From contig JALHMR010000033.1 in assembly GCA_022843945.1 (NCBI GenBank), positions 1 through 57,093 on the forward strand: a stretch of DNA of 57,093 bases, written 5' to 3'. The position numbers and the translations under genes were made by a program. Numbering within the stretch: the first letter of the stretch is position 1; each line of letters begins with the position of its first letter. Positions 1-57,093 of the stretch are shown in pieces. The notes beneath the pieces were generated by a model. That model was not told the DNA's origin. It did not search any database and saw only the letters and a program-made list of their open reading frames with translations. The stretch is from Rhodospirillaceae bacterium. GTDB taxonomy: Bacteria; Pseudomonadota; Alphaproteobacteria; CACIAM-22H2.

Positions 1-269
1 GCCAGCGGCAGCGCCTGGCCCGGGTCAGCCGCAGCGCCCGCCTGGACCACGGCAAAGGCCACGGCACGCACCGCCGCCGGGGCCGCGCGGAACAGCGTCG
101 CCGCGACGTCCTCCGGATAGACGCCCCGCGCAATCAGCTGGCGGGCGGCGCTTTCCGGCGTCACCCCCTGTGTGAGCAACTGCCGGACATCGCCCTCGAG
201 ATCCTGGGCATGACCCGGCCCCGACAGGAAAACCGCAGCAAGCACCAGCGCCCGAACGCAAGCCCTCAC
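1..269 (-). CDS. Secreted protein of unknown function (3' part missing)
   Basis: The first 89 codons of a minus-strand gene that runs off the left edge. It starts with GTG at 269, which overlaps the TGA of thiL as GTGA, so it is the last visible cistron of the riboflavin/thiL operon. The N-terminus has a basic start, a hydrophobic core (residues about 6–18, ALVLAAVFLSG) and a cleavage-like GHA-Q site near residue 22, so the product is probably exported. The mature part begins with a helical stretch (DVRQLLTQGVTPESAARQLI) that could be a repeat or a substrate-sensing region. I do not recognise the family. The start is chosen because the signal peptide directly follows the overlapping GTG. Confidence 0.65.
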   Translation of the reverse strand, partial: MRACVRALVLAAVFLSGPGHAQDLEGDVRQLLTQGVTPESAARQLIARGVYPEDVAATLFRAAPAAVRAVAFAVVQAGAAADPGQALPL

Positions 270-1255
270 GAATGCGTCCAGCCGCCGCGCTCAACGCTGC
301 GGCGCTTGCCGCTCGCGTCGACGACCGCAACGCCCTTGCCGCGCGTTGTCCGCCCGATGCGGGTGATCGGCGTCTTGAACTCGCGCGCCAGGCGCTCGAG
401 CATCTTGTCGGCCGAGGCCGGCGCGGTGAACAGGATCTCGTAGTCGTCGCCGCCGGTCAGCACGCGCTCGATCAGCTCCGGCCGCGCGGCGACAGCAGCC
501 TTGGCCGCCGGCGACAGCGGCAGCAGCGCTTCCTCGATGACGGCGCCGAGCTTCGACGTCTCGCAAAGATGGCCGAGATCCGCCACCAGGCCGTCGGACA
601 CGTCGAGCGCCGCCGTCGCAACACCCAGCAAGTGGGGGCCCAGTGCCACGCGCGGACGGGGCAGGCGATAGCGCTCGACGAGGTGGTCGCGCAGTTTCGG
701 CTTGAGGCCGGTCAACTCGCCCCGCCGCACCAGCAGGCCGAGCGCCGCATCGCCGAGCGTACCCGTAACGAAAACATCATCGCCCTCATGGGCGCCGCTG
801 CGCTTGAGGCCCCAGCTGGCCTTGACGAGGCCCAGCGCGGTGACCGCGAACGTCGCCGGACCCGGCGTCGCAACCGTGTCGCCCCCGACGAGCTGGACCT
901 CGAACTCGGCCTGGTCCTTGGCGAGGCCACGGGCAAAGGCCGCGATCCAGGCGTCGTCCTGATCGCGCCGGAAGGCTGTGTTGAGGAGATACCAGCGCGG
1001 ATGCGCGCCCTTGGCGGCCAGATCCGAGAGATTGACCCGCAGCACCTTGCGGGCGATCAGCTCCGGCGGATCGTCGGCAAGGAAGTGAACGCCCTCGACG
1101 ACAGCATCGGTCTTGACGACCAGCTCCTGCCCTTCCGGAACTTCGAGAAAGGCGACATCGTCGCGCAGGCCCAGGGCGCCGGGAACGTCCGCGGCGAGCG
1201 GCGCGAAATAGCGCGCGATGCGCTCGAATTCACCGCTCCGCTTGCCGGAAGCCAT
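266..1255 (-). CDS. thiL: Thiamine-monophosphate kinase
   Basis: ThiL phosphorylates thiamine monophosphate to thiamine diphosphate with ATP, the last step of the thiamine pathway, in the cytoplasm. The protein has the GEFERIARYFAPL N-terminus of the family, the LRDDVAFL metal-binding aspartates, the VGGDTVATPGP segment, and the ALDVSDGLVADLGHL and TGGDDYEILFTAP motifs of the AIR synthase-like fold. I use ATG at 1255, giving MASGKRSGEF, which fits the family. A GTG at 1276 in the same frame is an alternative. The gene overlaps the end of nusB and is overlapped at its stop by the next cistron. The nusB–thiL pairing is common in proteobacteria. Confidence 0.95.
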   Translation of the reverse strand: MASGKRSGEFERIARYFAPLAADVPGALGLRDDVAFLEVPEGQELVVKTDAVVEGVHFLADDPPELIARKVLRVNLSDLAAKGAHPRWYLLNTAFRRDQDDAWIAAFARGLAKDQAEFEVQLVGGDTVATPGPATFAVTALGLVKASWGLKRSGAHEGDDVFVTGTLGDAALGLLVRRGELTGLKPKLRDHLVERYRLPRPRVALGPHLLGVATAALDVSDGLVADLGHLCETSKLGAVIEEALLPLSPAAKAAVAARPELIERVLTGGDDYEILFTAPASADKMLERLAREFKTPITRIGRTTRGKGVAVVDASGKRRSVERGGWTHS

Positions 1256-1754
1256 CGCTGCCCACTTCACCGGCACGCACCCCGCGCGCCAGGCGATCGA
1301 GCATGCCGTTGACGAAGCCGGTCTCCTTCGCGGGGAAGAAGGCGTGCGCCACGTGCATGTATTCGTCGATGATGACGCGCGCCGGCGTGTCGGTGAAATC
1401 GACCAGCTCGGCCACGCCGGCGCGCAGCAGGGCGCGCATCACGGCGTCGAGGCGCTCGAGCTTCCAGTCCTCGGCCAGGGCGGGGGTAATCAGCGCATCG
1501 ATCTCGGCCTGGCGGGTGGCCGCAGTGGCCACCACCGCGGCGAAGAGCTTGGCATCGGGTGCCGACTTGCCGCTGCCGGCCTCGGTCAGGCGATGCGCGC
1601 GGAACTCCTTGATCACATCGGCCGCGTCGGCGCTCGACATCTCGATCTGGTAGAGCGCCTGTACGGCAAGGCGCCGTGCGGCGGTGCGCCGCTCGCCCTT
1701 GCGCCCGGTCGGGTTATCCATGGGCGGCTTGTCGGCGGGGGCGTCGGCCATCAT
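1230..1754 (-). CDS. nusB: Transcription antitermination protein NusB
   Basis: NusB binds boxA RNA together with NusE (S10) and promotes antitermination of rRNA operons. This 174-residue protein has a short non-conserved N-terminus followed by the family core, RRLAVQALYQIEMS, then the all-helical body with a conserved TDTPARVIIDEYMHVAHAF-like segment and the C-terminal FVNGMLDRLA helix. It follows ribH with an ATGA overlap (start 1754, ribH stop 1751–1753), so it is translated with the riboflavin genes. A second ATG directly after the first gives nearly the same product. Confidence 0.95.
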   Translation of the reverse strand: MMADAPADKPPMDNPTGRKGERRTAARRLAVQALYQIEMSSADAADVIKEFRAHRLTEAGSGKSAPDAKLFAAVVATAATRQAEIDALITPALAEDWKLERLDAVMRALLRAGVAELVDFTDTPARVIIDEYMHVAHAFFPAKETGFVNGMLDRLARGVRAGEVGSDGFRQAER

Positions 1755-2194
1755 CGTGCCGTCAGCCCGAACTTGTGCTTGAGCGCCACCATCGCCAGGC
1801 AGGCGCGCACGGCGTCGGCGCCCTTGTCACCCTCGCTTACTCTGGCGCGGACCCAGGCCTGCTCTTCGTTTTCGACGGTCAGGATGCCGTAACCAATGGC
1901 GGCGTGGTCGCGCAGCGCCAGTTCCTGCAGGCCGCGCGCACTCTCGCCGCACACATAGTCATAGTGCGAGGTCTCACCCCGGATGACGCAGCCAAGCGCC
2001 ACGAAACCATCGAATTGGCGCGACGCGAGAGCGAACGAGATGGCGCCCGGGATCTCGAAGGCACCCGGCACGGCGATACGCTCAAACGTCGCCCCCGCCT
2101 TCTCGAGCGCCGCCGCAGCGCCGCGCACCAGTTCGTCGGCCAGCGGCTCGTAGAACCGCGCCTCGACGATCAGGATATGAGGACCACTGGTCAT
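1751..2194 (-). CDS. ribH: 6,7-dimethyl-8-ribityllumazine synthase
   Basis: Lumazine synthase condenses 5-amino-6-ribitylamino-uracil with 3,4-dihydroxy-2-butanone 4-phosphate to form the precursor of riboflavin. The 147-residue protein has the family order: a HILIVEARFYEPLADEL N-terminus, VPGAFEIPGA (substrate binding), ALGCVIRGETSHYDYVCGES (phosphate and catalytic region) and GILTVENEEQAWVRA. The length is typical. It lies three bases after the ribB homologue and overlaps nusB, so it belongs to the same operon. Confidence 0.96.
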   Translation of the reverse strand: MTSGPHILIVEARFYEPLADELVRGAAAALEKAGATFERIAVPGAFEIPGAISFALASRQFDGFVALGCVIRGETSHYDYVCGESARGLQELALRDHAAIGYGILTVENEEQAWVRARVSEGDKGADAVRACLAMVALKHKFGLTAR

Positions 2195-2197
2195 GTC

Positions 2198-3415
2198 TTA
2201 CGCCTCGGTGAGCGGCGGAACCTTCCGCCATTCGACGACCGAGAGTCCGTAACCCTCCAGGCCGACGATGTTTCGGGGATGGTCCGAGAGCAGGACCATG
2301 TTGCGCACGCCGAGATCGAGCAGGATCTGGGCGCCGACGCCGTAATCGCGCAGGCCCGCGGCGGCGGCGGCGGCCTGCCGGCCGTGGTCAGACAGGAAAT
2401 CTCCCAGCGCCGAGGCCGGATTGTTGGGATCGCCGAGCCGGGCGCGCACCCGGTCCGACAGGCTGGTCGGCCGCGGCTCGCGGATCAGCACCACCACGCC
2501 CCGCCCCGCTTCGCCGATCACTTTCATCGCCGAGTGCAGGATGCTGCCCCGCCCCACCGAACGGTCGCCCAGAACGTCGTCGAGCACGTTGAGCGCATGC
2601 ATGCGCACGAGCACGGGATCCGCGCCGGAGATATCGCCCTTGATCAGCGCGATATGCTCGGCATAGGCCGCGTTGTTGACATAGACCACCATGCGGAACG
2701 TGCCGCCGAAACGGCTGTCGAGGGCCGTCTCGATGGTGCGCTCGACCAGCGTATCGTGGCGACGGCGATAGGCGATCAGGTCGGCGATCGTGCCGACCTT
2801 GAGCCCGTGGAACTGGGCGAATTTGATCAGGTCCGGCATCCGCGCCATGGTGCCGTCGTCGTTCATGATCTCGCAGATCACGCCCGACGGGTTGAGCCCG
2901 GCCAGCCGGGAGATATCGACCGCCGCCTCCGTGTGGCCGCTGCGCACCAGGACGCCGCCGTCCCGCGCCATCAGCGGGAATACGTGGCCCGGCGAAACGA
3001 TATCGCTGGCGCCCTTCTCCGGATCGATGGCCACGGCGATGGTGCGGGCGCGGTCGGAAGCCGAGATGCCGGTGGTCACGCCCTCGCGCGCCTCGATCGA
3101 CAGGGTAAACGCCGTCTCGTGGCGCGAGCGGTTGGCCGGCGACATCAGCTTCAGGTCGAGCTTCTCGCAGCGCGCCCGGGGCATGGCGAGGCAGATCAGG
3201 CCCCGGCCGTAGCGGGCCATGAAATTGACCGCTTCGGGGGTGGCCATCTGACCGGGGATGACGAGATCGCCTTCGTTCTCGCGGTCCTCGTCATCCACCA
3301 GGATAAACATGCGGCCGTTGCGCGCGTCGTCAATGATATCCTCGACCTTCGACAGGAAGGCGATATCGGCCACGCCGCGGTCGAGCAGCCCTTGCTGGCG
3401 CCGCGAAGGCGTCAT
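2198..3415 (-). CDS. ribB: 3,4-dihydroxy-2-butanone-4-phosphate synthase with degenerate GTP cyclohydrolase II-like domain (RibBX type)
   Basis: The N-terminal half is a complete RibB domain, which converts ribulose 5-phosphate to 3,4-dihydroxy-2-butanone 4-phosphate. It shows DDEDRENEGD (residues 41–50), EAREGVTTGISASDRA and the VRSGHTEAAVD active-site segment. The C-terminal half (about residues 215–400) aligns in order with GTP cyclohydrolase II but lacks the three zinc-binding cysteines. The corresponding stretch reads RMHALNVLDDVLGDRSVGRG, and the RQEGR catalytic segment is also gone. It is therefore unlikely to hydrolyse GTP. This architecture matches the RibBX variant described in Proteobacteria. 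A separate ribA must lie elsewhere. It overlaps ribE as ATGA. Confidence 0.93.
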   Translation of the reverse strand: MTPSRRQQGLLDRGVADIAFLSKVEDIIDDARNGRMFILVDDEDRENEGDLVIPGQMATPEAVNFMARYGRGLICLAMPRARCEKLDLKLMSPANRSRHETAFTLSIEAREGVTTGISASDRARTIAVAIDPEKGASDIVSPGHVFPLMARDGGVLVRSGHTEAAVDISRLAGLNPSGVICEIMNDDGTMARMPDLIKFAQFHGLKVGTIADLIAYRRRHDTLVERTIETALDSRFGGTFRMVVYVNNAAYAEHIALIKGDISGADPVLVRMHALNVLDDVLGDRSVGRGSILHSAMKVIGEAGRGVVVLIREPRPTSLSDRVRARLGDPNNPASALGDFLSDHGRQAAAAAAGLRDYGVGAQILLDLGVRNMVLLSDHPRNIVGLEGYGLSVVEWRKVPPLTEA

Positions 3416-4029
3416 GTCACGGGTTCCTTTTGGTTCAAGCGCGCAACATAGCGCGCCATCAGGTCGACTTCCACGTTGACGCGCGCTCCCACTCCCAAAT
3501 CGCCCAATGTCGTCACCGTCTGGGTATGTGGGATGATATTGATCTCGAAGCGCGTCGCGGGCCCGTGATCGGTCACCCGGTTGACCGTCAGGGACACCCC
3601 GTCGACGGTGATCGAGCCCTTGGCGGCGATGAAGCGGCCGAGTTCGGCCGGCACCTCGAAGACCAGCCGCAGCGAGCCGCCCTCCTGGCCGCGCTCCATC
3701 AGCGTACCGACACCGTCAACATGGCCGCTGACCAGGTGCCCGCCGAGCTCGTCGCCGGCCCTGAGCGCGCGCTCGAGATTGATCCGGGTCCCGGCCTGCC
3801 AGGCACCGAGCGTGGTGCAAGCCAGCGTCTCGGCGGAGGCCTCCACCGCGAACCAACCCGGCCCCTTCTTGACCACGGTCAGGCAGCAGCCGGCGCAAGC
3901 GACCGAGGCGCCGATCGCCAGATCAGCGGTCTCGTAAGCCGTCTCGATGACCAGCCGGGTATCGCGGCGCTCGCGCCCCGGCGCGAGTTCGCGCACCCGA
4001 CCCCGATCGGTGACGATGCCGGTGAACAT
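3412..4029 (-). CDS. ribE: Riboflavin synthase alpha subunit
   Basis: Dismutates two molecules of 6,7-dimethyl-8-ribityllumazine to riboflavin. The protein has two similar lumazine-binding domains. The first starts at the diagnostic MFTGIVTDRGRV, which fixes the start at ATG 4029 although the frame stays open further upstream. The second repeats the VSLTVNRV-type motif after HLVSGHVDGVG. The 205-residue length is usual. It overlaps the ribB homologue by the ATGA at 3412–3415 and lies 69 bases after ribD, all in the same direction. Confidence 0.95.
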   Translation of the reverse strand: MFTGIVTDRGRVRELAPGRERRDTRLVIETAYETADLAIGASVACAGCCLTVVKKGPGWFAVEASAETLACTTLGAWQAGTRINLERALRAGDELGGHLVSGHVDGVGTLMERGQEGGSLRLVFEVPAELGRFIAAKGSITVDGVSLTVNRVTDHGPATRFEINIIPHTQTVTTLGDLGVGARVNVEVDLMARYVARLNQKEPVT

Positions 4030-4098
4030 GCCGGCAAGGATAGCGCGAAGCTTCCGCTGGGGCAATTGCTCCGTATACGGATCAATTGCCCCGTGGGA

Positions 4099-5205
4099 TC
4101 AGCGCGCGCTGTAGGTCTCGAGGATGTCGTCGCCGCAGCGCTCGACAGAACGGCGCACGAAGCGCGGCGCCTGGTCGAGCTTGTCGACGCCGAAGGCTGC
4201 GGCCACGGGGATGCCGTCGCCGCCGATCAGCTGGGCGGCCCGGAACCAGACCATCCGGTCGATCAGGCCTTCGGCCAGCAGGGCGCCGGTCACGCGGCCG
4301 CCTCCTTCGACCAGCACGCGCGTCAACCCGCGCTCCCCCAAGGCCCGCATCATGCCATGCATATCCGGCCGGTCGCCCGACAGCGGCGTCGCATCGATGA
4401 GCTCGATGCCGCACTCTAAGAACGCGTCGCGCCGATCGTCGTCGGCGTCCGGATAAGCCACGATCCAGGTCGGCACCTGGCGGGCGGTGCGCACGACACG
4501 GGCGGTGAGCGGCAGACGCAGCCGCGGATCGATGATCACCCGGACCGGTGAGCGTCCGGTCAGCCCCGGGAGCCGGCAGGTGAGATCGGGATCGTCGGAC
4601 AGGGCCGTACCGACCCCGACCAGGATCGCATCGTGCTGGGCGCGCAAGGCATGCCCGCGATGGCGCGCCACCTCGCCGGTGATCCACTGGCTCTGGCCGC
4701 GATGCGTGGCGATGCGCCCGTCGAGCGTCGTTGCCGCCTTGAGGGTCACCAGGGGACGTCCCTCGCGAACCCGCTGAAAGAAACCGGCGTTGATCTCCCT
4801 GGCTTCCTCGGACAGCAACCCGACCTCGAGCGCGATCCCGGCCCGCTTCAAGGTGGCGAAGCCGGTTCCCGCCACCCGCGGATCGGGATCCTCGACGGCC
4901 ACCACGGCGCGGGCGACCCTCGCGGCGATCAGGGCCTCGGTGCAGGGCGGTGTCTTGCCGTGATGGCTGCAGGGCTCGAGCGTGACATAGGCCGTGGCCC
5001 CCGCGGCGGCCGAGCCGGCGCGGGCCAGCGCCTCGGTCTCGGCATGCGGCCGGCCCGAAGGCTGGGTCCAGCCGCGGCTCACGACGGCGCCATCCTTGAC
5101 CAGGACGCAGCCGACCGAGGGATTGGGCCAGGTGACGCCCAGGTTGCGGCGCGCCAGCGCCAGCGCTGCGCGCATATGGTTGATATCGCTGGCTGCGGAC
5201 GTCAC
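4099..5205 (-). CDS. ribD: Bifunctional pyrimidine deaminase/reductase RibD
   Basis: RibD performs the second and third steps of riboflavin synthesis: deamination of the diaminopyrimidine, then NADPH-dependent reduction of the ribosyl side chain. The deaminase domain (about residues 10–150) has RTWPNPSVGCV-like NLGVTWPNPSVGCVLV, HAETEAL and the zinc site PCSHHGKTPPCTEAL. The reductase domain follows with LKAATTLDGRIAT and a C-terminal LVEGGGRVTGALL. I choose GTG at 5205 because GGAAGGGG lies just upstream at good spacing and it places MRAALALARR at residue 11 as in relatives. ATG 5175 would lose that N-terminus. It starts 31 bases after the nrdR stop. Confidence 0.94.
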   Translation of the reverse strand: MTSAASDINHMRAALALARRNLGVTWPNPSVGCVLVKDGAVVSRGWTQPSGRPHAETEALARAGSAAAGATAYVTLEPCSHHGKTPPCTEALIAARVARAVVAVEDPDPRVAGTGFATLKRAGIALEVGLLSEEAREINAGFFQRVREGRPLVTLKAATTLDGRIATHRGQSQWITGEVARHRGHALRAQHDAILVGVGTALSDDPDLTCRLPGLTGRSPVRVIIDPRLRLPLTARVVRTARQVPTWIVAYPDADDDRRDAFLECGIELIDATPLSGDRPDMHGMMRALGERGLTRVLVEGGGRVTGALLAEGLIDRMVWFRAAQLIGGDGIPVAAAFGVDKLDQAPRFVRRSVERCGDDILETYSAR

Positions 5206-5236
5206 GGCCGCCCCCTTCCCGCCGCCGGCGGTCGTG

Positions 5237-5701
5237 TCAGTCCTTGTCGACGCTGCCGCCGAGCTTGCCGACGAAATCCTCGAAATCCTTCGCCTCGCGG
5301 AAATTGCGATAGACCGAGGCGAAGCGGACATAGGCGACCGGATCGAGCGTCGACAGCGCGTCCATGACCATCTCGCCCACCACCGTGGACGAAATCTCGC
5401 TCTCGCCCAGGCTTTCGAGCCGCCGGACGATGCCGCTGACGATACGCTCCACGCGCTCGGGCTCGACCGGCCGCTTGCGTACGGCAATGGCGATCGAGCG
5501 CGCAATCTTGTCGCGATCGAACGGTTCCTTGACGTTGTTCTTCTTCACGACCACGAGATCGCGAAGCTGAACGCGCTCAAAGGTCGTAAAGCGCGAGCCG
5601 CAGGCCGGGCAGAAACGCCGTCGACGAATCGCCGAGTTGTCCTCGGTCGGCCGAGAATCCTTCACCTGCGTGTCGTCATGACCGCAAAACGGACAGCGCA
5701 T
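5237..5701 (-). CDS. nrdR: Transcriptional repressor NrdR
   Basis: NrdR is a zinc-ribbon/ATP-cone repressor of ribonucleotide reductase genes. The 154-residue protein opens with [17 protein letters not shown] and the second cysteine pair [12 protein letters not shown]. The ATP-cone follows ([16 protein letters not shown], then the helical bundle to [15 protein letters not shown]). Length and order are standard. It sits between glyA and ribD, the usual alphaproteobacterial position, and is presumably cotranscribed. Confidence 0.97.
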
Positions 5702-5746
5702 CCCCCTCGCCTCCCCTCGTCTTTGTTCGTCGCCCCGCGCGACCGC

Positions 5747-7072
5747 CTAGCGGCCGGAATAGATCGGAAAGCGGCGGCAGAGTTCCGCCACCTTGCTCCG
5801 GACCGTCCGCTCGACTTCCGAATTGTCCCCCGAATTGCTGGCGGCAAGACCGTCCAGCACCTCGCCGATCAGTTCCCCGACCTGGCGGAACTCCGCCTGA
5901 CCGAAGCCTCTCGTGGTCCCTGCCGGCGTGCCGACACGGACGCCGGATGTCACGGCCGGCTTCTCCGGATCGAACGGAATGCCGTTCTTGTTGCAGGTGA
6001 TGCCGGCGCGATCGAGGCTCTGTTCGGCGGCCCGGCCGGTCAGCTTCTTGGACCGCAGATCGACCAGCATCAGGTGCGTATCGGTGCCGCCCGAGACGAT
6101 ATCGAGGCCACGCGCCTGCAGCGTCGCGGCCAGCGTCTTGGCGTTGTCGACGACCGCCTTGGCGTAGGTCCTGAACTCCGGACGCAGCGCCTCGCCCAGG
6201 GCCACCGCCTTGGCCGCGATCACGTGCATGAGCGGACCGCCCTGCAGGCCGGGGAAGACCGCCGAATTGATCTTCTTGCCTAGTTCCTCGTCCATCGAAA
6301 GGATCATGCCGCCACGCGGACCGCGCAGCGTCTTGTGCGTCGTGGTCGTCACGACATGCGCGTGCGGCAGCGGGCTGGGATGGGCGCCGCCCGCCACCAG
6401 TCCGGCGAAATGCGCCATGTCCACCATCAGGAACGCGCCAACCGCATCGGCGATCTTGCGGAAGCGCGCGAAGTCGATGAGCCGCGGATAGGCGGAACCG
6501 CCGGCCACGATGAGCTTCGGTTTGTGCTCGCGGGCCAGCTTCTCGACCTCGTCATAGTCGATACGCTGGTCGTCGCGGCGAACCTCGTAGGAAACCGCCT
6601 TGAACCACTTGCCGGACTGGTTGACCGGCGAGCCATGCGTTAGGTGACCGCCATGGGCGAGCGACAGGCCGAGGAACGTGTCGCCCGGCTGCAGCAGGGC
6701 GAAGAACACGGCCTGGTTGGCCTGGGCACCGGAATGCGGCTGCACGTTGGCGAAGTTGCAGCCGAACAGCTTCTTGGCGCGTTCGATGGCCAGCGCCTCG
6801 GCGACGTCCACGTATTCGCAGCCGCCGTAGTAGCGGCGACCGGGATAACCTTCGGCGTATTTGTTGGTCAGCACGGAGCCCTGCGCCTCGAGCACCGCGG
6901 CCGAGACGATGTTCTCGGAGGCGATCAGCTCGATCTTGTCGCGCTGACGACCCAACTCGTCCTGCAGCGATTGCCAGATCTCGGGATCGACCTCGGCGAC
7001 GCTGCCGCCGAAGAAGCGGTCATGCGGTGCGCTGGCGGGATTGGACGCAACGGCGGGCTTGGCAGGCGACAT
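5747..7072 (-). CDS. glyA: Serine hydroxymethyltransferase
   Basis: PLP enzyme that interconverts serine and glycine with tetrahydrofolate, the main source of one-carbon units. Recognisable motifs include [46 protein letters not shown], the lysine loop [17 protein letters not shown] and the C-terminal [18 protein letters not shown] 7072 gives [11 protein letters not shown] and a 441-residue enzyme of normal size. The frame is open further upstream, but that would run into rpiB. It follows rpiB by 29 bases and precedes nrdR by 45. Confidence 0.97.
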
Positions 7073-7101
7073 GGAACGCAGATACTCCGTGAGAAGCGGA
7101 T

Positions 7102-7536
<435 letters not shown>

Positions 7537-7748
7537 TCGGATTGCATTCGGGTGGCGATTGCGGGAAGACCGAAGGCTACCATATGTCGAAAGCGGCTGC
7601 CAATCGGCCACTATCCCTCGGGATTCCGCCTCTCCCGGCCGGCAATTCGGAAAAATTGAGCGGCCGATAAATAATTCGGCCCGCGCGGTCCGGGAGCCGG
7701 TGAAAGCGCGCGGCGCCTCCGAATCCAGATCAAGCGTAGAGCGGCAGT

Positions 7749-7795
7749 AATATTGTCATTCCGTAAACCAATATTTCCTCCCCGCCATTAATATT
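7749..7795. promoter_or_regulatory. Three phased AATATT boxes upstream of mucR
   Basis: AATATT occurs at 7749–7754, 7770–7775 and 7790–7795. The spacing is 21 and 20 bases, about two helical turns, so all three fall on one DNA face in an otherwise G+C-rich sequence. MucR/Ros proteins bind A+T-rich sites with T-A steps and often repress their own gene. These boxes lie about 50–100 bases upstream of the mucR promoter and could also act on the divergent rpiB operon. The role is inferred. The rest of the 7537–7973 intergenic region shows no convincing gene. Confidence 0.4.
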
Positions 7796-7845
7796 GGGGT
7801 ACTGGCGAAGTTCTGATTGATAAACAGTAAAATGATGCAAAAAGT

Positions 7846-7875
7846 TTGACAACGCCGCGTTGCCGCGCTTATCAA
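7846..7875 (+). promoter_or_regulatory. Candidate sigma70-type promoter of mucR
   Basis: A perfect TTGACA (-35, 7846–7851) is followed after 18 bases by TATCAA (7870–7875), a four-of-six match to TATAAT. Transcription would begin near 7882 and give a leader of roughly 90 bases before the mucR ATG at 7974. Confidence 0.5.
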
Positions 7876-7973
7876 TTCGGCGCGTGGCGGTAAAGGGCTG
7901 CGTTTTGTTATCCTTTTCTAAGAACTTCGCAGTACATTCCGCGTCCTTCAAAGAGAAACCCCTCCGGTCTCCC

Positions 7974-8399
7974 ATGACCTCTTCCGACAAGCCTGGTAAC
8001 GGCGATCTACTGCGCATGGCTGCTGATGTCGCCGCGGCCTATGTCAGCAACAACACGCTGCCGGCTACCCAGATCACCGATGTCATCAAGACGATCTACG
8101 CGTCGTTCGTGTCGCTCGACCGGACCGATGGCGGGCTCCCGACCAATGCGAAGCCGATCGTGCCGATCAAGAAATCGGTGACGCCCGAGCACATCATCTG
8201 TCTCGAGGACGGGAAGAAGCTCAAGATGCTGAAGCGCCATCTGCGGACGGCGTATGGCCTGACCCCCGAGGAATACCGGGCGAAGTGGGGCCTGCCCGTC
8301 GATTACCCGATGGTGGCGCCGAACTATGCCGAGCAGCGCTCGGCCTTTGCCAAGAAGATCGGCCTCGGCCGCAAGCCGTCCAAGCGGCTGAAGAAGTAG
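7974..8399 (+). CDS. mucR: MucR/Ros family zinc-finger transcriptional regulator
   Basis: Global regulator of exopolysaccharide, motility and cell-cycle genes in alphaproteobacteria. It acts by binding A+T-rich DNA. The N-terminal helical oligomerisation part (LLRMAADVAAAYVSNNTLP) is followed by the prokaryotic zinc finger. That segment contains a single upstream cysteine (IICLEDGKKLKMLKRHLRTAYG), then LTPEEYRAKWGLPVDYPMVAPNYAEQRS. The first position of the classic cysteine pair is followed by acidic residues (CLED), as in MucR proteins. ATG 7974 gives the usual 141 residues. The in-frame extension upstream is non-conserved and A+T-rich. It is transcribed alone, away from rpiB. Confidence 0.93.
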   Translation: MTSSDKPGNGDLLRMAADVAAAYVSNNTLPATQITDVIKTIYASFVSLDRTDGGLPTNAKPIVPIKKSVTPEHIICLEDGKKLKMLKRHLRTAYGLTPEEYRAKWGLPVDYPMVAPNYAEQRSAFAKKIGLGRKPSKRLKK

Positions 8400-8430
8400 C
8401 GCAGCGCCCGGCGGCCTGCGCAAATGAAAA

Positions 8431-8453
8431 CGGCCCGGCAAGATGCCGGGCCG
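8431..8453. terminator. Bidirectional intrinsic terminator
   Basis: Perfect 10-base inverted repeat CGGCCCGGCA / TGCCGGGCCG with a 3-base AGA loop. It is flanked by AAAA on the left and TT on the right, so the minus-strand transcript has TTTT after the stem. It lies between the converging mucR and liv substrate-binding protein genes and probably terminates both. Confidence 0.8.
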
Positions 8454-8481
8454 TTCCCGCTTCAGGGTCCGAAGACCCCGA

Positions 8482-9585
8482 TCAGTTCACGTAGTCGTAC
8501 TTGCCGTCCTTCCACGCATAGACGCGGTAGGCCGGGGTCGTCACGTCGCCCTTGGCGTTGAAGCTGATCAGCCCCAGCACGGTATCGAAGGTGGCGCCGT
8601 TGAGGAACTTGAGCACGTCGTCGGTCTTCGTCGACTTCGCGCGGCTCACGGCCTGGGTATAGGCCTGGATCGCGGCGTAGGTATAGAGGGTGTAGCCCTC
8701 CGGGTCGTAGCCCTGCGCCTTGAACTTGTCGACGACCGGCTTGGCGACCGGGTTCTTACGCGGATCGGCGTCGAAGGTCATGATCGTGCCCTCGCCCGCC
8801 TTGCCGGTGATCGACCAGTACTCCTGGGTTACCAGCGCGTCGCCCGAGACGAGCACGGCGTTCAGGCCCTGCTCGCGCGCCTGCCGGATCATCAGGCCGG
8901 CTTCGGTGTGATAGCCGCCATAGTAGATGGCCTCGACGCGGGCCTGCTTCATCTTGCTGATCAGCGCGGTGAAGTCCTTGTCGCCCTGGGTCACCGCCTC
9001 GTACATCGCCTCGGTCACGCCCTTCTCGTTGATGCGCTTCTTGGCGAAATCGGCCAGGCCCTTGCCGTAGGCCGACTTGTCATGGATGACCGCGATCGGC
9101 TTGCCCTTGAAGTTGTCGACGATGTAGTCGCCGCCGACCACGCCCTGCTGGTCGTCACGGCCGCAGACGCGGAAGACGTTCTTGAACTTGGCGCCGCGCT
9201 CCGTGAGCGTCGGGTTGGTCGAGGCCGGCGAGATCTGAATGATCCCTTCCTCGGCGTAGACCTCGGAGGCCGGGATCGACGAGCCGGAGCAGAAATGCCC
9301 GGCTACGAAGCTCACCTTGCGCGAAGCGAGCTGGTTGGCGACGGCCACCGCCTGCTTCGGATCGCAGGCATCATCGCCGATCTCCAGCCGCAGCTTGCGG
9401 CCCATGACGCCGCCGCGGGCATTGATGTCGGCAACCGCCATCTGGGCGCCGCGCCGCATCTGCTCGCCGAAGGACGCGTACTGGCCGCTCATCGGCCCTG
9501 CGGTGGCGATGACGATATCCTGAGCCAGTGCCGGCGCCGCAAAGGCGAGCGCCGCGGCTACGATGCCGAAGCCTGCTTTTCGCAT
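8482..9585 (-). CDS. Branched-chain amino-acid type ABC transporter, periplasmic substrate-binding protein
   Basis: Periplasmic binding protein of the LivJ/LivK (type I) family that delivers ligand to the adjacent permease. A signal peptide (MRKAGFGIVAAALAFAAPALAQ) precedes IVIATAGPMSGQYASFGEQMRRGAQMAVADINA, the usual N-terminal lobe. The GHFCSGSSIPAS hinge and VIHDKSAYGKGLADF segments are also present. ATG 9585 has AGGGAG upstream. An earlier in-frame start would spoil the signal peptide. It is the last gene of the liv cluster. The ligand may be an amino acid, an amide or an aromatic acid and cannot be assigned from sequence. Confidence 0.9.
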   Translation of the reverse strand: MRKAGFGIVAAALAFAAPALAQDIVIATAGPMSGQYASFGEQMRRGAQMAVADINARGGVMGRKLRLEIGDDACDPKQAVAVANQLASRKVSFVAGHFCSGSSIPASEVYAEEGIIQISPASTNPTLTERGAKFKNVFRVCGRDDQQGVVGGDYIVDNFKGKPIAVIHDKSAYGKGLADFAKKRINEKGVTEAMYEAVTQGDKDFTALISKMKQARVEAIYYGGYHTEAGLMIRQAREQGLNAVLVSGDALVTQEYWSITGKAGEGTIMTFDADPRKNPVAKPVVDKFKAQGYDPEGYTLYTYAAIQAYTQAVSRAKSTKTDDVLKFLNGATFDTVLGLISFNAKGDVTTPAYRVYAWKDGKYDYVN

Positions 9586-9663
9586 GGTTTTTTCTCCCTG
9601 TGACGTGACAGGCCGGGACCGGCCCTGCCTCAACCTTAGTGCCGGGCGCGGCTTACGGCAATA

Positions 9664-10014
9664 TCAGGACGCCTTTTTGCGGGGCTTCCAGCCAAACGGC
9701 CCGGCCAGCTCGTAGAGCCACGGGTACTGCCGGACCATGTTGTGCGCCAGGGTGACGCGCCAGGCGAACCAAGCCACCGCCGACAGCCAGGCCCAGGCCA
9801 TGAGGAACGCCGGCAATGACAGCAAAGGTCCGCCGAACAGCGAGAAATCAAGGAAGCGCACCGCGAGCGCGAGCCCAAGAGCGCTGGCAACCGCCTGCCC
9901 CACCGGCCGCCAGGTATCGGCGATCGCCTGGCCGGTCAGGAAAGCGGCCAGGCCGAAGAGCAGGCCGGCCAGACCGACGAAAACCCCGAGCGAGCTGCCG
10001 AAGAGACTGGTCAT
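9664..10014 (-). CDS. Small membrane protein of liv cluster (DUF6867-like)
   Basis: A 116-residue protein with three hydrophobic segments (about residues 6–27, 36–56 and 61–80). It ends in a soluble tail with QYPWLYELAGPFGWKPRKK. From memory this pattern matches the DUF6867 family found next to liv-type transporters in alphaproteobacteria, but I cannot check it. It sits 10 bases after livF and 78 before the binding-protein gene, all on the same strand, so it is probably an accessory membrane component of the transporter. ATG 10014 is chosen because the upstream frame is not protein-like. Confidence 0.7.
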   Translation of the reverse strand: MTSLFGSSLGVFVGLAGLLFGLAAFLTGQAIADTWRPVGQAVASALGLALAVRFLDFSLFGGPLLSLPAFLMAWAWLSAVAWFAWRVTLAHNMVRQYPWLYELAGPFGWKPRKKAS

Positions 10015-10024
10015 ACGTATGTGC

Positions 10025-10741
10025 TCATGCGTGGACACCGCCCTCGAGATAGGCCGCGCGCACCTCGGGATTGGCCAGCAGCTCCGCGCCGCTGCCCGAC
10101 AACACGATGCGGCCGGTCTGCATGACGTAGCCGCGATGCGCCAGGCGCAGCGCATGGTAGGCGTTCTGCTCGACCAGCAGCACGGTCAGCCCCTGCGCCC
10201 GGTTGATCTCGGCGATGGCCGCGAAGATCTGCTTCACGATCATCGGGGCAAGGCCGAGCGATGGCTCGTCGAGCAGCAGCAGGCGCGGCCGGCCCATCAG
10301 GGCGCGGCCGATCGACAGCATCTGCTGCTCACCACCCGACAGCGTACCGCCGCGCTGGTCGCGGCGCTTGCGCAGGATCGGAAAGAGCGTGAACACCTTC
10401 TCGATGTCTGAAGCGAAATGCCCGGGGTCGGCGACCGTGGCGCCGATCTGCAGGTTCTCGAACACCGTGAGGCGGGCAAAAATACGCCGTCCCTCCGGCG
10501 CCTGGGCGATTCCGCGGCGGATGATCGAGAAGGTCTCCTCGCGCGTGATGTCTTCGCCATCGAAGCGGATGGAGCCTTCGGCGGCGCGCGGCCGGCCGCA
10601 GATAGTCATCAAAAGCGTCGACTTGCCCGCCCCGTTGGCGCCGATCAGGGTGACGATCTCGCCCTTCGCCACATCCAGCGTCACGCCGCGCAGCGCCTCG
10701 ATCGGCCCGTAGAAGGTATGGACGCCTTGGAGGTTGAGCAT
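10025..10741 (-). CDS. livF: Branched-chain amino-acid type ABC transporter ATP-binding protein LivF
   Basis: One of the two ATPases of the importer. Walker A GANGAGKST lies near residue 34, with QAPEGRRIFARLTVFENL as the LivF-typical segment, the signature LSGGEQQMLSIGRALM and Walker B LLLLDEPSLGLAP. It has 238 residues, a normal length. ATG 10741 starts MLNLQGVHTFYG, where homology begins. Two bases separate it from the livG stop. Confidence 0.95.
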   Translation of the reverse strand: MLNLQGVHTFYGPIEALRGVTLDVAKGEIVTLIGANGAGKSTLLMTICGRPRAAEGSIRFDGEDITREETFSIIRRGIAQAPEGRRIFARLTVFENLQIGATVADPGHFASDIEKVFTLFPILRKRRDQRGGTLSGGEQQMLSIGRALMGRPRLLLLDEPSLGLAPMIVKQIFAAIAEINRAQGLTVLLVEQNAYHALRLAHRGYVMQTGRIVLSGSGAELLANPEVRAAYLEGGVHA

Positions 10742-10743
10742 AA

Positions 10744-11553
10744 TCAGGCCACCGCGTCGCTCTCGGGCTCGCCGAGATAGGCGCGGATCACCGCTGGATC
10801 CTTGCGCACGGAATCGGGCGTACCGGCGGAGATTCGCTTGCCGTAGTCGAGCACCACGATGTGGTCCGAGATGCCCATGACGACGCTCATATCGTGCTCG
10901 ATGAGCAGCACGCCGATCTTCTCGGTCTCGCGGATCCCGGCGAGCAGCCGGTTGAGTTCCGCCGACTCCCGCGGGTTGAGGCCGGCGGCCGGCTCGTCGA
11001 GACAGAGCAGGACCGGCTGGGTACACATGGCGCGGGCTATTTCCAGCCGGCGCTGGTCGCCGTAGGGCAGGCTCCCGGCCTCGGCATTCGCCCGCATGAC
11101 CAGGCCGGTGCGCTCCAGCCAATGCCGGGCGCGGTCGACTGCTTCCTGCTCGGCATGGCGGTAGCGCGGCAGGCCGAACAGCGCGCCAACCGTGAAGCCC
11201 GACGCCTTCATCAGGAAATTGTGCTGCGCCACGATCAGGTTCTCGAGGAGCGTCATGCGCGGGAACAGGCGGATGTTCTGGAAAGTCCGCGCTACCCCGG
11301 CGCGGGCCGCGATGCGGAAACCTTCCATCTGCTCGAGCAGCAGCGGGCCGCTCGGGTGATGCAATGTCAGCCGGCCGACGGTCGGCTTGTAGAAGCCGGT
11401 CAGGCAGTTGAAGACGGTGGTCTTGCCGGCCCCGTTGGGGCCGATGATCGCCGTGATCTCGCCCTCTCGCGCCTCGAACGACAGATCGTCGACGGCCACG
11501 AGACCACCGAAGCGCATCGTCAGGTGCTCGATTTCGAGGAGCACCGGGTTCAT
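10744..11553 (-). CDS. livG: Branched-chain amino-acid type ABC transporter ATP-binding protein LivG
   Basis: Partner ATPase of LivF. Walker [10 protein letters not shown], the LivG-specific region [20 protein letters not shown], the degenerate signature [15 protein letters not shown] and Walker [14 protein letters not shown] are present, followed by [18 protein letters not shown] 11553 overlaps the livM TGA as ATGA. The product has 269 residues. An insertion relative to minimal ABC domains ([25 protein letters not shown]) is common in LivG. Confidence 0.95.
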
Positions 11554-12839
11554 GACGCGCCTGTCGCTTTCGGCAGCGGCAGCAGGATCGACGGATCGCG
11601 TCGCGACAGCAGTCCATGCGGCCGCCAGACCATGATGCCGATCATGGCCGCGCCGAACAGCACCATGCGCAGCTCGGCGAACTCGCGGGCGATTTCGGGC
11701 AGCACGACGAGGAGAATGGCAGCGAAAACGATGCCGATCTGGCTGCCCATGCCGCCCAGCACCACGACGGCGAGGATGAGCGCCGATTCGATGAAGGTGA
11801 AGCTCTCGGGCGAGATGAAGCCTTGGCGTGCCGCGAAGAACGAGCCGGCAAAGCCGCCGAACATCGCGCCAATGGCGAACGCCGTCAGTTTCGTATTGGT
11901 CGGGTTGATGCCCAGCGCCCGGCAGGCGATCTCGTCCTCGCGCAAGGCCTCCCAGGCGCGGCCGACCGGCAGCCGGCGGATGCGCAGGGTGAAGGCGTTG
12001 GTGATCAACGCCAGTACGAGAATGACGAAATAGAGAAAAGCCAGGCGGTGATAGGAAGAGAACTCGAGACCAAAGAACTCGTGGAAGGCGGTTTCTCCCG
12101 CCTCCGGCGTGCGCGTGAACGGCAAGCCGAAGAACGAAGGGCGCGGGATGCTGGTCAGGCCGTTGGGCCCGCCGGTGAAGCTCTGCCAGTTGACCAGCAC
12201 GATGCGGATCATCTCGCCGAAGCCGAGCGTGACGATCGCCAGATAGTCGCCCCGCAGGCGCAGGACGGGGAAGCCGAGCAGCACGCCGAACAAGGCCGCG
12301 AAAATGCCGGCCAGCGGCAGGCACTCCCAGAAATTGAGACCGAAGTTGCGCGCCAGCAGGGCGAAGCTGTAAGCGCCGACGGCGTAGAAGGCGACGTAAC
12401 CGAGATCGAGCAGGCCGGCGAGGCCGACCACGATGTTCAGTCCCCAGCCGAGCATGACGTAGATCAGCACGGTGGTCGCCACGTCGATGATGTAGCGGTC
12501 CGTGAACGGCAGGAACGGCAGCACGACCGCCACCGTCACCGCCGCAGCCCCGAAGAACTTCATCAAGGTGAACCGGCCATCGACCGCCACATGCGCCGGC
12601 TCCCGCCGCGGCTTGAGGCGCCACGCGGGCGGCCACAAGGCCAGAGCCAGCCGGCCGGCGAACACAGCCGCGACGGCGATGGCGACCCAGTCGAAGCGGG
12701 TCTTGGCCACCAGCGAACCGCCCTCATCGACTGTGTAGAACCCGACCATCGGGATCGCCAGGGCCAGCGCGACGACGGCGGCTACGGCCGCCTCCTTGAG
12801 GGCCGCTGGCAACGGAGAGGGAGCGGCCGCCGCGATCAC
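11550..12839 (-). CDS. livM: Branched-chain amino-acid type ABC transporter permease LivM
   Basis: Inner-membrane permease with about ten hydrophobic segments. Diagnostic pieces are [48 protein letters not shown] and [21 protein letters not shown], the cytoplasmic loop that contacts the ATPase. The start is GTG 12839, giving 429 residues including an N-terminal extension of about 100 residues with two extra membrane spans, which many alphaproteobacterial LivM proteins share. It begins two bases after the livH stop. Confidence 0.94.
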
Positions 12840-12841
12840 GC

Positions 12842-13756
12842 TCAGACCTTCTCAACTTCCGGCCGGCCGAGCAGGCCGGTCGGCCGGAAGATCAGCACCA
12901 GGATGAGGATCGAGAACGTCGCGAGATCCTTGTACTCGATGGTGAAGTAGGCGGACCAGAACGCCTCGACCAGGCCGATCAGCAGGCCGCCGAGCATCGC
13001 GCCCGGCAGCGATCCGATGCCGCCGAGAACCGCGGCCGCGAAGGCCTTAATGCCCGCCTGAAAGCCGATATAGAAATCGATCACGCCGTAGTAGAGCGTG
13101 ACCATCACCCCGGCGACGGCCGCCAGGCCAGCCCCGATGACGAAGGTCAGCGAGATCGTGCGGTCGACATTGATGCCGACCAGCGAAGCCATGGTGAGAT
13201 CCTGCTCGCAGGCGCGCTGCGCTCGGCCCAGCGCCGTGCGGGTGATGAGCAGGGAAAACCCCACCATCAACACCACCGTCGTGAGGATGATCAGGATCTG
13301 GATATAGGACAGCGACACCGTGAAGTGGGAACTGCTCATCAGCGTGAGGCCGCCGGTGACGATCGGCTGTATCGGCTTGACCCGCGCCCCCTGCAGGACC
13401 TGCACGTAGTTCTGCAGGAAGATCGACATGCCGATCGCCGAGATCAGCGGCGCCAGACGGAACGAGCCGCGCAGCGGCCGGTAGGCGATGCGTTCGACCG
13501 CCCAACCGTAGACCGAGGTGAAGAGGATCGCCACGATCAGCACGATCAGGATGGCGAAGGGCACCGAGCTGATGCCGAGCATCGACAGGATGGTGAAGCC
13601 GATGACGGCGATGAAGGCGCCGATCATGTAGATTTCGCCATGGGCGAAATTGATCATGCCGATGATGCCGTAGACCATCGTATAGCCGATGGCCACGAGA
13701 CCGTAGATCGCGCCCAACGTCAGTCCGTTGATCGCCTGCTGGAGAAAATACTCCAT
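12842..13756 (-). CDS. livH: Branched-chain amino-acid type ABC transporter permease LivH
   Basis: Second membrane subunit of the importer, 304 residues. It shows [37 protein letters not shown] at the N-terminus and the ATPase-contact loop [25 protein letters not shown]. First gene of the livHMGF cluster. Upstream (13757–13890) a weak TTGATC lies in front of a GTTAAC-containing A+T patch that could hold its promoter. No clear -10 is visible. Confidence 0.95.
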
Positions 13757-13890
13757 CCGCTCGCCGGTCTCCCGCTAACGCCGCCGGGCCCGCTTGGGTC
13801 CCGAGTCCCTGCTTATTTTGACTGTAGTTAACACGCCGCCGCGCCAGATCAAGCGAAAGCGGTATCACGGGCCCGCCGGCAACGGGACGA

Positions 13891-15036
13891 TTAAGAGGTG
13901 CGCTTCGTCGGAATGGTGAAAGTGACGTCCGTACCCTTGTCGGGCACGCTGGCGATGCGCAGCGTCCCGCCATGGAGCGCCACGAGCGCCCGGGCGATCG
14001 GCAGGCCGAGGCCCGTACCCACATAGCCGCCGTCAGGCGGCCGCTTCGGCTGCCGGAAGGGCAGCATGGCCTCCACTGCCTCCGCCTCGGTCATGCCGAT
14101 ACCGGTATCGCTGACCATAACGGCCAGGTTACCGCCCTCGGCATTCTGCAGGCGCACCGTCACCCGGCCACCGCGGGGCGTGAACTTCACGGCGTTCATG
14201 AGCAGGTTGACCAGAACCTGCTTGATCTTGGTCGCATCGATGCGAACCGTAGGCCACGGACCGCCGAGCTCGTCGGCGAGCGTCACGCCGGCGCGGTCCG
14301 CCTGCCCGGCCACCAGGCGCAGGCTGGCCTTCACGACGTCCGTCGGAGACGCCGATTCCAGGCGCATCGCCATCTCGCCTGATTCGACCTTCGCGTAGTC
14401 GAGGATGTCGTTGATGATGCGCAGCAGGTGCTGGCCGGATGCCATAATGTCTTCGGCATAGCCGACGTAGCGCTGGTTGAGCTCCCCGAACATCTGCCCG
14501 GTGATGATCTCCGAGAAGCCGATGATGGCATTCAGCGGCGTGCGCAGTTCGTGCGCCATGCTGGCGACCAGCTGGTTCATGCCGTCGGTCGCATGGGCGG
14601 AGGTCGACTTCTCGTCGGCCAGGATGGCGGTCGCATCGAGCGCGCGCGCCAGCACGCCGAGCAGCCGCTGCGCCGGCAGCGGCACCGTTCGCAGTTCGAT
14701 CTCGATCGACGTTCCATCGAGGCGAAGCAGCCGCGAGCGGCGCCAGGCCGCCGGCGCGGCACCAGTCCCTTTGCTGCCGCTGACCAGCGCCTGGTGAATG
14801 GAGCGGGCGTCGAAGAAGCGATCGAGGCGCTGACCGACGACGTCCCCAGGCCAGGTCGCGCCGATGAGCGCCGCGCCCGGCCGGTTCACGTACTGGATCG
14901 CGTCCTCAAACACGAGGGCCGCGAGATCGGACGTCGCCTCAAGGAGAGCCCAGGCGGGAGCATCGGCAGAAATACCCGCCTCCGGAGCAGCCGGCGGGTG
15001 GTCAGGAGCGGCAGGTTTTGCACCTTTGCGGGTCAT
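13891..15036 (-). CDS. Soluble PAS-type sensor histidine kinase
   Basis: A cytoplasmic histidine kinase without membrane segments. Residues about 26–140 form a PAS-like sensor (ALVFEDAIQYVNRPGAALIG). HisKA follows with the phosphoacceptor His162 in SMAHELRTPLNAIIGFSEI. The ATPase domain has the N box (LLMNAVKFTPRGG), G1 (SDTGIGM) and G2 (GTGLGLPIARALVALHGG). The start overlaps the stop of the pentapeptide-repeat gene as ATGA (15033–15036), so the two are translationally coupled. No response regulator lies nearby. The signal and output are unknown. Confidence 0.9.
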   Translation of the reverse strand: MTRKGAKPAAPDHPPAAPEAGISADAPAWALLEATSDLAALVFEDAIQYVNRPGAALIGATWPGDVVGQRLDRFFDARSIHQALVSGSKGTGAAPAAWRRSRLLRLDGTSIEIELRTVPLPAQRLLGVLARALDATAILADEKSTSAHATDGMNQLVASMAHELRTPLNAIIGFSEIITGQMFGELNQRYVGYAEDIMASGQHLLRIINDILDYAKVESGEMAMRLESASPTDVVKASLRLVAGQADRAGVTLADELGGPWPTVRIDATKIKQVLVNLLMNAVKFTPRGGRVTVRLQNAEGGNLAVMVSDTGIGMTEAEAVEAMLPFRQPKRPPDGGYVGTGLGLPIARALVALHGGTLRIASVPDKGTDVTFTIPTKRTS

Positions 15037-16418
15037 GCTGCCAGCCCCGACACGCCGCGCAGATCGGCGCCGGCGAGACTGGCGCCGGGCAACGCCGCGC
15101 CGTCAAAACAGGCGTTGCGCAGGTCAGCACCATCCAGGTTCGCGCCAGCCAGATCCGCGCGCGACAGATCCGCGCCTTCGAGGCAGGCCTGCTTCAGGTT
15201 CGCCCCGGCCAGCTTGGCGCCGACCAGGTTCGCGCCGCGCAGATTCGCGTTCACGGTCACTTGTCCGGCGCCGACCTTGAGCAACGGGCTGAGATCGGCC
15301 GAGCGCAAGTCGGCGTCCATCAGCTTGGCATCCGACAGCACCGCGCCCCGCATATCCGCCTTGAAGAAGATCGCCTGGCGCAAATCGGCGCCGCTGAAAT
15401 CGCAGCGCATCAGCGCCGCCTCGTTGAAGCGGGCGCCGAGCAGGAAGGCGCCGGCGAAGGACGCGGCCGCCAGGCGCTTGCGGCTGAAATCCTGCCCGTG
15501 CAGATCGGCCTTGTCGAAGCGCGCGTATTGGCCCTGCTTGGTGGCGCTCTCGAGCCACAGGTGATGGAAACCGGTCACCGCCTCGATATCGCCGAGCGCG
15601 GCATAGGCCGCACCTTCGTTGCGGATCGCTTCCTTGAGCAGGCCGCTCTCGAGGATATCCTTGTCGATAATGGCATCCGTGAAATCGGCGCCCTTCATGT
15701 CGACGCCCCAGAGCTGGACGCCCTTCATGATCGCGCCCTGGAAATTGGCGCCCGCCGCCTTGCAGCCGGAGAGCACCGCGCCCTCGAGATTGGCGTTGGT
15801 GAAATTGGCGGCCCGCAGGTCGGCGTTGCGGAAATTGGCGCCCTTGAGGGAGGCGTTGGTGAAGTCCGCGCGCAGCACGAACGACCCGCCGAGCTTGGCG
15901 CTCGACAGGTCCGCACCCTTGGCGTCGATCACCGACAGGTCGGTGGCCGCCGTGCCGGCTTCGTGGTTGACCGGGATGAGCCCCCTCTGGACCCGGGCCA
16001 GGACGGCCTCGCGAATGTCCGCATCGGCCATGGTGGCGCCGTTGAGCGAGGCGCCGCGGAAGGCGGCGCCGCGCAGATCGGAGCGCGTCAGGTCGGCGCC
16101 ATCGAGATTGGCGCGACGCAAATCGGCAGCGAACAGGTTGGCGCGCGCCATCCTGGTCTTGCGGAACTGACAGCCCGCCAGCTTCGCGCCGACCAGGTCG
16201 ATCTCGGTCAGCGTTCGGCTGCTGAAATCGCTGTTCTCAAAGCTGTGATGCGCCAGCAGCGCGCGGCGGCCGCCGGGGATGCCCTTGACGAACTTCTCAT
16301 GCGAGAGGAGCGCCGCGGTGAGTTCCGCGGGATTGAGCTCCTTCCACGTCAGCTCGCCCACCGGCTTCGCGTTGGCCGATGTCGCCCGACTATCGATCGA
16401 TGAAACCGGATCGGACAT
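15033..16418 (-). CDS. Pentapeptide-repeat protein coupled to a histidine kinase
   Basis: A 461-residue protein built mainly of A(D/N)LXX pentapeptide repeats, which fold as a right-handed quadrilateral beta-helix. After a non-repeat N-terminus (about residues 1–55, GELTWKELNPAELTAALLSHEKFVKG) there are two repeat blocks. A helical insertion of about 60 residues (ILESGLLKEAIRNEGAAYAALGDIEAVTGFHHLW) separates them. There is no signal peptide, so it is cytoplasmic. It directly precedes and overlaps the kinase gene, which suggests it is a scaffold or sensor partner of that kinase. Some pentapeptide proteins protect gyrase, but nothing here points to that. Confidence 0.88.
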   Translation of the reverse strand: MSDPVSSIDSRATSANAKPVGELTWKELNPAELTAALLSHEKFVKGIPGGRRALLAHHSFENSDFSSRTLTEIDLVGAKLAGCQFRKTRMARANLFAADLRRANLDGADLTRSDLRGAAFRGASLNGATMADADIREAVLARVQRGLIPVNHEAGTAATDLSVIDAKGADLSSAKLGGSFVLRADFTNASLKGANFRNADLRAANFTNANLEGAVLSGCKAAGANFQGAIMKGVQLWGVDMKGADFTDAIIDKDILESGLLKEAIRNEGAAYAALGDIEAVTGFHHLWLESATKQGQYARFDKADLHGQDFSRKRLAAASFAGAFLLGARFNEAALMRCDFSGADLRQAIFFKADMRGAVLSDAKLMDADLRSADLSPLLKVGAGQVTVNANLRGANLVGAKLAGANLKQACLEGADLSRADLAGANLDGADLRNACFDGAALPGASLAGADLRGVSGLAA

Positions 16419-16569
16419 TTCTCGTGCCGTACCTGCCGTACCTATTGCCCTTCAGGCGAACAGGGGTTGCCTTTGGCCGACACCAAAGCGGCCCCGATAA
16501 AACTAAGGAAAGAACTTTAACGATTATCTAAAGATAGGGGAGATTTTCCATAGTCGGCCGGCCCGACCG

Positions 16570-16761
16570 TCATTCCTTAGCCTGCCGGGCCCGTCGATCG
16601 AGCACATATTGAAGCTTGCGCAGCGCCGTGACACGCAACTGCGACTCCGGAGCGCGCGGCGAACCGACGATCGAGACCTCGACGAGTGAGACAGGGTCGA
16701 AGGCGGTTACCTTGACCGAATTACCCACCCGGTGAAACTCGAAGAGCACCTCTCGTGGCAT
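16570..16761 (-). CDS. Small conserved protein (DUF6898-like)
   Basis: A 63-residue protein with the dense pattern PREVLFEFHRVGNSVKVTAFDP followed by EVSIVGSP and a C-terminal helix ALRKLQYVLDRRAR. From memory this matches a short conserved alphaproteobacterial family (DUF6898). No function is known to me. ATG 16761 is used. A TTG nine codons upstream (16788) is the only longer option. It stands alone between the pentapeptide gene and the divergent thioesterase gene. Confidence 0.7.
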   Translation of the reverse strand: MPREVLFEFHRVGNSVKVTAFDPVSLVEVSIVGSPRAPESQLRVTALRKLQYVLDRRARQAKE

Positions 16762-16881
16762 GACCCATCCCGGCGAATCGTCTGCCAAAAGATAGCGCTT
16801 TCTTGAAACGCTTGCCGCATTCAGGCCGGCGGCGTAAAATTACTTTAGATTTAAAATAATTCGGGACGCCCGGGCGCAAGC

Positions 16882-17328
16882 ATGAAGAGCGCGATTTTCA
16901 GCCGCGAGCGGAAGATCCGGTTTTCGCATTCCGATCCGGCCGGCATCGTCTATTACCCGGATTATTTCGACATGTTTAACGGCGTGATCGAAGACTGGTT
17001 CGAGACGCTCGGAGTCGATATCCCGACGCAGATCACCCGGCATCGTCGTGGCTTTCCCACGGTCCGCGCGGAGTGCGATTTTTTCGTGCCCAGCCGCATG
17101 GGCGAGACGCTGACCTTCGCCCTACGGGTGGCGAAGATCGGGCGCAGCTCGGTCACGCTGGTCATCCACGGCCATGCCGGCGAGGTCGAGCGGCTCCGTG
17201 CCACGCTGGTCCTGGTCGTCGTTTCGCAGGACACGGGCAAATCGATCGCCATGCCCGATGAGATGCGCCGCGCCTTTACCGCGTATCAGAGCGCGACCCA
17301 GGACACGAAAGCGGAAGCCCCAGCATGA
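16882..17328 (+). CDS. Acyl-CoA thioesterase, 4-hydroxybenzoyl-CoA thioesterase family
   Basis: Hot-dog-fold thioesterase of 148 residues. The RFSHSDPAGIVYYPDYFDMFNGVIEDWF segment carries the catalytic Asp of the DPAGIVYYP motif typical of 4-hydroxybenzoyl-CoA and related thioesterases. It overlaps the next gene (RidA) as ATGA and heads a plus-strand group with RidA and an acyl-CoA dehydrogenase. That context suggests aromatic or lysine-derived acyl-CoA catabolism. The exact substrate is unknown. Confidence 0.88.
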   Translation: MKSAIFSRERKIRFSHSDPAGIVYYPDYFDMFNGVIEDWFETLGVDIPTQITRHRRGFPTVRAECDFFVPSRMGETLTFALRVAKIGRSSVTLVIHGHAGEVERLRATLVLVVVSQDTGKSIAMPDEMRRAFTAYQSATQDTKAEAPA

Positions 17329-17723
17329 ACCGCACCCTTTTGCCGCCCGGCTGGAAGAAGCCCAAGGGCTACGCCAACGGCATCGCCGCCCGTGGGACGC
17401 TCGTCTTCGTCGCCGGACAGATCGGCTGGAACGAGCGGGAAGAGTTCGAGACCGACGAGTTCGTCGGCCAGGTCCGGCAGGCCCTGGAGAACATCGTCGC
17501 GGTGCTCAAGGCTGCCGGCGCCGGCCCGGAGCATGTGACTCGCCTGACCTGGTACGTCACCGACAAGCAGGAATACCTCGCCGCGCTGGCCGGTGTGGGC
17601 GCTGCCTATCGCGACATCATGGGCCGTAACTACCCGGCCATGACGCTGATCGAGGCGCGGGCCCTGGTCGAGGATCGGGCCAAGGTCGAGATCGAAGCGA
17701 CCGCCGTGATCCCCGAAATTTGA
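17325..17723 (+). CDS. RidA/YjgF family enamine/imine deaminase
   Basis: A 132-residue RidA-fold protein. Family members hydrolyse reactive enamine or imine intermediates, or act in specific catabolic pathways. Visible motifs are [43 protein letters not shown] and a C-terminal [11 protein letters not shown]. The conserved arginine of the active RidA group (in the usual NRP-type segment) is not obvious: the matching region reads [22 protein letters not shown]. It may be a catabolic paralogue rather than canonical RidA. It overlaps the thioesterase by ATGA. Confidence 0.88.
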
Positions 17724-17797
17724 GCCAAGCCGCCGGCGGCTGGATTTCCTCCCGCCCCCGGCCTACTTTTCGTCCTGAGGCCTCACGGAGCCCCGTC

Positions 17798-19009
17798 ATG
17801 ACTGCAGAACCCGTCCGCGCCAAAGCGCCTGCCTCCAAGGCCAGCTTCAAATGGGACGACCCGTTCCTGCTCGAGGATCAGCTGAGCGAGGACGAGCGGC
17901 TGATCCGCGACGCCGCGCGCCAGTATGCGCAAGGCAAGCTGATGCCGCGCATCCAGGAAGCGTTCCGCAACGAGAGCACGGATCCCGCGATCTTCCGCGA
18001 GATGGGCGAGATGGGCTTTCTGGGCTCGACGATCGATGGTTACGGCTGTGCCGGATCGTCCTATGTCGCCTACGGCCTGGTGGCGCGCGAGGTCGAGCGC
18101 GTCGATAGCGGCTACCGCTCGATGATGTCGGTCCAATCGTCGCTCGTCATGCACCCGATCCATGCCTATGGCAACGAGGCGCAGCGCCAGAAGTACCTGC
18201 CGAAGCTGGCGACCGGCGAGCTGATCGGCTGCTTCGGCCTCACCGAGCCCGACCATGGCTCCGACCCCGGCGGCATGAAAACGCGGGCGCGCAAGGTCGC
18301 CGGCGGCTACAGCCTGTCGGGTGCCAAGATGTGGATCTCGAACGCACCGATCGCCGATGTCTTCGTGGTCTGGGCCAAGGACGATAATGGCGATATCCGC
18401 GGCTTCATTCTAGAGAAGGGCATGAAGGGCCTCTCGGCGCCGAAGATCGAAGGCAAGTTCAGCCTGCGCGCCTCGATCACCGGCGAGATCGTCATGGACG
18501 ACGTCGTGGTCTCCGAAGATCACCTTCTGCCCAACGCCAAAGGGCTCGGGGGACCGTTCGGCTGCCTGCATCGTGCCCGCTACGGCATCGCCTGGGGTGC
18601 TTTGGGCGCCGCCGAGTTCTGCTGGCACGCCGCCCGTTCCTACACGCTGGAGCGCAAGCAGTTTGGCCGGCCGCTCGCCGCCAATCAGCTGGTGCAGAAG
18701 AAGCTCGCCGACATGCAGACCGAGATCGCCATCGCGCTTCAATCGTGCCTGCGCGCCGGCCGGATGTTCGACGAGGGCAACGCCGCACCGGAGCTGGTCT
18801 CGCTGATCAAGCGCAACTCCTGCGGCAAGGCGCTCGACGTCGCACGCATGGCCCGCGACATGCACGGCGGCAACGGCATCATGGATGAGTACGGTGTCAT
18901 CCGGCACATGCTGAACCTCGAGACGGTGAATACCTACGAGGGCACGCACGATATCCATGCGCTCATCCTGGGCCGGGCGCAGACCGGCATCCAGGCTTTC
19001 ACGGGATAA
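17798..19009 (+). CDS. gcdH: Glutaryl-CoA dehydrogenase-type acyl-CoA dehydrogenase
   Basis: FAD enzyme that oxidises and decarboxylates glutaryl-CoA to crotonyl-CoA in lysine and aromatic catabolism. The family pattern is clear: [23 protein letters not shown] at the N-terminus, [50 protein letters not shown], and [29 protein letters not shown] with the catalytic Glu in TYEGT. ATG 17798 follows GGAG at eight bases and gives 403 residues. Substrate assignment rests on remembered similarity. Confidence 0.92.
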
Positions 19010-19073
19010 GGCTCCAGCGCCTTCGAGGCGCGAGTGATTGACGGCGGGTGAGCTGGCGTCTGACAATACCGCC

Positions 19074-19718
19074 ATGAGGACTCCCGTCGCTCTCGCCATC
19101 GTCGGTGTGCTGCTGGCTTGCCCTGCCGCCGCGCAACCCCGCCAGTCCGCCGAGATGCAGCGCTTGGGGGAATTCATCCGCTCCCCGGCGCATCTCGAGC
19201 AGGTGCGCGCCGCGCTCCAGGCCTTCGAGCCGGCCGTCTTCCTTGCTGAATGCGCGGAGGTCCGGCCGACCAGGGGGGTGCGCTGGCAGCCGCTCCAGGA
19301 ACCGGCATTCGACGCGGGCGCTCCGGCGCCGAAGACGGCGCTTTGGCAGGAGACCTGGGAGGTCAGCACCTGCGGCAAGACCGGCCTGCGCAGCCTCAGC
19401 TTCGAGGCGCGGGCCGGCCAGGGCCTCATCCCCCGCCCCATGTTCCCCGGTGAATCGCTCGCCGACGTCCGCGATCAGCTCGATGCCGGCACCGTGGCGC
19501 TCTCGGACATTGCCCCCGGCGTGCTGCCGTGCAACGAGCGCGGCCGCATCCAGGTGATCAACAGCATGGTCACCAATCGCGGCGATGCCGCGCGCACGCG
19601 CTGGAGCGAGCGCTGGACGGTGGCCGGTTGCAACCGCCGGGCGGAGATCGACGTGGATTTCACGCGCAGCCCGCAGGGCCGCACGTCTTTCGAATTCCGG
19701 AATCGGGCGCGGCGCTGA
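19074..19718 (+). CDS. Secreted protein of unknown function
   Basis: A 214-residue exported protein. Signal peptide MRTPVALAIVGVLLACPAAAQ (cleavage after AAA-Q expected). The mature part has four cysteines (AECAEVRP, STCGKTG, LPCNERG, AGCNRRAEI) that could form two disulfides. The end is rich in Arg. ATG 19074 is chosen over the earlier in-frame start because it places the signal peptide at the N-terminus. I do not recognise the family. It runs towards ldtR (tail to tail). Confidence 0.75.
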   Translation: MRTPVALAIVGVLLACPAAAQPRQSAEMQRLGEFIRSPAHLEQVRAALQAFEPAVFLAECAEVRPTRGVRWQPLQEPAFDAGAPAPKTALWQETWEVSTCGKTGLRSLSFEARAGQGLIPRPMFPGESLADVRDQLDAGTVALSDIAPGVLPCNERGRIQVINSMVTNRGDAARTRWSERWTVAGCNRRAEIDVDFTRSPQGRTSFEFRNRARR

Positions 19719-19732
19719 CGCGCCGGGTGGCC

Positions 19733-20206
19733 TTAGGCCGCGGTGCTGGCCGGGACGCCGCCTTCGGCGACGGTCTGGTTCCAGAAGCGCTCGATGCGGC
19801 GCAGCGTCTGGTCGGTGGACTGCAGCTCTTCCATCTTCATCGTGCCACGGCCGAGTTCGTCCGCGTGCTTCTGGAAGACACCATCAAGGCGACGATGCAG
19901 ATCGAGACCCTTCTGGGTCAGCTTGATACGGACCGAGCGGCGATCATGGGGTGAACGCGCCTGGGCGATATAGCCCTGCTCGATCAGTTTCTTGAGATTG
20001 TAGGAGACGTTCGAACCCAGGTAATAGCCACGCTGGGTGAGTTCGCCGACCGTGAGTTCTTCGCTGCCGATGTTGTAGAGGATCAGCGCCTGGACGTTGT
20101 TGATGTCACGGACGCCGAGGCGGTCCATTTCCACCTTCACCACTTCGAGGAAATGGCGGTGCAGGCGCTCAACAAGCGCCACAGCTTCAAGATAGGCAGC
20201 TTTCAT
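19733..20206 (-). CDS. ldtR: MarR-family regulator, LdtR type
   Basis: A winged-helix regulator of 157 residues. The stretch DINNVQALILYNIGSEELTVGELTQRGYYLGSNVSYNLKKLIEQGYI and RSPHDRRSVRIKLTQKG (the wing) match the LdtR group of Rhizobiales and Liberibacter, which controls an L,D-transpeptidase and stress tolerance. The C-terminal helices (LDLHRRLDGVFQKHADEL, LRRIERFWNQTV) form the dimer interface. The 75 bases upstream (20207–20281) are A+T-rich and may carry its promoter and operator. I see no clear palindrome. Confidence 0.85.
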   Translation of the reverse strand: MKAAYLEAVALVERLHRHFLEVVKVEMDRLGVRDINNVQALILYNIGSEELTVGELTQRGYYLGSNVSYNLKKLIEQGYIAQARSPHDRRSVRIKLTQKGLDLHRRLDGVFQKHADELGRGTMKMEELQSTDQTLRRIERFWNQTVAEGGVPASTAA

Positions 20207-20281
20207 CGCCGTTCCCCTAGAGGATTGCTTTAAAAAACATGCCTTTGTTTACGTTAAAACTCAATTAACTTACTCCACCAA

Positions 20282-21172
20282 TTATTTCGTGCCCCGTAAC
20301 ATCTTGAATATACTTGAGAAATCAAGATCAGCTTGGCCGCTGGCCGCATTGAGCGATTGCAGCGATTGCGCAAGGGCGCCCATCGGAGTCGCTACGCCGG
20401 CCGCCGCCGCGGCACGCTGCGCCAGCGTCAAATCCTTGAGCATCATCGCCGTGGTGAAGCCGGCCTTGTAGCCGCGGTTTGCCGGCGAGGTCGGCACCGG
20501 TCCCGGCGCCGGGCAATAGCTGGTCATCGCCCAGCACTGCCCTGACGACTTCGAGGCGATGTCGAAGAGCTTCTGCGCTTCGAGGCCGAGCTTCTCGGCG
20601 AGCAGGAAGCCCTCGCTGACCGCGATCATCGCGACGCCGAGAATCATGTTGTTGCAGATCTTCGCCGCCTGCCCGTTTCCGGCAGCACCCGCGTGAACGA
20701 TGTTCTTGCCCATGGCCTGGAGGATCGGCAGGCCGCGCTGGAACGCCGCGTCCGGGCCGCCGACCATGAAGGTCAGTGTCGCCCCCTCGGCGCCCGCCAC
20801 GCCGCCGGAGACCGGCGCGTCGAGCATCGCAAACCCCGCCTTGTCGGCAGCCGCGGCAACGGCGCGCGCGCTCTCGACGTCGATGGTCGATGAATCGATC
20901 AGCAGCGAGCCCTTGTCGGCGGCGGCGATCACGCCGCCCTCGCCCGTGTAGACCGAGCGGACATGCTCGCCCGCCGGCAGCATGGTGACCACGATCTCGC
21001 AGCCCTTGGCGGCATCGGCCGCGTTCTTGGCCGCCACCGCACCGGCCGAAACGACGGCATCGAGATTGGCCTTCACCACATCGAAGGCGCGGAGCTTGTG
21101 GCCGGCCTTGAGCAGATTGCGCGCCATGGGGCCGCCCATGTTGCCCAGACCGATGAAGCCGATCATCGCCAT
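20282..21172 (-). CDS. mmsB: 3-hydroxyisobutyrate dehydrogenase
   Basis: NAD-dependent beta-hydroxyacid dehydrogenase of valine degradation, oxidising 3-hydroxyisobutyrate to methylmalonate semialdehyde. It has the Rossmann motif GFIGLGNMGGPMARNLLKAGH, the substrate motif DAPVSGGVAGAEGATLTFMVGG, the catalytic lysine region GNGQAAKICNNMILG and a C-terminal KDLTLAQRAAAAAGVATPMG. It has 296 residues. It lies 27 bases after the HIBYL-CoA hydrolase gene in the same direction, so the two consecutive pathway steps are one operon. Confidence 0.95.
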   Translation of the reverse strand: MAMIGFIGLGNMGGPMARNLLKAGHKLRAFDVVKANLDAVVSAGAVAAKNAADAAKGCEIVVTMLPAGEHVRSVYTGEGGVIAAADKGSLLIDSSTIDVESARAVAAAADKAGFAMLDAPVSGGVAGAEGATLTFMVGGPDAAFQRGLPILQAMGKNIVHAGAAGNGQAAKICNNMILGVAMIAVSEGFLLAEKLGLEAQKLFDIASKSSGQCWAMTSYCPAPGPVPTSPANRGYKAGFTTAMMLKDLTLAQRAAAAAGVATPMGALAQSLQSLNAASGQADLDFSSIFKMLRGTK

Positions 21173-21199
21173 GGTGTATTCCTCCCGTTGGTTTTTCTG

Positions 21200-22258
21200 T
21201 CAGTCCTCGAAATGCAGCTCGGGCTCGTCGGTGAGCGGCGCGAAATGCCGGTCCACCACCGATGTCGACACCTCCGCGAGGGAGGCCGGCCGCCACTTCG
21301 GCTGGTTGTCCTTGTCCACGAGCGCGGCACGAACCCCTTCATAGAAATCATGGCCACTCATGAAGCGCCGGACCAGCCGGTATTCCATCTTCAGGCAATC
21401 TTCGAAGTCCAGCGTGGCGCCCTCACGCAGTTGCCGCAAGGTCACGCGCAGACTCAAGGGCGACATCCGCAATAGCGTCGCGCGCGTGCTCTCGGCCCAG
21501 GCGCCGCCCTCGCGTTCCAGCCCTTGCAGGATATCCTCCACCGTGTCGCCGGCGAAACAGCGGTCGATGACATCGCGCAGCGGCGCCAGGATCGAGCCCT
21601 CGCCCGGCGCCGCGCTCATCTGCTTGAGCACGCCGGCCGGCGCCTCGAGCTCGATCGCGGTCATGAGGTCGGAGATCGCCGTGCTCGGCACATAGTGCGT
21701 ATACAAGCCGAGCTCGAGCAGGTCCGCGGCCTTGATACGGGCACCGGTCAGCGCCAGATACGTGCCGGTCTGTCCCGGGCAGCGCGACAGGTAATAGCTG
21801 CCGCCGACATCCGGAAACAGCCCGATCCCCGTCTCCGGCATGGCGTAGAGCGTGCGCTCGGTCACCACGCGCAACTTGGCGGGCGCCGAGACGCCCACAC
21901 CGCCGCCCATGGTGATGCCGTCGGCAACCGCGACATAGGTCTTCTTGCAGCGAAACAGCCGCCGGTTCAGCCGATATTCGTCCCAGAAGAAATCCCGGGT
22001 CAGCGGTGATGTCGGCCCGGCATCGTAGATGGCCCGCACGTCGCCGCCGGCGCAGAAAGCGCGGCCCGGAGCGCCGGTAACGACGATCGTCGCCAATTCG
22101 TGGCTGGCCTCCCAGTCGCGCATCTGCCGGTCGAAGCGCACGCACATATCGTGCGTCAGGGCATTGAAGGCCTTGGGCCGGTTCAGGGTGACATGGCCGA
22201 GCCAGCCGCGATGGGCGAACTGGATGTCATCCGCCACAGCGGCGTCCTGGTTGGTCAT
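21200..22258 (-). CDS. 3-hydroxyisobutyryl-CoA hydrolase
   Basis: Crotonase-fold enzyme that releases CoA from 3-hydroxyisobutyryl-CoA in valine catabolism. Key segments are LNRPKAFNALTHDMCVRFDRQM, the oxyanion region GRAFCAGGDVRAIYD, ADGITMGGGVGVSAPAKLRVVTERT, and AMPETGIGLFPDVGGSYYLSR with the catalytic Glu. The length (352 residues) and the long C-terminal part distinguish it from plain enoyl-CoA hydratases. It is paired with mmsB downstream. Confidence 0.92.
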   Translation of the reverse strand: MTNQDAAVADDIQFAHRGWLGHVTLNRPKAFNALTHDMCVRFDRQMRDWEASHELATIVVTGAPGRAFCAGGDVRAIYDAGPTSPLTRDFFWDEYRLNRRLFRCKKTYVAVADGITMGGGVGVSAPAKLRVVTERTLYAMPETGIGLFPDVGGSYYLSRCPGQTGTYLALTGARIKAADLLELGLYTHYVPSTAISDLMTAIELEAPAGVLKQMSAAPGEGSILAPLRDVIDRCFAGDTVEDILQGLEREGGAWAESTRATLLRMSPLSLRVTLRQLREGATLDFEDCLKMEYRLVRRFMSGHDFYEGVRAALVDKDNQPKWRPASLAEVSTSVVDRHFAPLTDEPELHFED

Positions 22259-22281
22259 TCCGAGGTCCTATGAGGCATTGA

Positions 22282-22311
22282 GCGCGGAGGGGCGAAGGGG
22301 CGCGGAGGGGC
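22282..22311. repeat. Short direct repeat, 18-base period
   Basis: The 12-mer GCGCGGAGGGGC occurs at 22282–22293 and again at 22300–22311, separated by GAAGGG. It lies in the short gap between the hydrolase gene and the SGNH pseudogene. Nothing more can be said about a role. Confidence 0.5.
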
Positions 22312-22349
22312 AGAGGAGCCAGCGGTGTAAAGCGGCCCGACAAGCGATG

Positions 22350-23731
22350 TCAACGAGGCCTTTGCCTGTCCGATGAGGCGAGTTTCGCCGCCACTTCCTG
22401 GCCGATCAGCGCATATCCCTGCGGCGTAAAGTGACCATAGAGCTCGAACGGGAAGAACCTTTTCGTATCGCCGGCCGCGCGAAAGAGACTCTCGACATCG
22501 AGCGTTGTGAATCCAACTCGCTCTGCTTCCTCCAGCACACGCATCCGCGCGGTTTCCGCGGACGGCGAACGGCCCGAAAAGCTCCCGTAAGAGGGCAAGA
22601 AGACGAAAAGCCGACGAGCCCGTAGCGCCTCCGCCTCAAGGCTCGCCAATCGCAACGCCTCGGCGAAGACCCATGGCTCCGCCGCGGTCGATGACCCTTC
22701 TCGCGGCGGGATCGAAATGACCGGATTCGGTGGTGGGGCGCGGTTGTAGAGCATCTGGCGGACTGCCCGGAGCGGAATCCAACGCCGGGCCTGATACTGG
22801 TCGAGCAATTCATCGATGCGCTGGTCGATGATGGGCCCAACCACCGCCTGTCGCTCGAACAGCCCTTGGCTGAAATCGGGGCGGAGATAGGCGGTCAATG
22901 TCGGGTACCGGCTCTCGACCAGCAGATCGGCCAGGTCGTTCTCCTCCGTGTAAACCCAGACGATGGCGGCCGGGCGCAGATAGCGCGCGTATTCCCGCAG
23001 CGCCGCAAGCTGCAGGAGCGGGCCGGCGCCGTCGCGTCCGAGCGACACCGTCCGTGGATATGCCTTGCGGATCACCGCCGCCAGCGTCTGGTCCGGCGGC
23101 ACACAGGCCCCTTGCACGAAGGAATCGCCGACCAGCAGGACTTCCAGAGGAGCCTGCTCCCAGAGTCCGGCCGGATTGTTGAAGCCGTATTCATCGGAGC
23201 GATAGACAGTGGTTACACCCAGCTCGTTGCAGTGCACGGTGGTTGCGGAGGGCGCACCACCGATGGCAATCAGGGTGTGGCCATCGATCTGGATCGGGGT
23301 CGCGTAAAAGTGGGGCGGCGGGACCGAGACGCGGACGCGGGCATCTGCATCCCGCCGGGCAACTGCGATGTCCTGGGAAAACCGGGTTCGTAGGGTTGTC
23401 CGGCGGAAAGAGCTGCGGCGCGTCGGGGATTCATGAATACGTCACGCGCGAAATAGGCCTCGGCCGACGCGGCGAAAACGTTTACCAGAACGAGCATATA
23501 GGCGACGAACAGGCGGGTTCCTGCTTCGGCCCGGCAAGCGAAAAGCAAGGCTGCCATGACCAGCAGCGCGCCCACGATCGCTGCAATCCTGAACTTCGAT
23601 TCCAACAGTTCGGCCGGCGGAAAGGTGACGAAAATAGCCGCAAGAAGCGCGACCAGAAGCACCACATAGGCGCCGATGATGGTGGTAGAGACCACCCCAA
23701 ATCGCTCTGCAAATGTTGCGCTGCCCGACAT
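22350..23731 (-). pseudogene. Membrane-anchored SGNH/GDSL hydrolase, frameshifted
   Basis: Two minus-strand frames together make one gene. The first (ATG about 23731, readable to about 23380) has three hydrophobic segments (VVSTTIIGAYVVLLVALLAAI, FRIAAIVGALLVMAALLFA, LFVAYMLVLVNVFAA), then PRRAAALSAGQPYEPGF. The second, one base out of register, continues from about 23380 to the stop at 22350. It has IQIDGHTLIAIGGAPSATTVHCNELG, SDEYGFNNPAGLW, SGNH block I LLVGDSFVQG and a C-terminal YGHFTPQGYALIGQE resembling block V. The junction sits at a GGTTTTCCC run (minus strand), consistent with one lost base. Such proteins may act on cell-surface glycans. It is either a true frameshift or a sequencing error. 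Confidence 0.75.
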
Positions 23732-23833
23732 ACCCAGACTCGTATTACCCACTCTCGGTACCACCCCCTTCTATACAGCTTGTTGACTCCGCCCGTCACA
23801 GTTCATCAAATCAGGCGAACTCCGGAGGCCCAC

Positions 23834-24811
23834 GTGCAAGCTCTTCTCTCACGCTGTATCCTGGCGCTCGGCGCCCTTCTAACCGCCGCCCCGGCCCTGG
23901 GTCAGACCTATCCGAGCCGGCCGATCACCGTCATCGTGCCCTACGCGCCCGGCGGCAGTGTGGACGCGGTGGCCCGCATCGTCGCCATGCGGATGACCGA
24001 GAAAATCGGCCAGAACGTGGTGATCGAGAACGTCGCCGGGGCCGGCGGCGTGGTCGGCACCCAGAAGGCCTCGCAGGCCGCGCCCAACGGCTACACCCTG
24101 CTCTTCTCCGTCGAAAGCACGATGGCGATCGCCAAGTTCGTTTCGCCCTCCATCGTCCAGTACGACAGCCAGAAGGATTTCCAGCCGATCACCCTGATCG
24201 GCACCTCGCCGCTCGTCCTCGTCGGCAAGAAGTCGTTGGCCGCCAGCACCACGGACGACCTGCTGAAGCTGATGCGCGCCAACCCCGGCAAGCTCAACTA
24301 CGCGACGTCCGGCATCGGCACCTCGCTGCACGTGGCGGGCGAGATGATCAACATCGAAGGCAAGGTCAAGATGGTGCATGTGCCCTACCGGGTCGGCGCG
24401 CAGATGGTCACCGACCTGATGGGCGACCAGATCGACCTCGCCATGCTGCCGCTGGTCATGGCCCTGCCCAACTACCGCAACGGCAACATCAAGGCCTTCG
24501 GCACCACCGAGCCGACCCGCTCGCCGGTGGCGCCCGACATTCCAAGCCTGACCGAGCATCCGGACCTCAAGGGCGTCAACGTCACGGTCTGGTTCGGCCT
24601 GTTCACGCCGGCGAAGACCGACATGGCGATCGTCAACCGTCTCCACCAGGCGGTTGCCGCGGCGCTGCAGGAGCCCGACGTGCGCACCAAGCTGTCGGAG
24701 ACCGGCCTGCGCATCGTCGGCAACACGCCTGCGGAATTCACCACCTTCCTCGCCGCCGAAGTCGAGAAGTTCGGGACGATCGTCAGAGCCGCGAACATCA
24801 AGGCCGAATGA
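23834..24811 (+). CDS. Tripartite tricarboxylate transporter-type periplasmic binding protein
   Basis: A Bug/TctC-family periplasmic receptor of 325 residues. The signal peptide ends in ALGQ. The mature protein begins TYPSRPITVIVPYAPGGSVDAVARIVA, the family hallmark, followed by ENVAGAGGVVGTQKA, LNYATSGIGTSLHVAGEM and VPYRVGAQMVTDLMGDQIDLAM. GTG 23834 is the start: GGAGG lies five bases upstream and the signal peptide begins there. No TctA/TctB membrane genes are nearby. It overlaps the adenine deaminase start as ATGA, suggesting a purine-related ligand, which is inference. Confidence 0.9.
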   Translation: MQALLSRCILALGALLTAAPALGQTYPSRPITVIVPYAPGGSVDAVARIVAMRMTEKIGQNVVIENVAGAGGVVGTQKASQAAPNGYTLLFSVESTMAIAKFVSPSIVQYDSQKDFQPITLIGTSPLVLVGKKSLAASTTDDLLKLMRANPGKLNYATSGIGTSLHVAGEMINIEGKVKMVHVPYRVGAQMVTDLMGDQIDLAMLPLVMALPNYRNGNIKAFGTTEPTRSPVAPDIPSLTEHPDLKGVNVTVWFGLFTPAKTDMAIVNRLHQAVAAALQEPDVRTKLSETGLRIVGNTPAEFTTFLAAEVEKFGTIVRAANIKAE

Positions 24812-26580
24812 TGAGCGATACGATCGACCTGGCGACCCGGCTGCGCGCCATCCAGGCGGCGCAGGGTCGCGCACCGTTCGATGTTCTTCTGACCGGCGGC
24901 AAGGTGGTCGATGTCGCCACGCTTGAAGTGCGCGAGGCCGATGTCGGCCTGATCGGGCCGATGATCGCCAGTGTGCATGCCCCGGGCGCGTTTCGCGACG
25001 CCCGGCAGAGCGTCGACGTCGGCGGCCGGCACCTGGCGCCGGGCTTCCTCGACGGCCACGTCCATTTCGAATCGTCGCACATGCTGCCCCACCACTACGC
25101 TTCGGTGGTGGTGCCGCAAGGGACGACGACGATCTTCTGCGACCCGCACGAACTGGCCAACGTGCTGGGCGTCGCGGGCGTGCGCTATGCCGTCGAAGCC
25201 AGCCGTGGCCTGCCCTTGCGCTTCATCGTCCAGGCCTCGTCCTGCGTGCCGGCGGCACCCGGCCTGGAGATGTCCGGCGCCGACTTCCAGGCGAAGGAGA
25301 TCAACGAGCTTCTTGGCTGGCCGGAGGTCGCCGGCCTGGCCGAGGTCATGGACATGCAGGCGGTGCTCGACGCCAGCCCGCGCATGGTCGGCATCCTCAC
25401 CGAGGCCCTGGCCTCGGGAAAGATCATCGAAGGCCATGCCCGCGGCCTGAAAGGGCCCACCTTGCAGGCCTATCTCGCCGCCGGCATCTCGGCCGATCAC
25501 GAAATCACCTCGGCCGAGGACGCCATCGAGAAGCTGCGCGCCGGCATGACCGTGGAGATCCGCGGCTCGCACGACTACCTGCTGCCGGGCATCATCGAGG
25601 CGCTCAACCGGCTGCCGGTGATCCCCACCAGCCTGACCATCTGCACCGACGATGTCTTCCCCGACATTCTGGTCGAGCGCGGCGGCGTCAATGACGTGTT
25701 GCGCCGGCTGATCCGCTACGGGTTCGACCCGCTGCAGGCCATCCGCTGCGCCACCATCAACAACGCTCTCCGGTTGCGGCGCGACGATCTCGGCCAGGTC
25801 GTCGCCGGCCGCCGCGCCGACATTCTCGTTCTCTCCGATCTGCGCGAGATCGCCGTCGAGGCGGTCTACGCCAACGGCCGGCGGGTCGCCGAACATGGCC
25901 GCATGATCGAAGCACCGAAGGCTGCGCTCGCCCTGCCGCCGGTGCGTACCATGAAGCTGGGCACGCTGACCGCTGACGATTTCCGCGTCCGCATCCCCGA
26001 AATGAGCGAGGGCCGGGCGGTGGTGCGGACCATCAAGGGCGCGCGCTTCACCTCCTGGGGCGAGCGCGAGGTCGAGGTGCGCGGCGGGTTCGCCGTCGTG
26101 CCGGACGACGCCAGCACGATGACCGTGGTCCATCGCCACGGCCGCAGCAACCGTGGACCCCAGACGGCGATCATCGAGGACTGGGACCGCTGGCGCGGCG
26201 CCTATGCGAGCTCGTACTCGCATGACTCGCACAACCTCGTCGTCTACGGCGCCGACGCGGCGGAGATGGCGCTCGCCGCCAACCGCGTCATCGAGATGGG
26301 CGGCGGCAACTGCGTGGTGAAGGGCGGCAGGATCATCGCCGAGATCGCCTACCCCGTCGCCGGCATCCTCTCGGCGAAACTTCCGGCGGAGGTCGCCGAG
26401 ACACACAAGCGCGTGGTCGAGGCGGCGGGCGAGGTCTGCGCGTGGAAGCCGCCTTACCGGACGTTCAAGGCGCTCGAAGGCCAGTGCCTGGCCTGCAACG
26501 CCGGCCCCCATCTGACCGACCAGGGTCTCACCTGCGGCGACACGCGGCAGATCTTCGAGTCCTTCGTCCGTGCGGCGTGA
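24808..26580 (+). CDS. ade: Adenine deaminase
   Basis: Amidohydrolase converting adenine to hypoxanthine and ammonia. It has the N-terminal composite domain (VLLTGGKVVDVATLEVREADVGLIG), the metal site GFLDGHVHFESSHMLP, TTIFCDPHELANVLG, KIIEGHARGLKGP, STICTDD-like LTICTDDVFPD and the C-terminal domain with YSHDSHNLVVYG and EMGGGNCVVKGG. It has 590 residues, the usual length. The start ATG 24808 overlaps the TGA of the binding-protein gene (a second ATG follows immediately). It feeds purine salvage together with guaA/guaB elsewhere in the window. Confidence 0.95.
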   Translation: MMSDTIDLATRLRAIQAAQGRAPFDVLLTGGKVVDVATLEVREADVGLIGPMIASVHAPGAFRDARQSVDVGGRHLAPGFLDGHVHFESSHMLPHHYASVVVPQGTTTIFCDPHELANVLGVAGVRYAVEASRGLPLRFIVQASSCVPAAPGLEMSGADFQAKEINELLGWPEVAGLAEVMDMQAVLDASPRMVGILTEALASGKIIEGHARGLKGPTLQAYLAAGISADHEITSAEDAIEKLRAGMTVEIRGSHDYLLPGIIEALNRLPVIPTSLTICTDDVFPDILVERGGVNDVLRRLIRYGFDPLQAIRCATINNALRLRRDDLGQVVAGRRADILVLSDLREIAVEAVYANGRRVAEHGRMIEAPKAALALPPVRTMKLGTLTADDFRVRIPEMSEGRAVVRTIKGARFTSWGEREVEVRGGFAVVPDDASTMTVVHRHGRSNRGPQTAIIEDWDRWRGAYASSYSHDSHNLVVYGADAAEMALAANRVIEMGGGNCVVKGGRIIAEIAYPVAGILSAKLPAEVAETHKRVVEAAGEVCAWKPPYRTFKALEGQCLACNAGPHLTDQGLTCGDTRQIFESFVRAA

Positions 26581-27630
<1,050 letters not shown>

Positions 27631-27710
27631 GCTGTTTCCGCCGAAAAACTCCGGCGATTTGCGCCAATCGTTAACGCGGCATTAAGCATACCGCGGCGAT
27701 ACTCGCGGCC

Positions 27711-27848
27711 ATGACACAGCACGAACGCCCCACTGTCCTGTCCGCGGAACCGAAAGACCTGCTGCCCGGCGGCAACCTGCGCTGGATCGTCGCCGGAGCA
27801 CTGCTCAGCGTCATCGCGGCGGTCAGCGCCGCCTACGCTCTCGGCTGA
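27711..27848 (+). CDS. Possible small single-span membrane protein
   Basis: A 45-codon frame, ATG 27711 to TGA 27846–27848. It encodes a polar N-terminus (MTQHERPTVLSAEPKDLLPGG) followed by one clear transmembrane helix (LRWIVAGALLSVIAAVSAAYAL). The layout is sensible for a small membrane protein, and codon third positions are G/C-rich like the neighbours. It lies between hemB and the nuclease-like gene. The ribosome binding site is weak (no clear GGAG), so this is uncertain. Confidence 0.4.
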   Translation: MTQHERPTVLSAEPKDLLPGGNLRWIVAGALLSVIAAVSAAYALG

Positions 27849-27943
27849 CCGCAGCGCAGCAATACGCCGCCCGCACACGAGCCATGCTGCCTTTGCGGGC
27901 ATTGGTAAACACCTCGCTAACCTTGTGCGCCTAGCGTTGTCGT

Positions 27944-28663
27944 ATGAAAAAATCGCCCTCACCGGCCCCGAACAGCAAACCGGCGGCCATGCCACCGGGC
28001 AAACCGCCGAGTAAGCCGCCAACCGGCAAGGCCGGGGCGCTGCCCGATGCGGCGCTGCTCGACGACGACGGCGCCGAGGACGGCGAAGCTGCCGTTGCCG
28101 CCAACCCCACCGGCTTTCGCCGCTTTCTTCCCACCAGCCCGCTGGGCTGGGCGATCGCCGCCTCGGTCGTAGTGGCGCTGATCAGCGGCGCCACCACCGC
28201 GGCGATCTTTCTGACGCCGGCCAAGGCGCCGCCGTCTGTAGCCAACATCGTCGGCCCGGCGCAGGTGATCAACGGCCGGACGCTGGTCGTCGCCGGCCGG
28301 ACCATCCGCCTCCAGGCCATCGACGCGCCGCCGGCCACCCTGGTCTGCCGCGACGGCAACTGGGAATACAAATGCGGGGCCGACTCGCGCAAGGCGCTCG
28401 AGCAGCTGGTCGGCAGCCGGCCTGTCGACTGCGAGCCGGTCCATACCGACGACGGCGTGGTGCATGCCCTCTGCCATTCCGAGCAGGGCATCGATGTCGC
28501 CGCGGCGCTGGTCAGCAGTGGCTGGGCGGTCGCCGATCTCCGGCGCTCGAGCCGCTACTTCCCGCAGCAGACCAAGGCGCAGGACGAAGGTCTCGGCCTG
28601 TGGCGCAACAACTTCGCCTATCCCGAGCAGTGGCGCCTGGTGGCGCGCGAGACCGCTAAGTAA
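27944..28663 (+). CDS. Membrane-anchored staphylococcal nuclease-fold protein lacking catalytic residues
   Basis: A 239-residue protein with a Pro/Lys-rich cytoplasmic N-terminus (about 1–60), one transmembrane helix (GWAIAASVVVALISGATTAAIFL) and a periplasmic SNase-like domain (VINGRTLVVAGRTIRLQAIDAP). Compared with active thermonucleases, the DGDT motif is NGRT, the catalytic Glu after the DAP motif is Pro (DAPP), and the second catalytic Arg region reads DDGVVHALC. Only the IRL arginine remains. The four-cysteine pattern of secreted relatives is kept (LVCRD, YKCGA, VDCEP, ALCHS). Probably a non-enzymatic binding protein. Confidence 0.8.
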   Translation: MKKSPSPAPNSKPAAMPPGKPPSKPPTGKAGALPDAALLDDDGAEDGEAAVAANPTGFRRFLPTSPLGWAIAASVVVALISGATTAAIFLTPAKAPPSVANIVGPAQVINGRTLVVAGRTIRLQAIDAPPATLVCRDGNWEYKCGADSRKALEQLVGSRPVDCEPVHTDDGVVHALCHSEQGIDVAAALVSSGWAVADLRRSSRYFPQQTKAQDEGLGLWRNNFAYPEQWRLVARETAK

Positions 28664-29009
28664 GCGCCTTCTCGTAGTCGGCCGGCTTGAAGCCGACGAG
28701 CAGGCGCCCGTCCACCTCGAGCACCGGCCGCTTGATCATCGAGGGCTGGGCCAGCATCAGCCCGATCGCCTTCTTTTCATTCAACCCTTCGCGGTCGCTC
28801 TCCGGCAGCTTGCGGAAGGTCGTGCCGGCGCGATTGAGCAGGACCTCCCAGCCGACCTGGCGCGCCCAGCCTTCGAGCACGCCGCGCTCGATCCCGGCGG
28901 TCTTGTAGTCGTGGAAACCGTGCGCCAGCTTGCGCCCCGCGAGCCAGGCCCGCGCCTTCTTCATGGTGTCGCAGTTCTTGATGCCGTAGATCGTCACGCG
29001 CTTGGTCAT
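28656..29009 (-). CDS. ArsC/Spx-family thioredoxin-fold protein
   Basis: A 117-residue ArsC-like protein: YGIKNCDTMKKARAWL (single redox cysteine as in Spx/YffB-type members), FHDYKTAGI, and the C-terminal IKRPVLEVDGRLLVGFKPADYEKAL. It lacks the arsenate-reductase arginine arrangement I would expect, so glutathione-linked reductase or a YffB-like role is more likely than arsenate resistance. No ars genes are nearby. ATG 29009 has GAGGG five bases upstream. Its 3' end overlaps the converging nuclease-like gene by eight bases. Confidence 0.85.
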   Translation of the reverse strand: MTKRVTIYGIKNCDTMKKARAWLAGRKLAHGFHDYKTAGIERGVLEGWARQVGWEVLLNRAGTTFRKLPESDREGLNEKKAIGLMLAQPSMIKRPVLEVDGRLLVGFKPADYEKALT

Positions 29010-29095
29010 GCAACCCTCGCTGTTCGCCGGGTCGACTCCTAGCACATGACAAGATTCGGGTGGAATTCCCTCCCTCGCGGCGCGATCTTCATCCC

Positions 29096-29644
29096 ATGCG
29101 CTACCAGATTTTCGAAACGGCACACGGCTTCTGCGGCATCGCCTGGCGCGATGGCAAGATCGTGCGTTTCCAGCTTCCCGCAGCGAGCGCCGAGGCGAGC
29201 GAGCGCCATGTGCTGCGCCGTGTCCCCGGCGCCGCACCCGGTACGCCGCCGCCCGCGGTGGCGACGGTCATGGAGGCCGCGCGGCGCTATTTCGCCGGCG
29301 AGCGGATCGACTTCGCCGACGTCCCGCTCGATCTCGCCGGCCAGGATGACTTCTTCCAGCAGATCTATGCCGCGCTGCGCCGCGTCGGCTGGGGCCAGAC
29401 GACGACCTACGGCACCCTGGCGAAGGAAACAGGCGCCGGGCCGGAGGCGGCGCGCGATGTCGGCGAAGCCATGGCCCGCAATCCGGTGCCGCTGATCATC
29501 CCCTGCCACCGGGTGCTGGCGGCCGGCGGTAAGGTCGGCGGCTTTTCGGCACCCGGCGGCTCGGCCGCGAAGCGCCGCATGCTCGAACTGGAAGGTGTGC
29601 GCGTCGGCCCGCCGGAGCCGGCGCAGCGCTCGCTGGGGTTCTAA
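29096..29644 (+). CDS. ogt: Methylated-DNA–[protein]-cysteine S-methyltransferase
   Basis: Repairs O6-alkylguanine by transferring the alkyl group to its own cysteine. The C-terminal domain has VGWGQTTTYGTLAKETGAG, the HTH-like ARDVGEAMARNPVPLIIPCHRVLAAGG with the acceptor Cys in PCHRV, then GGFSAPGGSAAKRRMLELEG. The N-terminal RNase H-like part is intact. ATG 29096 (MRYQIFETAHGFCGI) is the conserved start; a frame extension to 29060 is not conserved. Its stop overlaps the stop of the converging VOC gene. Confidence 0.93.
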   Translation: MRYQIFETAHGFCGIAWRDGKIVRFQLPAASAEASERHVLRRVPGAAPGTPPPAVATVMEAARRYFAGERIDFADVPLDLAGQDDFFQQIYAALRRVGWGQTTTYGTLAKETGAGPEAARDVGEAMARNPVPLIIPCHRVLAAGGKVGGFSAPGGSAAKRRMLELEGVRVGPPEPAQRSLGF

Positions 29645-30026
29645 GCGCGGCGGGCGGGCTGGAAGAGCTCCACCAGATTACCAGCAGGGTCGACGATCAG
29701 GACCTGCGCGCCGCCGGGACCCTTCACCACCTCGTTGCGAAACCGCACACCGGCCTGCCCAAGGGCGCGATCTCGGCCTCCAGATCCTCCACGACCAGGT
29801 GAATGCGGCTCCAGCCGCCCGGCCCGGGACGCTCGCCATCCGGCATCGGCCGCCCGGCCGAACTTGTCGGGCCGCTCAGGAGCAGGCGCAGCGAACCGCG
29901 CTTCACATCCGCAAAAGCGGGCGCCTGCTTGGAGATCAACGAGAAGCCGAGATGTGTGGTGTACCAGGCGACGGCGGCCTCGACATCATCGACCATGTAA
30001 CGAACGTTGACGATTTCAGACGGCAT
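29641..30026 (-). pseudogene. VOC/glyoxalase-family protein, frameshifted
   Basis: The frame from ATG 30026 reads MPSEIVNVRYMVDDVEAAVAWYTTHLGF through SRIHLVVEDLEAEIAP and then goes off into nonsense. One base out of register the expected family ending appears (LGQAGVRFRNEVVKGPGGAQVLIVDPAGNLVELFQPARRA), stopping at TAG 29641–29643. The break is at about 29763–29769, in GCGCCCTTGGGC on the minus strand. The whole would be a normal vicinal-oxygen-chelate domain of about 128 residues. It is either a one-base deletion or a sequence error. Confidence 0.75.
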
Positions 30027-30101
30027 ACAGCCTCGCTTCGGAGGTCGCGATGGACCTATCCTAGGCCGATCACCCGATGAAGCAACGTAGCGGCGGCCGA
30101 T

Positions 30102-30566
30102 TCAGGCGAGGTCGAGCTCGACGAGCTTTGCCTTGACGGACGGACCCGCGACCTCGAGCTCGGCCACCGCTATCGGCAACTTGAACCGGCGCGGTCCGGA
30201 GCTGCCCGGATTGACGTAGAGCACGCCGTTCCGCTCCGTCACTGACGGCTTGTGGGAATGCCCGGAGACCACGACCTGGAATCCCGCGGCGACCGGATCG
30301 AGGTCCAGCTCCGCCAGATCGTGAAGGACGTAGATGAAGACCTCCTCCACCTGGAGGACTTCCGTTTCGGCGATCGCCGCCGCCCACGGACCATTGTCGT
30401 TGTTGCCACGCACCGCCGTCACCGGCGCCAGGGCGTTGAGCTCTCCCAGGACGCCAGCGTCGCCGATATCTCCCGCATGGACGATGCGATCGCTGCCGCG
30501 CAAGAACGCCACGGCCTCGGGCCGCAACAGGCCGTGAGTATCGGAGATGAGACCGATGCGGGGCAT
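30102..30566 (-). CDS. YfcE/MJ0936-family metallophosphoesterase
   Basis: A small (154-residue) calcineurin-like phosphoesterase with all metal motifs: IGLISDTHGLLRPEA, VHAGDIGD, AVRGNNDN, LHDLAEL (in place of the more usual HGH) and SGHSHKP, followed by VLYVNPGSSGPRR. Relatives hydrolyse phosphodiesters in vitro. The physiological substrate is unknown. The HGH-to-HDL change is worth noting because it affects one metal ligand position. It marks the last typical-composition gene before the A+T-richer CHAT module. Confidence 0.88.
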   Translation of the reverse strand: MPRIGLISDTHGLLRPEAVAFLRGSDRIVHAGDIGDAGVLGELNALAPVTAVRGNNDNGPWAAAIAETEVLQVEEVFIYVLHDLAELDLDPVAAGFQVVVSGHSHKPSVTERNGVLYVNPGSSGPRRFKLPIAVAELEVAGPSVKAKLVELDLA

Positions 30567-30609
30567 GAGAGCGCTCTTTCGCGCTAGCTGTACTGGAGCG
30601 ATGTCCGCT

Positions 30610-31323
30610 CTATGTCAGGATAACTTTTGCTGCATCAACACCAGGAGCACACAGGAGCTCCGGAGTTTGAAACTCCCTGATAGAAGCTGACGCAACTGCG
30701 ACTTTGCCTTGGGCAACCGCTGTTTTGACAGATTGACCAGCTGCTATCGCCGCATAGAAATTCGTCGCGAACGTTGACGCGGCTAGGTCGCCCACCGACT
30801 TGCGCATTACGACAACGATCTTGACGACTTTCAGAATCTTCTTCTTGGCTCCGGCGCTGTTACAAGAATTTAAAACCACAACTTCGGGAGGCTCGTCAGT
30901 CGCCTCCAATGCCTTCGCCAACAAATCAAATGAAAGGTAGCTGTCGCTCGCCCCCTCAATCGCACCCGTATCTGTGGCAATTCCTCTCGCATCTCCGTGG
31001 CCAGAGAAATGGACTATCTGCGGCCGATGGTCGTTGAGCCCACGCATCAGCGACTTTAGGTCAGCGGCGGGGCGATGCTCCAACTTAACTTGATCTCGAA
31101 GCGGGGAGCCTCGGATTTCCTCCTGCACGCTTCTGAATTCAGCATCCACGCGCAAATGGGATGATGGATCAGGGCTTGCAGTAAGGTAGAGCACTTCAAG
31201 GAGTTTCCTCCTCTTCTGCGCTTGCCCTGATCTGCCCCTCGTGCCTCTTACCACTGCCATACCGCGAATGACCGGATTGCGCTTTGTGACAAGCCTAGAG
31301 ATTAGCTCTGCCTTCATTCGCAT
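30610..31323 (-). CDS. CHAT-domain caspase-like protease
   Basis: A compact 237-residue CHAT peptidase. A basic N-terminal segment of about 40 residues precedes the domain: LEVLYLTASPDPSSHLRVDAEF, the catalytic His109 in IVHFSGHG, the catalytic Cys154 in VVVLNSCNSA, then VGDLAASTFATNFYAAIAAGQSVKTAVAQG and FQTPELLCAPG. Both dyad residues are present, so it should be active. CHAT proteases often act as effectors in prokaryotic defence modules. ATG 31323 overlaps the upstream small gene by 29 bases; ATG 31260 is an alternative. Composition is visibly richer in A+T than the flanks (32 G/C of 60 at 30901–30960). Confidence 0.85.
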   Translation of the reverse strand: MRMKAELISRLVTKRNPVIRGMAVVRGTRGRSGQAQKRRKLLEVLYLTASPDPSSHLRVDAEFRSVQEEIRGSPLRDQVKLEHRPAADLKSLMRGLNDHRPQIVHFSGHGDARGIATDTGAIEGASDSYLSFDLLAKALEATDEPPEVVVLNSCNSAGAKKKILKVVKIVVVMRKSVGDLAASTFATNFYAAIAAGQSVKTAVAQGKVAVASASIREFQTPELLCAPGVDAAKVILT

Positions 31324-31543
31324 CTATCCGCCGAGCGACCATCTCATGGAGGTCGCCACGCGCGAATACATGATCTTTGGCGTCTGCCCAAAAGGGAGCG
31401 TAAAAATCGCCGCCGCCGGAATCGTGCCCGGCCTCTCTGGCGATGTCCTCTCTAATATCTGTCCGAAGCGCCGACCGGAGTTCGTTGGGCTTGAGAAATA
31501 GGAGCTTCAACAACTTCCGAAGATGTATCCGCTCGACCGCCAT
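31295..31543 (-). CDS. Small protein with a DFYxPFWxDAK domain, partner of CHAT protease
   Basis: An 82-residue protein: a Leu-rich basic helix (RIHLRKLLKLLFLKP), a linker and a conserved-looking block DFYAPFWADAKDHVFARGDLHEMVARRIDANEGRANL (residues 46–82). I recall similar FY-x-PFW-x-DAK blocks at the N-termini of uncharacterised bacterial proteins that normally continue with LYP-like residues, so this copy may be shortened at its C-terminus. It overlaps the CHAT gene and probably forms an operon with it. A role as an adaptor or death-like domain recruiting the protease is inference. Confidence 0.6.
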   Translation of the reverse strand: MAVERIHLRKLLKLLFLKPNELRSALRTDIREDIAREAGHDSGGGDFYAPFWADAKDHVFARGDLHEMVARRIDANEGRANL

Positions 31544-31562
31544 AACGCCCCCCGATCGGGAT

Positions 31563-31583
31563 AGCTATTATGGAATGATAGCT
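31563..31583. promoter_or_regulatory. Inverted repeat, candidate operator of the CHAT module
   Basis: Arms AGCTATTAT (31563–31571) and ATGATAGCT (31575–31583) around GGA match as an inverted repeat at eight of nine positions. The repeat lies 20–40 bases upstream of the small gene's ATG at 31543 and overlaps a minus-strand TATCAT that could be a -10 box. It is in a very A+T-rich patch (18 G/C of 60 at 31561–31620). It could bind a dimeric repressor or the small protein itself. Confidence 0.4.
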
Positions 31584-31667
31584 CGAATGCACGTTCAGAT
31601 TGTAAAAATTAACTAATCTACTCCTTAAAGGCGGCACCCACCGCGGGATCGCCGCCGGCTCGTCCCT

Positions 31668-32084
31668 TTACCGCGTTGGCATCCTGTCGAACTTCGGCAG
31701 CGCCGGATCGACATGGTCCCACGCGTAACCGCGCACTCTATACAACACCATTTGCGGCTTGTAGCGGCCTGGATCGTCGAGGCTCGCGGCGTGCACGGTG
31801 AACAGATCCGGCATGGCGGCAAAGAGCAGATAGACCGGCGATCCGCAAACGGGGCAGAAGGCGCGCGTCTTCACGTTGCCGCTATCGCCAACCAGATCCC
31901 AATGCTTCGCCTCGCCCGTGAGCTTCACGCTCTTCCGGCTCGGAAAGGTCAGGTAGGAGCCGTGCCCGGTGCCGCTCTTGCGCTGACAGTCGCGGCACTG
32001 GCAGTCGGCCGAGACCAGCGGTTCGTCGGAGATTTCGTAACGGATCGCGCCGCAGGCGCAGCCGCCGGTATATGTCTCGCTCAT
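31668..32084 (-). CDS. GFA-family (glutathione-dependent formaldehyde-activating enzyme-like) zinc protein
   Basis: A 138-residue GFA/CENP-V domain protein. Zinc cysteines are visible in GGCACGAIRYEI, ADCQCRDCQRKSG and TRAFCPVCGSPVY. The family name comes from the enzyme Gfa; most members have unproved activity. It overlaps the upstream small membrane-protein gene as ATGA (32081–32084) and follows DUF899 in the same direction, so it is the third gene of that operon. It is one of three GFA genes within about 5 kb. Confidence 0.9.
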   Translation of the reverse strand: MSETYTGGCACGAIRYEISDEPLVSADCQCRDCQRKSGTGHGSYLTFPSRKSVKLTGEAKHWDLVGDSGNVKTRAFCPVCGSPVYLLFAAMPDLFTVHAASLDDPGRYKPQMVLYRVRGYAWDHVDPALPKFDRMPTR

Positions 32085-32317
32085 GTTCTCTCTCCTGCTT
32101 TATCGAAGACCAGCTTCAGCCAGGGCGGCAGGTGGAACGCCGCCATCAGCCCGTACATCACGACCATGCTCCCGCCCTGGTTGGGGCCGCAGGCGGCCTC
32201 GCCGCCCGAGAGCCCTGACAGGAGCGCCAGGGTGGCGAAGCTCGGCGCCGCCGCCAGGCCCACCCACTCCCCGGCACTGAGCCTTGCCTCGCGACCACGG
32301 AAACAGCTCACGCTCAT
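32081..32317 (-). CDS. Small conserved membrane protein
   Basis: A 78-residue protein starting MSVSCFRGREARLSAGEWVGLAAAPSFATLALLSGL, with a second hydrophobic segment SMVVMYGLMAAFHLPPWLKLV. Two membrane spans are likely. LNAGEWVGLAAAPTFA-like beginnings occur in conserved hypothetical proteins of alphaproteobacteria as I remember them. The function is unknown. It lies 16 bases after the DUF899 gene and overlaps the GFA gene, so it is cotranslated with the latter. Confidence 0.7.
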   Translation of the reverse strand: MSVSCFRGREARLSAGEWVGLAAAPSFATLALLSGLSGGEAACGPNQGGSMVVMYGLMAAFHLPPWLKLVFDKAGERT

Positions 32318-32333
32318 GTCAGGGCTCACCGGA

Positions 32334-33125
32334 TCAGTCGCAGCACTCGTGCTTCTTGAGGGTGCCCTGCAGCTCCTTGACCGTGCCGGAGGCCTGGGTC
32401 TTCGCAGTCTCGTAGCGGTCGTGGTGGCGCACCCATTCCATCTTGTATTCGACGTTCTTTTCATCGCGGCCCTTGGGCGTGAGATCGAGCATCGGATATG
32501 TGCCCATCATCACCTCCACACCGCGGCCATAGGTCGAATAGGTGTGGAAGACCTCGCCCGCCTCGTCCTTGGCGAAAACGCTCACCCCCGGGAGCTCCTC
32601 GAATGGGTAGGGCCAGCGGCCGAAATTGTAGGTGAGATCGCCCTTCGCCACCTGCTCCGGCGTGAAGCTGACGCCGAAGTCGTAGTTGAAGTCGCTGCCG
32701 TGCAACGACACCCAGTTGAACTGCCAGCCCATCCGCCGACGGAAGCGCTCGATCTCGGCCAGCGGTGCGCGCGAGACGGCGGCAAAAGTGACGTCGCGAT
32801 GCGCCAGGTGGACGGTCATGCCGTCGGTGTGGTCGGCCATGAAGGAGCAGCTCGGACAGCCCTGCTCCCAGTCGGGGCCCAGCATGAAGTGCTGGACGAG
32901 CAGCTGCCCGCGGCCGTTGAACAGGTCGGCCAGCGTGCGTCGCCCTTCGCGGGTGTCGAAAACATACGGCTTGTCGACCCGGACCCAGGGCAGCGCCTGC
33001 CGCTGCTGCGCCAGCGCGTCGCTGCGCCGCGTCAGGTCCTTCTCGGCCTCGAGCAGCGCGAGCCGCGCCTTCAGCCAGTCCTCGCGCGTGCCAATCGTCT
33101 GGCCAGTCTTCTGCGTAACGGTCAT
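32334..33125 (-). CDS. DUF899 thioredoxin-like protein
   Basis: A 263-residue member of the DUF899 thioredoxin-fold family. Motifs: ALPWVRVDKPYVFD, LFNGRGQLLVQHFMLGPDWEQGCPSCSFMADH (the CPSC redox-like motif), VSLHGSDFNYDFGVSFTPEQ and VFHTYSTYGRGVEVM. The C-terminus ends HECCD. It is the first gene of an operon with the small membrane protein and the GFA gene and is divergent from the TPR/HTH regulator at 33208, which probably controls it. The substrate is unknown. Confidence 0.9.
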   Translation of the reverse strand: MTVTQKTGQTIGTREDWLKARLALLEAEKDLTRRSDALAQQRQALPWVRVDKPYVFDTREGRRTLADLFNGRGQLLVQHFMLGPDWEQGCPSCSFMADHTDGMTVHLAHRDVTFAAVSRAPLAEIERFRRRMGWQFNWVSLHGSDFNYDFGVSFTPEQVAKGDLTYNFGRWPYPFEELPGVSVFAKDEAGEVFHTYSTYGRGVEVMMGTYPMLDLTPKGRDEKNVEYKMEWVRHHDRYETAKTQASGTVKELQGTLKKHECCD

Positions 33126-33207
33126 GGTTCGTCTCCGTGGTTGTTTACCAGACCGATTTAGGGCCGGATGGCCTCCCGATGAGAGTTACAAGTGTGGCGC
33201 GATTTAA

Positions 33208-34425
33208 ATGGACTCGCTGATCACGGCGGCGGCGCGGGCGCTGGCCACGGGCGACCTGCTCGGCGCGCTCAAACGCGTCGGCCTGCGCAACGATCCGCCG
33301 GCTCTGGCGCTGCGCGGCATCGCCATGGCGCAGCTCGGCGACCTGCCCAAAGCCAAGGAGCTGCTGCGCAAGGCCGCCGGCGCCTTCGGCCCAAAGGAGG
33401 CTGTATCGCGCGCGCGCTGTGTGGTGGCCGAGGCCGAGATCGCGCTGGTCTCGCGCGACCTCGGCTGGCCGGTGCAGCGGCTGGCGGCGGCGCGGGCCAC
33501 GCTCGAGACCCACGGCGACCGGCTCAACGCCGCGCATGCGCGCCATCTCGAGATCCGCCTGTGGCTGCTGATCGGCCGGCTTGACGAGGCGGAACGGGAG
33601 ATCGCCAAACTCGACCTCGTTCCCCTGCCACCCGCCTTGCGCGCCGCGCATGAGCTGGTGGTCGCCGGCATCGCGATCCGGCGCCTCAAGATCAAGACGG
33701 CACGCGACGCGCTCACCCGCGCAGCCAGAGCGGCACGCATCTCCGGCATTGCTGCGCTGGTCGCCGAGGTCGAGAGCGCCGTCGAAGCCCTGCAGACACC
33801 GGCGGCGCGACTTGTTGCCAGCGGCAAGGAACGTGCGCTGCGTCTCGACGATGTCGAGGCCCTGCTCGCCTCGAGCACCCTGATCGTCGACGCATGCCGC
33901 CATGTGGTGCGTCGCGGCGGCGCGATCGTCTCGCTGGCCACGCGACCGGTGCTCTTTGCCCTCGCCCGCTGTTTGGGCGAAGCCTGGCCCGGCGATGTGC
34001 CGCGCGACGTGCTGCTGGCCCGTACCTTCGGCGCCAGGCACGCCGATGAATCGCATCGCGCCCGGCTGCGCGTCGAGATCGGCCGGCTGCGCGCGACGCT
34101 GAAGCCATTGGCCGAGATCAGCGCCACGGAACGCGGTTTTGCGCTGACGCCAAAACGGGCGAAGAAAGTCGTGGTGCTGGGCCCACCGGTCGACACGGAG
34201 CATGCGGACGTGCTCGCCTTCCTCGCCGACGGTGAAGCCTGGTCGAGCTCGGCCCTGGCACTGGCGCTCGGCGCCAGCTCGCGCACGGTGCAGCGCGCTC
34301 TCGATGCACTGGCTGCAGCCAACAAGGTGCAGTCGCTGGGCCGTGGACGGGCGCAGCGCTGGCTCACACCACCGCCGGCATTCCCGACGGTATTGTTACT
34401 CCCGGGCCCGCTACCGGGGGACTAG
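33208..34425 (+). CDS. TPR and winged-helix DNA-binding regulator
   Basis: A 405-residue soluble protein. Residues about 1–200 are Ala/Leu-rich helical repeats of TPR type (ALRGIAMAQLGDLPKAKELLRKAAGAF; RLWLLIGRLDEAEREIAKLDL). The middle (about 210–320) contains a basic helical region resembling a transcription-factor winged helix with LARTFGARHADESHRARLRVEIGRLR. Near the C-terminus SSSALALALGASSRTVQRALDALAAANKVQSLGRGRAQRW is a clear helix-turn-helix. The divergent position suggests it regulates the DUF899 operon, and it reads into the beta-propeller gene downstream. Confidence 0.8.
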   Translation: MDSLITAAARALATGDLLGALKRVGLRNDPPALALRGIAMAQLGDLPKAKELLRKAAGAFGPKEAVSRARCVVAEAEIALVSRDLGWPVQRLAAARATLETHGDRLNAAHARHLEIRLWLLIGRLDEAEREIAKLDLVPLPPALRAAHELVVAGIAIRRLKIKTARDALTRAARAARISGIAALVAEVESAVEALQTPAARLVASGKERALRLDDVEALLASSTLIVDACRHVVRRGGAIVSLATRPVLFALARCLGEAWPGDVPRDVLLARTFGARHADESHRARLRVEIGRLRATLKPLAEISATERGFALTPKRAKKVVVLGPPVDTEHADVLAFLADGEAWSSSALALALGASSRTVQRALDALAAANKVQSLGRGRAQRWLTPPPAFPTVLLLPGPLPGD

Positions 34426-34463
34426 GTTCGGCTCATGGAAACTTCAGCCGCGAGGACTAGCCC

Positions 34464-35099
34464 ATGAAAAGAGCAGCCGCCGAGATCATCCGCGAATACG
34501 GCCCCTTCCCCGGCGTGGAGAAGGTGCATGGCGTGACCTTCGACGGCAGCCGCGTCTGGTTCGCCAGCGGCGACCGCCTCAACGCCCTTGATCCGGAGAG
34601 CGGCAAGACCGTGCGCACCATCGAGGTCACGGCCGTGGCCGGTACCGCCTTCGACGGCACGCACATCTTCCAGATCGCCGAGAACCGCATCCAGAAGATC
34701 GATCCCAAGAGCGGCAAGGTGCTCAAAACGATCCCGGCGCCGGCCGAGGGTGCTGCCGGCATGGCCTGGGCCGAGGGCTCGCTCTGGGTCGGCCAGCATC
34801 GCAATAAGAAAATCCTGCAGATCGATCCCGAGACGGGCAACATCCTGCGCAGCATCGAGGCCAAGCGCATGGTCACCGGCGTCACCTGGGTCGACGGCGA
34901 CCTCTGGCACGGCACCTGGGAAGACGAGAAAAGCGACATCCGGCGCATCGATCCGAAATCAGGCGAGGTGCTGGAGCAGCTCGACATGCCGCCGGGCCTG
35001 ATCGTGTCCGGCCTCGAAGCCGACGGCAAGGACCGCTTCTATTGCGGCGGCGGCAACAGCGGCAAGGTGCGGGCGGTGAAGCGGCCGAGGCGACGGTGA
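34464..35099 (+). CDS. YncE/PQQ-like beta-propeller protein
   Basis: A 211-residue protein of repeated beta-propeller blades (RVWFASGDRLNALDPESGKTVRTI, HIFQIAENRIQKIDPKSGKVLKTI, SLWVGQHRNKKILQIDPETGNILRSI, DLWHGTWEDEKSDIRRIDPKSGEVL). There are four to five such units, fewer than a closed seven-blade propeller. No signal peptide is visible, so it is cytoplasmic. It starts 38 bases after the TPR/HTH regulator and is probably cotranscribed. The function is unknown. The 35100–35353 stretch after it shows no gene. Confidence 0.8.
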   Translation: MKRAAAEIIREYGPFPGVEKVHGVTFDGSRVWFASGDRLNALDPESGKTVRTIEVTAVAGTAFDGTHIFQIAENRIQKIDPKSGKVLKTIPAPAEGAAGMAWAEGSLWVGQHRNKKILQIDPETGNILRSIEAKRMVTGVTWVDGDLWHGTWEDEKSDIRRIDPKSGEVLEQLDMPPGLIVSGLEADGKDRFYCGGGNSGKVRAVKRPRRR

Positions 35100-35353
35100 G
35101 TGGGCGATGCGACAAAAAAACGCCGTGGTGGGTCGCCGCGCCAGCATCCCGCGTCCAATCCCTTGTCTTCACGATGAGAAAGAGCGATCGCCCCTCTCAA
35201 GATGATAGACATTTTGGCTATGCCAAGGGCTCGGCTGCAAAAAATTGTGCAACGAGATCAGACATATAACTTTTCGCCGTTCATCTTTTCGCGGTTGTTG
35301 AATCTCCCGCGGCCCGCATTACATCGCGAAGGTTGCCCTCCACGACGGCGCCG

Positions 35354-35863
35354 CTAGAACTCGAAATCCGGCTCCAAAGCGGCGGAACGCCGGCGTCGCT
35401 TCGGGCCGCTCCACATGACATTGGGATAGCCGTTCAAAGGCTTCAGCTTTTCGCAGCGATACGCCCACTCAGGTGAGTCGCCGATGGCGACGTGATAGAG
35501 CGGCTCGCGGCCGGTGCGGCCGTCGAACAGCGCGCGCGGAAGGTTCACCATCCTCGACGACCGTCCCCGCGCATACACGACGGGCGTACCGCAGCGGGAA
35601 CAGAAGGCGCGTGTATCGCCGCTCGCCTCGTCCGTGAAGCGAGTGAGTTGCTTCTCGCCCTTGCTCACGCGGAAGCGGCTGCGCCAGCAGCCGACATACG
35701 TTGCATAGGCCGCGCCATGCGCCCGCCGGCTGGTGCGCGAATGGTCGTGCCACGCCCAGAACGCCGGGATGCTGATCTCAACCTGCACCTTGCCGCACAG
35801 GCACTGCCCCGCGGCAACGCCCGCTGGCGTCTTGCCCAATGCTTTCACGCTAACCCGGCTCAT
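35354..35863 (-). CDS. GFA-family zinc protein
   Basis: A 169-residue GFA-fold protein with GQCLCGKVQVEISIPAFWAWHDHSRTSRRAHGAAYATYVGCW, where the second CxxC of typical GFA is replaced by a His/Ser-rich segment. DTRAFCSRCGTPVVYA supplies the third zinc pair. It belongs to a GFA subgroup with altered second metal site. The Arg-rich C-terminus (SGPKRRRRS) is unusual. It is followed in the same direction, after 36 bases, by another GFA gene upstream. Confidence 0.85.
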   Translation of the reverse strand: MSRVSVKALGKTPAGVAAGQCLCGKVQVEISIPAFWAWHDHSRTSRRAHGAAYATYVGCWRSRFRVSKGEKQLTRFTDEASGDTRAFCSRCGTPVVYARGRSSRMVNLPRALFDGRTGREPLYHVAIGDSPEWAYRCEKLKPLNGYPNVMWSGPKRRRRSAALEPDFEF

Positions 35864-35899
35864 GCCGCACCTCCGGGCCGGACTATAGCGCGGCGCGCT

Positions 35900-36310
35900 T
35901 CACCCTGCCGGCGGTGGCTGGCCGGGAATCTGCGGCAGACCAGGATCTATGCAAGCCCAGGCCGGCGCCGAGGCTGTCCAGATCGACGCCGCCGGCTTGA
36001 CCAGGTTCGGATCGTCCAGGGACCCGACACGCACGAAGACCAGATGCGGCCGCGATTCAGCCTCGCTGAACAGATGCGTGCCGCAAACAGGGCAGAACTT
36101 GCGATGCATCCTGTTGCCGCTGTCGGCGAGGCTGACATAGTCCGAGAGCTTGCCCTCGACGGTGAAACTCGCGGTCTTGAAGGCCGCCCCCACCGCCGGA
36201 CCGCCGGCGCCGATGTACTGGCAGACCCGGCACCAGCAGGCCCGCGTGGTGAGCGGCGGCTCCGTCGACTTGTAGCGCACTGCTTTGCAGAGACAGCCGC
36301 CGGTGATCAT
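35900..36310 (-). CDS. GFA-family zinc protein
   Basis: A 136-residue GFA protein with three cysteine groups: ITGGCLCKAVRYK, RACWCRVCQYIGAG and HRKFCPVCGTHLFSEAE, plus the family's VFVRVGSLDDPNLVKP and a C-terminal WACIDPGLPQIPGQP. The activity of this group is unproved. It lies directly before a different GFA gene, with which it is probably cotranscribed, and after a palindromic repeat. Confidence 0.9.
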   Translation of the reverse strand: MITGGCLCKAVRYKSTEPPLTTRACWCRVCQYIGAGGPAVGAAFKTASFTVEGKLSDYVSLADSGNRMHRKFCPVCGTHLFSEAESRPHLVFVRVGSLDDPNLVKPAASIWTASAPAWACIDPGLPQIPGQPPPAG

Positions 36311-36338
36311 CTGCGCCTCCTTCCGCTCTGCTTCATCC

Positions 36339-36444
36339 CACCCTTCGAGACGGCGGCTGCGCCGCCTCCTCAGGGTGAGGCTTATCTTAATCCCGAAAAA
36401 GAAACCTCACCCTGAGGTGGGAGCGTAGCGAGCCTCGAAGGGTG
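36339..36444. repeat. Long palindromic intergenic repeat
   Basis: A nested inverted repeat of 106 bases. Outer arms are CACCCTTCGAG (36339–36349) and CTCGAAGGGTG (36434–36444). Inner arms are CCTCAGGGTGAGG (36369–36381) and CCTCACCCTGAGG (36406–36418), around an A+T-rich loop. It would form a long cruciform or RNA hairpin. Its type resembles interspersed palindromes widespread in alphaproteobacterial genomes. It lies between the ABC-F gene and the GFA gene. Confidence 0.8.
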
Positions 36445-36462
36445 ACGCCTCCTTACTCCACT

Positions 36463-38088
36463 CTAGCCGCCGGGGTGCAGTCCCGGCGCCTCATGACCCG
36501 TCCGCGCCACATATTCGGTGTAACCGCCGCCGTACTGATGCACGCCCTCGGGAACCAGCTCCAGCACCCGGTTCGACAGCGCGGCCAGGAAGTGGCGATC
36601 ATGCGAAACGAACAGCATGGTGCCCTCGAATTCCGCCAACGCGGCGACCAGCATTTCCTTCGTCGCCATGTCCAGATGGTTCGTCGGCTCGTCGAGAACC
36701 AGGAAGTTCGGCGGGTCGAACAGCATCTGGGCCATGACCAGGCGCGCCTTCTCGCCGCCGGACAGCACACGGCAGGTCTTCTCGACATCGTCGCCGGAGA
36801 AGCCGAAGCAGCCGGCCAGCGTGCGCAGCGGCCCCTGCCCGGCCCGCGGGAATGATCTGTCCAGAAACTCAAAAACCGTCTCGTCACCGTCCAGCAGGTC
36901 CATGGAGTGCTGGGCGAAATAGCCCATGCGCACGCTGGCGCCGAGGCTCACCGTGCCCTCGTCCGGCGCGATCTCGCCCGCCACCAGCTTCAGCAGGGTG
37001 GATTTCCCGGCGCCGTTGGCGCCCAGGACGCACCAGCGTTCGGTGCGACGCAGCTTCAGATCGAGCCCCTCGTAAATCTTGTGGCTGCCAAAGCCCTTAT
37101 GGACGTTCCTGAAGCTCGCCACGTCATCGCCTGAGCGCGGCGGCGGCCGGAAGTCAAACTGGACGGACTGACGCCGCCGGGGCGGCTCCACGCGTTCGAT
37201 CTTGTCGAGCTTCTTCACCCGGCTCTGGACCTGGGCCGCGTGCGAGGCCCGCGCCTTGAAGCGCTCGATGAACTTGATCTCCTTGGCGAGCATCGCCTGC
37301 TGGCGCTCGAATTGCGCCTGGCGCTGCTTCTCGTTCAGCGCCCGCTGCTGATCGTAGAAATCGTAATTCCCCGAATAGGTGGTGAGCGAACCGCCGTCGA
37401 TCTCAATGACCTTGCCGACGATGCGGTTCATGAACTCGCGATCGTGCGAGGTCATCAGCAACGCGCCGTCATAGCCCCTGAGGAAGGCTTCCAGCCAGAT
37501 CAGGCTTTCGAGGTCCAGATGGTTGCTCGGCTCGTCCAGCAGCATGCCGTCGGGCCGCATCAGCAGGATGCGGGCGAGCGCCACGCGCATCTTCCAGCCG
37601 CCGGAGAGCAGGCCGACATCGCCGTCCATGCGTTCCTGGCTGAAGCTCAGCCCGGCGAGCACCTCGCGCGCCCGTGCCTCCAGCGCATAGCCATCCAGCT
37701 CCTGGAAGCGCGCCTGCACCTCGCCATAACGCTCGACGACGGCGTCCATGTCCGGGTGGTCCGGATCGACCATCGCGGCCTCGAGCCTGGCCATGTCGGC
37801 GGCCAGCGCGCTCACCGGCCCGATGCCGTCCATCACCGCCGCGACGGCGCTCTGGCCCGACATTTCGCCGACATCCTGGCTGAAATAGCCGATCGTCATG
37901 CCGGTCTCGACCGACACCTGGCCGTCGTCGGGCCGCTCCTCGCCGGCGATCATCCGGAAAATCGTCGTCTTGCCGGCGCCGTTCGGCCCGACAAGTCCCA
38001 CCTTCTCCCCCTTCTGGAGGCCCATCGAGGCGTCGATGAACAGGATCTGGTGACCGTTCTGCTTGCTGATGTTATCGAGACGAATCAT
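36463..38088 (-). CDS. ABC-F family ATPase
   Basis: A soluble duplicated ABC protein of 541 residues without membrane segments. It belongs to the ABC-F family, whose members act on ribosomes as translation factors. First domain: Walker [10 protein letters not shown], signature LLSGGWKMRVALARIL, Walker B MLLDEPSNHLD. Second: GANGAGKST, VLSGGEKARLVMAQML, LVLDEPTNHLD. Between them is the P-site tRNA-interaction-type linker rich in Arg/Lys (QRQAQFERQQAMLAKEIKFIERFKA). It resembles YbiT/Uup-like members; the exact subgroup cannot be assigned. Confidence 0.92.
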   Translation of the reverse strand: MIRLDNISKQNGHQILFIDASMGLQKGEKVGLVGPNGAGKTTIFRMIAGEERPDDGQVSVETGMTIGYFSQDVGEMSGQSAVAAVMDGIGPVSALAADMARLEAAMVDPDHPDMDAVVERYGEVQARFQELDGYALEARAREVLAGLSFSQERMDGDVGLLSGGWKMRVALARILLMRPDGMLLDEPSNHLDLESLIWLEAFLRGYDGALLMTSHDREFMNRIVGKVIEIDGGSLTTYSGNYDFYDQQRALNEKQRQAQFERQQAMLAKEIKFIERFKARASHAAQVQSRVKKLDKIERVEPPRRRQSVQFDFRPPPRSGDDVASFRNVHKGFGSHKIYEGLDLKLRRTERWCVLGANGAGKSTLLKLVAGEIAPDEGTVSLGASVRMGYFAQHSMDLLDGDETVFEFLDRSFPRAGQGPLRTLAGCFGFSGDDVEKTCRVLSGGEKARLVMAQMLFDPPNFLVLDEPTNHLDMATKEMLVAALAEFEGTMLFVSHDRHFLAALSNRVLELVPEGVHQYGGGYTEYVARTGHEAPGLHPGG

Positions 38089-38170
38089 GAAGTCCGGACT
38101 TACTGGAAGATGGTGGGGAAAGGGGCGTGGGAGAGCGCGAGCATGGCGGACTTGGGAGATCTACACGACT

Positions 38171-38262
38171 GTCACCCCGGCGAAAGCCGGGGTTCATTTC
38201 TCCCGTGGCACGATGGATCCCGGCTCGCGCGATCCCGACGGATCGCTTGGCCGGGATGACGA
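38171..38262. repeat. Dispersed palindromic repeat
   Basis: It begins with a perfect hairpin CCCCGGC-GAAA-GCCGGGG (38175–38192), preceded by GTCA. It ends with GGATCCCGGC (38214 onward) paired with GCCGGGATGAC (to 38260). This is the common alphaproteobacterial intergenic repeat whose fragments recur at 42659 and 51817. It lies 80 bases upstream of the ABC-F start and next to the first guaA remnant. Confidence 0.6.
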
Positions 38263-38299
38263 TTGGATATGCGTCTCTCGGCCGCGCCCGAAATCGTCC

Positions 38300-38480
38300 C
38301 TACTCCCACTCGATGGTGCCGGGCGGCTTCGAGGTCACGTCGTAGACCACACGATGACGCCCTTCACCTCGTGGATGATGATGCGCGTCGCGATGTACCG
38401 TAGGAACCTCACGTCCAAAGAATAGAAGTCGGCCATCATAACGCCGATCGACGTCACCGCAGAGAAGAGACACACAAGAA
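38300..38480 (-). pseudogene. Decayed copy of guaA 3' end (copy 1)
   Basis: The last codons read [16 protein letters not shown] and stop, exactly as in the intact guaA at 41042. Upstream the DNA still aligns base by base with guaA 41056–41220 (landmarks GATGCGCGTCG, GAAGTCGGC against GGAGTCGGC, GACGTCACCGC against GAGGTCACGGC). It carries many substitutions and small indels that destroy the frame. It is a degraded remnant of about 180 bases and cannot be functional. The most A+T-rich part (38481–38712), with a CGTAACA tandem at 38574–38590, separates it from the LtrA-like gene. Confidence 0.85.
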
Positions 38481-38712
38481 GCGTGAAAAGATGGAAGGGC
38501 AGACGCACGGTCAATTACGGGGCTCGGCTCTAGAAGGCAAAATCGCTTTCCAAAGCTTGCATTCCTACTATACCGTAACACGTAACACGTGACGGTTGTC
38601 TTTTAGACACCCGATGAAAGACAGCTTCTATGGCGTCGCCTTAAGTGGGTAAAGCTGCTCGATGTTCTCCGACATGCCGAGATGAACGATCACCTTGCAA
38701 AAGTGGGCTTCG

Positions 38713-39903
38713 ATGCAATCCCTGAAAGGTGAATCGTCAGCCGGGTTCGGAATGCACAGCACATTTCACGCATTGAGCATACGTCACGCGACGTGGCTCG
38801 AGCTGTTCTTCGATCTCGTTTTTGTAGCGGTGGTCGGCGTGATGGCGCATGGGCTGGCCCACACCGATCACGGAGAGATTCACAGCGAGCAGCTTCTCTC
38901 TTTCTTTCTCGTTGTCGTTCCTGCTTGGTGGGTCTGGGCCGGGCACACGCTGTTCGCAAACCGGTACGACATCGACAGCATTTGGCAGCGCCTCTGCGCC
39001 ATCGCGGTGATGGCCCTCGTCCTGGTCATGTCGCTGTTCCTAAAGAATGCTCAAGGCAGCGGGTATCCCGGATTCGTCCTCACTTATCTGGCGATGCAGG
39101 CCGTCCTGGCGGTTGCCTATCTCACTGCACCTCGGACAACGCTCGCCGGAGACGCGTTGGCGCGAGGGACGGCAATCGCAATTCTTGTCGGCATCACCAT
39201 CAGCGCGACCTCCCTGCTGATGGCTTGGCAATGGAAGTTCGCCCTGCTTTACACGGGTATCATTGTCCAATTGCTCCTGATGGTCCGCCTGAACGACAAG
39301 GCGCGCGCATTCCCTATCCATCGCAAGCATCTGATTGAACGCGTCGGCCTGTTTGCAATCATCGTGCTGGGAGAAACCGTGATACGCATCGTCGGATCAT
39401 TCACGGCGCGAGATCAATACGACATTTTCGACGTGATCGCGGCGGCGGCAGGGTTCCTGTTGATCGTTCAGATCTGGTGGATCTATTTCGGCGCGCTCCA
39501 TCTGCTTGAGCGCGCGAAGCGGATCCAGTCCGGCTTGCTCGTGATGGTGTCCCACCTGCTCTTATACGTGGGCATCATTTTCATCGCCAATCTGACAGGC
39601 CATGCCATCAATGGCGATCTCAATCACGAGACGTTCTCATTACTTGGCGTGACGGGGACGGTGCTGTTCTATCTCGGCAAGCAGATACCCTATCTCGCGG
39701 CCTATCCGCCGCTCCGCCTGGCGATTATCGTGAACACGCTCACCTGCATCGGGATTACCGTGATCGCGACATTCCTGCCGCGCGCCGAGTACTCGCTGCT
39801 CATGATGTGCTTTGGGATGTTTGTGTATGTCCAGATCAATCTCTGGTGGGTGATCCCGCTGCACAATGTCGACGCCTATTCAGAGGCGGAGGAAGCGACT
39901 TGA
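38713..39903 (+). CDS. Low temperature requirement protein A (LtrA)-family membrane protein
   Basis: A polytopic membrane protein of about 396 residues with roughly eleven hydrophobic segments. The family hallmark RHATWLELFFDLVFVAVVGVMAH lies near the N-terminus, with FLVVVPAWWVWAGHTLFANRYD, LIERVGLFAIIVLGETVIRIV and a C-terminal YVQINLWWVIPLHN. LtrA proteins have no firm biochemical role. ATG 38713 is used; TTG 38695 and ATG 38752 are alternatives. It is flanked by guaA remnants and so is probable island cargo. Confidence 0.85.
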   Translation: MQSLKGESSAGFGMHSTFHALSIRHATWLELFFDLVFVAVVGVMAHGLAHTDHGEIHSEQLLSFFLVVVPAWWVWAGHTLFANRYDIDSIWQRLCAIAVMALVLVMSLFLKNAQGSGYPGFVLTYLAMQAVLAVAYLTAPRTTLAGDALARGTAIAILVGITISATSLLMAWQWKFALLYTGIIVQLLLMVRLNDKARAFPIHRKHLIERVGLFAIIVLGETVIRIVGSFTARDQYDIFDVIAAAAGFLLIVQIWWIYFGALHLLERAKRIQSGLLVMVSHLLLYVGIIFIANLTGHAINGDLNHETFSLLGVTGTVLFYLGKQIPYLAAYPPLRLAIIVNTLTCIGITVIATFLPRAEYSLLMMCFGMFVYVQINLWWVIPLHNVDAYSEAEEAT

Positions 39904-39973
39904 ACGCGGGCGCTTCCGCTGCGATTCCGGCCGTTGAAGTCGGCGAGCGTCAAAGCTCTCAGCCCCGCTATCC

Positions 39974-40040
39974 TACTCCCACTCGATCGTGCCGGGCGGC
40001 TTCGAGGTCACGTCGTAGACCACCCGGTTGATGCCGCGCA
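39974..40040 (-). repeat. guaA 3' end direct repeat (copy 2)
   Basis: About 67 bases almost identical to the end of guaA (41041–41107), encoding a [20 protein letters not shown]-like end and a TAG stop. Only a few bases differ. Homology ends abruptly at 40040. It has the size and position expected of an attachment-site duplication left by an element integrated in guaA. Confidence 0.85.
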
Positions 40041-40107
40041 GCTTTGACGCGCGACGATCGGCAGCTTCGTCGATTTGTAGCAACCGCCGCGCTCAGACGC
40101 CGCCCGC

Positions 40108-40926
40108 TCAGAAGTGAAACGCCACGCCCGCCCGAAGGATATGGGAGGTCAGATCGGCCTGGTTGTTCGTCGTGAAGGCGGCGAAGTTGGAGGGGGTGCC
40201 CGGGGCACTCCTTTCGACGGTTCCCAGGTGGGCGTACAGATACTCCCCCTTGAGGCTCCAGGCCTTCGACAGCGCATATTCCACGCCGCCGCCGGCGGTC
40301 CACCCGACCAGCATCTTGTCTTCCGACAAGCCATCGGACACGTAGTTTGGCGACAGGTTGGTCTGCGTGAATTTTTGCACGATCCGGGCATGGGTGAGGG
40401 TCACCCCGCCGGTGGCGAACAGCATCAAGTCGCCGGAGAAAGCCTCCGGCACATATCCCACACGGGGCCGAAGGCTGGCGAAGAAATCGGTTTCGATCTT
40501 CTAGTCGAGCCGAAAGGTGCTACCGGACGCCGCAATAAACTTGGTCGTCGACCTGCTCGAATGCAGGCCCAGGTAGCCGGCCTCGGCTTCAAGGCCGAAC
40601 CGAAATCGTCCATCTCCGACCAGATAGCCGGCCTGCAGGCCGCCGGTGGGTTCCGCGGTGTCGAGATTCGTCGTGCCGCGAAAGGCATTGCCGTCGGCGA
40701 TGTCGCCGGCGACCGGGCCGTTGAAACTCCCGGTGGGGTCGAAGTCCATGCGGCCGGTGCCGATGGCGGCGCCGGCCGTGACGCCGACATAGAACCCTTG
40801 CCAGTTAGGAGACTGCGCGCGGCACGGAACGGCCGCAACCGCGATCGCCGCAGCCGCCAGATACATCCCCAAACGCATGCCGAACCCCGCATCGACTCTC
40901 ATCATTCCACGACGACCGTAGTGCAA
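40108..40926 (-). pseudogene. Outer-membrane beta-barrel protein interrupted by an amber stop
   Basis: One continuous frame interrupted by a single TAG at 40501–40503. The first part has a signal peptide (MRLGMYLAAAAIAVAAVPCRAQ) and WQGFYVGVTAGAAIGTG, as in Omp25/PorA-like outer-membrane proteins. The second continues without shift as KIETDFFASLRPRVGYVPEAFSGDLMLFATGG and ends LTSHILRAGVAFHF with the terminal Phe typical of barrels. The stop replaces the codon between FRLD and KIETD, probably an original CAG or AAG. It lies between guaA repeat copies. Confidence 0.8.
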
Positions 40927-41024
40927 GCCGGTCCACGGGACAACGGGACGCAGAAAGCCTCAGGAAACAGGAACGCTTCGGGGGCGCATTGCGGCCATTC
41001 CCTCGCGCGGCCTCATTCCACGAC

Positions 41025-41037
41025 CTACTCCCACTCG
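41025..41037. repeat. Short guaA-end core repeat next to guaA
   Basis: CTACTCCCACTCG, identical to the terminal 13 bases of copies 1 and 2 (encoding EWE and the TAG stop), stands directly before the real guaA end, which begins TCACTCCCACTCG. It probably marks the crossover core at the boundary of an integrated element. Confidence 0.6.
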
Positions 41038-41041
41038 CCCG

Positions 41042-42601
41042 TCACTCCCACTCGATCGTGCCGGGCGGTTTCGAGGTCACGTCGTAGACCACGCGGTTGA
41101 TGCCGCGCACTTCGTTGACGATGCGCGTCGCCACGTTGGCCAGGAACTCGTGGGCGAAGGGATAGGAGTCGGCGGTCATGCCGTCGCTCGAGGTCACGGC
41201 GCGCAGCGCACAGACATAGTCGTAGGTGCGCGCATCGCCCATGACGCCGACGGTCTTGACCGGCAGCAGCACGGCGAAGGCCTGCCAGATGGCGTCGTAG
41301 AGGCCGGCGCGGCGGATCTCGTCGAGATAGATGACGTCGGCCTTGCGCAGGATGGCGAGCTTGTCCGGCGTGATGTCGCCGGGGATGCGGATGGCGAGGC
41401 CCGGGCCCGGGAACGGGTGGCGCCCGACCAGGCTCTCCGGCAGGCCGAGCTCGCGGCCCAGCGCCCGCACCTCGTCCTTGAACAGCTCGCGCAAGGGCTC
41501 GACCAGCTTGAGCTTCATATGGGCCGGCAGGCCGCCGACATTGTGGTGCGACTTGATGGTCACCGACGGGCCGCCGGTGAACGACACCGACTCAATGACG
41601 TCCGGGTAGAGCGTGCCCTGGGCGAGGAACTGGGCGCCGCCGATCTTGCGCGCCTCCTCGTCGAAGACGTCGATGAAGGTCGCGCCGATGATCTTGCGCT
41701 TGGCCTCGGGGTCGGCGACCCCGGCGAGCTGGCCGAGGAACAGGGCGCTGGCATCGCGATGGACGAGCGGGATGTTGTAGTGGCCGCGGAACAGCTCGAC
41801 GACCTGCTCCCCCTCACCGTGCCGCAGCAGGCCGTGATCGACGAAGATGCAGGTCAGCTGCTCGCCGATCGCTTCGTGGATCAGCACGGCGGCGACCGAG
41901 GAGTCGACACCGCCCGACAGGCCGCAGATCACCTTGCCCTTGCCGACCTGCTTGCGGATGCGCTCGATCGCCTGGCGGCGGAAGGCGGCCATGGTCCAGT
42001 CGCCTTTGCAGCCGGCGACCTTGTGGGTGAAGCTCCTGATCAACTCCGCCCCCTGCGGTGTGTGCACGACCTCGGGGTGGAACATCGTGCCGTAGTAGCG
42101 GCGCTTGTCGTCGGCGATCACCGCGAAGGGCGCGCCGTCGCTGATCGCCACGCGGCGGAAGCCGGGCGGCAGCTCGACCACCCGGTCGCCGTGGCTCATC
42201 CACACCTGCTCGCGCGCCCCCTTGGGCCACAGGCCGGCGAACAGGTCGCATTCCTCGATCACGTCGATGAAGGCGCGGCCGAACTCGCGGTGATCGGAAT
42301 GCTCGACCTTGCCGCCGAGCTGCTGAACCAGCGTCTGCTGGCCGTAGCAGATGCCAAGGATCGGCAGCTTCGAGTCGAACATCTCCTGCGGCGCTGACGG
42401 GCTCTCGGCCCCTTCGAGCACCGAGGCCGGGCCGCCGGAGAAGATGATGCCCTTGGGCTTCAGGCGCTTGATCGCCTCGGCGCCCTTGCTGAAGGGGATG
42501 ACCTCGCAATAGACGCCGCTCTCGCGCACGCGCCGGGCGATGAGCTGGGTTACCTGGCTGCCGAAATCGAGAATGAGGATCGTATCAGTCAACGCCTTCA
42601 A
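41042..42601 (-). CDS. guaA: GMP synthase (glutamine-hydrolysing)
   Basis: Converts XMP to GMP using glutamine amide nitrogen. The glutamine amidotransferase domain has [29 protein letters not shown] and the catalytic Cys in [11 protein letters not shown]. The PP-ATPase domain has [16 protein letters not shown], and the C-terminal dimerisation domain ends [19 protein letters not shown] 42601 is my start (AGGACGGG upstream); TTG 42592 or GTG 42637 are possible, and no ATG is available. The 3' end is repeated in decayed form to the left, so the gene appears to be an integration site that was restored intact. Confidence 0.95.
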
Positions 42602-42658
42602 TACCCGTCCTGGCCGGCTGAAATGCCGCCCAACCACGGTCTTGTAGAGACGTGGAGG

Positions 42659-42681
42659 CCCGGGTCAAGCCCAGGCATGAC
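42659..42681. repeat. Fragment of dispersed intergenic repeat
   Basis: CCCGGGTCAAGCCC followed by AGGCATGAC resembles the end of the common interspersed repeat also seen at 38171. It lies in the short gap between guaA and the GNAT gene. Confidence 0.35.
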
Positions 42682-42740
42682 AATCGTTTGTTGTGAGGAA
42701 TTGAAGCGGACGGAGATCGGGCGTGTCGCGCGGTCGGGCG

Positions 42741-43322
42741 TCAGCCTGTCTCGCACGACCCGAGTCGGTCGACCGCCTGGGTCAGGTCGGTCCACCCATA
42801 GCACGTCTCGTCCAGGGTGCAGCCCCAGAGACGCTCGCGGCGCTGGGCGATCGGCTGGCCGCCGACCCGCTCGTAGAAATAACGCGAGGGATTGTCCCGC
42901 AGCACCCAGAGGAAGCTGCGGCTGTAGCCCTTCTGCACCATGGCGCCGAAGGCCGAGGCCAGCAGCCGCCGGCCGATGCCGCGTTCCTGGTATTCGGGCC
43001 GCACATAAAGCGTGTAGATCTCGCCGATATGCTTGCCGCTGTCGGTGGCGAACGGGCCGCCCGGCGGGCGGTCGGTGACGCGCGACAGGCCGAAGCTGGT
43101 GAAGCCGACGATGCCGCGATTGGCTTCCGCCGCGACGATCACCGGCTGGACTTCCGCCCGGTTCTTGATCACCCACGACCACTCACGAGACTGGCGCTCG
43201 TAAGACATGCCCAGGAGAACTCGATTCGGCAGGAGCCCGGCGTAAGCGGAGCGCCATGTATCGACGTAGACTTTCGCGATCCCCACCGCGGCGCGCTCGG
43301 TCGCCAATCCGATCGTCGTCAT
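42741..43322 (-). CDS. GNAT-family N-acetyltransferase
   Basis: A 193-residue acetyltransferase. The acetyl-CoA motif is present as IYTLYVRPEYQERGIGRRLLASAF, preceded by GFTSFGLSR and followed by LWVLRDNPSRYFYERVGGQPIAQRRERL. The N-terminus (IGLATERAAVGIAKVYVDTWRSAYAGLLP) is typical of the YhbS/RimI-like subset with an AWR segment. ATG 43322 is chosen over GTG 43331. Substrate unknown. It lies between guaA and a DUF1194 gene on the same strand. Confidence 0.9.
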   Translation of the reverse strand: MTTIGLATERAAVGIAKVYVDTWRSAYAGLLPNRVLLGMSYERQSREWSWVIKNRAEVQPVIVAAEANRGIVGFTSFGLSRVTDRPPGGPFATDSGKHIGEIYTLYVRPEYQERGIGRRLLASAFGAMVQKGYSRSFLWVLRDNPSRYFYERVGGQPIAQRRERLWGCTLDETCYGWTDLTQAVDRLGSCETG

Positions 43323-43375
43323 GCGAATCACACTAACACGATTCGTTTGCCTCGCCAGCCCTTCTGCCCTCGGTC

Positions 43376-44095
43376 CTACCGCGATTCAGCGACCGTCGTG
43401 TCCCCTGGAACACTGGCGATCTCGCGGATCAACTTCGACAGAACGGCGCCGGTGAAGGCGTTGAAGTTTTCGGCGACAATCATAAACGCTCCCGGCCCGC
43501 CGATGACATTATCCCGGTAGTAAACATCCAAATCATATTCGGGCGGCCGGTAAAAATTCATGCGTTCGTTAACGACCGGTAAACCATTGATGACGATTCC
43601 GGCGGCCACGGCATCGTCGCGCGCCGCGGCGGAGGAGCGTCCCTGGTTGGTGCGGCCGTCCCCCGAGACGTCGATGACGCGTCGCGTCCCCTCGAAGCCG
43701 TTATCCTCGAACAGGCGCACCGAGTAGTCGATGGCGCCGCTGATCGAGGTCCAGTTGCGGGCGTTGTAGGGCGCGGCGGCGATGCGCGCGGTGAAGGCGG
43801 CCGCACTCTTGTCGTCCTCGATCAGGGTCCACGGTACCACCGTGTACTGGGTATCGACGCCCGCCCACTCCACATAGGTCACGGCGATCTTGCCCAGGCC
43901 GCCGGAGCGGATCGCCTGCAGCACGCGGGGGTGGACCAGGGCCTCGAGGTAGCCCTCGCGTTGCAGCTTCGCCTCCTCGGGATCGACGCTGCGCGACACG
44001 TCGACGGCCAGGACCAGTTCCAGATCCACGGGCACGGCCGCCGCGGAGCCCCCGAAGGCGAGGAACGCAACGACGGCCAGCCCCGCAAGTCGCAT
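43376..44095 (-). CDS. DUF1194 von Willebrand factor A-like secreted protein
   Basis: A 239-residue exported protein. The signal peptide is MRLAGLAVVAFLAFGGSAAA. The VWA-like fold begins with the MIDAS motif LAVDVSRSVDPEEAKLQREG, continues with IAVTYVEWAG and FDGSDIS-like RRVIDVSGDGRTNQGRSS, and ends YYRDNVIGGPGAFMIVAENF. DUF1194 proteins are common in alphaproteobacteria and unassigned. ATG 44095 follows rsmB by one base, so it is cotranscribed with it. Confidence 0.9.
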   Translation of the reverse strand: MRLAGLAVVAFLAFGGSAAAVPVDLELVLAVDVSRSVDPEEAKLQREGYLEALVHPRVLQAIRSGGLGKIAVTYVEWAGVDTQYTVVPWTLIEDDKSAAAFTARIAAAPYNARNWTSISGAIDYSVRLFEDNGFEGTRRVIDVSGDGRTNQGRSSAAARDDAVAAGIVINGLPVVNERMNFYRPPEYDLDVYYRDNVIGGPGAFMIVAENFNAFTGAVLSKLIREIASVPGDTTVAESR

Positions 44096-44096
44096 C

Positions 44097-45494
44097 TTAT
44101 TCCCCCTGTTTGGCGCCGCCCGCCGCTTTGGCGCCCGCCTCTTCGGCTTTGCCCGGCGGCCGGCGCTCCAGCACCCCGACGAAGAACCCGTCCGTACCGT
44201 TCCGGGCCGGCGACAGGTGAAGCCAAGGATCACCTGCCGGACACGGCGTGCCAAGGACTTCCTTCCACACCGCCGAGATCGGGACGGGGGTGAACTCGGG
44301 TGCGGCGGCCATGAAGGCTTCGAGCTGGCGCTCGTTCTCCTCCGGCAGCAGCGAGCAAGTCACGTAGACCAGCCGGCCGCCGGGCTTCACCAGGCGCGCG
44401 GCACTGCCCAGGATGCGGGCCTGCAGGGCGCGCAGCTCCAGGATATCCTGCGGGGTCAGCGTCCAGCGCGCGTCGGGATTGCGCCGCCAGGTGCCCGTGC
44501 CGCTGCACGGCGCGTCGATCAGCACGCGGTCGAAGGCGCCGAGCTGGCGCTTGATCCAGGGATCGCGCTCGTTCTCGAGATGGCGGCGCTCGACATTGTG
44601 AACCCCGGCGCGGCGCAGGCGTTTTGTGGCCCCCTCCAGACGGGGGCCGGAAACGTCACAGGCAACGACATGGCCCTTGTTGTTCATCGCCGCGGCGATG
44701 GCCAGGCTCTTGCCGCCGGCCCCGGCGCAGAAGTCGACGACCCGCATGCCGGGCCGCGCACCGACCAGCAGGGCCGCGAGCTGGGAACCCTCGTCCTGGA
44801 TCTCGACCAGCCCGTCCTTGAAGGCGGCCTCCCCCGGCAGGTTCGGGCGGCCCTCGGCGCGCAGGCCCCAGGGCGAATAGCGTGTCGGCTCGGTGCGCAC
44901 GCCGGAACTGGCCAGCGCCTTGCGCGCCCCGTCCCGATCGATCTTCAGGATATTGGCGCGCAGGTCCACCGGGGCGGTTTCGTTGAGCGCCGTCATCTCC
45001 TCGGCGAAGCCCTTCTCGAAGCGCGCGCGCAGGGATGGGATGATCCATTCCGGCGCGTTGTAGCGCACCCCGTCCGGCTGCTCGGGATGCTCGAGGCTGC
45101 GCCCGGTGAGCGCCTCGGCGAGGTTCCGCTCGGCCTGGTCGAGGGGTGCCGGCCGGAACTTGCTGCCGTCGAAACTCTCGGCCAGGTCCCCCGGTCCCCA
45201 GCCTTCGAGGATGGTCAGCGCCGCGACCACGCGCCGGCGTGAATCGATGACGAAGAGGCCGCGCGCCGCGCCCGTGCGCGCATAGGCGAGCCACCAGTCG
45301 AGCTGCGCCCGATGCCGCAGCACCGAATAGACGCGCCCGGTGATCGCCGCGCGATCCTTGCTGCCGATATAGCGGCGCGAGCGTACGTAACCGTTGACCA
45401 CGGCATCGGCCGGCGTGCGGCCGCGACCGGAGCCGGTGGCCGCTATGGCGTCGAGAATCTCGATAGTTGCCTGGATCTGCGCCCCGGGGGTCAT
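44097..45494 (-). CDS. rsmB: 16S rRNA (cytosine-C5)-methyltransferase, RsmB family
   Basis: SAM-dependent RNA m5C methyltransferase of 465 residues. An N-terminal NusB-like helical region (SRRYIGSKDRAAITGRVYSVLRHRAQLDWWL) precedes the PUA-like part and the methyltransferase domain. Motifs: RVVDFCAGAGGKSLAIAAAM (SAM), VLIDAPCSGTGTWRRNPDARW (catalytic Cys region) and LVYVTCSLLPEENE (second Cys). ATG 45494 gives MTPGAQIQATIEILDAI; the open frame upstream is not conserved. It lies 41 bases after guaB. Confidence 0.92.
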   Translation of the reverse strand: MTPGAQIQATIEILDAIAATGSGRGRTPADAVVNGYVRSRRYIGSKDRAAITGRVYSVLRHRAQLDWWLAYARTGAARGLFVIDSRRRVVAALTILEGWGPGDLAESFDGSKFRPAPLDQAERNLAEALTGRSLEHPEQPDGVRYNAPEWIIPSLRARFEKGFAEEMTALNETAPVDLRANILKIDRDGARKALASSGVRTEPTRYSPWGLRAEGRPNLPGEAAFKDGLVEIQDEGSQLAALLVGARPGMRVVDFCAGAGGKSLAIAAAMNNKGHVVACDVSGPRLEGATKRLRRAGVHNVERRHLENERDPWIKRQLGAFDRVLIDAPCSGTGTWRRNPDARWTLTPQDILELRALQARILGSAARLVKPGGRLVYVTCSLLPEENERQLEAFMAAAPEFTPVPISAVWKEVLGTPCPAGDPWLHLSPARNGTDGFFVGVLERRPPGKAEEAGAKAAGGAKQGE

Positions 45495-45535
45495 GGCGAG
45501 ATGATGGCCAGTCGGGGCGGGTCTGAAGGCTTTGA

Positions 45536-47029
<1,494 letters not shown>

Positions 47030-47079
47030 TCATACACAACGGTGGCCCGAATCCAAGCGCTGGGGCTGCTTCCGGTGGC

Positions 47080-47790
47080 CTACCCGCGTCCCCCGCCAAA
47101 TCCCGTCCCCACAAAGAAAAATTCGGCTGATTCCTGCCGGCTCGAGGGCGGCTTGATCCGGCGGATGGTGGCAAAATGGCGCCGCAGCTCCGCCTGGAAC
47201 TGCTGCTCGCTGCCGCCCTGCAGCATCTTGGAGACGAAGGCCCCACCCGGCTTGAGGACTTCCACCGCCATGGCCAACGCCGCTTCGACCAGGTGCATGA
47301 TGCGCAGGTGATCGATATCCGTCTGTCCGCTGGCCGCCGCCGCCATGTCCGAGAGCACGACATCGACCGGCCCGCCCAGGGCCTTGCGGATCTGGGCCGG
47401 CGCCTCGTCCGACAGAAAATCGCCCACCAACTGGATGGCGCCCTGGATCGGCGGATCGATCGGCAGGAGATCGAGACCGACGACCTCGCCCCCGCCCTTC
47501 GCCCCGGCCCCGGTGCGCTGGACGGCGATCTGCGTCCAGCCGCCGGGCGCCGCGCCGAGATCGAGGACCCGTGCGCCGCGCTTGAGCAGGCGGAGCTTGT
47601 CGTCGATCTCGATCAGCTTGAAGGCGGCGCGCGAGCGGTAGCCCGCTTTCTTCGCCTCGGCGACATAGGGGTCGTTGAGCTGGCGCTCCAGCCAGAGCTT
47701 GGATGACAGGCTGCGGCCTTTTGCCGACGTCACCCGCTGCTTGAGACGGCGACCGCCGCCCCCCGGATTGCCCCCGGCCTTGCGGGTCAT
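47080..47790 (-). CDS. rlmE: 23S rRNA 2'-O-ribose methyltransferase RlmE
   Basis: RrmJ/FtsJ-family enzyme that methylates U2552 of 23S rRNA. It has the basic N-terminus (KLWLERQLNDPYVAEAKKAGYRSRAAFKLIEIDDK), the SAM site RVLDLGAAPGGWTQIAV and the catalytic DVVLSDMAAAASGQTDIDHLR, with KMLQGG containing the catalytic Lys. Length 236. ATG 47790 overlaps the ppx TGA as ATGA. It lies 80 bases before the guaB start. Confidence 0.94.
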   Translation of the reverse strand: MTRKAGGNPGGGGRRLKQRVTSAKGRSLSSKLWLERQLNDPYVAEAKKAGYRSRAAFKLIEIDDKLRLLKRGARVLDLGAAPGGWTQIAVQRTGAGAKGGGEVVGLDLLPIDPPIQGAIQLVGDFLSDEAPAQIRKALGGPVDVVLSDMAAAASGQTDIDHLRIMHLVEAALAMAVEVLKPGGAFVSKMLQGGSEQQFQAELRRHFATIRRIKPPSSRQESAEFFFVGTGFGGGRG

Positions 47791-48782
47791 CGCCCGGCAG
47801 CGACGCCGCTGCCCGCCTCGCGCATCAGGCCGAGCAGGATGCCTTCGCGCAGACCGCGATCGGCGACGCGCAGGCGGGGAACGGGCCAGACTTTCAGGAT
47901 GCCTTCGAGAATGGCGCAACCGGCCAACACAAGATCGGCACGTTCGCTGCCGATGCAGGGCTGGGCCGCGCGGCCGCTCCAGTCGAGTTCGCGGAGCTGC
48001 GCACAGATATCGCGGGCCTCCTCGAGGCTGAGTGACGAGCCGTCGACGCGCGAACGGTCATAGCGCTCCAGCCGCAGGCGAATTCCGGACAAGGTCGTCA
48101 CCGTGCCCGAGGTGCCGAGCATCTGGACCTGCCCGGTAGCCAGCTTGGCGCCGATATCGTGCGCGGCCTCGAAACAGGCCAGCCGGGCGGCCATATCGTC
48201 GACGATCTCCGTGTAGGCTTCGGCCGGCACGCGGTCGCCGCCGAGTTGCTCGGCGAGCACCACCACGCCCAGCCCGAGCGACACTGAATCGACGACCGTC
48301 CAGCTCTTCTCCGCGTCGTGCCGCAGCCAGGTGACCTCGGTGCTGCCGCCGCCGATATCGAACAGGATGGCATAGGGCAGCTGCGGGTCGAGCAGCGGCG
48401 CGCAGCCGGCCAGCGCCAGGCCGGCCTCCTCGCGCGGCTCGATGATCTCCAGCGACAGCCCGGTCTCGGCCGCCACGCGTGCCACGAAGGCGCCGCCGTT
48501 GCGCGCCCGCCGGCAGGCTTCGGTGGCGACGCCCCGGTAAAAGCCCACGCCTCGGCGCCGCAGCTTGCCCGCGCAGATGCGCAGCGCCTCCACCGTGCGG
48601 TCCATGGCCGGCATGGTCAGCTCGCCGGTCGTGGCCAGCTGCTCGCCGAGCCGCACGATGCGCGAGAACGCGTCGATGACGCGGAAGGATTCACCGGACG
48701 GCCTGGCTACCAGCAGGCGGCAATTGTTGGTGCCCAGATCGAGCGCGGCAAACACCGGACCGTCGCCGTTGCGCGACGGCAC
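47787..48782 (-). CDS. Ppx/GppA exopolyphosphatase-family phosphatase
   Basis: Actin-fold phosphatase acting on polyphosphate or pppGpp. Motifs: FAALDLGTNNCRLLVARP (phosphate 1), the middle EEAGLALAGCAPLL and AILFDIGGGSTEVTWL (phosphate 2), LGTSGTVTTLSG. The C-terminal HD-like domain of long Ppx enzymes is absent, so this is the short form of about 331 residues. I choose GTG 48782 because GGGAGG lies seven bases upstream and homology begins at the next residues. An open frame continues upstream to 49010 but is not conserved. Confidence 0.9.
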   Translation of the reverse strand: MPSRNGDGPVFAALDLGTNNCRLLVARPSGESFRVIDAFSRIVRLGEQLATTGELTMPAMDRTVEALRICAGKLRRRGVGFYRGVATEACRRARNGGAFVARVAAETGLSLEIIEPREEAGLALAGCAPLLDPQLPYAILFDIGGGSTEVTWLRHDAEKSWTVVDSVSLGLGVVVLAEQLGGDRVPAEAYTEIVDDMAARLACFEAAHDIGAKLATGQVQMLGTSGTVTTLSGIRLRLERYDRSRVDGSSLSLEEARDICAQLRELDWSGRAAQPCIGSERADLVLAGCAILEGILKVWPVPRLRVADRGLREGILLGLMREAGSGVAAGR

Positions 48783-48969
48783 GCCGTCGCCTCCCGCTCT
48801 CTGGAAGCCGGTATCGTGCACGACCCGAAGCCTCGCCGGCAGACACCGTGCCTTCCCCCGCTCCTGAAAGGATGTGGGAGGAATGGCGGCGCCCGCGTAT
48901 GGGTTACTCAAGGGGCATGTAACCACAGTCCTTCGCGGCTGCGAAGGCGGTTTGTCAGCACCCCGTTCT

Positions 48970-50727
48970 TCAGCGCCAGGGCAGGACGTCTTCCGGCAGC
49001 CGGCCGGCAAGCCGGTCGAGGGCGAGCATGACCAGGGTGATCACCCCAACGGCCGCCAGGGCCACGGCCGCGGCCGCGGAGACCAGGCCCGCTTCTTCCA
49101 GGCTGAAAAGGACCACGCCGAGCGTTTCGGTCCCGCGCGACCACAGCAAGGCCGAGACGGTGAGCTCGTTGAAGGCGATGAGAAAGGCCAGTAGCCCACC
49201 GGCGGCCATGGCCGGTGCCGCCGCCGGCGCCAGGATGTGGCGCAGCCGCTCCACCACCGTCGCGCCGCAGACGGACGCGGCTTCCTCGACCGAGGGGTCA
49301 AGCTGCGCCAGCGCGGCGGTGACCGGCTTCAAGGCGAGCGGCAGAAAGCGCGCCACGTAGGCGAAGATGATGATGGCGGGCGTGCCGTAAAGGCTGATCT
49401 CGATCACGGGCAGCGGCCTGAGAAAGAGCAGGATGCAGGCCAGCGCCAGCACCACGCCGGGAAGCGCGTAAGGAACCTCGAACGCTCCTTCGATAAGGGC
49501 CCGCCACCGGCTGGCCCGTCGCGCCAGGACGTAGCCGAGCGGCAGCGCCAGCAGCGACACCACGACGGCCGCAATGCCGGAGAAGACGAAGGAGTTCCAG
49601 AAGGCGCGCCCGGTCGCGGACTGGCGGATGAGCACCTCGATGAAATTGTCGAGCGTCAGCGTCTGCAGGCTGAGACCGACACCGTAGGTTGGGACGAGAG
49701 CGGCGGTCAGCAAGGACACCAGGGGAATGGCAAGGGTGACGACAATGATCAGGGCCATGGCCGCCTGCAGCCCGACAGCCACTCGCCCGGCCGGCCATAA
49801 CCCATCCAGCCCTGTCCCCGTCTCCAACCGCGCGTGCTCCGAAGCCGCAAGCCGGCGGGATATGAGCAGGCCGATCCCGGTCAGCACGATAAGCAGGAGG
49901 CTCACGGCCGCGGCGTCGCCGATCACCGACGGGCCCAGGCTCGACAGGCGGCGGTAGATCAGCGTCGGCAGGGTCAGGTAGTTGACCGGCAGGCCGAGCA
50001 GCGCCGGGATGCCGAAATTGCCGATCGCCGCGACGGAGCACAGCACCCCGGCGGCGATCAGGTGCCCCCGCAGCAGCGGCAGCACGATGCGCAGGATGAC
50101 GCCGGTCCGCGAGGCACCGTCGACCGAGGCCGCATCGACCAGTTCGCGCGGGATGCGGCGCAGGCCGGCGCGCAGCGTGACGAAGGCCAGCGGCGCATGA
50201 TGCAGGGCGAGCACGGCGACGATGCCGCCGGGCCCACGCAGCGGATTGGGCGTGCCCGGCAGCGGGGCCAGCCCCAGCGTGTGGAGCAACGGCGAGGACG
50301 GGCCGGTTGCCGTGATGAAGGCCAGGGCCACGACCTGCGGCGCCATCATCATCGACAGGACGAAGAGGAAGGAGAAGACCTTCCGACCGCGGACATCGGT
50401 CAGCGTCACGGCCAACGCCGCCCCGAGGCCGAGCACGACGGCCAGCAGCGCCGAGGCGATCCCCGTCTCCAGCGAATTGGCCAAGGCACGCAAGGCGGCG
50501 CGAGAGGTGATCTCCGCCAGCGCCGCATCGGGCATGAACTCCCCGGCCCGCGTGAGCGCCGCCAGGATCAGCCGGCCGGTGGGCAGCAGTGACAGGAGCA
50601 GCAGGCTCGCGGCCAGCACCACCACGAGCGGCCAGCCGTCACGCCAGATGACTCCGGTGACCCGTTGTGGAGCGCCGTCTGCAAGATCGCGCGCCGCCTC
50701 GACCCGTACGGCGCCGACCTCGCTCAC
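48970..50727 (-). CDS. Ferric-type ABC transporter permease (fused two-domain)
   Basis: A 585-residue inner-membrane protein with two fused permease domains (FbpB/SfuB type, 12 predicted spans). Each half has the EAA loop: IPRELVDAASVDGASRTGVILRIVLP and LDPSVEEAASVCGATVVERLRHILAP. Such permeases import ferric iron or phosphonates. The start (ATG 50727) overlaps the binding-protein stop as ATGA. No ATP-binding gene follows within the window, so the ATPase must be encoded elsewhere. The 187 bases between it and ppx are empty. Confidence 0.9.
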   Translation of the reverse strand: MSEVGAVRVEAARDLADGAPQRVTGVIWRDGWPLVVVLAASLLLLSLLPTGRLILAALTRAGEFMPDAALAEITSRAALRALANSLETGIASALLAVVLGLGAALAVTLTDVRGRKVFSFLFVLSMMMAPQVVALAFITATGPSSPLLHTLGLAPLPGTPNPLRGPGGIVAVLALHHAPLAFVTLRAGLRRIPRELVDAASVDGASRTGVILRIVLPLLRGHLIAAGVLCSVAAIGNFGIPALLGLPVNYLTLPTLIYRRLSSLGPSVIGDAAAVSLLLIVLTGIGLLISRRLAASEHARLETGTGLDGLWPAGRVAVGLQAAMALIIVVTLAIPLVSLLTAALVPTYGVGLSLQTLTLDNFIEVLIRQSATGRAFWNSFVFSGIAAVVVSLLALPLGYVLARRASRWRALIEGAFEVPYALPGVVLALACILLFLRPLPVIEISLYGTPAIIIFAYVARFLPLALKPVTAALAQLDPSVEEAASVCGATVVERLRHILAPAAAPAMAAGGLLAFLIAFNELTVSALLWSRGTETLGVVLFSLEEAGLVSAAAAVALAAVGVITLVMLALDRLAGRLPEDVLPWR

Positions 50728-51695
50728 TCGAAGATATCGCTGAAGCGCTTCTTGTTGGCGCTATCGCCGGCCAGGGCCGTGGCGGGGTCGAAGGGCATGA
50801 GCTTGATGGCGCTCCGCTCCGGATAGCCCGCCGGCAGCCCCACCTTGGGATGCGCCGGCACATAGCCCTGCCTGGCGGCCAGGCGCTGGCCGTCTTCCGA
50901 GAGCAAAAAGTCGATGAGCGCGCGTGCCGCCGCCGGATTGCGGGCCGTGGACAGGATGGCGACCGGCTCGCTCACCGCCGAGACGCCCTCGCTGGGAAAG
51001 ACGAACTCGACCGGCGCACCCTTGGCCTTCTCGCGAATGGGCATGAAGTCGACGATCATGCCGTAGAGTTTCTCGCCGCCGGCGACCTGCTTCAGCACAT
51101 CGCCGTTGCCGCCCGAGGCCAGCGCGCCGTTCTTGCGCAGCGCCTCGTAGTAGCTCCAGCCACCCGGCAGGCTGCCGCTCAGCGTGACGGTATGAATCAT
51201 CGCCGCGCCCGAGGCCAGCGGCGACGGCATCGCCACCAGGCCTTTCGCTTCCGGCCGGGTGAGATCGAGCCAGGAGGAGGGCTTCAGCGCCGCCTTGGTG
51301 TTGTAGACGATGCCGGTGGTAATGAGCTTGGTGCCGAACCACGTCTTGTCCTTGTCGTGGATGCCGGCCGGATAAGCCGATACGTCGGCCTTCTCGTGGG
51401 CCTGCAGGCGGCGTTCCTGCTTCAGGGCCTCCATGGTGACGCTGTCGGCGATCAGCAGGACGTCGGCCTGCGGCTGGCCGGCCTCGATCTCGGCGCGCAG
51501 CTTGGCCAGGACGCGCGGGGTCCCGTCGCGCACGAAGCTGACATCGACCCGCGGGTAGCGTGCCTTGAAGGCATCCAGGGTCTGCTGGGCGTCGGTCTGC
51601 GGCTGGCTGGTATAGAGAACCAGTTTGCCGTCCTGGGCGGCCGCCGGAACCGACAGCGCCATGAGGGCAGCAAGGGTCGCCAGGATCGATTTCAT
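50724..51695 (-). CDS. ABC transporter extracellular solute-binding protein (ferric/2-AEP type)
   Basis: A 323-residue periplasmic binding protein. Signal peptide MKSILATLAALMALSVPAAAQ, then KLVLYTSQPQTDAQQTLDAFKARYPRV, the FbpA-like beginning; GTPRVLAKLRAEIEAGQPQADVL and TGIVYNTKAALKPSSWLDLTRPEAKGLVAMPSP follow. A ferric or phosphonate ligand is likely by family. ATG 51695 has GGAG upstream; the long frame before it is not conserved. It is coupled to the permease gene. Confidence 0.9.
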   Translation of the reverse strand: MKSILATLAALMALSVPAAAQDGKLVLYTSQPQTDAQQTLDAFKARYPRVDVSFVRDGTPRVLAKLRAEIEAGQPQADVLLIADSVTMEALKQERRLQAHEKADVSAYPAGIHDKDKTWFGTKLITTGIVYNTKAALKPSSWLDLTRPEAKGLVAMPSPLASGAAMIHTVTLSGSLPGGWSYYEALRKNGALASGGNGDVLKQVAGGEKLYGMIVDFMPIREKAKGAPVEFVFPSEGVSAVSEPVAILSTARNPAAARALIDFLLSEDGQRLAARQGYVPAHPKVGLPAGYPERSAIKLMPFDPATALAGDSANKKRFSDIFE

Positions 51696-51816
51696 GGATG
51701 GCTCCGGTCGAGGATCGCGGACAGGGCGTCCGCCGGCGGACAGTAACGGGGGTGCATGACGCTCGCGTGAAACCGCCGAAAACCGGCCGGATAACGGCAG
51801 CATGTAACCATATCCC

Positions 51817-51840
51817 GTCACCCCCGCGAAAGCCGGTTCA
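51817..51840. repeat. Fragment of dispersed intergenic repeat
   Basis: GTCACCCCCGCGAAAGCCGG is a shortened copy of the GTCACCCCGGCGAAAGCC hairpin seen at 38171. The other half is missing. It lies in the 51696–51939 stretch, which holds no gene. Confidence 0.4.
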
Positions 51841-51939
51841 GGCCCCTTTTCCGCCCCTGCACAGGCGCTACACAAATCCGTCCGGTCTGTGCTAAAAGCC
51901 GGCCTCTCAAGCACCGGGCACCCGCCTTCGCGGCCCTGC

Positions 51940-52013
51940 TGGGGGATCGTCCAACGGTAGGACTCCAGACTCTGACTCTGGCTATCTAGGTTCGAATCCT
52001 AGTCCCCCAACCA
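51940..52013 (+). tRNA. tRNA-Gln (anticodon CTG)
   Basis: A 74-base cloverleaf with encoded CCA. Acceptor TGGGGGA (51940–51946) pairs with TCCCCCA (52003–52009). The D-arm contains AACGGTAGGA. The anticodon stem CCAGA/TCTGG encloses CTCTGAC, anticodon CTG reading CAG. The T-arm is CTAGG-TTCGAAT-CCTAG. It has U1–A72 like other glutamine tRNAs, but the discriminator base (52010) is A rather than the usual G. It lies 38 bases from the stop of the converging glnS. Confidence 0.97.
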
Positions 52014-52051
52014 GCCCTTCGCCGCTTCGCGGCTACCCGTTCTGACGATCC

Positions 52052-53764
52052 TCAACGCGGCTTGGCCGGCGTTCCAGGTTTGCCGCCGCCCTGCACCTTC
52101 GCCCAGGTGTCGCGCAACGCCACGGTGCGGTTGAAGACCAGGCGGCCACGCGTCGAATCCGGATCGCGGCAAAAATAGCCTTGGCGCTCGAACTGGAACG
52201 TCGCCTCGGCGTTGTTGGTCGCCAGCGACGGCTCGACCTGGGCCCCACTCAGGGTCTCCAGTGAATTCGGGTTGAGGTCGTCGAGCAGCTCGCCCTCCGC
52301 GCCTGGATCGGGGCGCGAGAACAGCGGGTTGTAGATGCGGATCTCCGCCGGAACGGCGTGCGCCGCGGATACCCAGTGCAGCGTCGACTGGACCTTGCGG
52401 CCATCGGGCGCATCGCCGCCGCGCGTCGCGGGATCGTAGGTGCAGCGCAGCTCCGTGATCGCGCCCGATGCATCCTTCGTCACGCTCCTGCACGTCAGCA
52501 GATAAGCGCCGCGCAGACGCACCTCGCGGCCAGGCGCCAGCCGGAAAAACTTCTTCGGCGGGTCTTCCATGAAATCGTCGCGCTCGATGTAGATCTCGCG
52601 GCTGAACGGCACTTTGCGCGCGCCCGCCGCCTCATTCTCCGGATGGTTGGCGATTTCGAACTCCTCGCTCTGCCCTTCCGGATAGTTCTCGATGACCAGC
52701 TTGAGCGGGCGCAGCACGGCCATGCACCGCGGCGCGCTCCTGTTCAGATGTTCACGCACCGTGTGCTCGAACATCGCCACCTCGATGATGCTGTTGGCGC
52801 GCGCCATGCCGATGCGGCGCACGAACTCGCGCAGGGCCTCGGGCGGAACGCCGCGCCGGCGCAGGCCCGCGAGGGTCGGCATGCGCGGATCGTCCCAGCC
52901 CTTCACGTGCTTCTTCTGCACCAGCTCGGTGAGGAAGCGCTTGGAAAGCACCATGTAGGTGATGTTGAGCCGTGCGAACTCGATCTGCCGCGGCCGCGAC
53001 GGGACCGGCAGGTTGTCGAGGAACCAGTCGTAGAGCGGCTGGTGGTCGGCGAATTCGAGCGTGCACAGCGAATGCGTGATGTGCTCGATAGCGTCCGACT
53101 GGCCATGCGCATAGTCGTAGGTCGGATAGATCGACCAGGCCGTGCCGGTACGCGGATGGGTGGCGTGCAGGATCCGGTAGAGCACCGGATCGCGCAGGTT
53201 CATGTTGCCGGCGGCCATGTCGATCTTCGCCCGCAGCACCCGCGCGCCGTTGGGGAACTCGCCGGCGCGCATGCGGCGGAAGAGGTCGAGATTCTCGTCG
53301 ACGGAGCGGTCACGGAACCGGCTGTGCCTGCCGGGCTCGGTCAGCGAGCCGCGCATCGCCCGCATCTCGTCGAGCGGCGTGTCGTCGACATAGGCCTTGC
53401 CGGCGCCGATCAGGTGCTCCGCCCATTCGTAGAGCTGCTCGAAGTAATCCGACGCATGATAGAGGTGCTTGCCCCAGTCGAAGCCGAGCCAGCGCACGTC
53501 GCGCTCGATGGCGTCGATGAACTCCTGCTCCTCCTTGGTCGGGTTGGTGTCGTCGAAGCGCAGGTGGCAGCGGCCACCGAACTCCTGCGCCACGCCGAAA
53601 TTGAGGCAGATCGACTTGGCGTGGCCGATATGCAGGTAGCCGTTGGGCTCCGGCGGAAAGCGGGTGACCACGGTCTGGTGGCGCCTGGCGGCCAGGTCCG
53701 CGTCGATGATCTCGCGGATGAAGTCGCGTCCGGCTTCCGGCGGCGCCGTCGTTTCGCTGGGCAT
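52052..53764 (-). CDS. glnS: Glutaminyl-tRNA synthetase
   Basis: Class I synthetase attaching Gln to tRNA-Gln. HIGH motif in [23 protein letters not shown] (residues 35–57) and the KMSKS equivalent VLSKRFL in [17 protein letters not shown]. The anticodon-binding beta-barrel follows ([44 protein letters not shown]), ending [19 protein letters not shown]. The 570-residue length and C-terminal barrels are those of bacterial GlnRS, not GluRS. Most alphaproteobacteria lack this enzyme and make Gln-tRNA by GatCAB transamidation. The cognate tRNA gene lies beside it. Confidence 0.96.
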
Positions 53765-53976
53765 TGGGGTCCTTAAGAGGCTGGTCGCGGTCGCCGGAGA
53801 CGCTGGGGCTGGCTGTATGTGCCAAATCCCGGGGCCCCCGCCAAGGCCCTCGCCCGCTGGTCAGGGTGGCCGGCCACCGCGCCCGGGAACAGGGGACGGG
53901 CTTGGCCGTTTCTTGGGAGGTACCGCCCTCACCGCAGGCCGCTACCGCCCCCATCTCCTTTTCCAGAGGTGTTTTC

Positions 53977-54174
53977 ATGGCCAATCCGAAGAAACCGCAG
54001 GTCCGTCCCGATCCGCTGCCGGAGGACAAGTCTGAAAACCAGATCGACCAGGAGCGTGCGGATTCGGGTCCGGCCAGCGATCCACCGCCGATGGGTGGCT
54101 CGACCGCCGGCGGCGGGCCGGACAGCAAGAAAAGCCCGCCGCCCAAGCCGACAAAATCCGACTCCGCCTCGTGA
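53977..54174 (+). CDS. Small disordered protein
   Basis: A 65-residue, Pro/Lys/Ser/Gly-rich protein without hydrophobic segments (ANPKKPQVRPDPLPEDKSENQ, GGPDSKKSPPPKPTKSDSAS). AGAGG stands eight bases before ATG 53977, so translation is credible. No function is suggested. An intrinsic terminator follows at 54271. The 53765–53976 gap before it shows nothing else. Confidence 0.6.
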   Translation: MANPKKPQVRPDPLPEDKSENQIDQERADSGPASDPPPMGGSTAGGGPDSKKSPPPKPTKSDSAS

Positions 54175-54353
54175 CCTTCGAAGCCCCGGGCCGCACGCCG
54201 AGTTATGCCCCGGGGGTAAATCCGTTCGCCCTGGCGGGCCAGACCGCGCAGGCGATCCTGCTGTGGAGCTACGCCGCGCCCTTCCTGGGCGCGGCGTCCT
54301 TTTTTCTTGTCCCGCCCCTGTGGATCGCCGCGCTCTCGCTGGGCCGCCGTTGA
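54171..54353 (+). CDS. Possible small membrane protein
   Basis: A 60-codon frame starting with GTG that overlaps the previous TGA (GTGA). The product would have two hydrophobic stretches (LAGQTAQAILLWSYAAPFLGAASFFLVPPLW and IAALSL). However, an excellent terminator hairpin lies inside it and itself encodes the YAAPFLGAAS segment. The frame may be accidental, so it is listed with low confidence. Confidence 0.35.
   Translation: MTFEAPGRTPSYAPGVNPFALAGQTAQAILLWSYAAPFLGAASFFLVPPLWIAALSLGRR
54271..54305 (+). terminator. Rho-independent terminator
   Basis: Perfect 11-base stem ACGCCGCGCCC (54271–54281) / GGGCGCGGCGT (54287–54297), loop TTCCT, then CC and six T (54300–54305). It is suitably placed to end transcription of the small gene at 53977, and it overlaps the doubtful frame at 54171. 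Confidence 0.7.
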
Positions 54354-54407
54354 GTGTGCTAGACAGCCCCAGCGGCTCCCGCGCGGGAGTCGGCGATGGG
54401 GGAATCG

Positions 54408-54824
54408 ATGGAACGGTTTGTACGGCGGGCTGTGCTCGCCTTCGTGGTGGTGGCGCTTGCGGCCTGCGCGGGCAGCGGCAGCGATCAGTCGCCTTCTCCG
54501 GCCAAATCGTTCTTCGTTTTCTTCGCCGTCGACAGCGCCGAGTTGATGCCTGAGGCGAACGAGGTCATCGATCGGATTGCCGCCGAGGCGCGGCGCATCC
54601 AGGCCACCGGCGTGGGCATCGTCGGCTATGCCAGCCCGGCCGGCACCCCGTCCCATAACCTGCGCCTGTCCGATCAGCGGGCCACGGCCGTCGAGGTGGC
54701 GCTGCTGTCGCGCGGCGTGCCGCGGGCGATCCTGGTGCGCACCCATCACGGCGCCACGCCCGTGATCGGCCCGGAAATCGAAGGCCAGCGCGTCGAGGTC
54801 GTCGTCTCGCGCGAGCAGCGCTGA
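54408..54824 (+). CDS. OmpA-like peptidoglycan-associated lipoprotein
   Basis: A 138-residue lipoprotein. The signal peptide ends in the lipobox LAAC (VALAACAGSGS), so the mature protein is attached to the membrane by its N-terminal Cys. The OmpA-C-like domain follows: FFVFFAVDSAELMPEANEVIDRIAAEARR, IVGYASPAGTPSHNLRLSDQRATAVEVALLSRGV and a C-terminal QRVEVVVSREQR. It would bind peptidoglycan. ATG 54408 has GGGGGA upstream; ATG 54396 in the same frame is possible. It runs towards pssA. Confidence 0.87.
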   Translation: MERFVRRAVLAFVVVALAACAGSGSDQSPSPAKSFFVFFAVDSAELMPEANEVIDRIAAEARRIQATGVGIVGYASPAGTPSHNLRLSDQRATAVEVALLSRGVPRAILVRTHHGATPVIGPEIEGQRVEVVVSREQR

Positions 54825-54830
54825 GCGTTC

Positions 54831-55703
54831 CTAGGCTGTCGTCGTCGTATCCGAGCGGGAATTCGGCGTCACCTCGCCTGACGCCGCCGGCAACGCCGGC
54901 GCGGGCAGCGGCTCGTCGTCGATCACCGCGCGCCGCGCCTGGGCCTGCGACCACACCGAGATCGGGATGCTGGCCAGGTAGAGCGCGCCGCCGATCACGA
55001 AAGTGAGGAACGGCTCGCTGGCGATCGCCGCGACGAGAAGGGCGGAGAGCAGCAGGATCGGCAGCGCCATCGACGGGGTGAGCTTCACCTTCTTGGTCGA
55101 GAAGGTCGGGATGCGGCTCACCATCAGCGCCGCGACGCCGAGCAGCACGACGGCGTTGAGCAAGGGCCGATCGAAGAGACCCGGCCCGAACTGGATCGTC
55201 CCCATCATCGGCAGCAGGCCGAGGAAAGCGCCCATCGGCGCCGGCACGCCGACGAAATAAGCCCCGGCCCAGGGCGGCGGGTTGGGATCGCCGATCATCG
55301 TGTTGAAGCGCGCCAGGCGCAGCGCGCAGCACACGGCGAAGACCAGGCAGAAAGCCCAGCCGAGGCCGCCCCACTGGTGCAGCGTGGCCAGGTAAACGAG
55401 CATCGCCGGCACCGCGCCGAAGCACAGGAAGTCCGACAGGGAGTCGAGCTCCGCGCCAAATTTCGAGGTGCCGTTCAGCAGGCGCGCCAGCCGGCCATCG
55501 AGCACGTCGAGGATGGCGGCCACGAGAATGGCGAAGATCGCCAGGTCCCAGCGGCCCATGAGGCCGAAGCGCAGGCCGGTGAAGCCGGCGCACAACGCCA
55601 GCACGGTCAGCACGTTGGGAATGAGCCGGTTGATCGTTGGCGGCTCGAAGCGCGGCCGGCGCAGGCGCAGCCGGTCGCGGCGGAAACGGGCGGGTCCGAA
55701 CAT
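54831..55703 (-). CDS. pssA: CDP-diacylglycerol–serine O-phosphatidyltransferase
   Basis: Membrane enzyme making phosphatidylserine from CDP-diacylglycerol and serine. The CDP-alcohol phosphotransferase motif is complete: LDVLDGRLARLLNGTSKFGAELDSLSDFLCFG (D-G-x2-A-R-x8-G-x3-D-x3-D). Further hydrophobic segments give about eight spans. The 290-residue protein includes a soluble Arg-rich N-terminus (FRRDRLRLRRPRFEPP). It starts inside the psd stop (one-base overlap at 55703), so the two steps to phosphatidylethanolamine are coupled. Confidence 0.95.
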   Translation of the reverse strand: MFGPARFRRDRLRLRRPRFEPPTINRLIPNVLTVLALCAGFTGLRFGLMGRWDLAIFAILVAAILDVLDGRLARLLNGTSKFGAELDSLSDFLCFGAVPAMLVYLATLHQWGGLGWAFCLVFAVCCALRLARFNTMIGDPNPPPWAGAYFVGVPAPMGAFLGLLPMMGTIQFGPGLFDRPLLNAVVLLGVAALMVSRIPTFSTKKVKLTPSMALPILLLSALLVAAIASEPFLTFVIGGALYLASIPISVWSQAQARRAVIDDEPLPAPALPAASGEVTPNSRSDTTTTA

Positions 55704-56398
55704 CAGCGCACTTCTCCCGACCGCGTCCCCTCCTGCGACTGGAGGTCCGCGATCACGGTTTCACCGGCAATGGCACGCTGGCCGACGCTGACCAGCGGCG
55801 CCACGCCCGGCGGCAGATAGACGTCGACACGGCTGCCGAAACGGATCAGGCCGTAGCGCTCGCCGGCGCGCGCGACCTGCCCGAGCTTCAGCGTGCATTT
55901 GATGCGCCGCGCGATGAGGCCGGCGATCTGCACCACGGCAAGGTCGCGGCCGTCGTTCAACGTCAGGCGGACCGACATGCGCTCGTTGTCTTCGCTCGCC
56001 TTGTCGAGGGCGGCGTTAACGAAGGCGCCCGGCCGATAGTCCAGCGCGCTGACCGTGCCGTCGGCCGGCACGCGCTGAATATGCACGTCGAAGATATTCA
56101 GGAAGATGCTGACCCGCGTGAGCGGTGTCGTGCCCATACCCAGCTCGGCCGGCGGCGGCGCCTCGACGATCAGACTGACCTCGCCATCGGCCGGGCTCAT
56201 CACCAGGCCAGACCGGACCGGCGTCACGCGGTCGGGGTCGCGGAAGAAGTAGGCCATCCACAGCGTGACAATCACACCGAGGATACCGAGCGGCATCCAC
56301 AGCCATCCGAGGAGCAGCGTGACCAACGCGCTGCCCAGCACGAAGGGGGTCCCCTCGGGGTGAAGGCGCGTCGAAACGGAACGGAACATCGGATGCAT
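55703..56398 (-). CDS. psd: Phosphatidylserine decarboxylase (short/PSD-A type)
   Basis: Makes phosphatidylethanolamine by decarboxylating phosphatidylserine. Short form of 231 residues: an N-terminal membrane segment ([39 protein letters not shown]), [33 protein letters not shown], and the self-cleavage site in [13 protein letters not shown], where the Ser becomes the pyruvoyl group. ATG 56398 is used; a longer frame to 56461 is not conserved. It precedes and overlaps pssA. Confidence 0.95.
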
Positions 56399-56518
56399 GT
56401 CTAACCCAATCTGCGGTATCCCAAGGCGGCGCAGTCTACTCACCGCCAAGCTTCGGGTCACGCGATAGAAACGCGTGGCGGCGCGACTTGATCCCGGCCG
56501 CTACCGAGATATGGGTAC

Positions 56519-57093
56519 TTAGTTGGTCCGCGTAAGGCTGAAGACCTGGCCCGGATAAATCAGGTCCGGGTCGCGGATCTGGTCCTTGTTGGCCTCGTAG
56601 ATGACCGTATAGGCCGTGCCCAGCCCGTGCGCGCGCCGGGCGATGCGCCAGAGCGAATCTCCCGGCTGAACGACGACCATGGTCTGCGCGGAATCCGTGC
56701 TTTCGATCTCGGCGCGCTGGAACGGGATCTCGATGCGCATGGCGACGCGTCCGTCGGCGGCGAGTTCGTCGAGCCGCAGCGTGTAGAGGCCGGGCGGCAG
56801 CGTGCCTTCGGGGATCAACATCCAGCGCCCCGCCGCGTTGGACTGGGCGCGGCCGATGAGTTTGTTCTCGATATACACCTGGACCGTCGTGTCGGGCGGC
56901 GCCCGACCGGCCAGCACCACCTTGCCGGTCGTATCGTAGTCGACGACATCGACCGACAGGCGCGGCGCGCCATCCCCGGCGCGCGCCGGCCCCTGCAGCA
57001 GCGTCGAGGCGCCCGTGCCGTCGCGCAGCGTGGCGACCGCCAGCGGTTGCGTTGCCTCTGTGGTCGGCCGGCCGGCGAGATCGCGGCCGCGCT
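56519..57093 (-). CDS. LysM-domain peptidoglycan-binding protein (5' part missing)
   Basis: The C-terminal 190 codons of a gene open to the right edge. The upstream part (about residues 1–55 of the visible piece) is an extended region (PRLSVDVVDYDTTGKVVLAGRAPPDTTVQVYIENKLIGRA) that resembles an Ig-like/beta-sandwich domain. A LysM domain follows (TMVVVQPGDSLWRIARRAHGLGTAYTVIYEANKDQIRDPDLIYPGQVFSL). It probably binds peptidoglycan in the periplasm. It ends with TAA at 56519–56521. Confidence 0.85.
   Translation of the reverse strand, partial: RGRDLAGRPTTEATQPLAVATLRDGTGASTLLQGPARAGDGAPRLSVDVVDYDTTGKVVLAGRAPPDTTVQVYIENKLIGRAQSNAAGRWMLIPEGTLPPGLYTLRLDELAADGRVAMRIEIPFQRAEIESTDSAQTMVVVQPGDSLWRIARRAHGLGTAYTVIYEANKDQIRDPDLIYPGQVFSLTRTN

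What the first reader, a model, noticed from the sequence alone, without database searches (positions are those of the whole stretch)
51940..53764. glnS and tRNA-Gln(CTG) side by side in an alphaproteobacterium
GlnRS is unusual in Alphaproteobacteria, which normally charge tRNA-Gln through GluRS and GatCAB. Here a full GlnRS gene converges with a tRNA-Gln gene 38 bases away. The pair could have been acquired together as an orthogonal set or could be a surviving direct route.
Basis: partly seen in the sequence, partly recalled or inferred. Interest (0 to 1): 0.65.

Follow-up and report, generated by a model that had tools for sequence, protein, structure and literature searches.

The report
Extra glutamine-charging enzyme beside its tRNA
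This bacterium carries a complete direct enzyme for loading glutamine onto tRNA on top of the usual two-step route, and the neighbouring tRNA gene is the bacterium's own old one rather than part of an imported pair; the situation is uncommon but already described for related bacteria.

Summary
A full glnS (52052-53764, minus) converges on tRNA-Gln(CTG) (51940-52013, plus) with 38 bases between. The genome also holds GluRS1, GluRS2, a GluQRS-like protein, gatCAB and tRNA-Gln(TTG), and no AsnRS over the cut-off. That is the "two GluRS + GlnRS + GatCAB" class described in 2014.

GlnRS is a minority trait: 56 of 385 Alphaproteobacteria, 4 of 23 genomes of the window's family. The two genes were not acquired together. 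The tRNA has ppx close by in 47 of 67 loci, with or without glnS. In the same-genus genome other sequence follows the tRNA, and glnS is on another contig. In two further family members glnS lies elsewhere. glnS is under purifying selection. Gain versus old retention in this family is undecided.

Two side observations stay open. glnS lies within 2 kb of tRNA-Gln(CTG) more often than chance (5 of 133 other loci, about 0.12 expected). tRNA-Gln(UUG) more often has A37 where glnS is present (exploratory). Overall: a new member of a known kind, modest interest.

The parts
51940..52013 (+). tRNA-Gln(CTG); U1:A72, G2:C71, G3:C70, A73, encoded CCA
52014..52051 (.). 38-base gap between the 3' ends of the two convergent genes; no terminator-like site listed here and no fold beyond chance
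52052..53764 (-). glnS, glutaminyl-tRNA synthetase, 570 aa
50724..51914 (-). ABC transporter solute-binding protein; among the family loci read, found near the tRNA only in the window's genus (G000, G022)
48970..50727 (-). ABC transporter permease, same insertion
47787..49010 (-). ppx (Ppx/GppA); frequent neighbour of tRNA-Gln(CTG) across the class; the listed TTG start is probably too early
54396..54824 (+). OmpA-domain protein, lies with glnS before pssA in G000 and G022
54831..55703 (-). pssA (CDP-alcohol phosphatidyltransferase), far end of the variable region
55703..56461 (-). psd (phosphatidylserine decarboxylase)

Best explanation
glnS here is an ordinary, working GlnRS gene of a type that circulates among Alphaproteobacteria. 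It entered, or was kept in, the window's genus in the variable stretch between the native tRNA-Gln(CTG) and pssA. The enzyme most likely makes Gln-tRNA(Gln) directly from both native tRNA-Gln isoacceptors. GluRS2 (and perhaps GluRS1) with GatCAB can make the same product in two steps, and GatCAB must stay because Asn-tRNA(Asn) also depends on it. Shown: the genes, conserved motifs, purifying selection, native location of the tRNA, no AsnRS over the cut-off. Inferred: charging activity, the share of each route, and the need for GatCAB on the Asn side.
For: GlnRS domain set and score; the closest solved chains are GlnRS, first 5bnz at 767.5 bits. HIGH, SKR and THSLCTLEF are present (their roles are recalled). 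pN/pS against the same-genus gene is 0.185, lower than for pssA 0.242, psd 0.276 and ppx 0.336. gatC, gatA and gatB lie together at G000:C9, each over a curated cut-off. GluRS1 has HIGG and GluRS2 has HVGN. asnS has no match over the cut-off. tRNA-Gln(CTG) has ppx in the locus held (about 1.5 kb each side) in 47 of 67 loci regardless of glnS: 17 of 21 in the family, 30 of 46 outside it. The order is the same in glnS-less family members. gatB was found in 56 of 58 glnS+ genomes; the two misses, G086 and G333, are 68% and 86% complete. The acceptor-stem pairs U1:A72 and G2:C71 are in 81 of 81 tRNA-Gln(CTG) sequences read and G3:C70 in 80 of 81, with or without glnS.
Against: No expression or charging data exist. 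Both tRNA-Gln genes here have A73, while G73 is the listed bacterial determinant (PMC9976931, passages read). Dasgupta and Basu suggest that the patchy GlnRS of GluRS2-bearing epsilonproteobacteria, and of lone members of some other phyla, may be non-functional (PMC3927822 section 17). 16 of the 58 glnS+ genomes gave no tRNA match in the CTG search, so their tRNAs are not in the counts.
Confidence: 0.75

Rival explanations
1. Surviving ancestral direct route: glnS was already beside tRNA-Gln(CTG)/ppx in an older alphaproteobacterial ancestor and was lost or moved in most descendants.
For: glnS lies on the 3' side of tRNA-Gln(CTG), convergent, also in G082 (1605 bp) and G101 (1849 bp), of other families, both in the ppx-rlmE-guaB block. 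In the GatB tree G082 and G078 fall in one 11-row set with the nine family rows used (97), G082 beside G010, G009 and G008 (80). One clade for the family's four GlnRS is not rejected (AU p 0.069), nor window+G022+G082 (0.087), nor the family's four plus G082 (0.077).
Against: Best trees put window+G022 with G115 (family f94) and then G355 (f30), and G010+G008 elsewhere. Family plus G082 plus G078 as one clade is rejected (p 0.021). Intervening genes differ: an MFS gene in G082, a GGACT gene and an unknown in G101. No glnS over the cut-off in 19 of 23 family genomes.
Confidence: 0.25
2. The pair was acquired together as an orthogonal GlnRS/tRNA set.
For: 38-base adjacency. In one relative, L089, the adjacent tRNA-Gln(CTG) has a best identity of 78% to the 61 distinct CTG sequences read, each of which has another match of at least 81%.
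Against: In the window the tRNA is 100% identical in G022 and 93% identical to those of several glnS-less family members, and sits in the ppx neighbourhood. G022 does not show the direct adjacency.
Confidence: 0.03
3. Division of labour: GlnRS serves mainly tRNA-Gln(CUG) and the GluRS2/GatCAB route serves tRNA-Gln(UUG).
For: Among the 16 tRNA genes in the flanks of 133 glnS loci, 5 are Gln(CTG) and none is Gln(TTG). Differing tRNA preferences of GluRS1 and GluRS2 are described for Acidithiobacillus (PMC9976931 passages).
Against: In the window's genome the UUG tRNA has A37 and U38, closer to the listed determinants than the CUG tRNA with C38. No charging data.
Confidence: 0.08
4. glnS is an unused relic or a recent arrival without function.
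For: GluRS2 and GatCAB are present and could suffice; patchy distribution.
Against: Full length, no stops, pN/pS 0.185 against a homologue with pS 0.525.
Confidence: 0.06

Closest known systems
Alphaproteobacteria with two GluRS, GlnRS and GatCAB (class '2|+|+', two Mesorhizobium in Dasgupta and Basu 2014, PMC3927822)
   Same: Same gene set: GluRS1 with H-x-G-G, GluRS2 with H-x-G-N, GlnRS and gatCAB.
   Different: A different lineage, as far as the tools show; here glnS lies beside a native tRNA-Gln(CTG) gene.
Bacterial GlnRS (TIGR00440; nearest solved chain by sequence 5bnz)
   Same: Full domain set and motifs.
   Different: None of substance; the best NCBIfam model is the GlnRS/YqeY fusion but no YqeY domain is present here.
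GlnRS of Desertibaculum subflavum (L068; the translated stretch is identical to that of G115)
   Same: Nearest lineage outside the family in the careful tree (96/82).
   Different: No tRNA gene in its 6,089-base locus.

Membership tests
GlnRS | Score over curated cut-off of TIGR00440 | tested here: met
   723.8 against 425.8 bits
GlnRS | Catalytic plus GlnRS-type anticodon-binding domains | tested here: met
   PF00749, PF03950, PF20974
GlnRS | Glutaminylates tRNA-Gln | not testable with these tools
   needs the enzyme
GlnRS/YqeY fusion | C-terminal YqeY domain | tested here: not met
   570 aa, profile matched to position 560 of 769; no further Pfam domain
2|+|+ class (Dasgupta and Basu) | GluRS1 with H-x-G-G and GluRS2 with H-x-G-N motif | tested here: met
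   HIGG and HVGN; both over the TIGR00464 cut-off
2|+|+ class (Dasgupta and Basu) | gatA, gatB, gatC all present | tested here: met
Horizontally imported synthetase/tRNA pair | tRNA foreign to the genome and its relatives | tested here: not met
   native location and sequence
Horizontally imported synthetase/tRNA pair | Pairing kept in sister genomes that have the synthetase | tested here: not met
   G022: other sequence after the tRNA, contig gap not closed; G010 and G008: glnS elsewhere

The most novel reading that the evidence does not exclude
glnS is drawn to, or selected to lie near, the native tRNA-Gln(CTG) gene in unrelated bacteria (for instance by homologous recombination anchored on the tRNA of an incoming glnS segment), and its presence then shapes the other isoacceptor, holding position 37 of tRNA-Gln(UUG) as A, whereas lineages without GlnRS drift to G37. 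The window's family would show the steps of a switch from the indirect to the direct route: GluRS2 kept beside GlnRS in one genus, GluRS2 not found beside GlnRS in another.
Probability: 0.15. Interest if true: 0.55.

Novelty: new member of a known kind. Interest (0 to 1): 0.3.

Why it matters
It adds a clear case of redundant direct and indirect glutamine charging in one genome and shows that a synthetase and its tRNA can end up side by side without being acquired together. If the tRNA-linked placement and the A37 link hold, they would give a natural series for studying how bacteria change from the indirect to the direct route.

Tried and rejected
Rejected: co-acquisition of the pair, on synteny.

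Tried and negative: a link between glnS and the discriminator base of tRNA-Gln(CTG). A73 in 8 of 39 glnS+ and 7 of 42 glnS- sequences. A leftover tRNA fragment, as an island would leave: no repeat of 11 bases or more on the tRNA's own strand elsewhere in the window, and a single 11-base match on the other strand at 34416. No promoter-like site in 51700-54400, no terminator-like site in the 38-base gap, and a fold of that stretch not beyond chance (z -1.41). The order-level search gave only the same 23 genomes as the family.

Undecided: one or more origins of GlnRS in the family. The AU test did reject one clade for family f30 (p 0.015), so a transfer between families is supported; that group was chosen after the tree was seen.

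Weak points of the A37 result: it was noticed after looking. No phylogenetic correction was made, because no marker was fetched for most glnS- genomes. 5 of 79 loci gave no tRNA-Gln and were dropped. Genomes with several TTG copies (G101, G355) were counted as having A37 if one copy has it; in G101 that copy lacks an encoded CCA, and counting G101 as G37 would give 24 of 33. The family figures are rounded from family averages. In the TTG search 9 of 80 genomes had no match, and not every match was fetched.

Limits of the nearness count: the 80 genome-contig loci are the best 80 of at least 588 relatives, with flanks of up to 2.5 kb; the 57 class loci have longer flanks, many cut by contig ends. 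Four duplicate loci were removed and the window's own locus was not counted.

The 209-base tail in G022 that I read as a polysaccharide pyruvyl transferase fragment was not scanned against a library.

Papers: six searches on GlnRS, GatCAB, tRNA-Gln and Alphaproteobacteria listed no paper whose title or abstract start shows this adjacency. Only PMC3927822 (abstract, outline, passages, sections 3, 6, 13, 15, 17, 18) and PMC9976931 (passages) were opened; the others were seen as listings. The library is partial, so absence from print is not shown.

Full report
What is there. The window holds one tRNA gene, tRNA-Gln with anticodon CTG at 51940-52013 plus, and a 570-codon glnS at 52052-53764 minus. 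The genes converge with 38 bases between them. The protein passes the glnS cut-off by a wide margin (723.8 against 425.8 bits), has the GlnRS domain set, and is closest among solved chains to the GlnRS entry 5bnz. Its best NCBIfam model is a GlnRS/YqeY fusion, but the YqeY part is absent.

The rest of the machinery. The genome has four tRNA-synt_1c proteins: this GlnRS, a GluRS with motif HIGG (GluRS1 type), a GluRS with motif HVGN (GluRS2 type) and a shorter one that I take for GluQRS from its 282-codon frame. gatC, gatA and gatB lie together at G000:C9. No AsnRS passes its cut-off; the best match is 107 bits in a 626-codon frame, which I take for AspRS. tRNA-Gln(TTG) is elsewhere in the genome. 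The motif rule is that of Dasgupta and Basu 2014 (PMC3927822; abstract, passages and sections 3, 6, 13, 15, 17, 18 read). They count 6 of 69 Alphaproteobacteria with GlnRS, two of them (Mesorhizobium) with GluRS2 as well. This genome is one more of that "2|+|+" class.

Distribution. Over the glnS cut-off: 4 of 23 genomes of the family (G000, G022, G008, G010), 3 of 14 among high-quality ones. With a strict protein search: 56 of 385 Alphaproteobacteria, 51 of 315 high-quality ones, 40 of 277 genera. Several other families have it in two to four sampled members, but families f68 and f82 also have sampled members without it. gatB was found in 62 of 64 genomes searched and 57 of 57 high-quality ones; of the 58 glnS+ genomes among them it was found in 56, the misses being 68% and 86% complete.

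The tRNA is native. In the family, tRNA-Gln(CTG) lies next to ppx, followed by rlmE, guaB, rsmB and guaA; on the other side, where the contig reaches far enough and pssA was found, come variable genes and then pssA-psd. This holds in glnS-less genomes such as G015, G018 and G009, and in G010, whose glnS is elsewhere. Across the class 47 of 67 loci with usable flank have ppx within about 1.5 kb: 17 of 21 in the family and 30 of 46 outside it. G000 and G022 count as misses because an ABC permease and a binding protein lie between. The window's tRNA is 100% identical to that of G022 and 93% to those of several glnS-less relatives. In G022, 209 bases follow the tRNA to its contig end and do not lead into glnS; one frame reads like a polysaccharide pyruvyl transferase (my reading, not scanned). 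glnS-ompA-pssA-psd is on another contig. Co-acquisition is therefore excluded for the window, and direct adjacency is not seen in the one other genome of the genus.

History of glnS. In the GlnRS tree the window and G022 group with G115, whose translated GlnRS stretch is identical to that of Desertibaculum subflavum (96/82), and then G355 (96/93). G010 and G008 of the same family fall elsewhere. One clade for the four is not rejected (p 0.069), nor window, G022 and G082 (0.087), nor the four plus G082 (0.077); with G082 and G078 it is (0.021). In the GatB tree the nine family rows used, G082 and G078 form one set (97). One clade for family f30 is rejected (0.015; group chosen after the tree was seen), so transfer between families does occur. 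glnS was probably already in the genus ancestor: its divergence between G000 and G022 (83.4% amino-acid identity) is like that of pssA (80.1%), psd (76.6%) and ppx (75.2%), with pN/pS 0.185, the lowest of the four.

Nearness to the tRNA elsewhere. Among 133 distinct other glnS loci with 1.02 Mb of flank there are 16 tRNA genes, 5 of them Gln(CTG), all 5 within 2 kb, where 0.12 would be expected at one gene per 4 Mb (binomial 2e-5 at 1/44, 6e-4 at 2/44). They are G082 (1605 bp, convergent), G101 (1849 bp, convergent), L089 (65 bp, same strand), L094 (Actinobacteria MAG, 233 bp, same strand, tRNA-Glu between) and L116 (Chloroflexi MAG, 1200 bp, same strand). The other 128 loci have none in the flank held. 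In G082, G101 and L089 ppx and/or rlmE-guaB are close by, as in the window's family. The L089 tRNA itself is unlike the 61 distinct alphaproteobacterial copies read (best 78%; each of those has another match of at least 81%), so there co-acquisition remains possible. An insertion-prone region 3' of the tRNA, an old shared location, or selection could each give the pattern.

tRNA features. U1:A72 and G2:C71 are in all 81 tRNA-Gln(CTG) sequences read, and G3:C70 in 80 of 81, with or without glnS; A73 does not track glnS (8 of 39 against 7 of 42). 16 of 58 glnS+ and 17 of 58 glnS- genomes gave no match in the CTG searches and are not in these counts. For tRNA-Gln(UUG), 25 of 33 glnS+ genomes have a copy with A37 against 13 of 38 glnS- genomes (Fisher p 0.0007; rounded family averages 16 of 22 against 10 of 26, p 0.023). 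Within the family, glnS-less G005, G006 and G009 also have A37. A37 is a listed bacterial glutamine determinant (PMC9976931, passages read), but G37 is compatible with Thermus GlnRS (PMC3927822 section 18). This result is exploratory and not corrected for descent.

GluRS2 in the family. G000 and G022 keep GluRS2. In G010, with GlnRS, only a GluRS1-type gene and a short one were found. G008 shows the same number of genes but was not classified. G009, of the same genus as G010 and without glnS, also shows only GluRS1 and a short one, so missing sequence cannot be excluded.

Verdict. A real, working-looking GlnRS beside a native tRNA gene, in a genome that keeps the whole indirect route; a new member of a described class. 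The pair as such is not an imported set.

Noticed in passing
G000:C3:133296-133368 minus (L149, L220), outside the window: A tRNA-like gene reported as 'tRNA-???' with a four-base anticodon (tctg) beside a second tRNA-Arg(CCG); the reading frame that follows looks like a phage DUF5131 protein (my reading, not scanned), so perhaps a prophage tRNA pair.
   Followed up: no
L089:2363-2436: tRNA-Gln(CTG) 65 bases upstream of glnS on the same strand, unlike the alphaproteobacterial copies read; candidate for a co-acquired GlnRS/tRNA pair.
   Followed up: partly
L094:2193-4165: tRNA-Gln(CTG), tRNA-Glu(CTC) and glnS in a row on one strand in an actinobacterial MAG whose GlnRS groups with alphaproteobacterial ones in the quick tree.
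   Followed up: partly
tRNA-Gln(TTG) loci among L424-L488: Position 37 is A more often in glnS+ genomes and G more often in glnS- genomes.
   Followed up: partly
L159:3042-3590: A 182-codon frame that looks HNH-like (my reading, not scanned) lies between gatA and gatB in the window's genome.
   Followed up: no
window 48970-51914: ABC permease and binding protein between ppx and tRNA-Gln(CTG), among the family loci read only in the window's genus; the two frames scanned are not an ATPase.
   Followed up: partly
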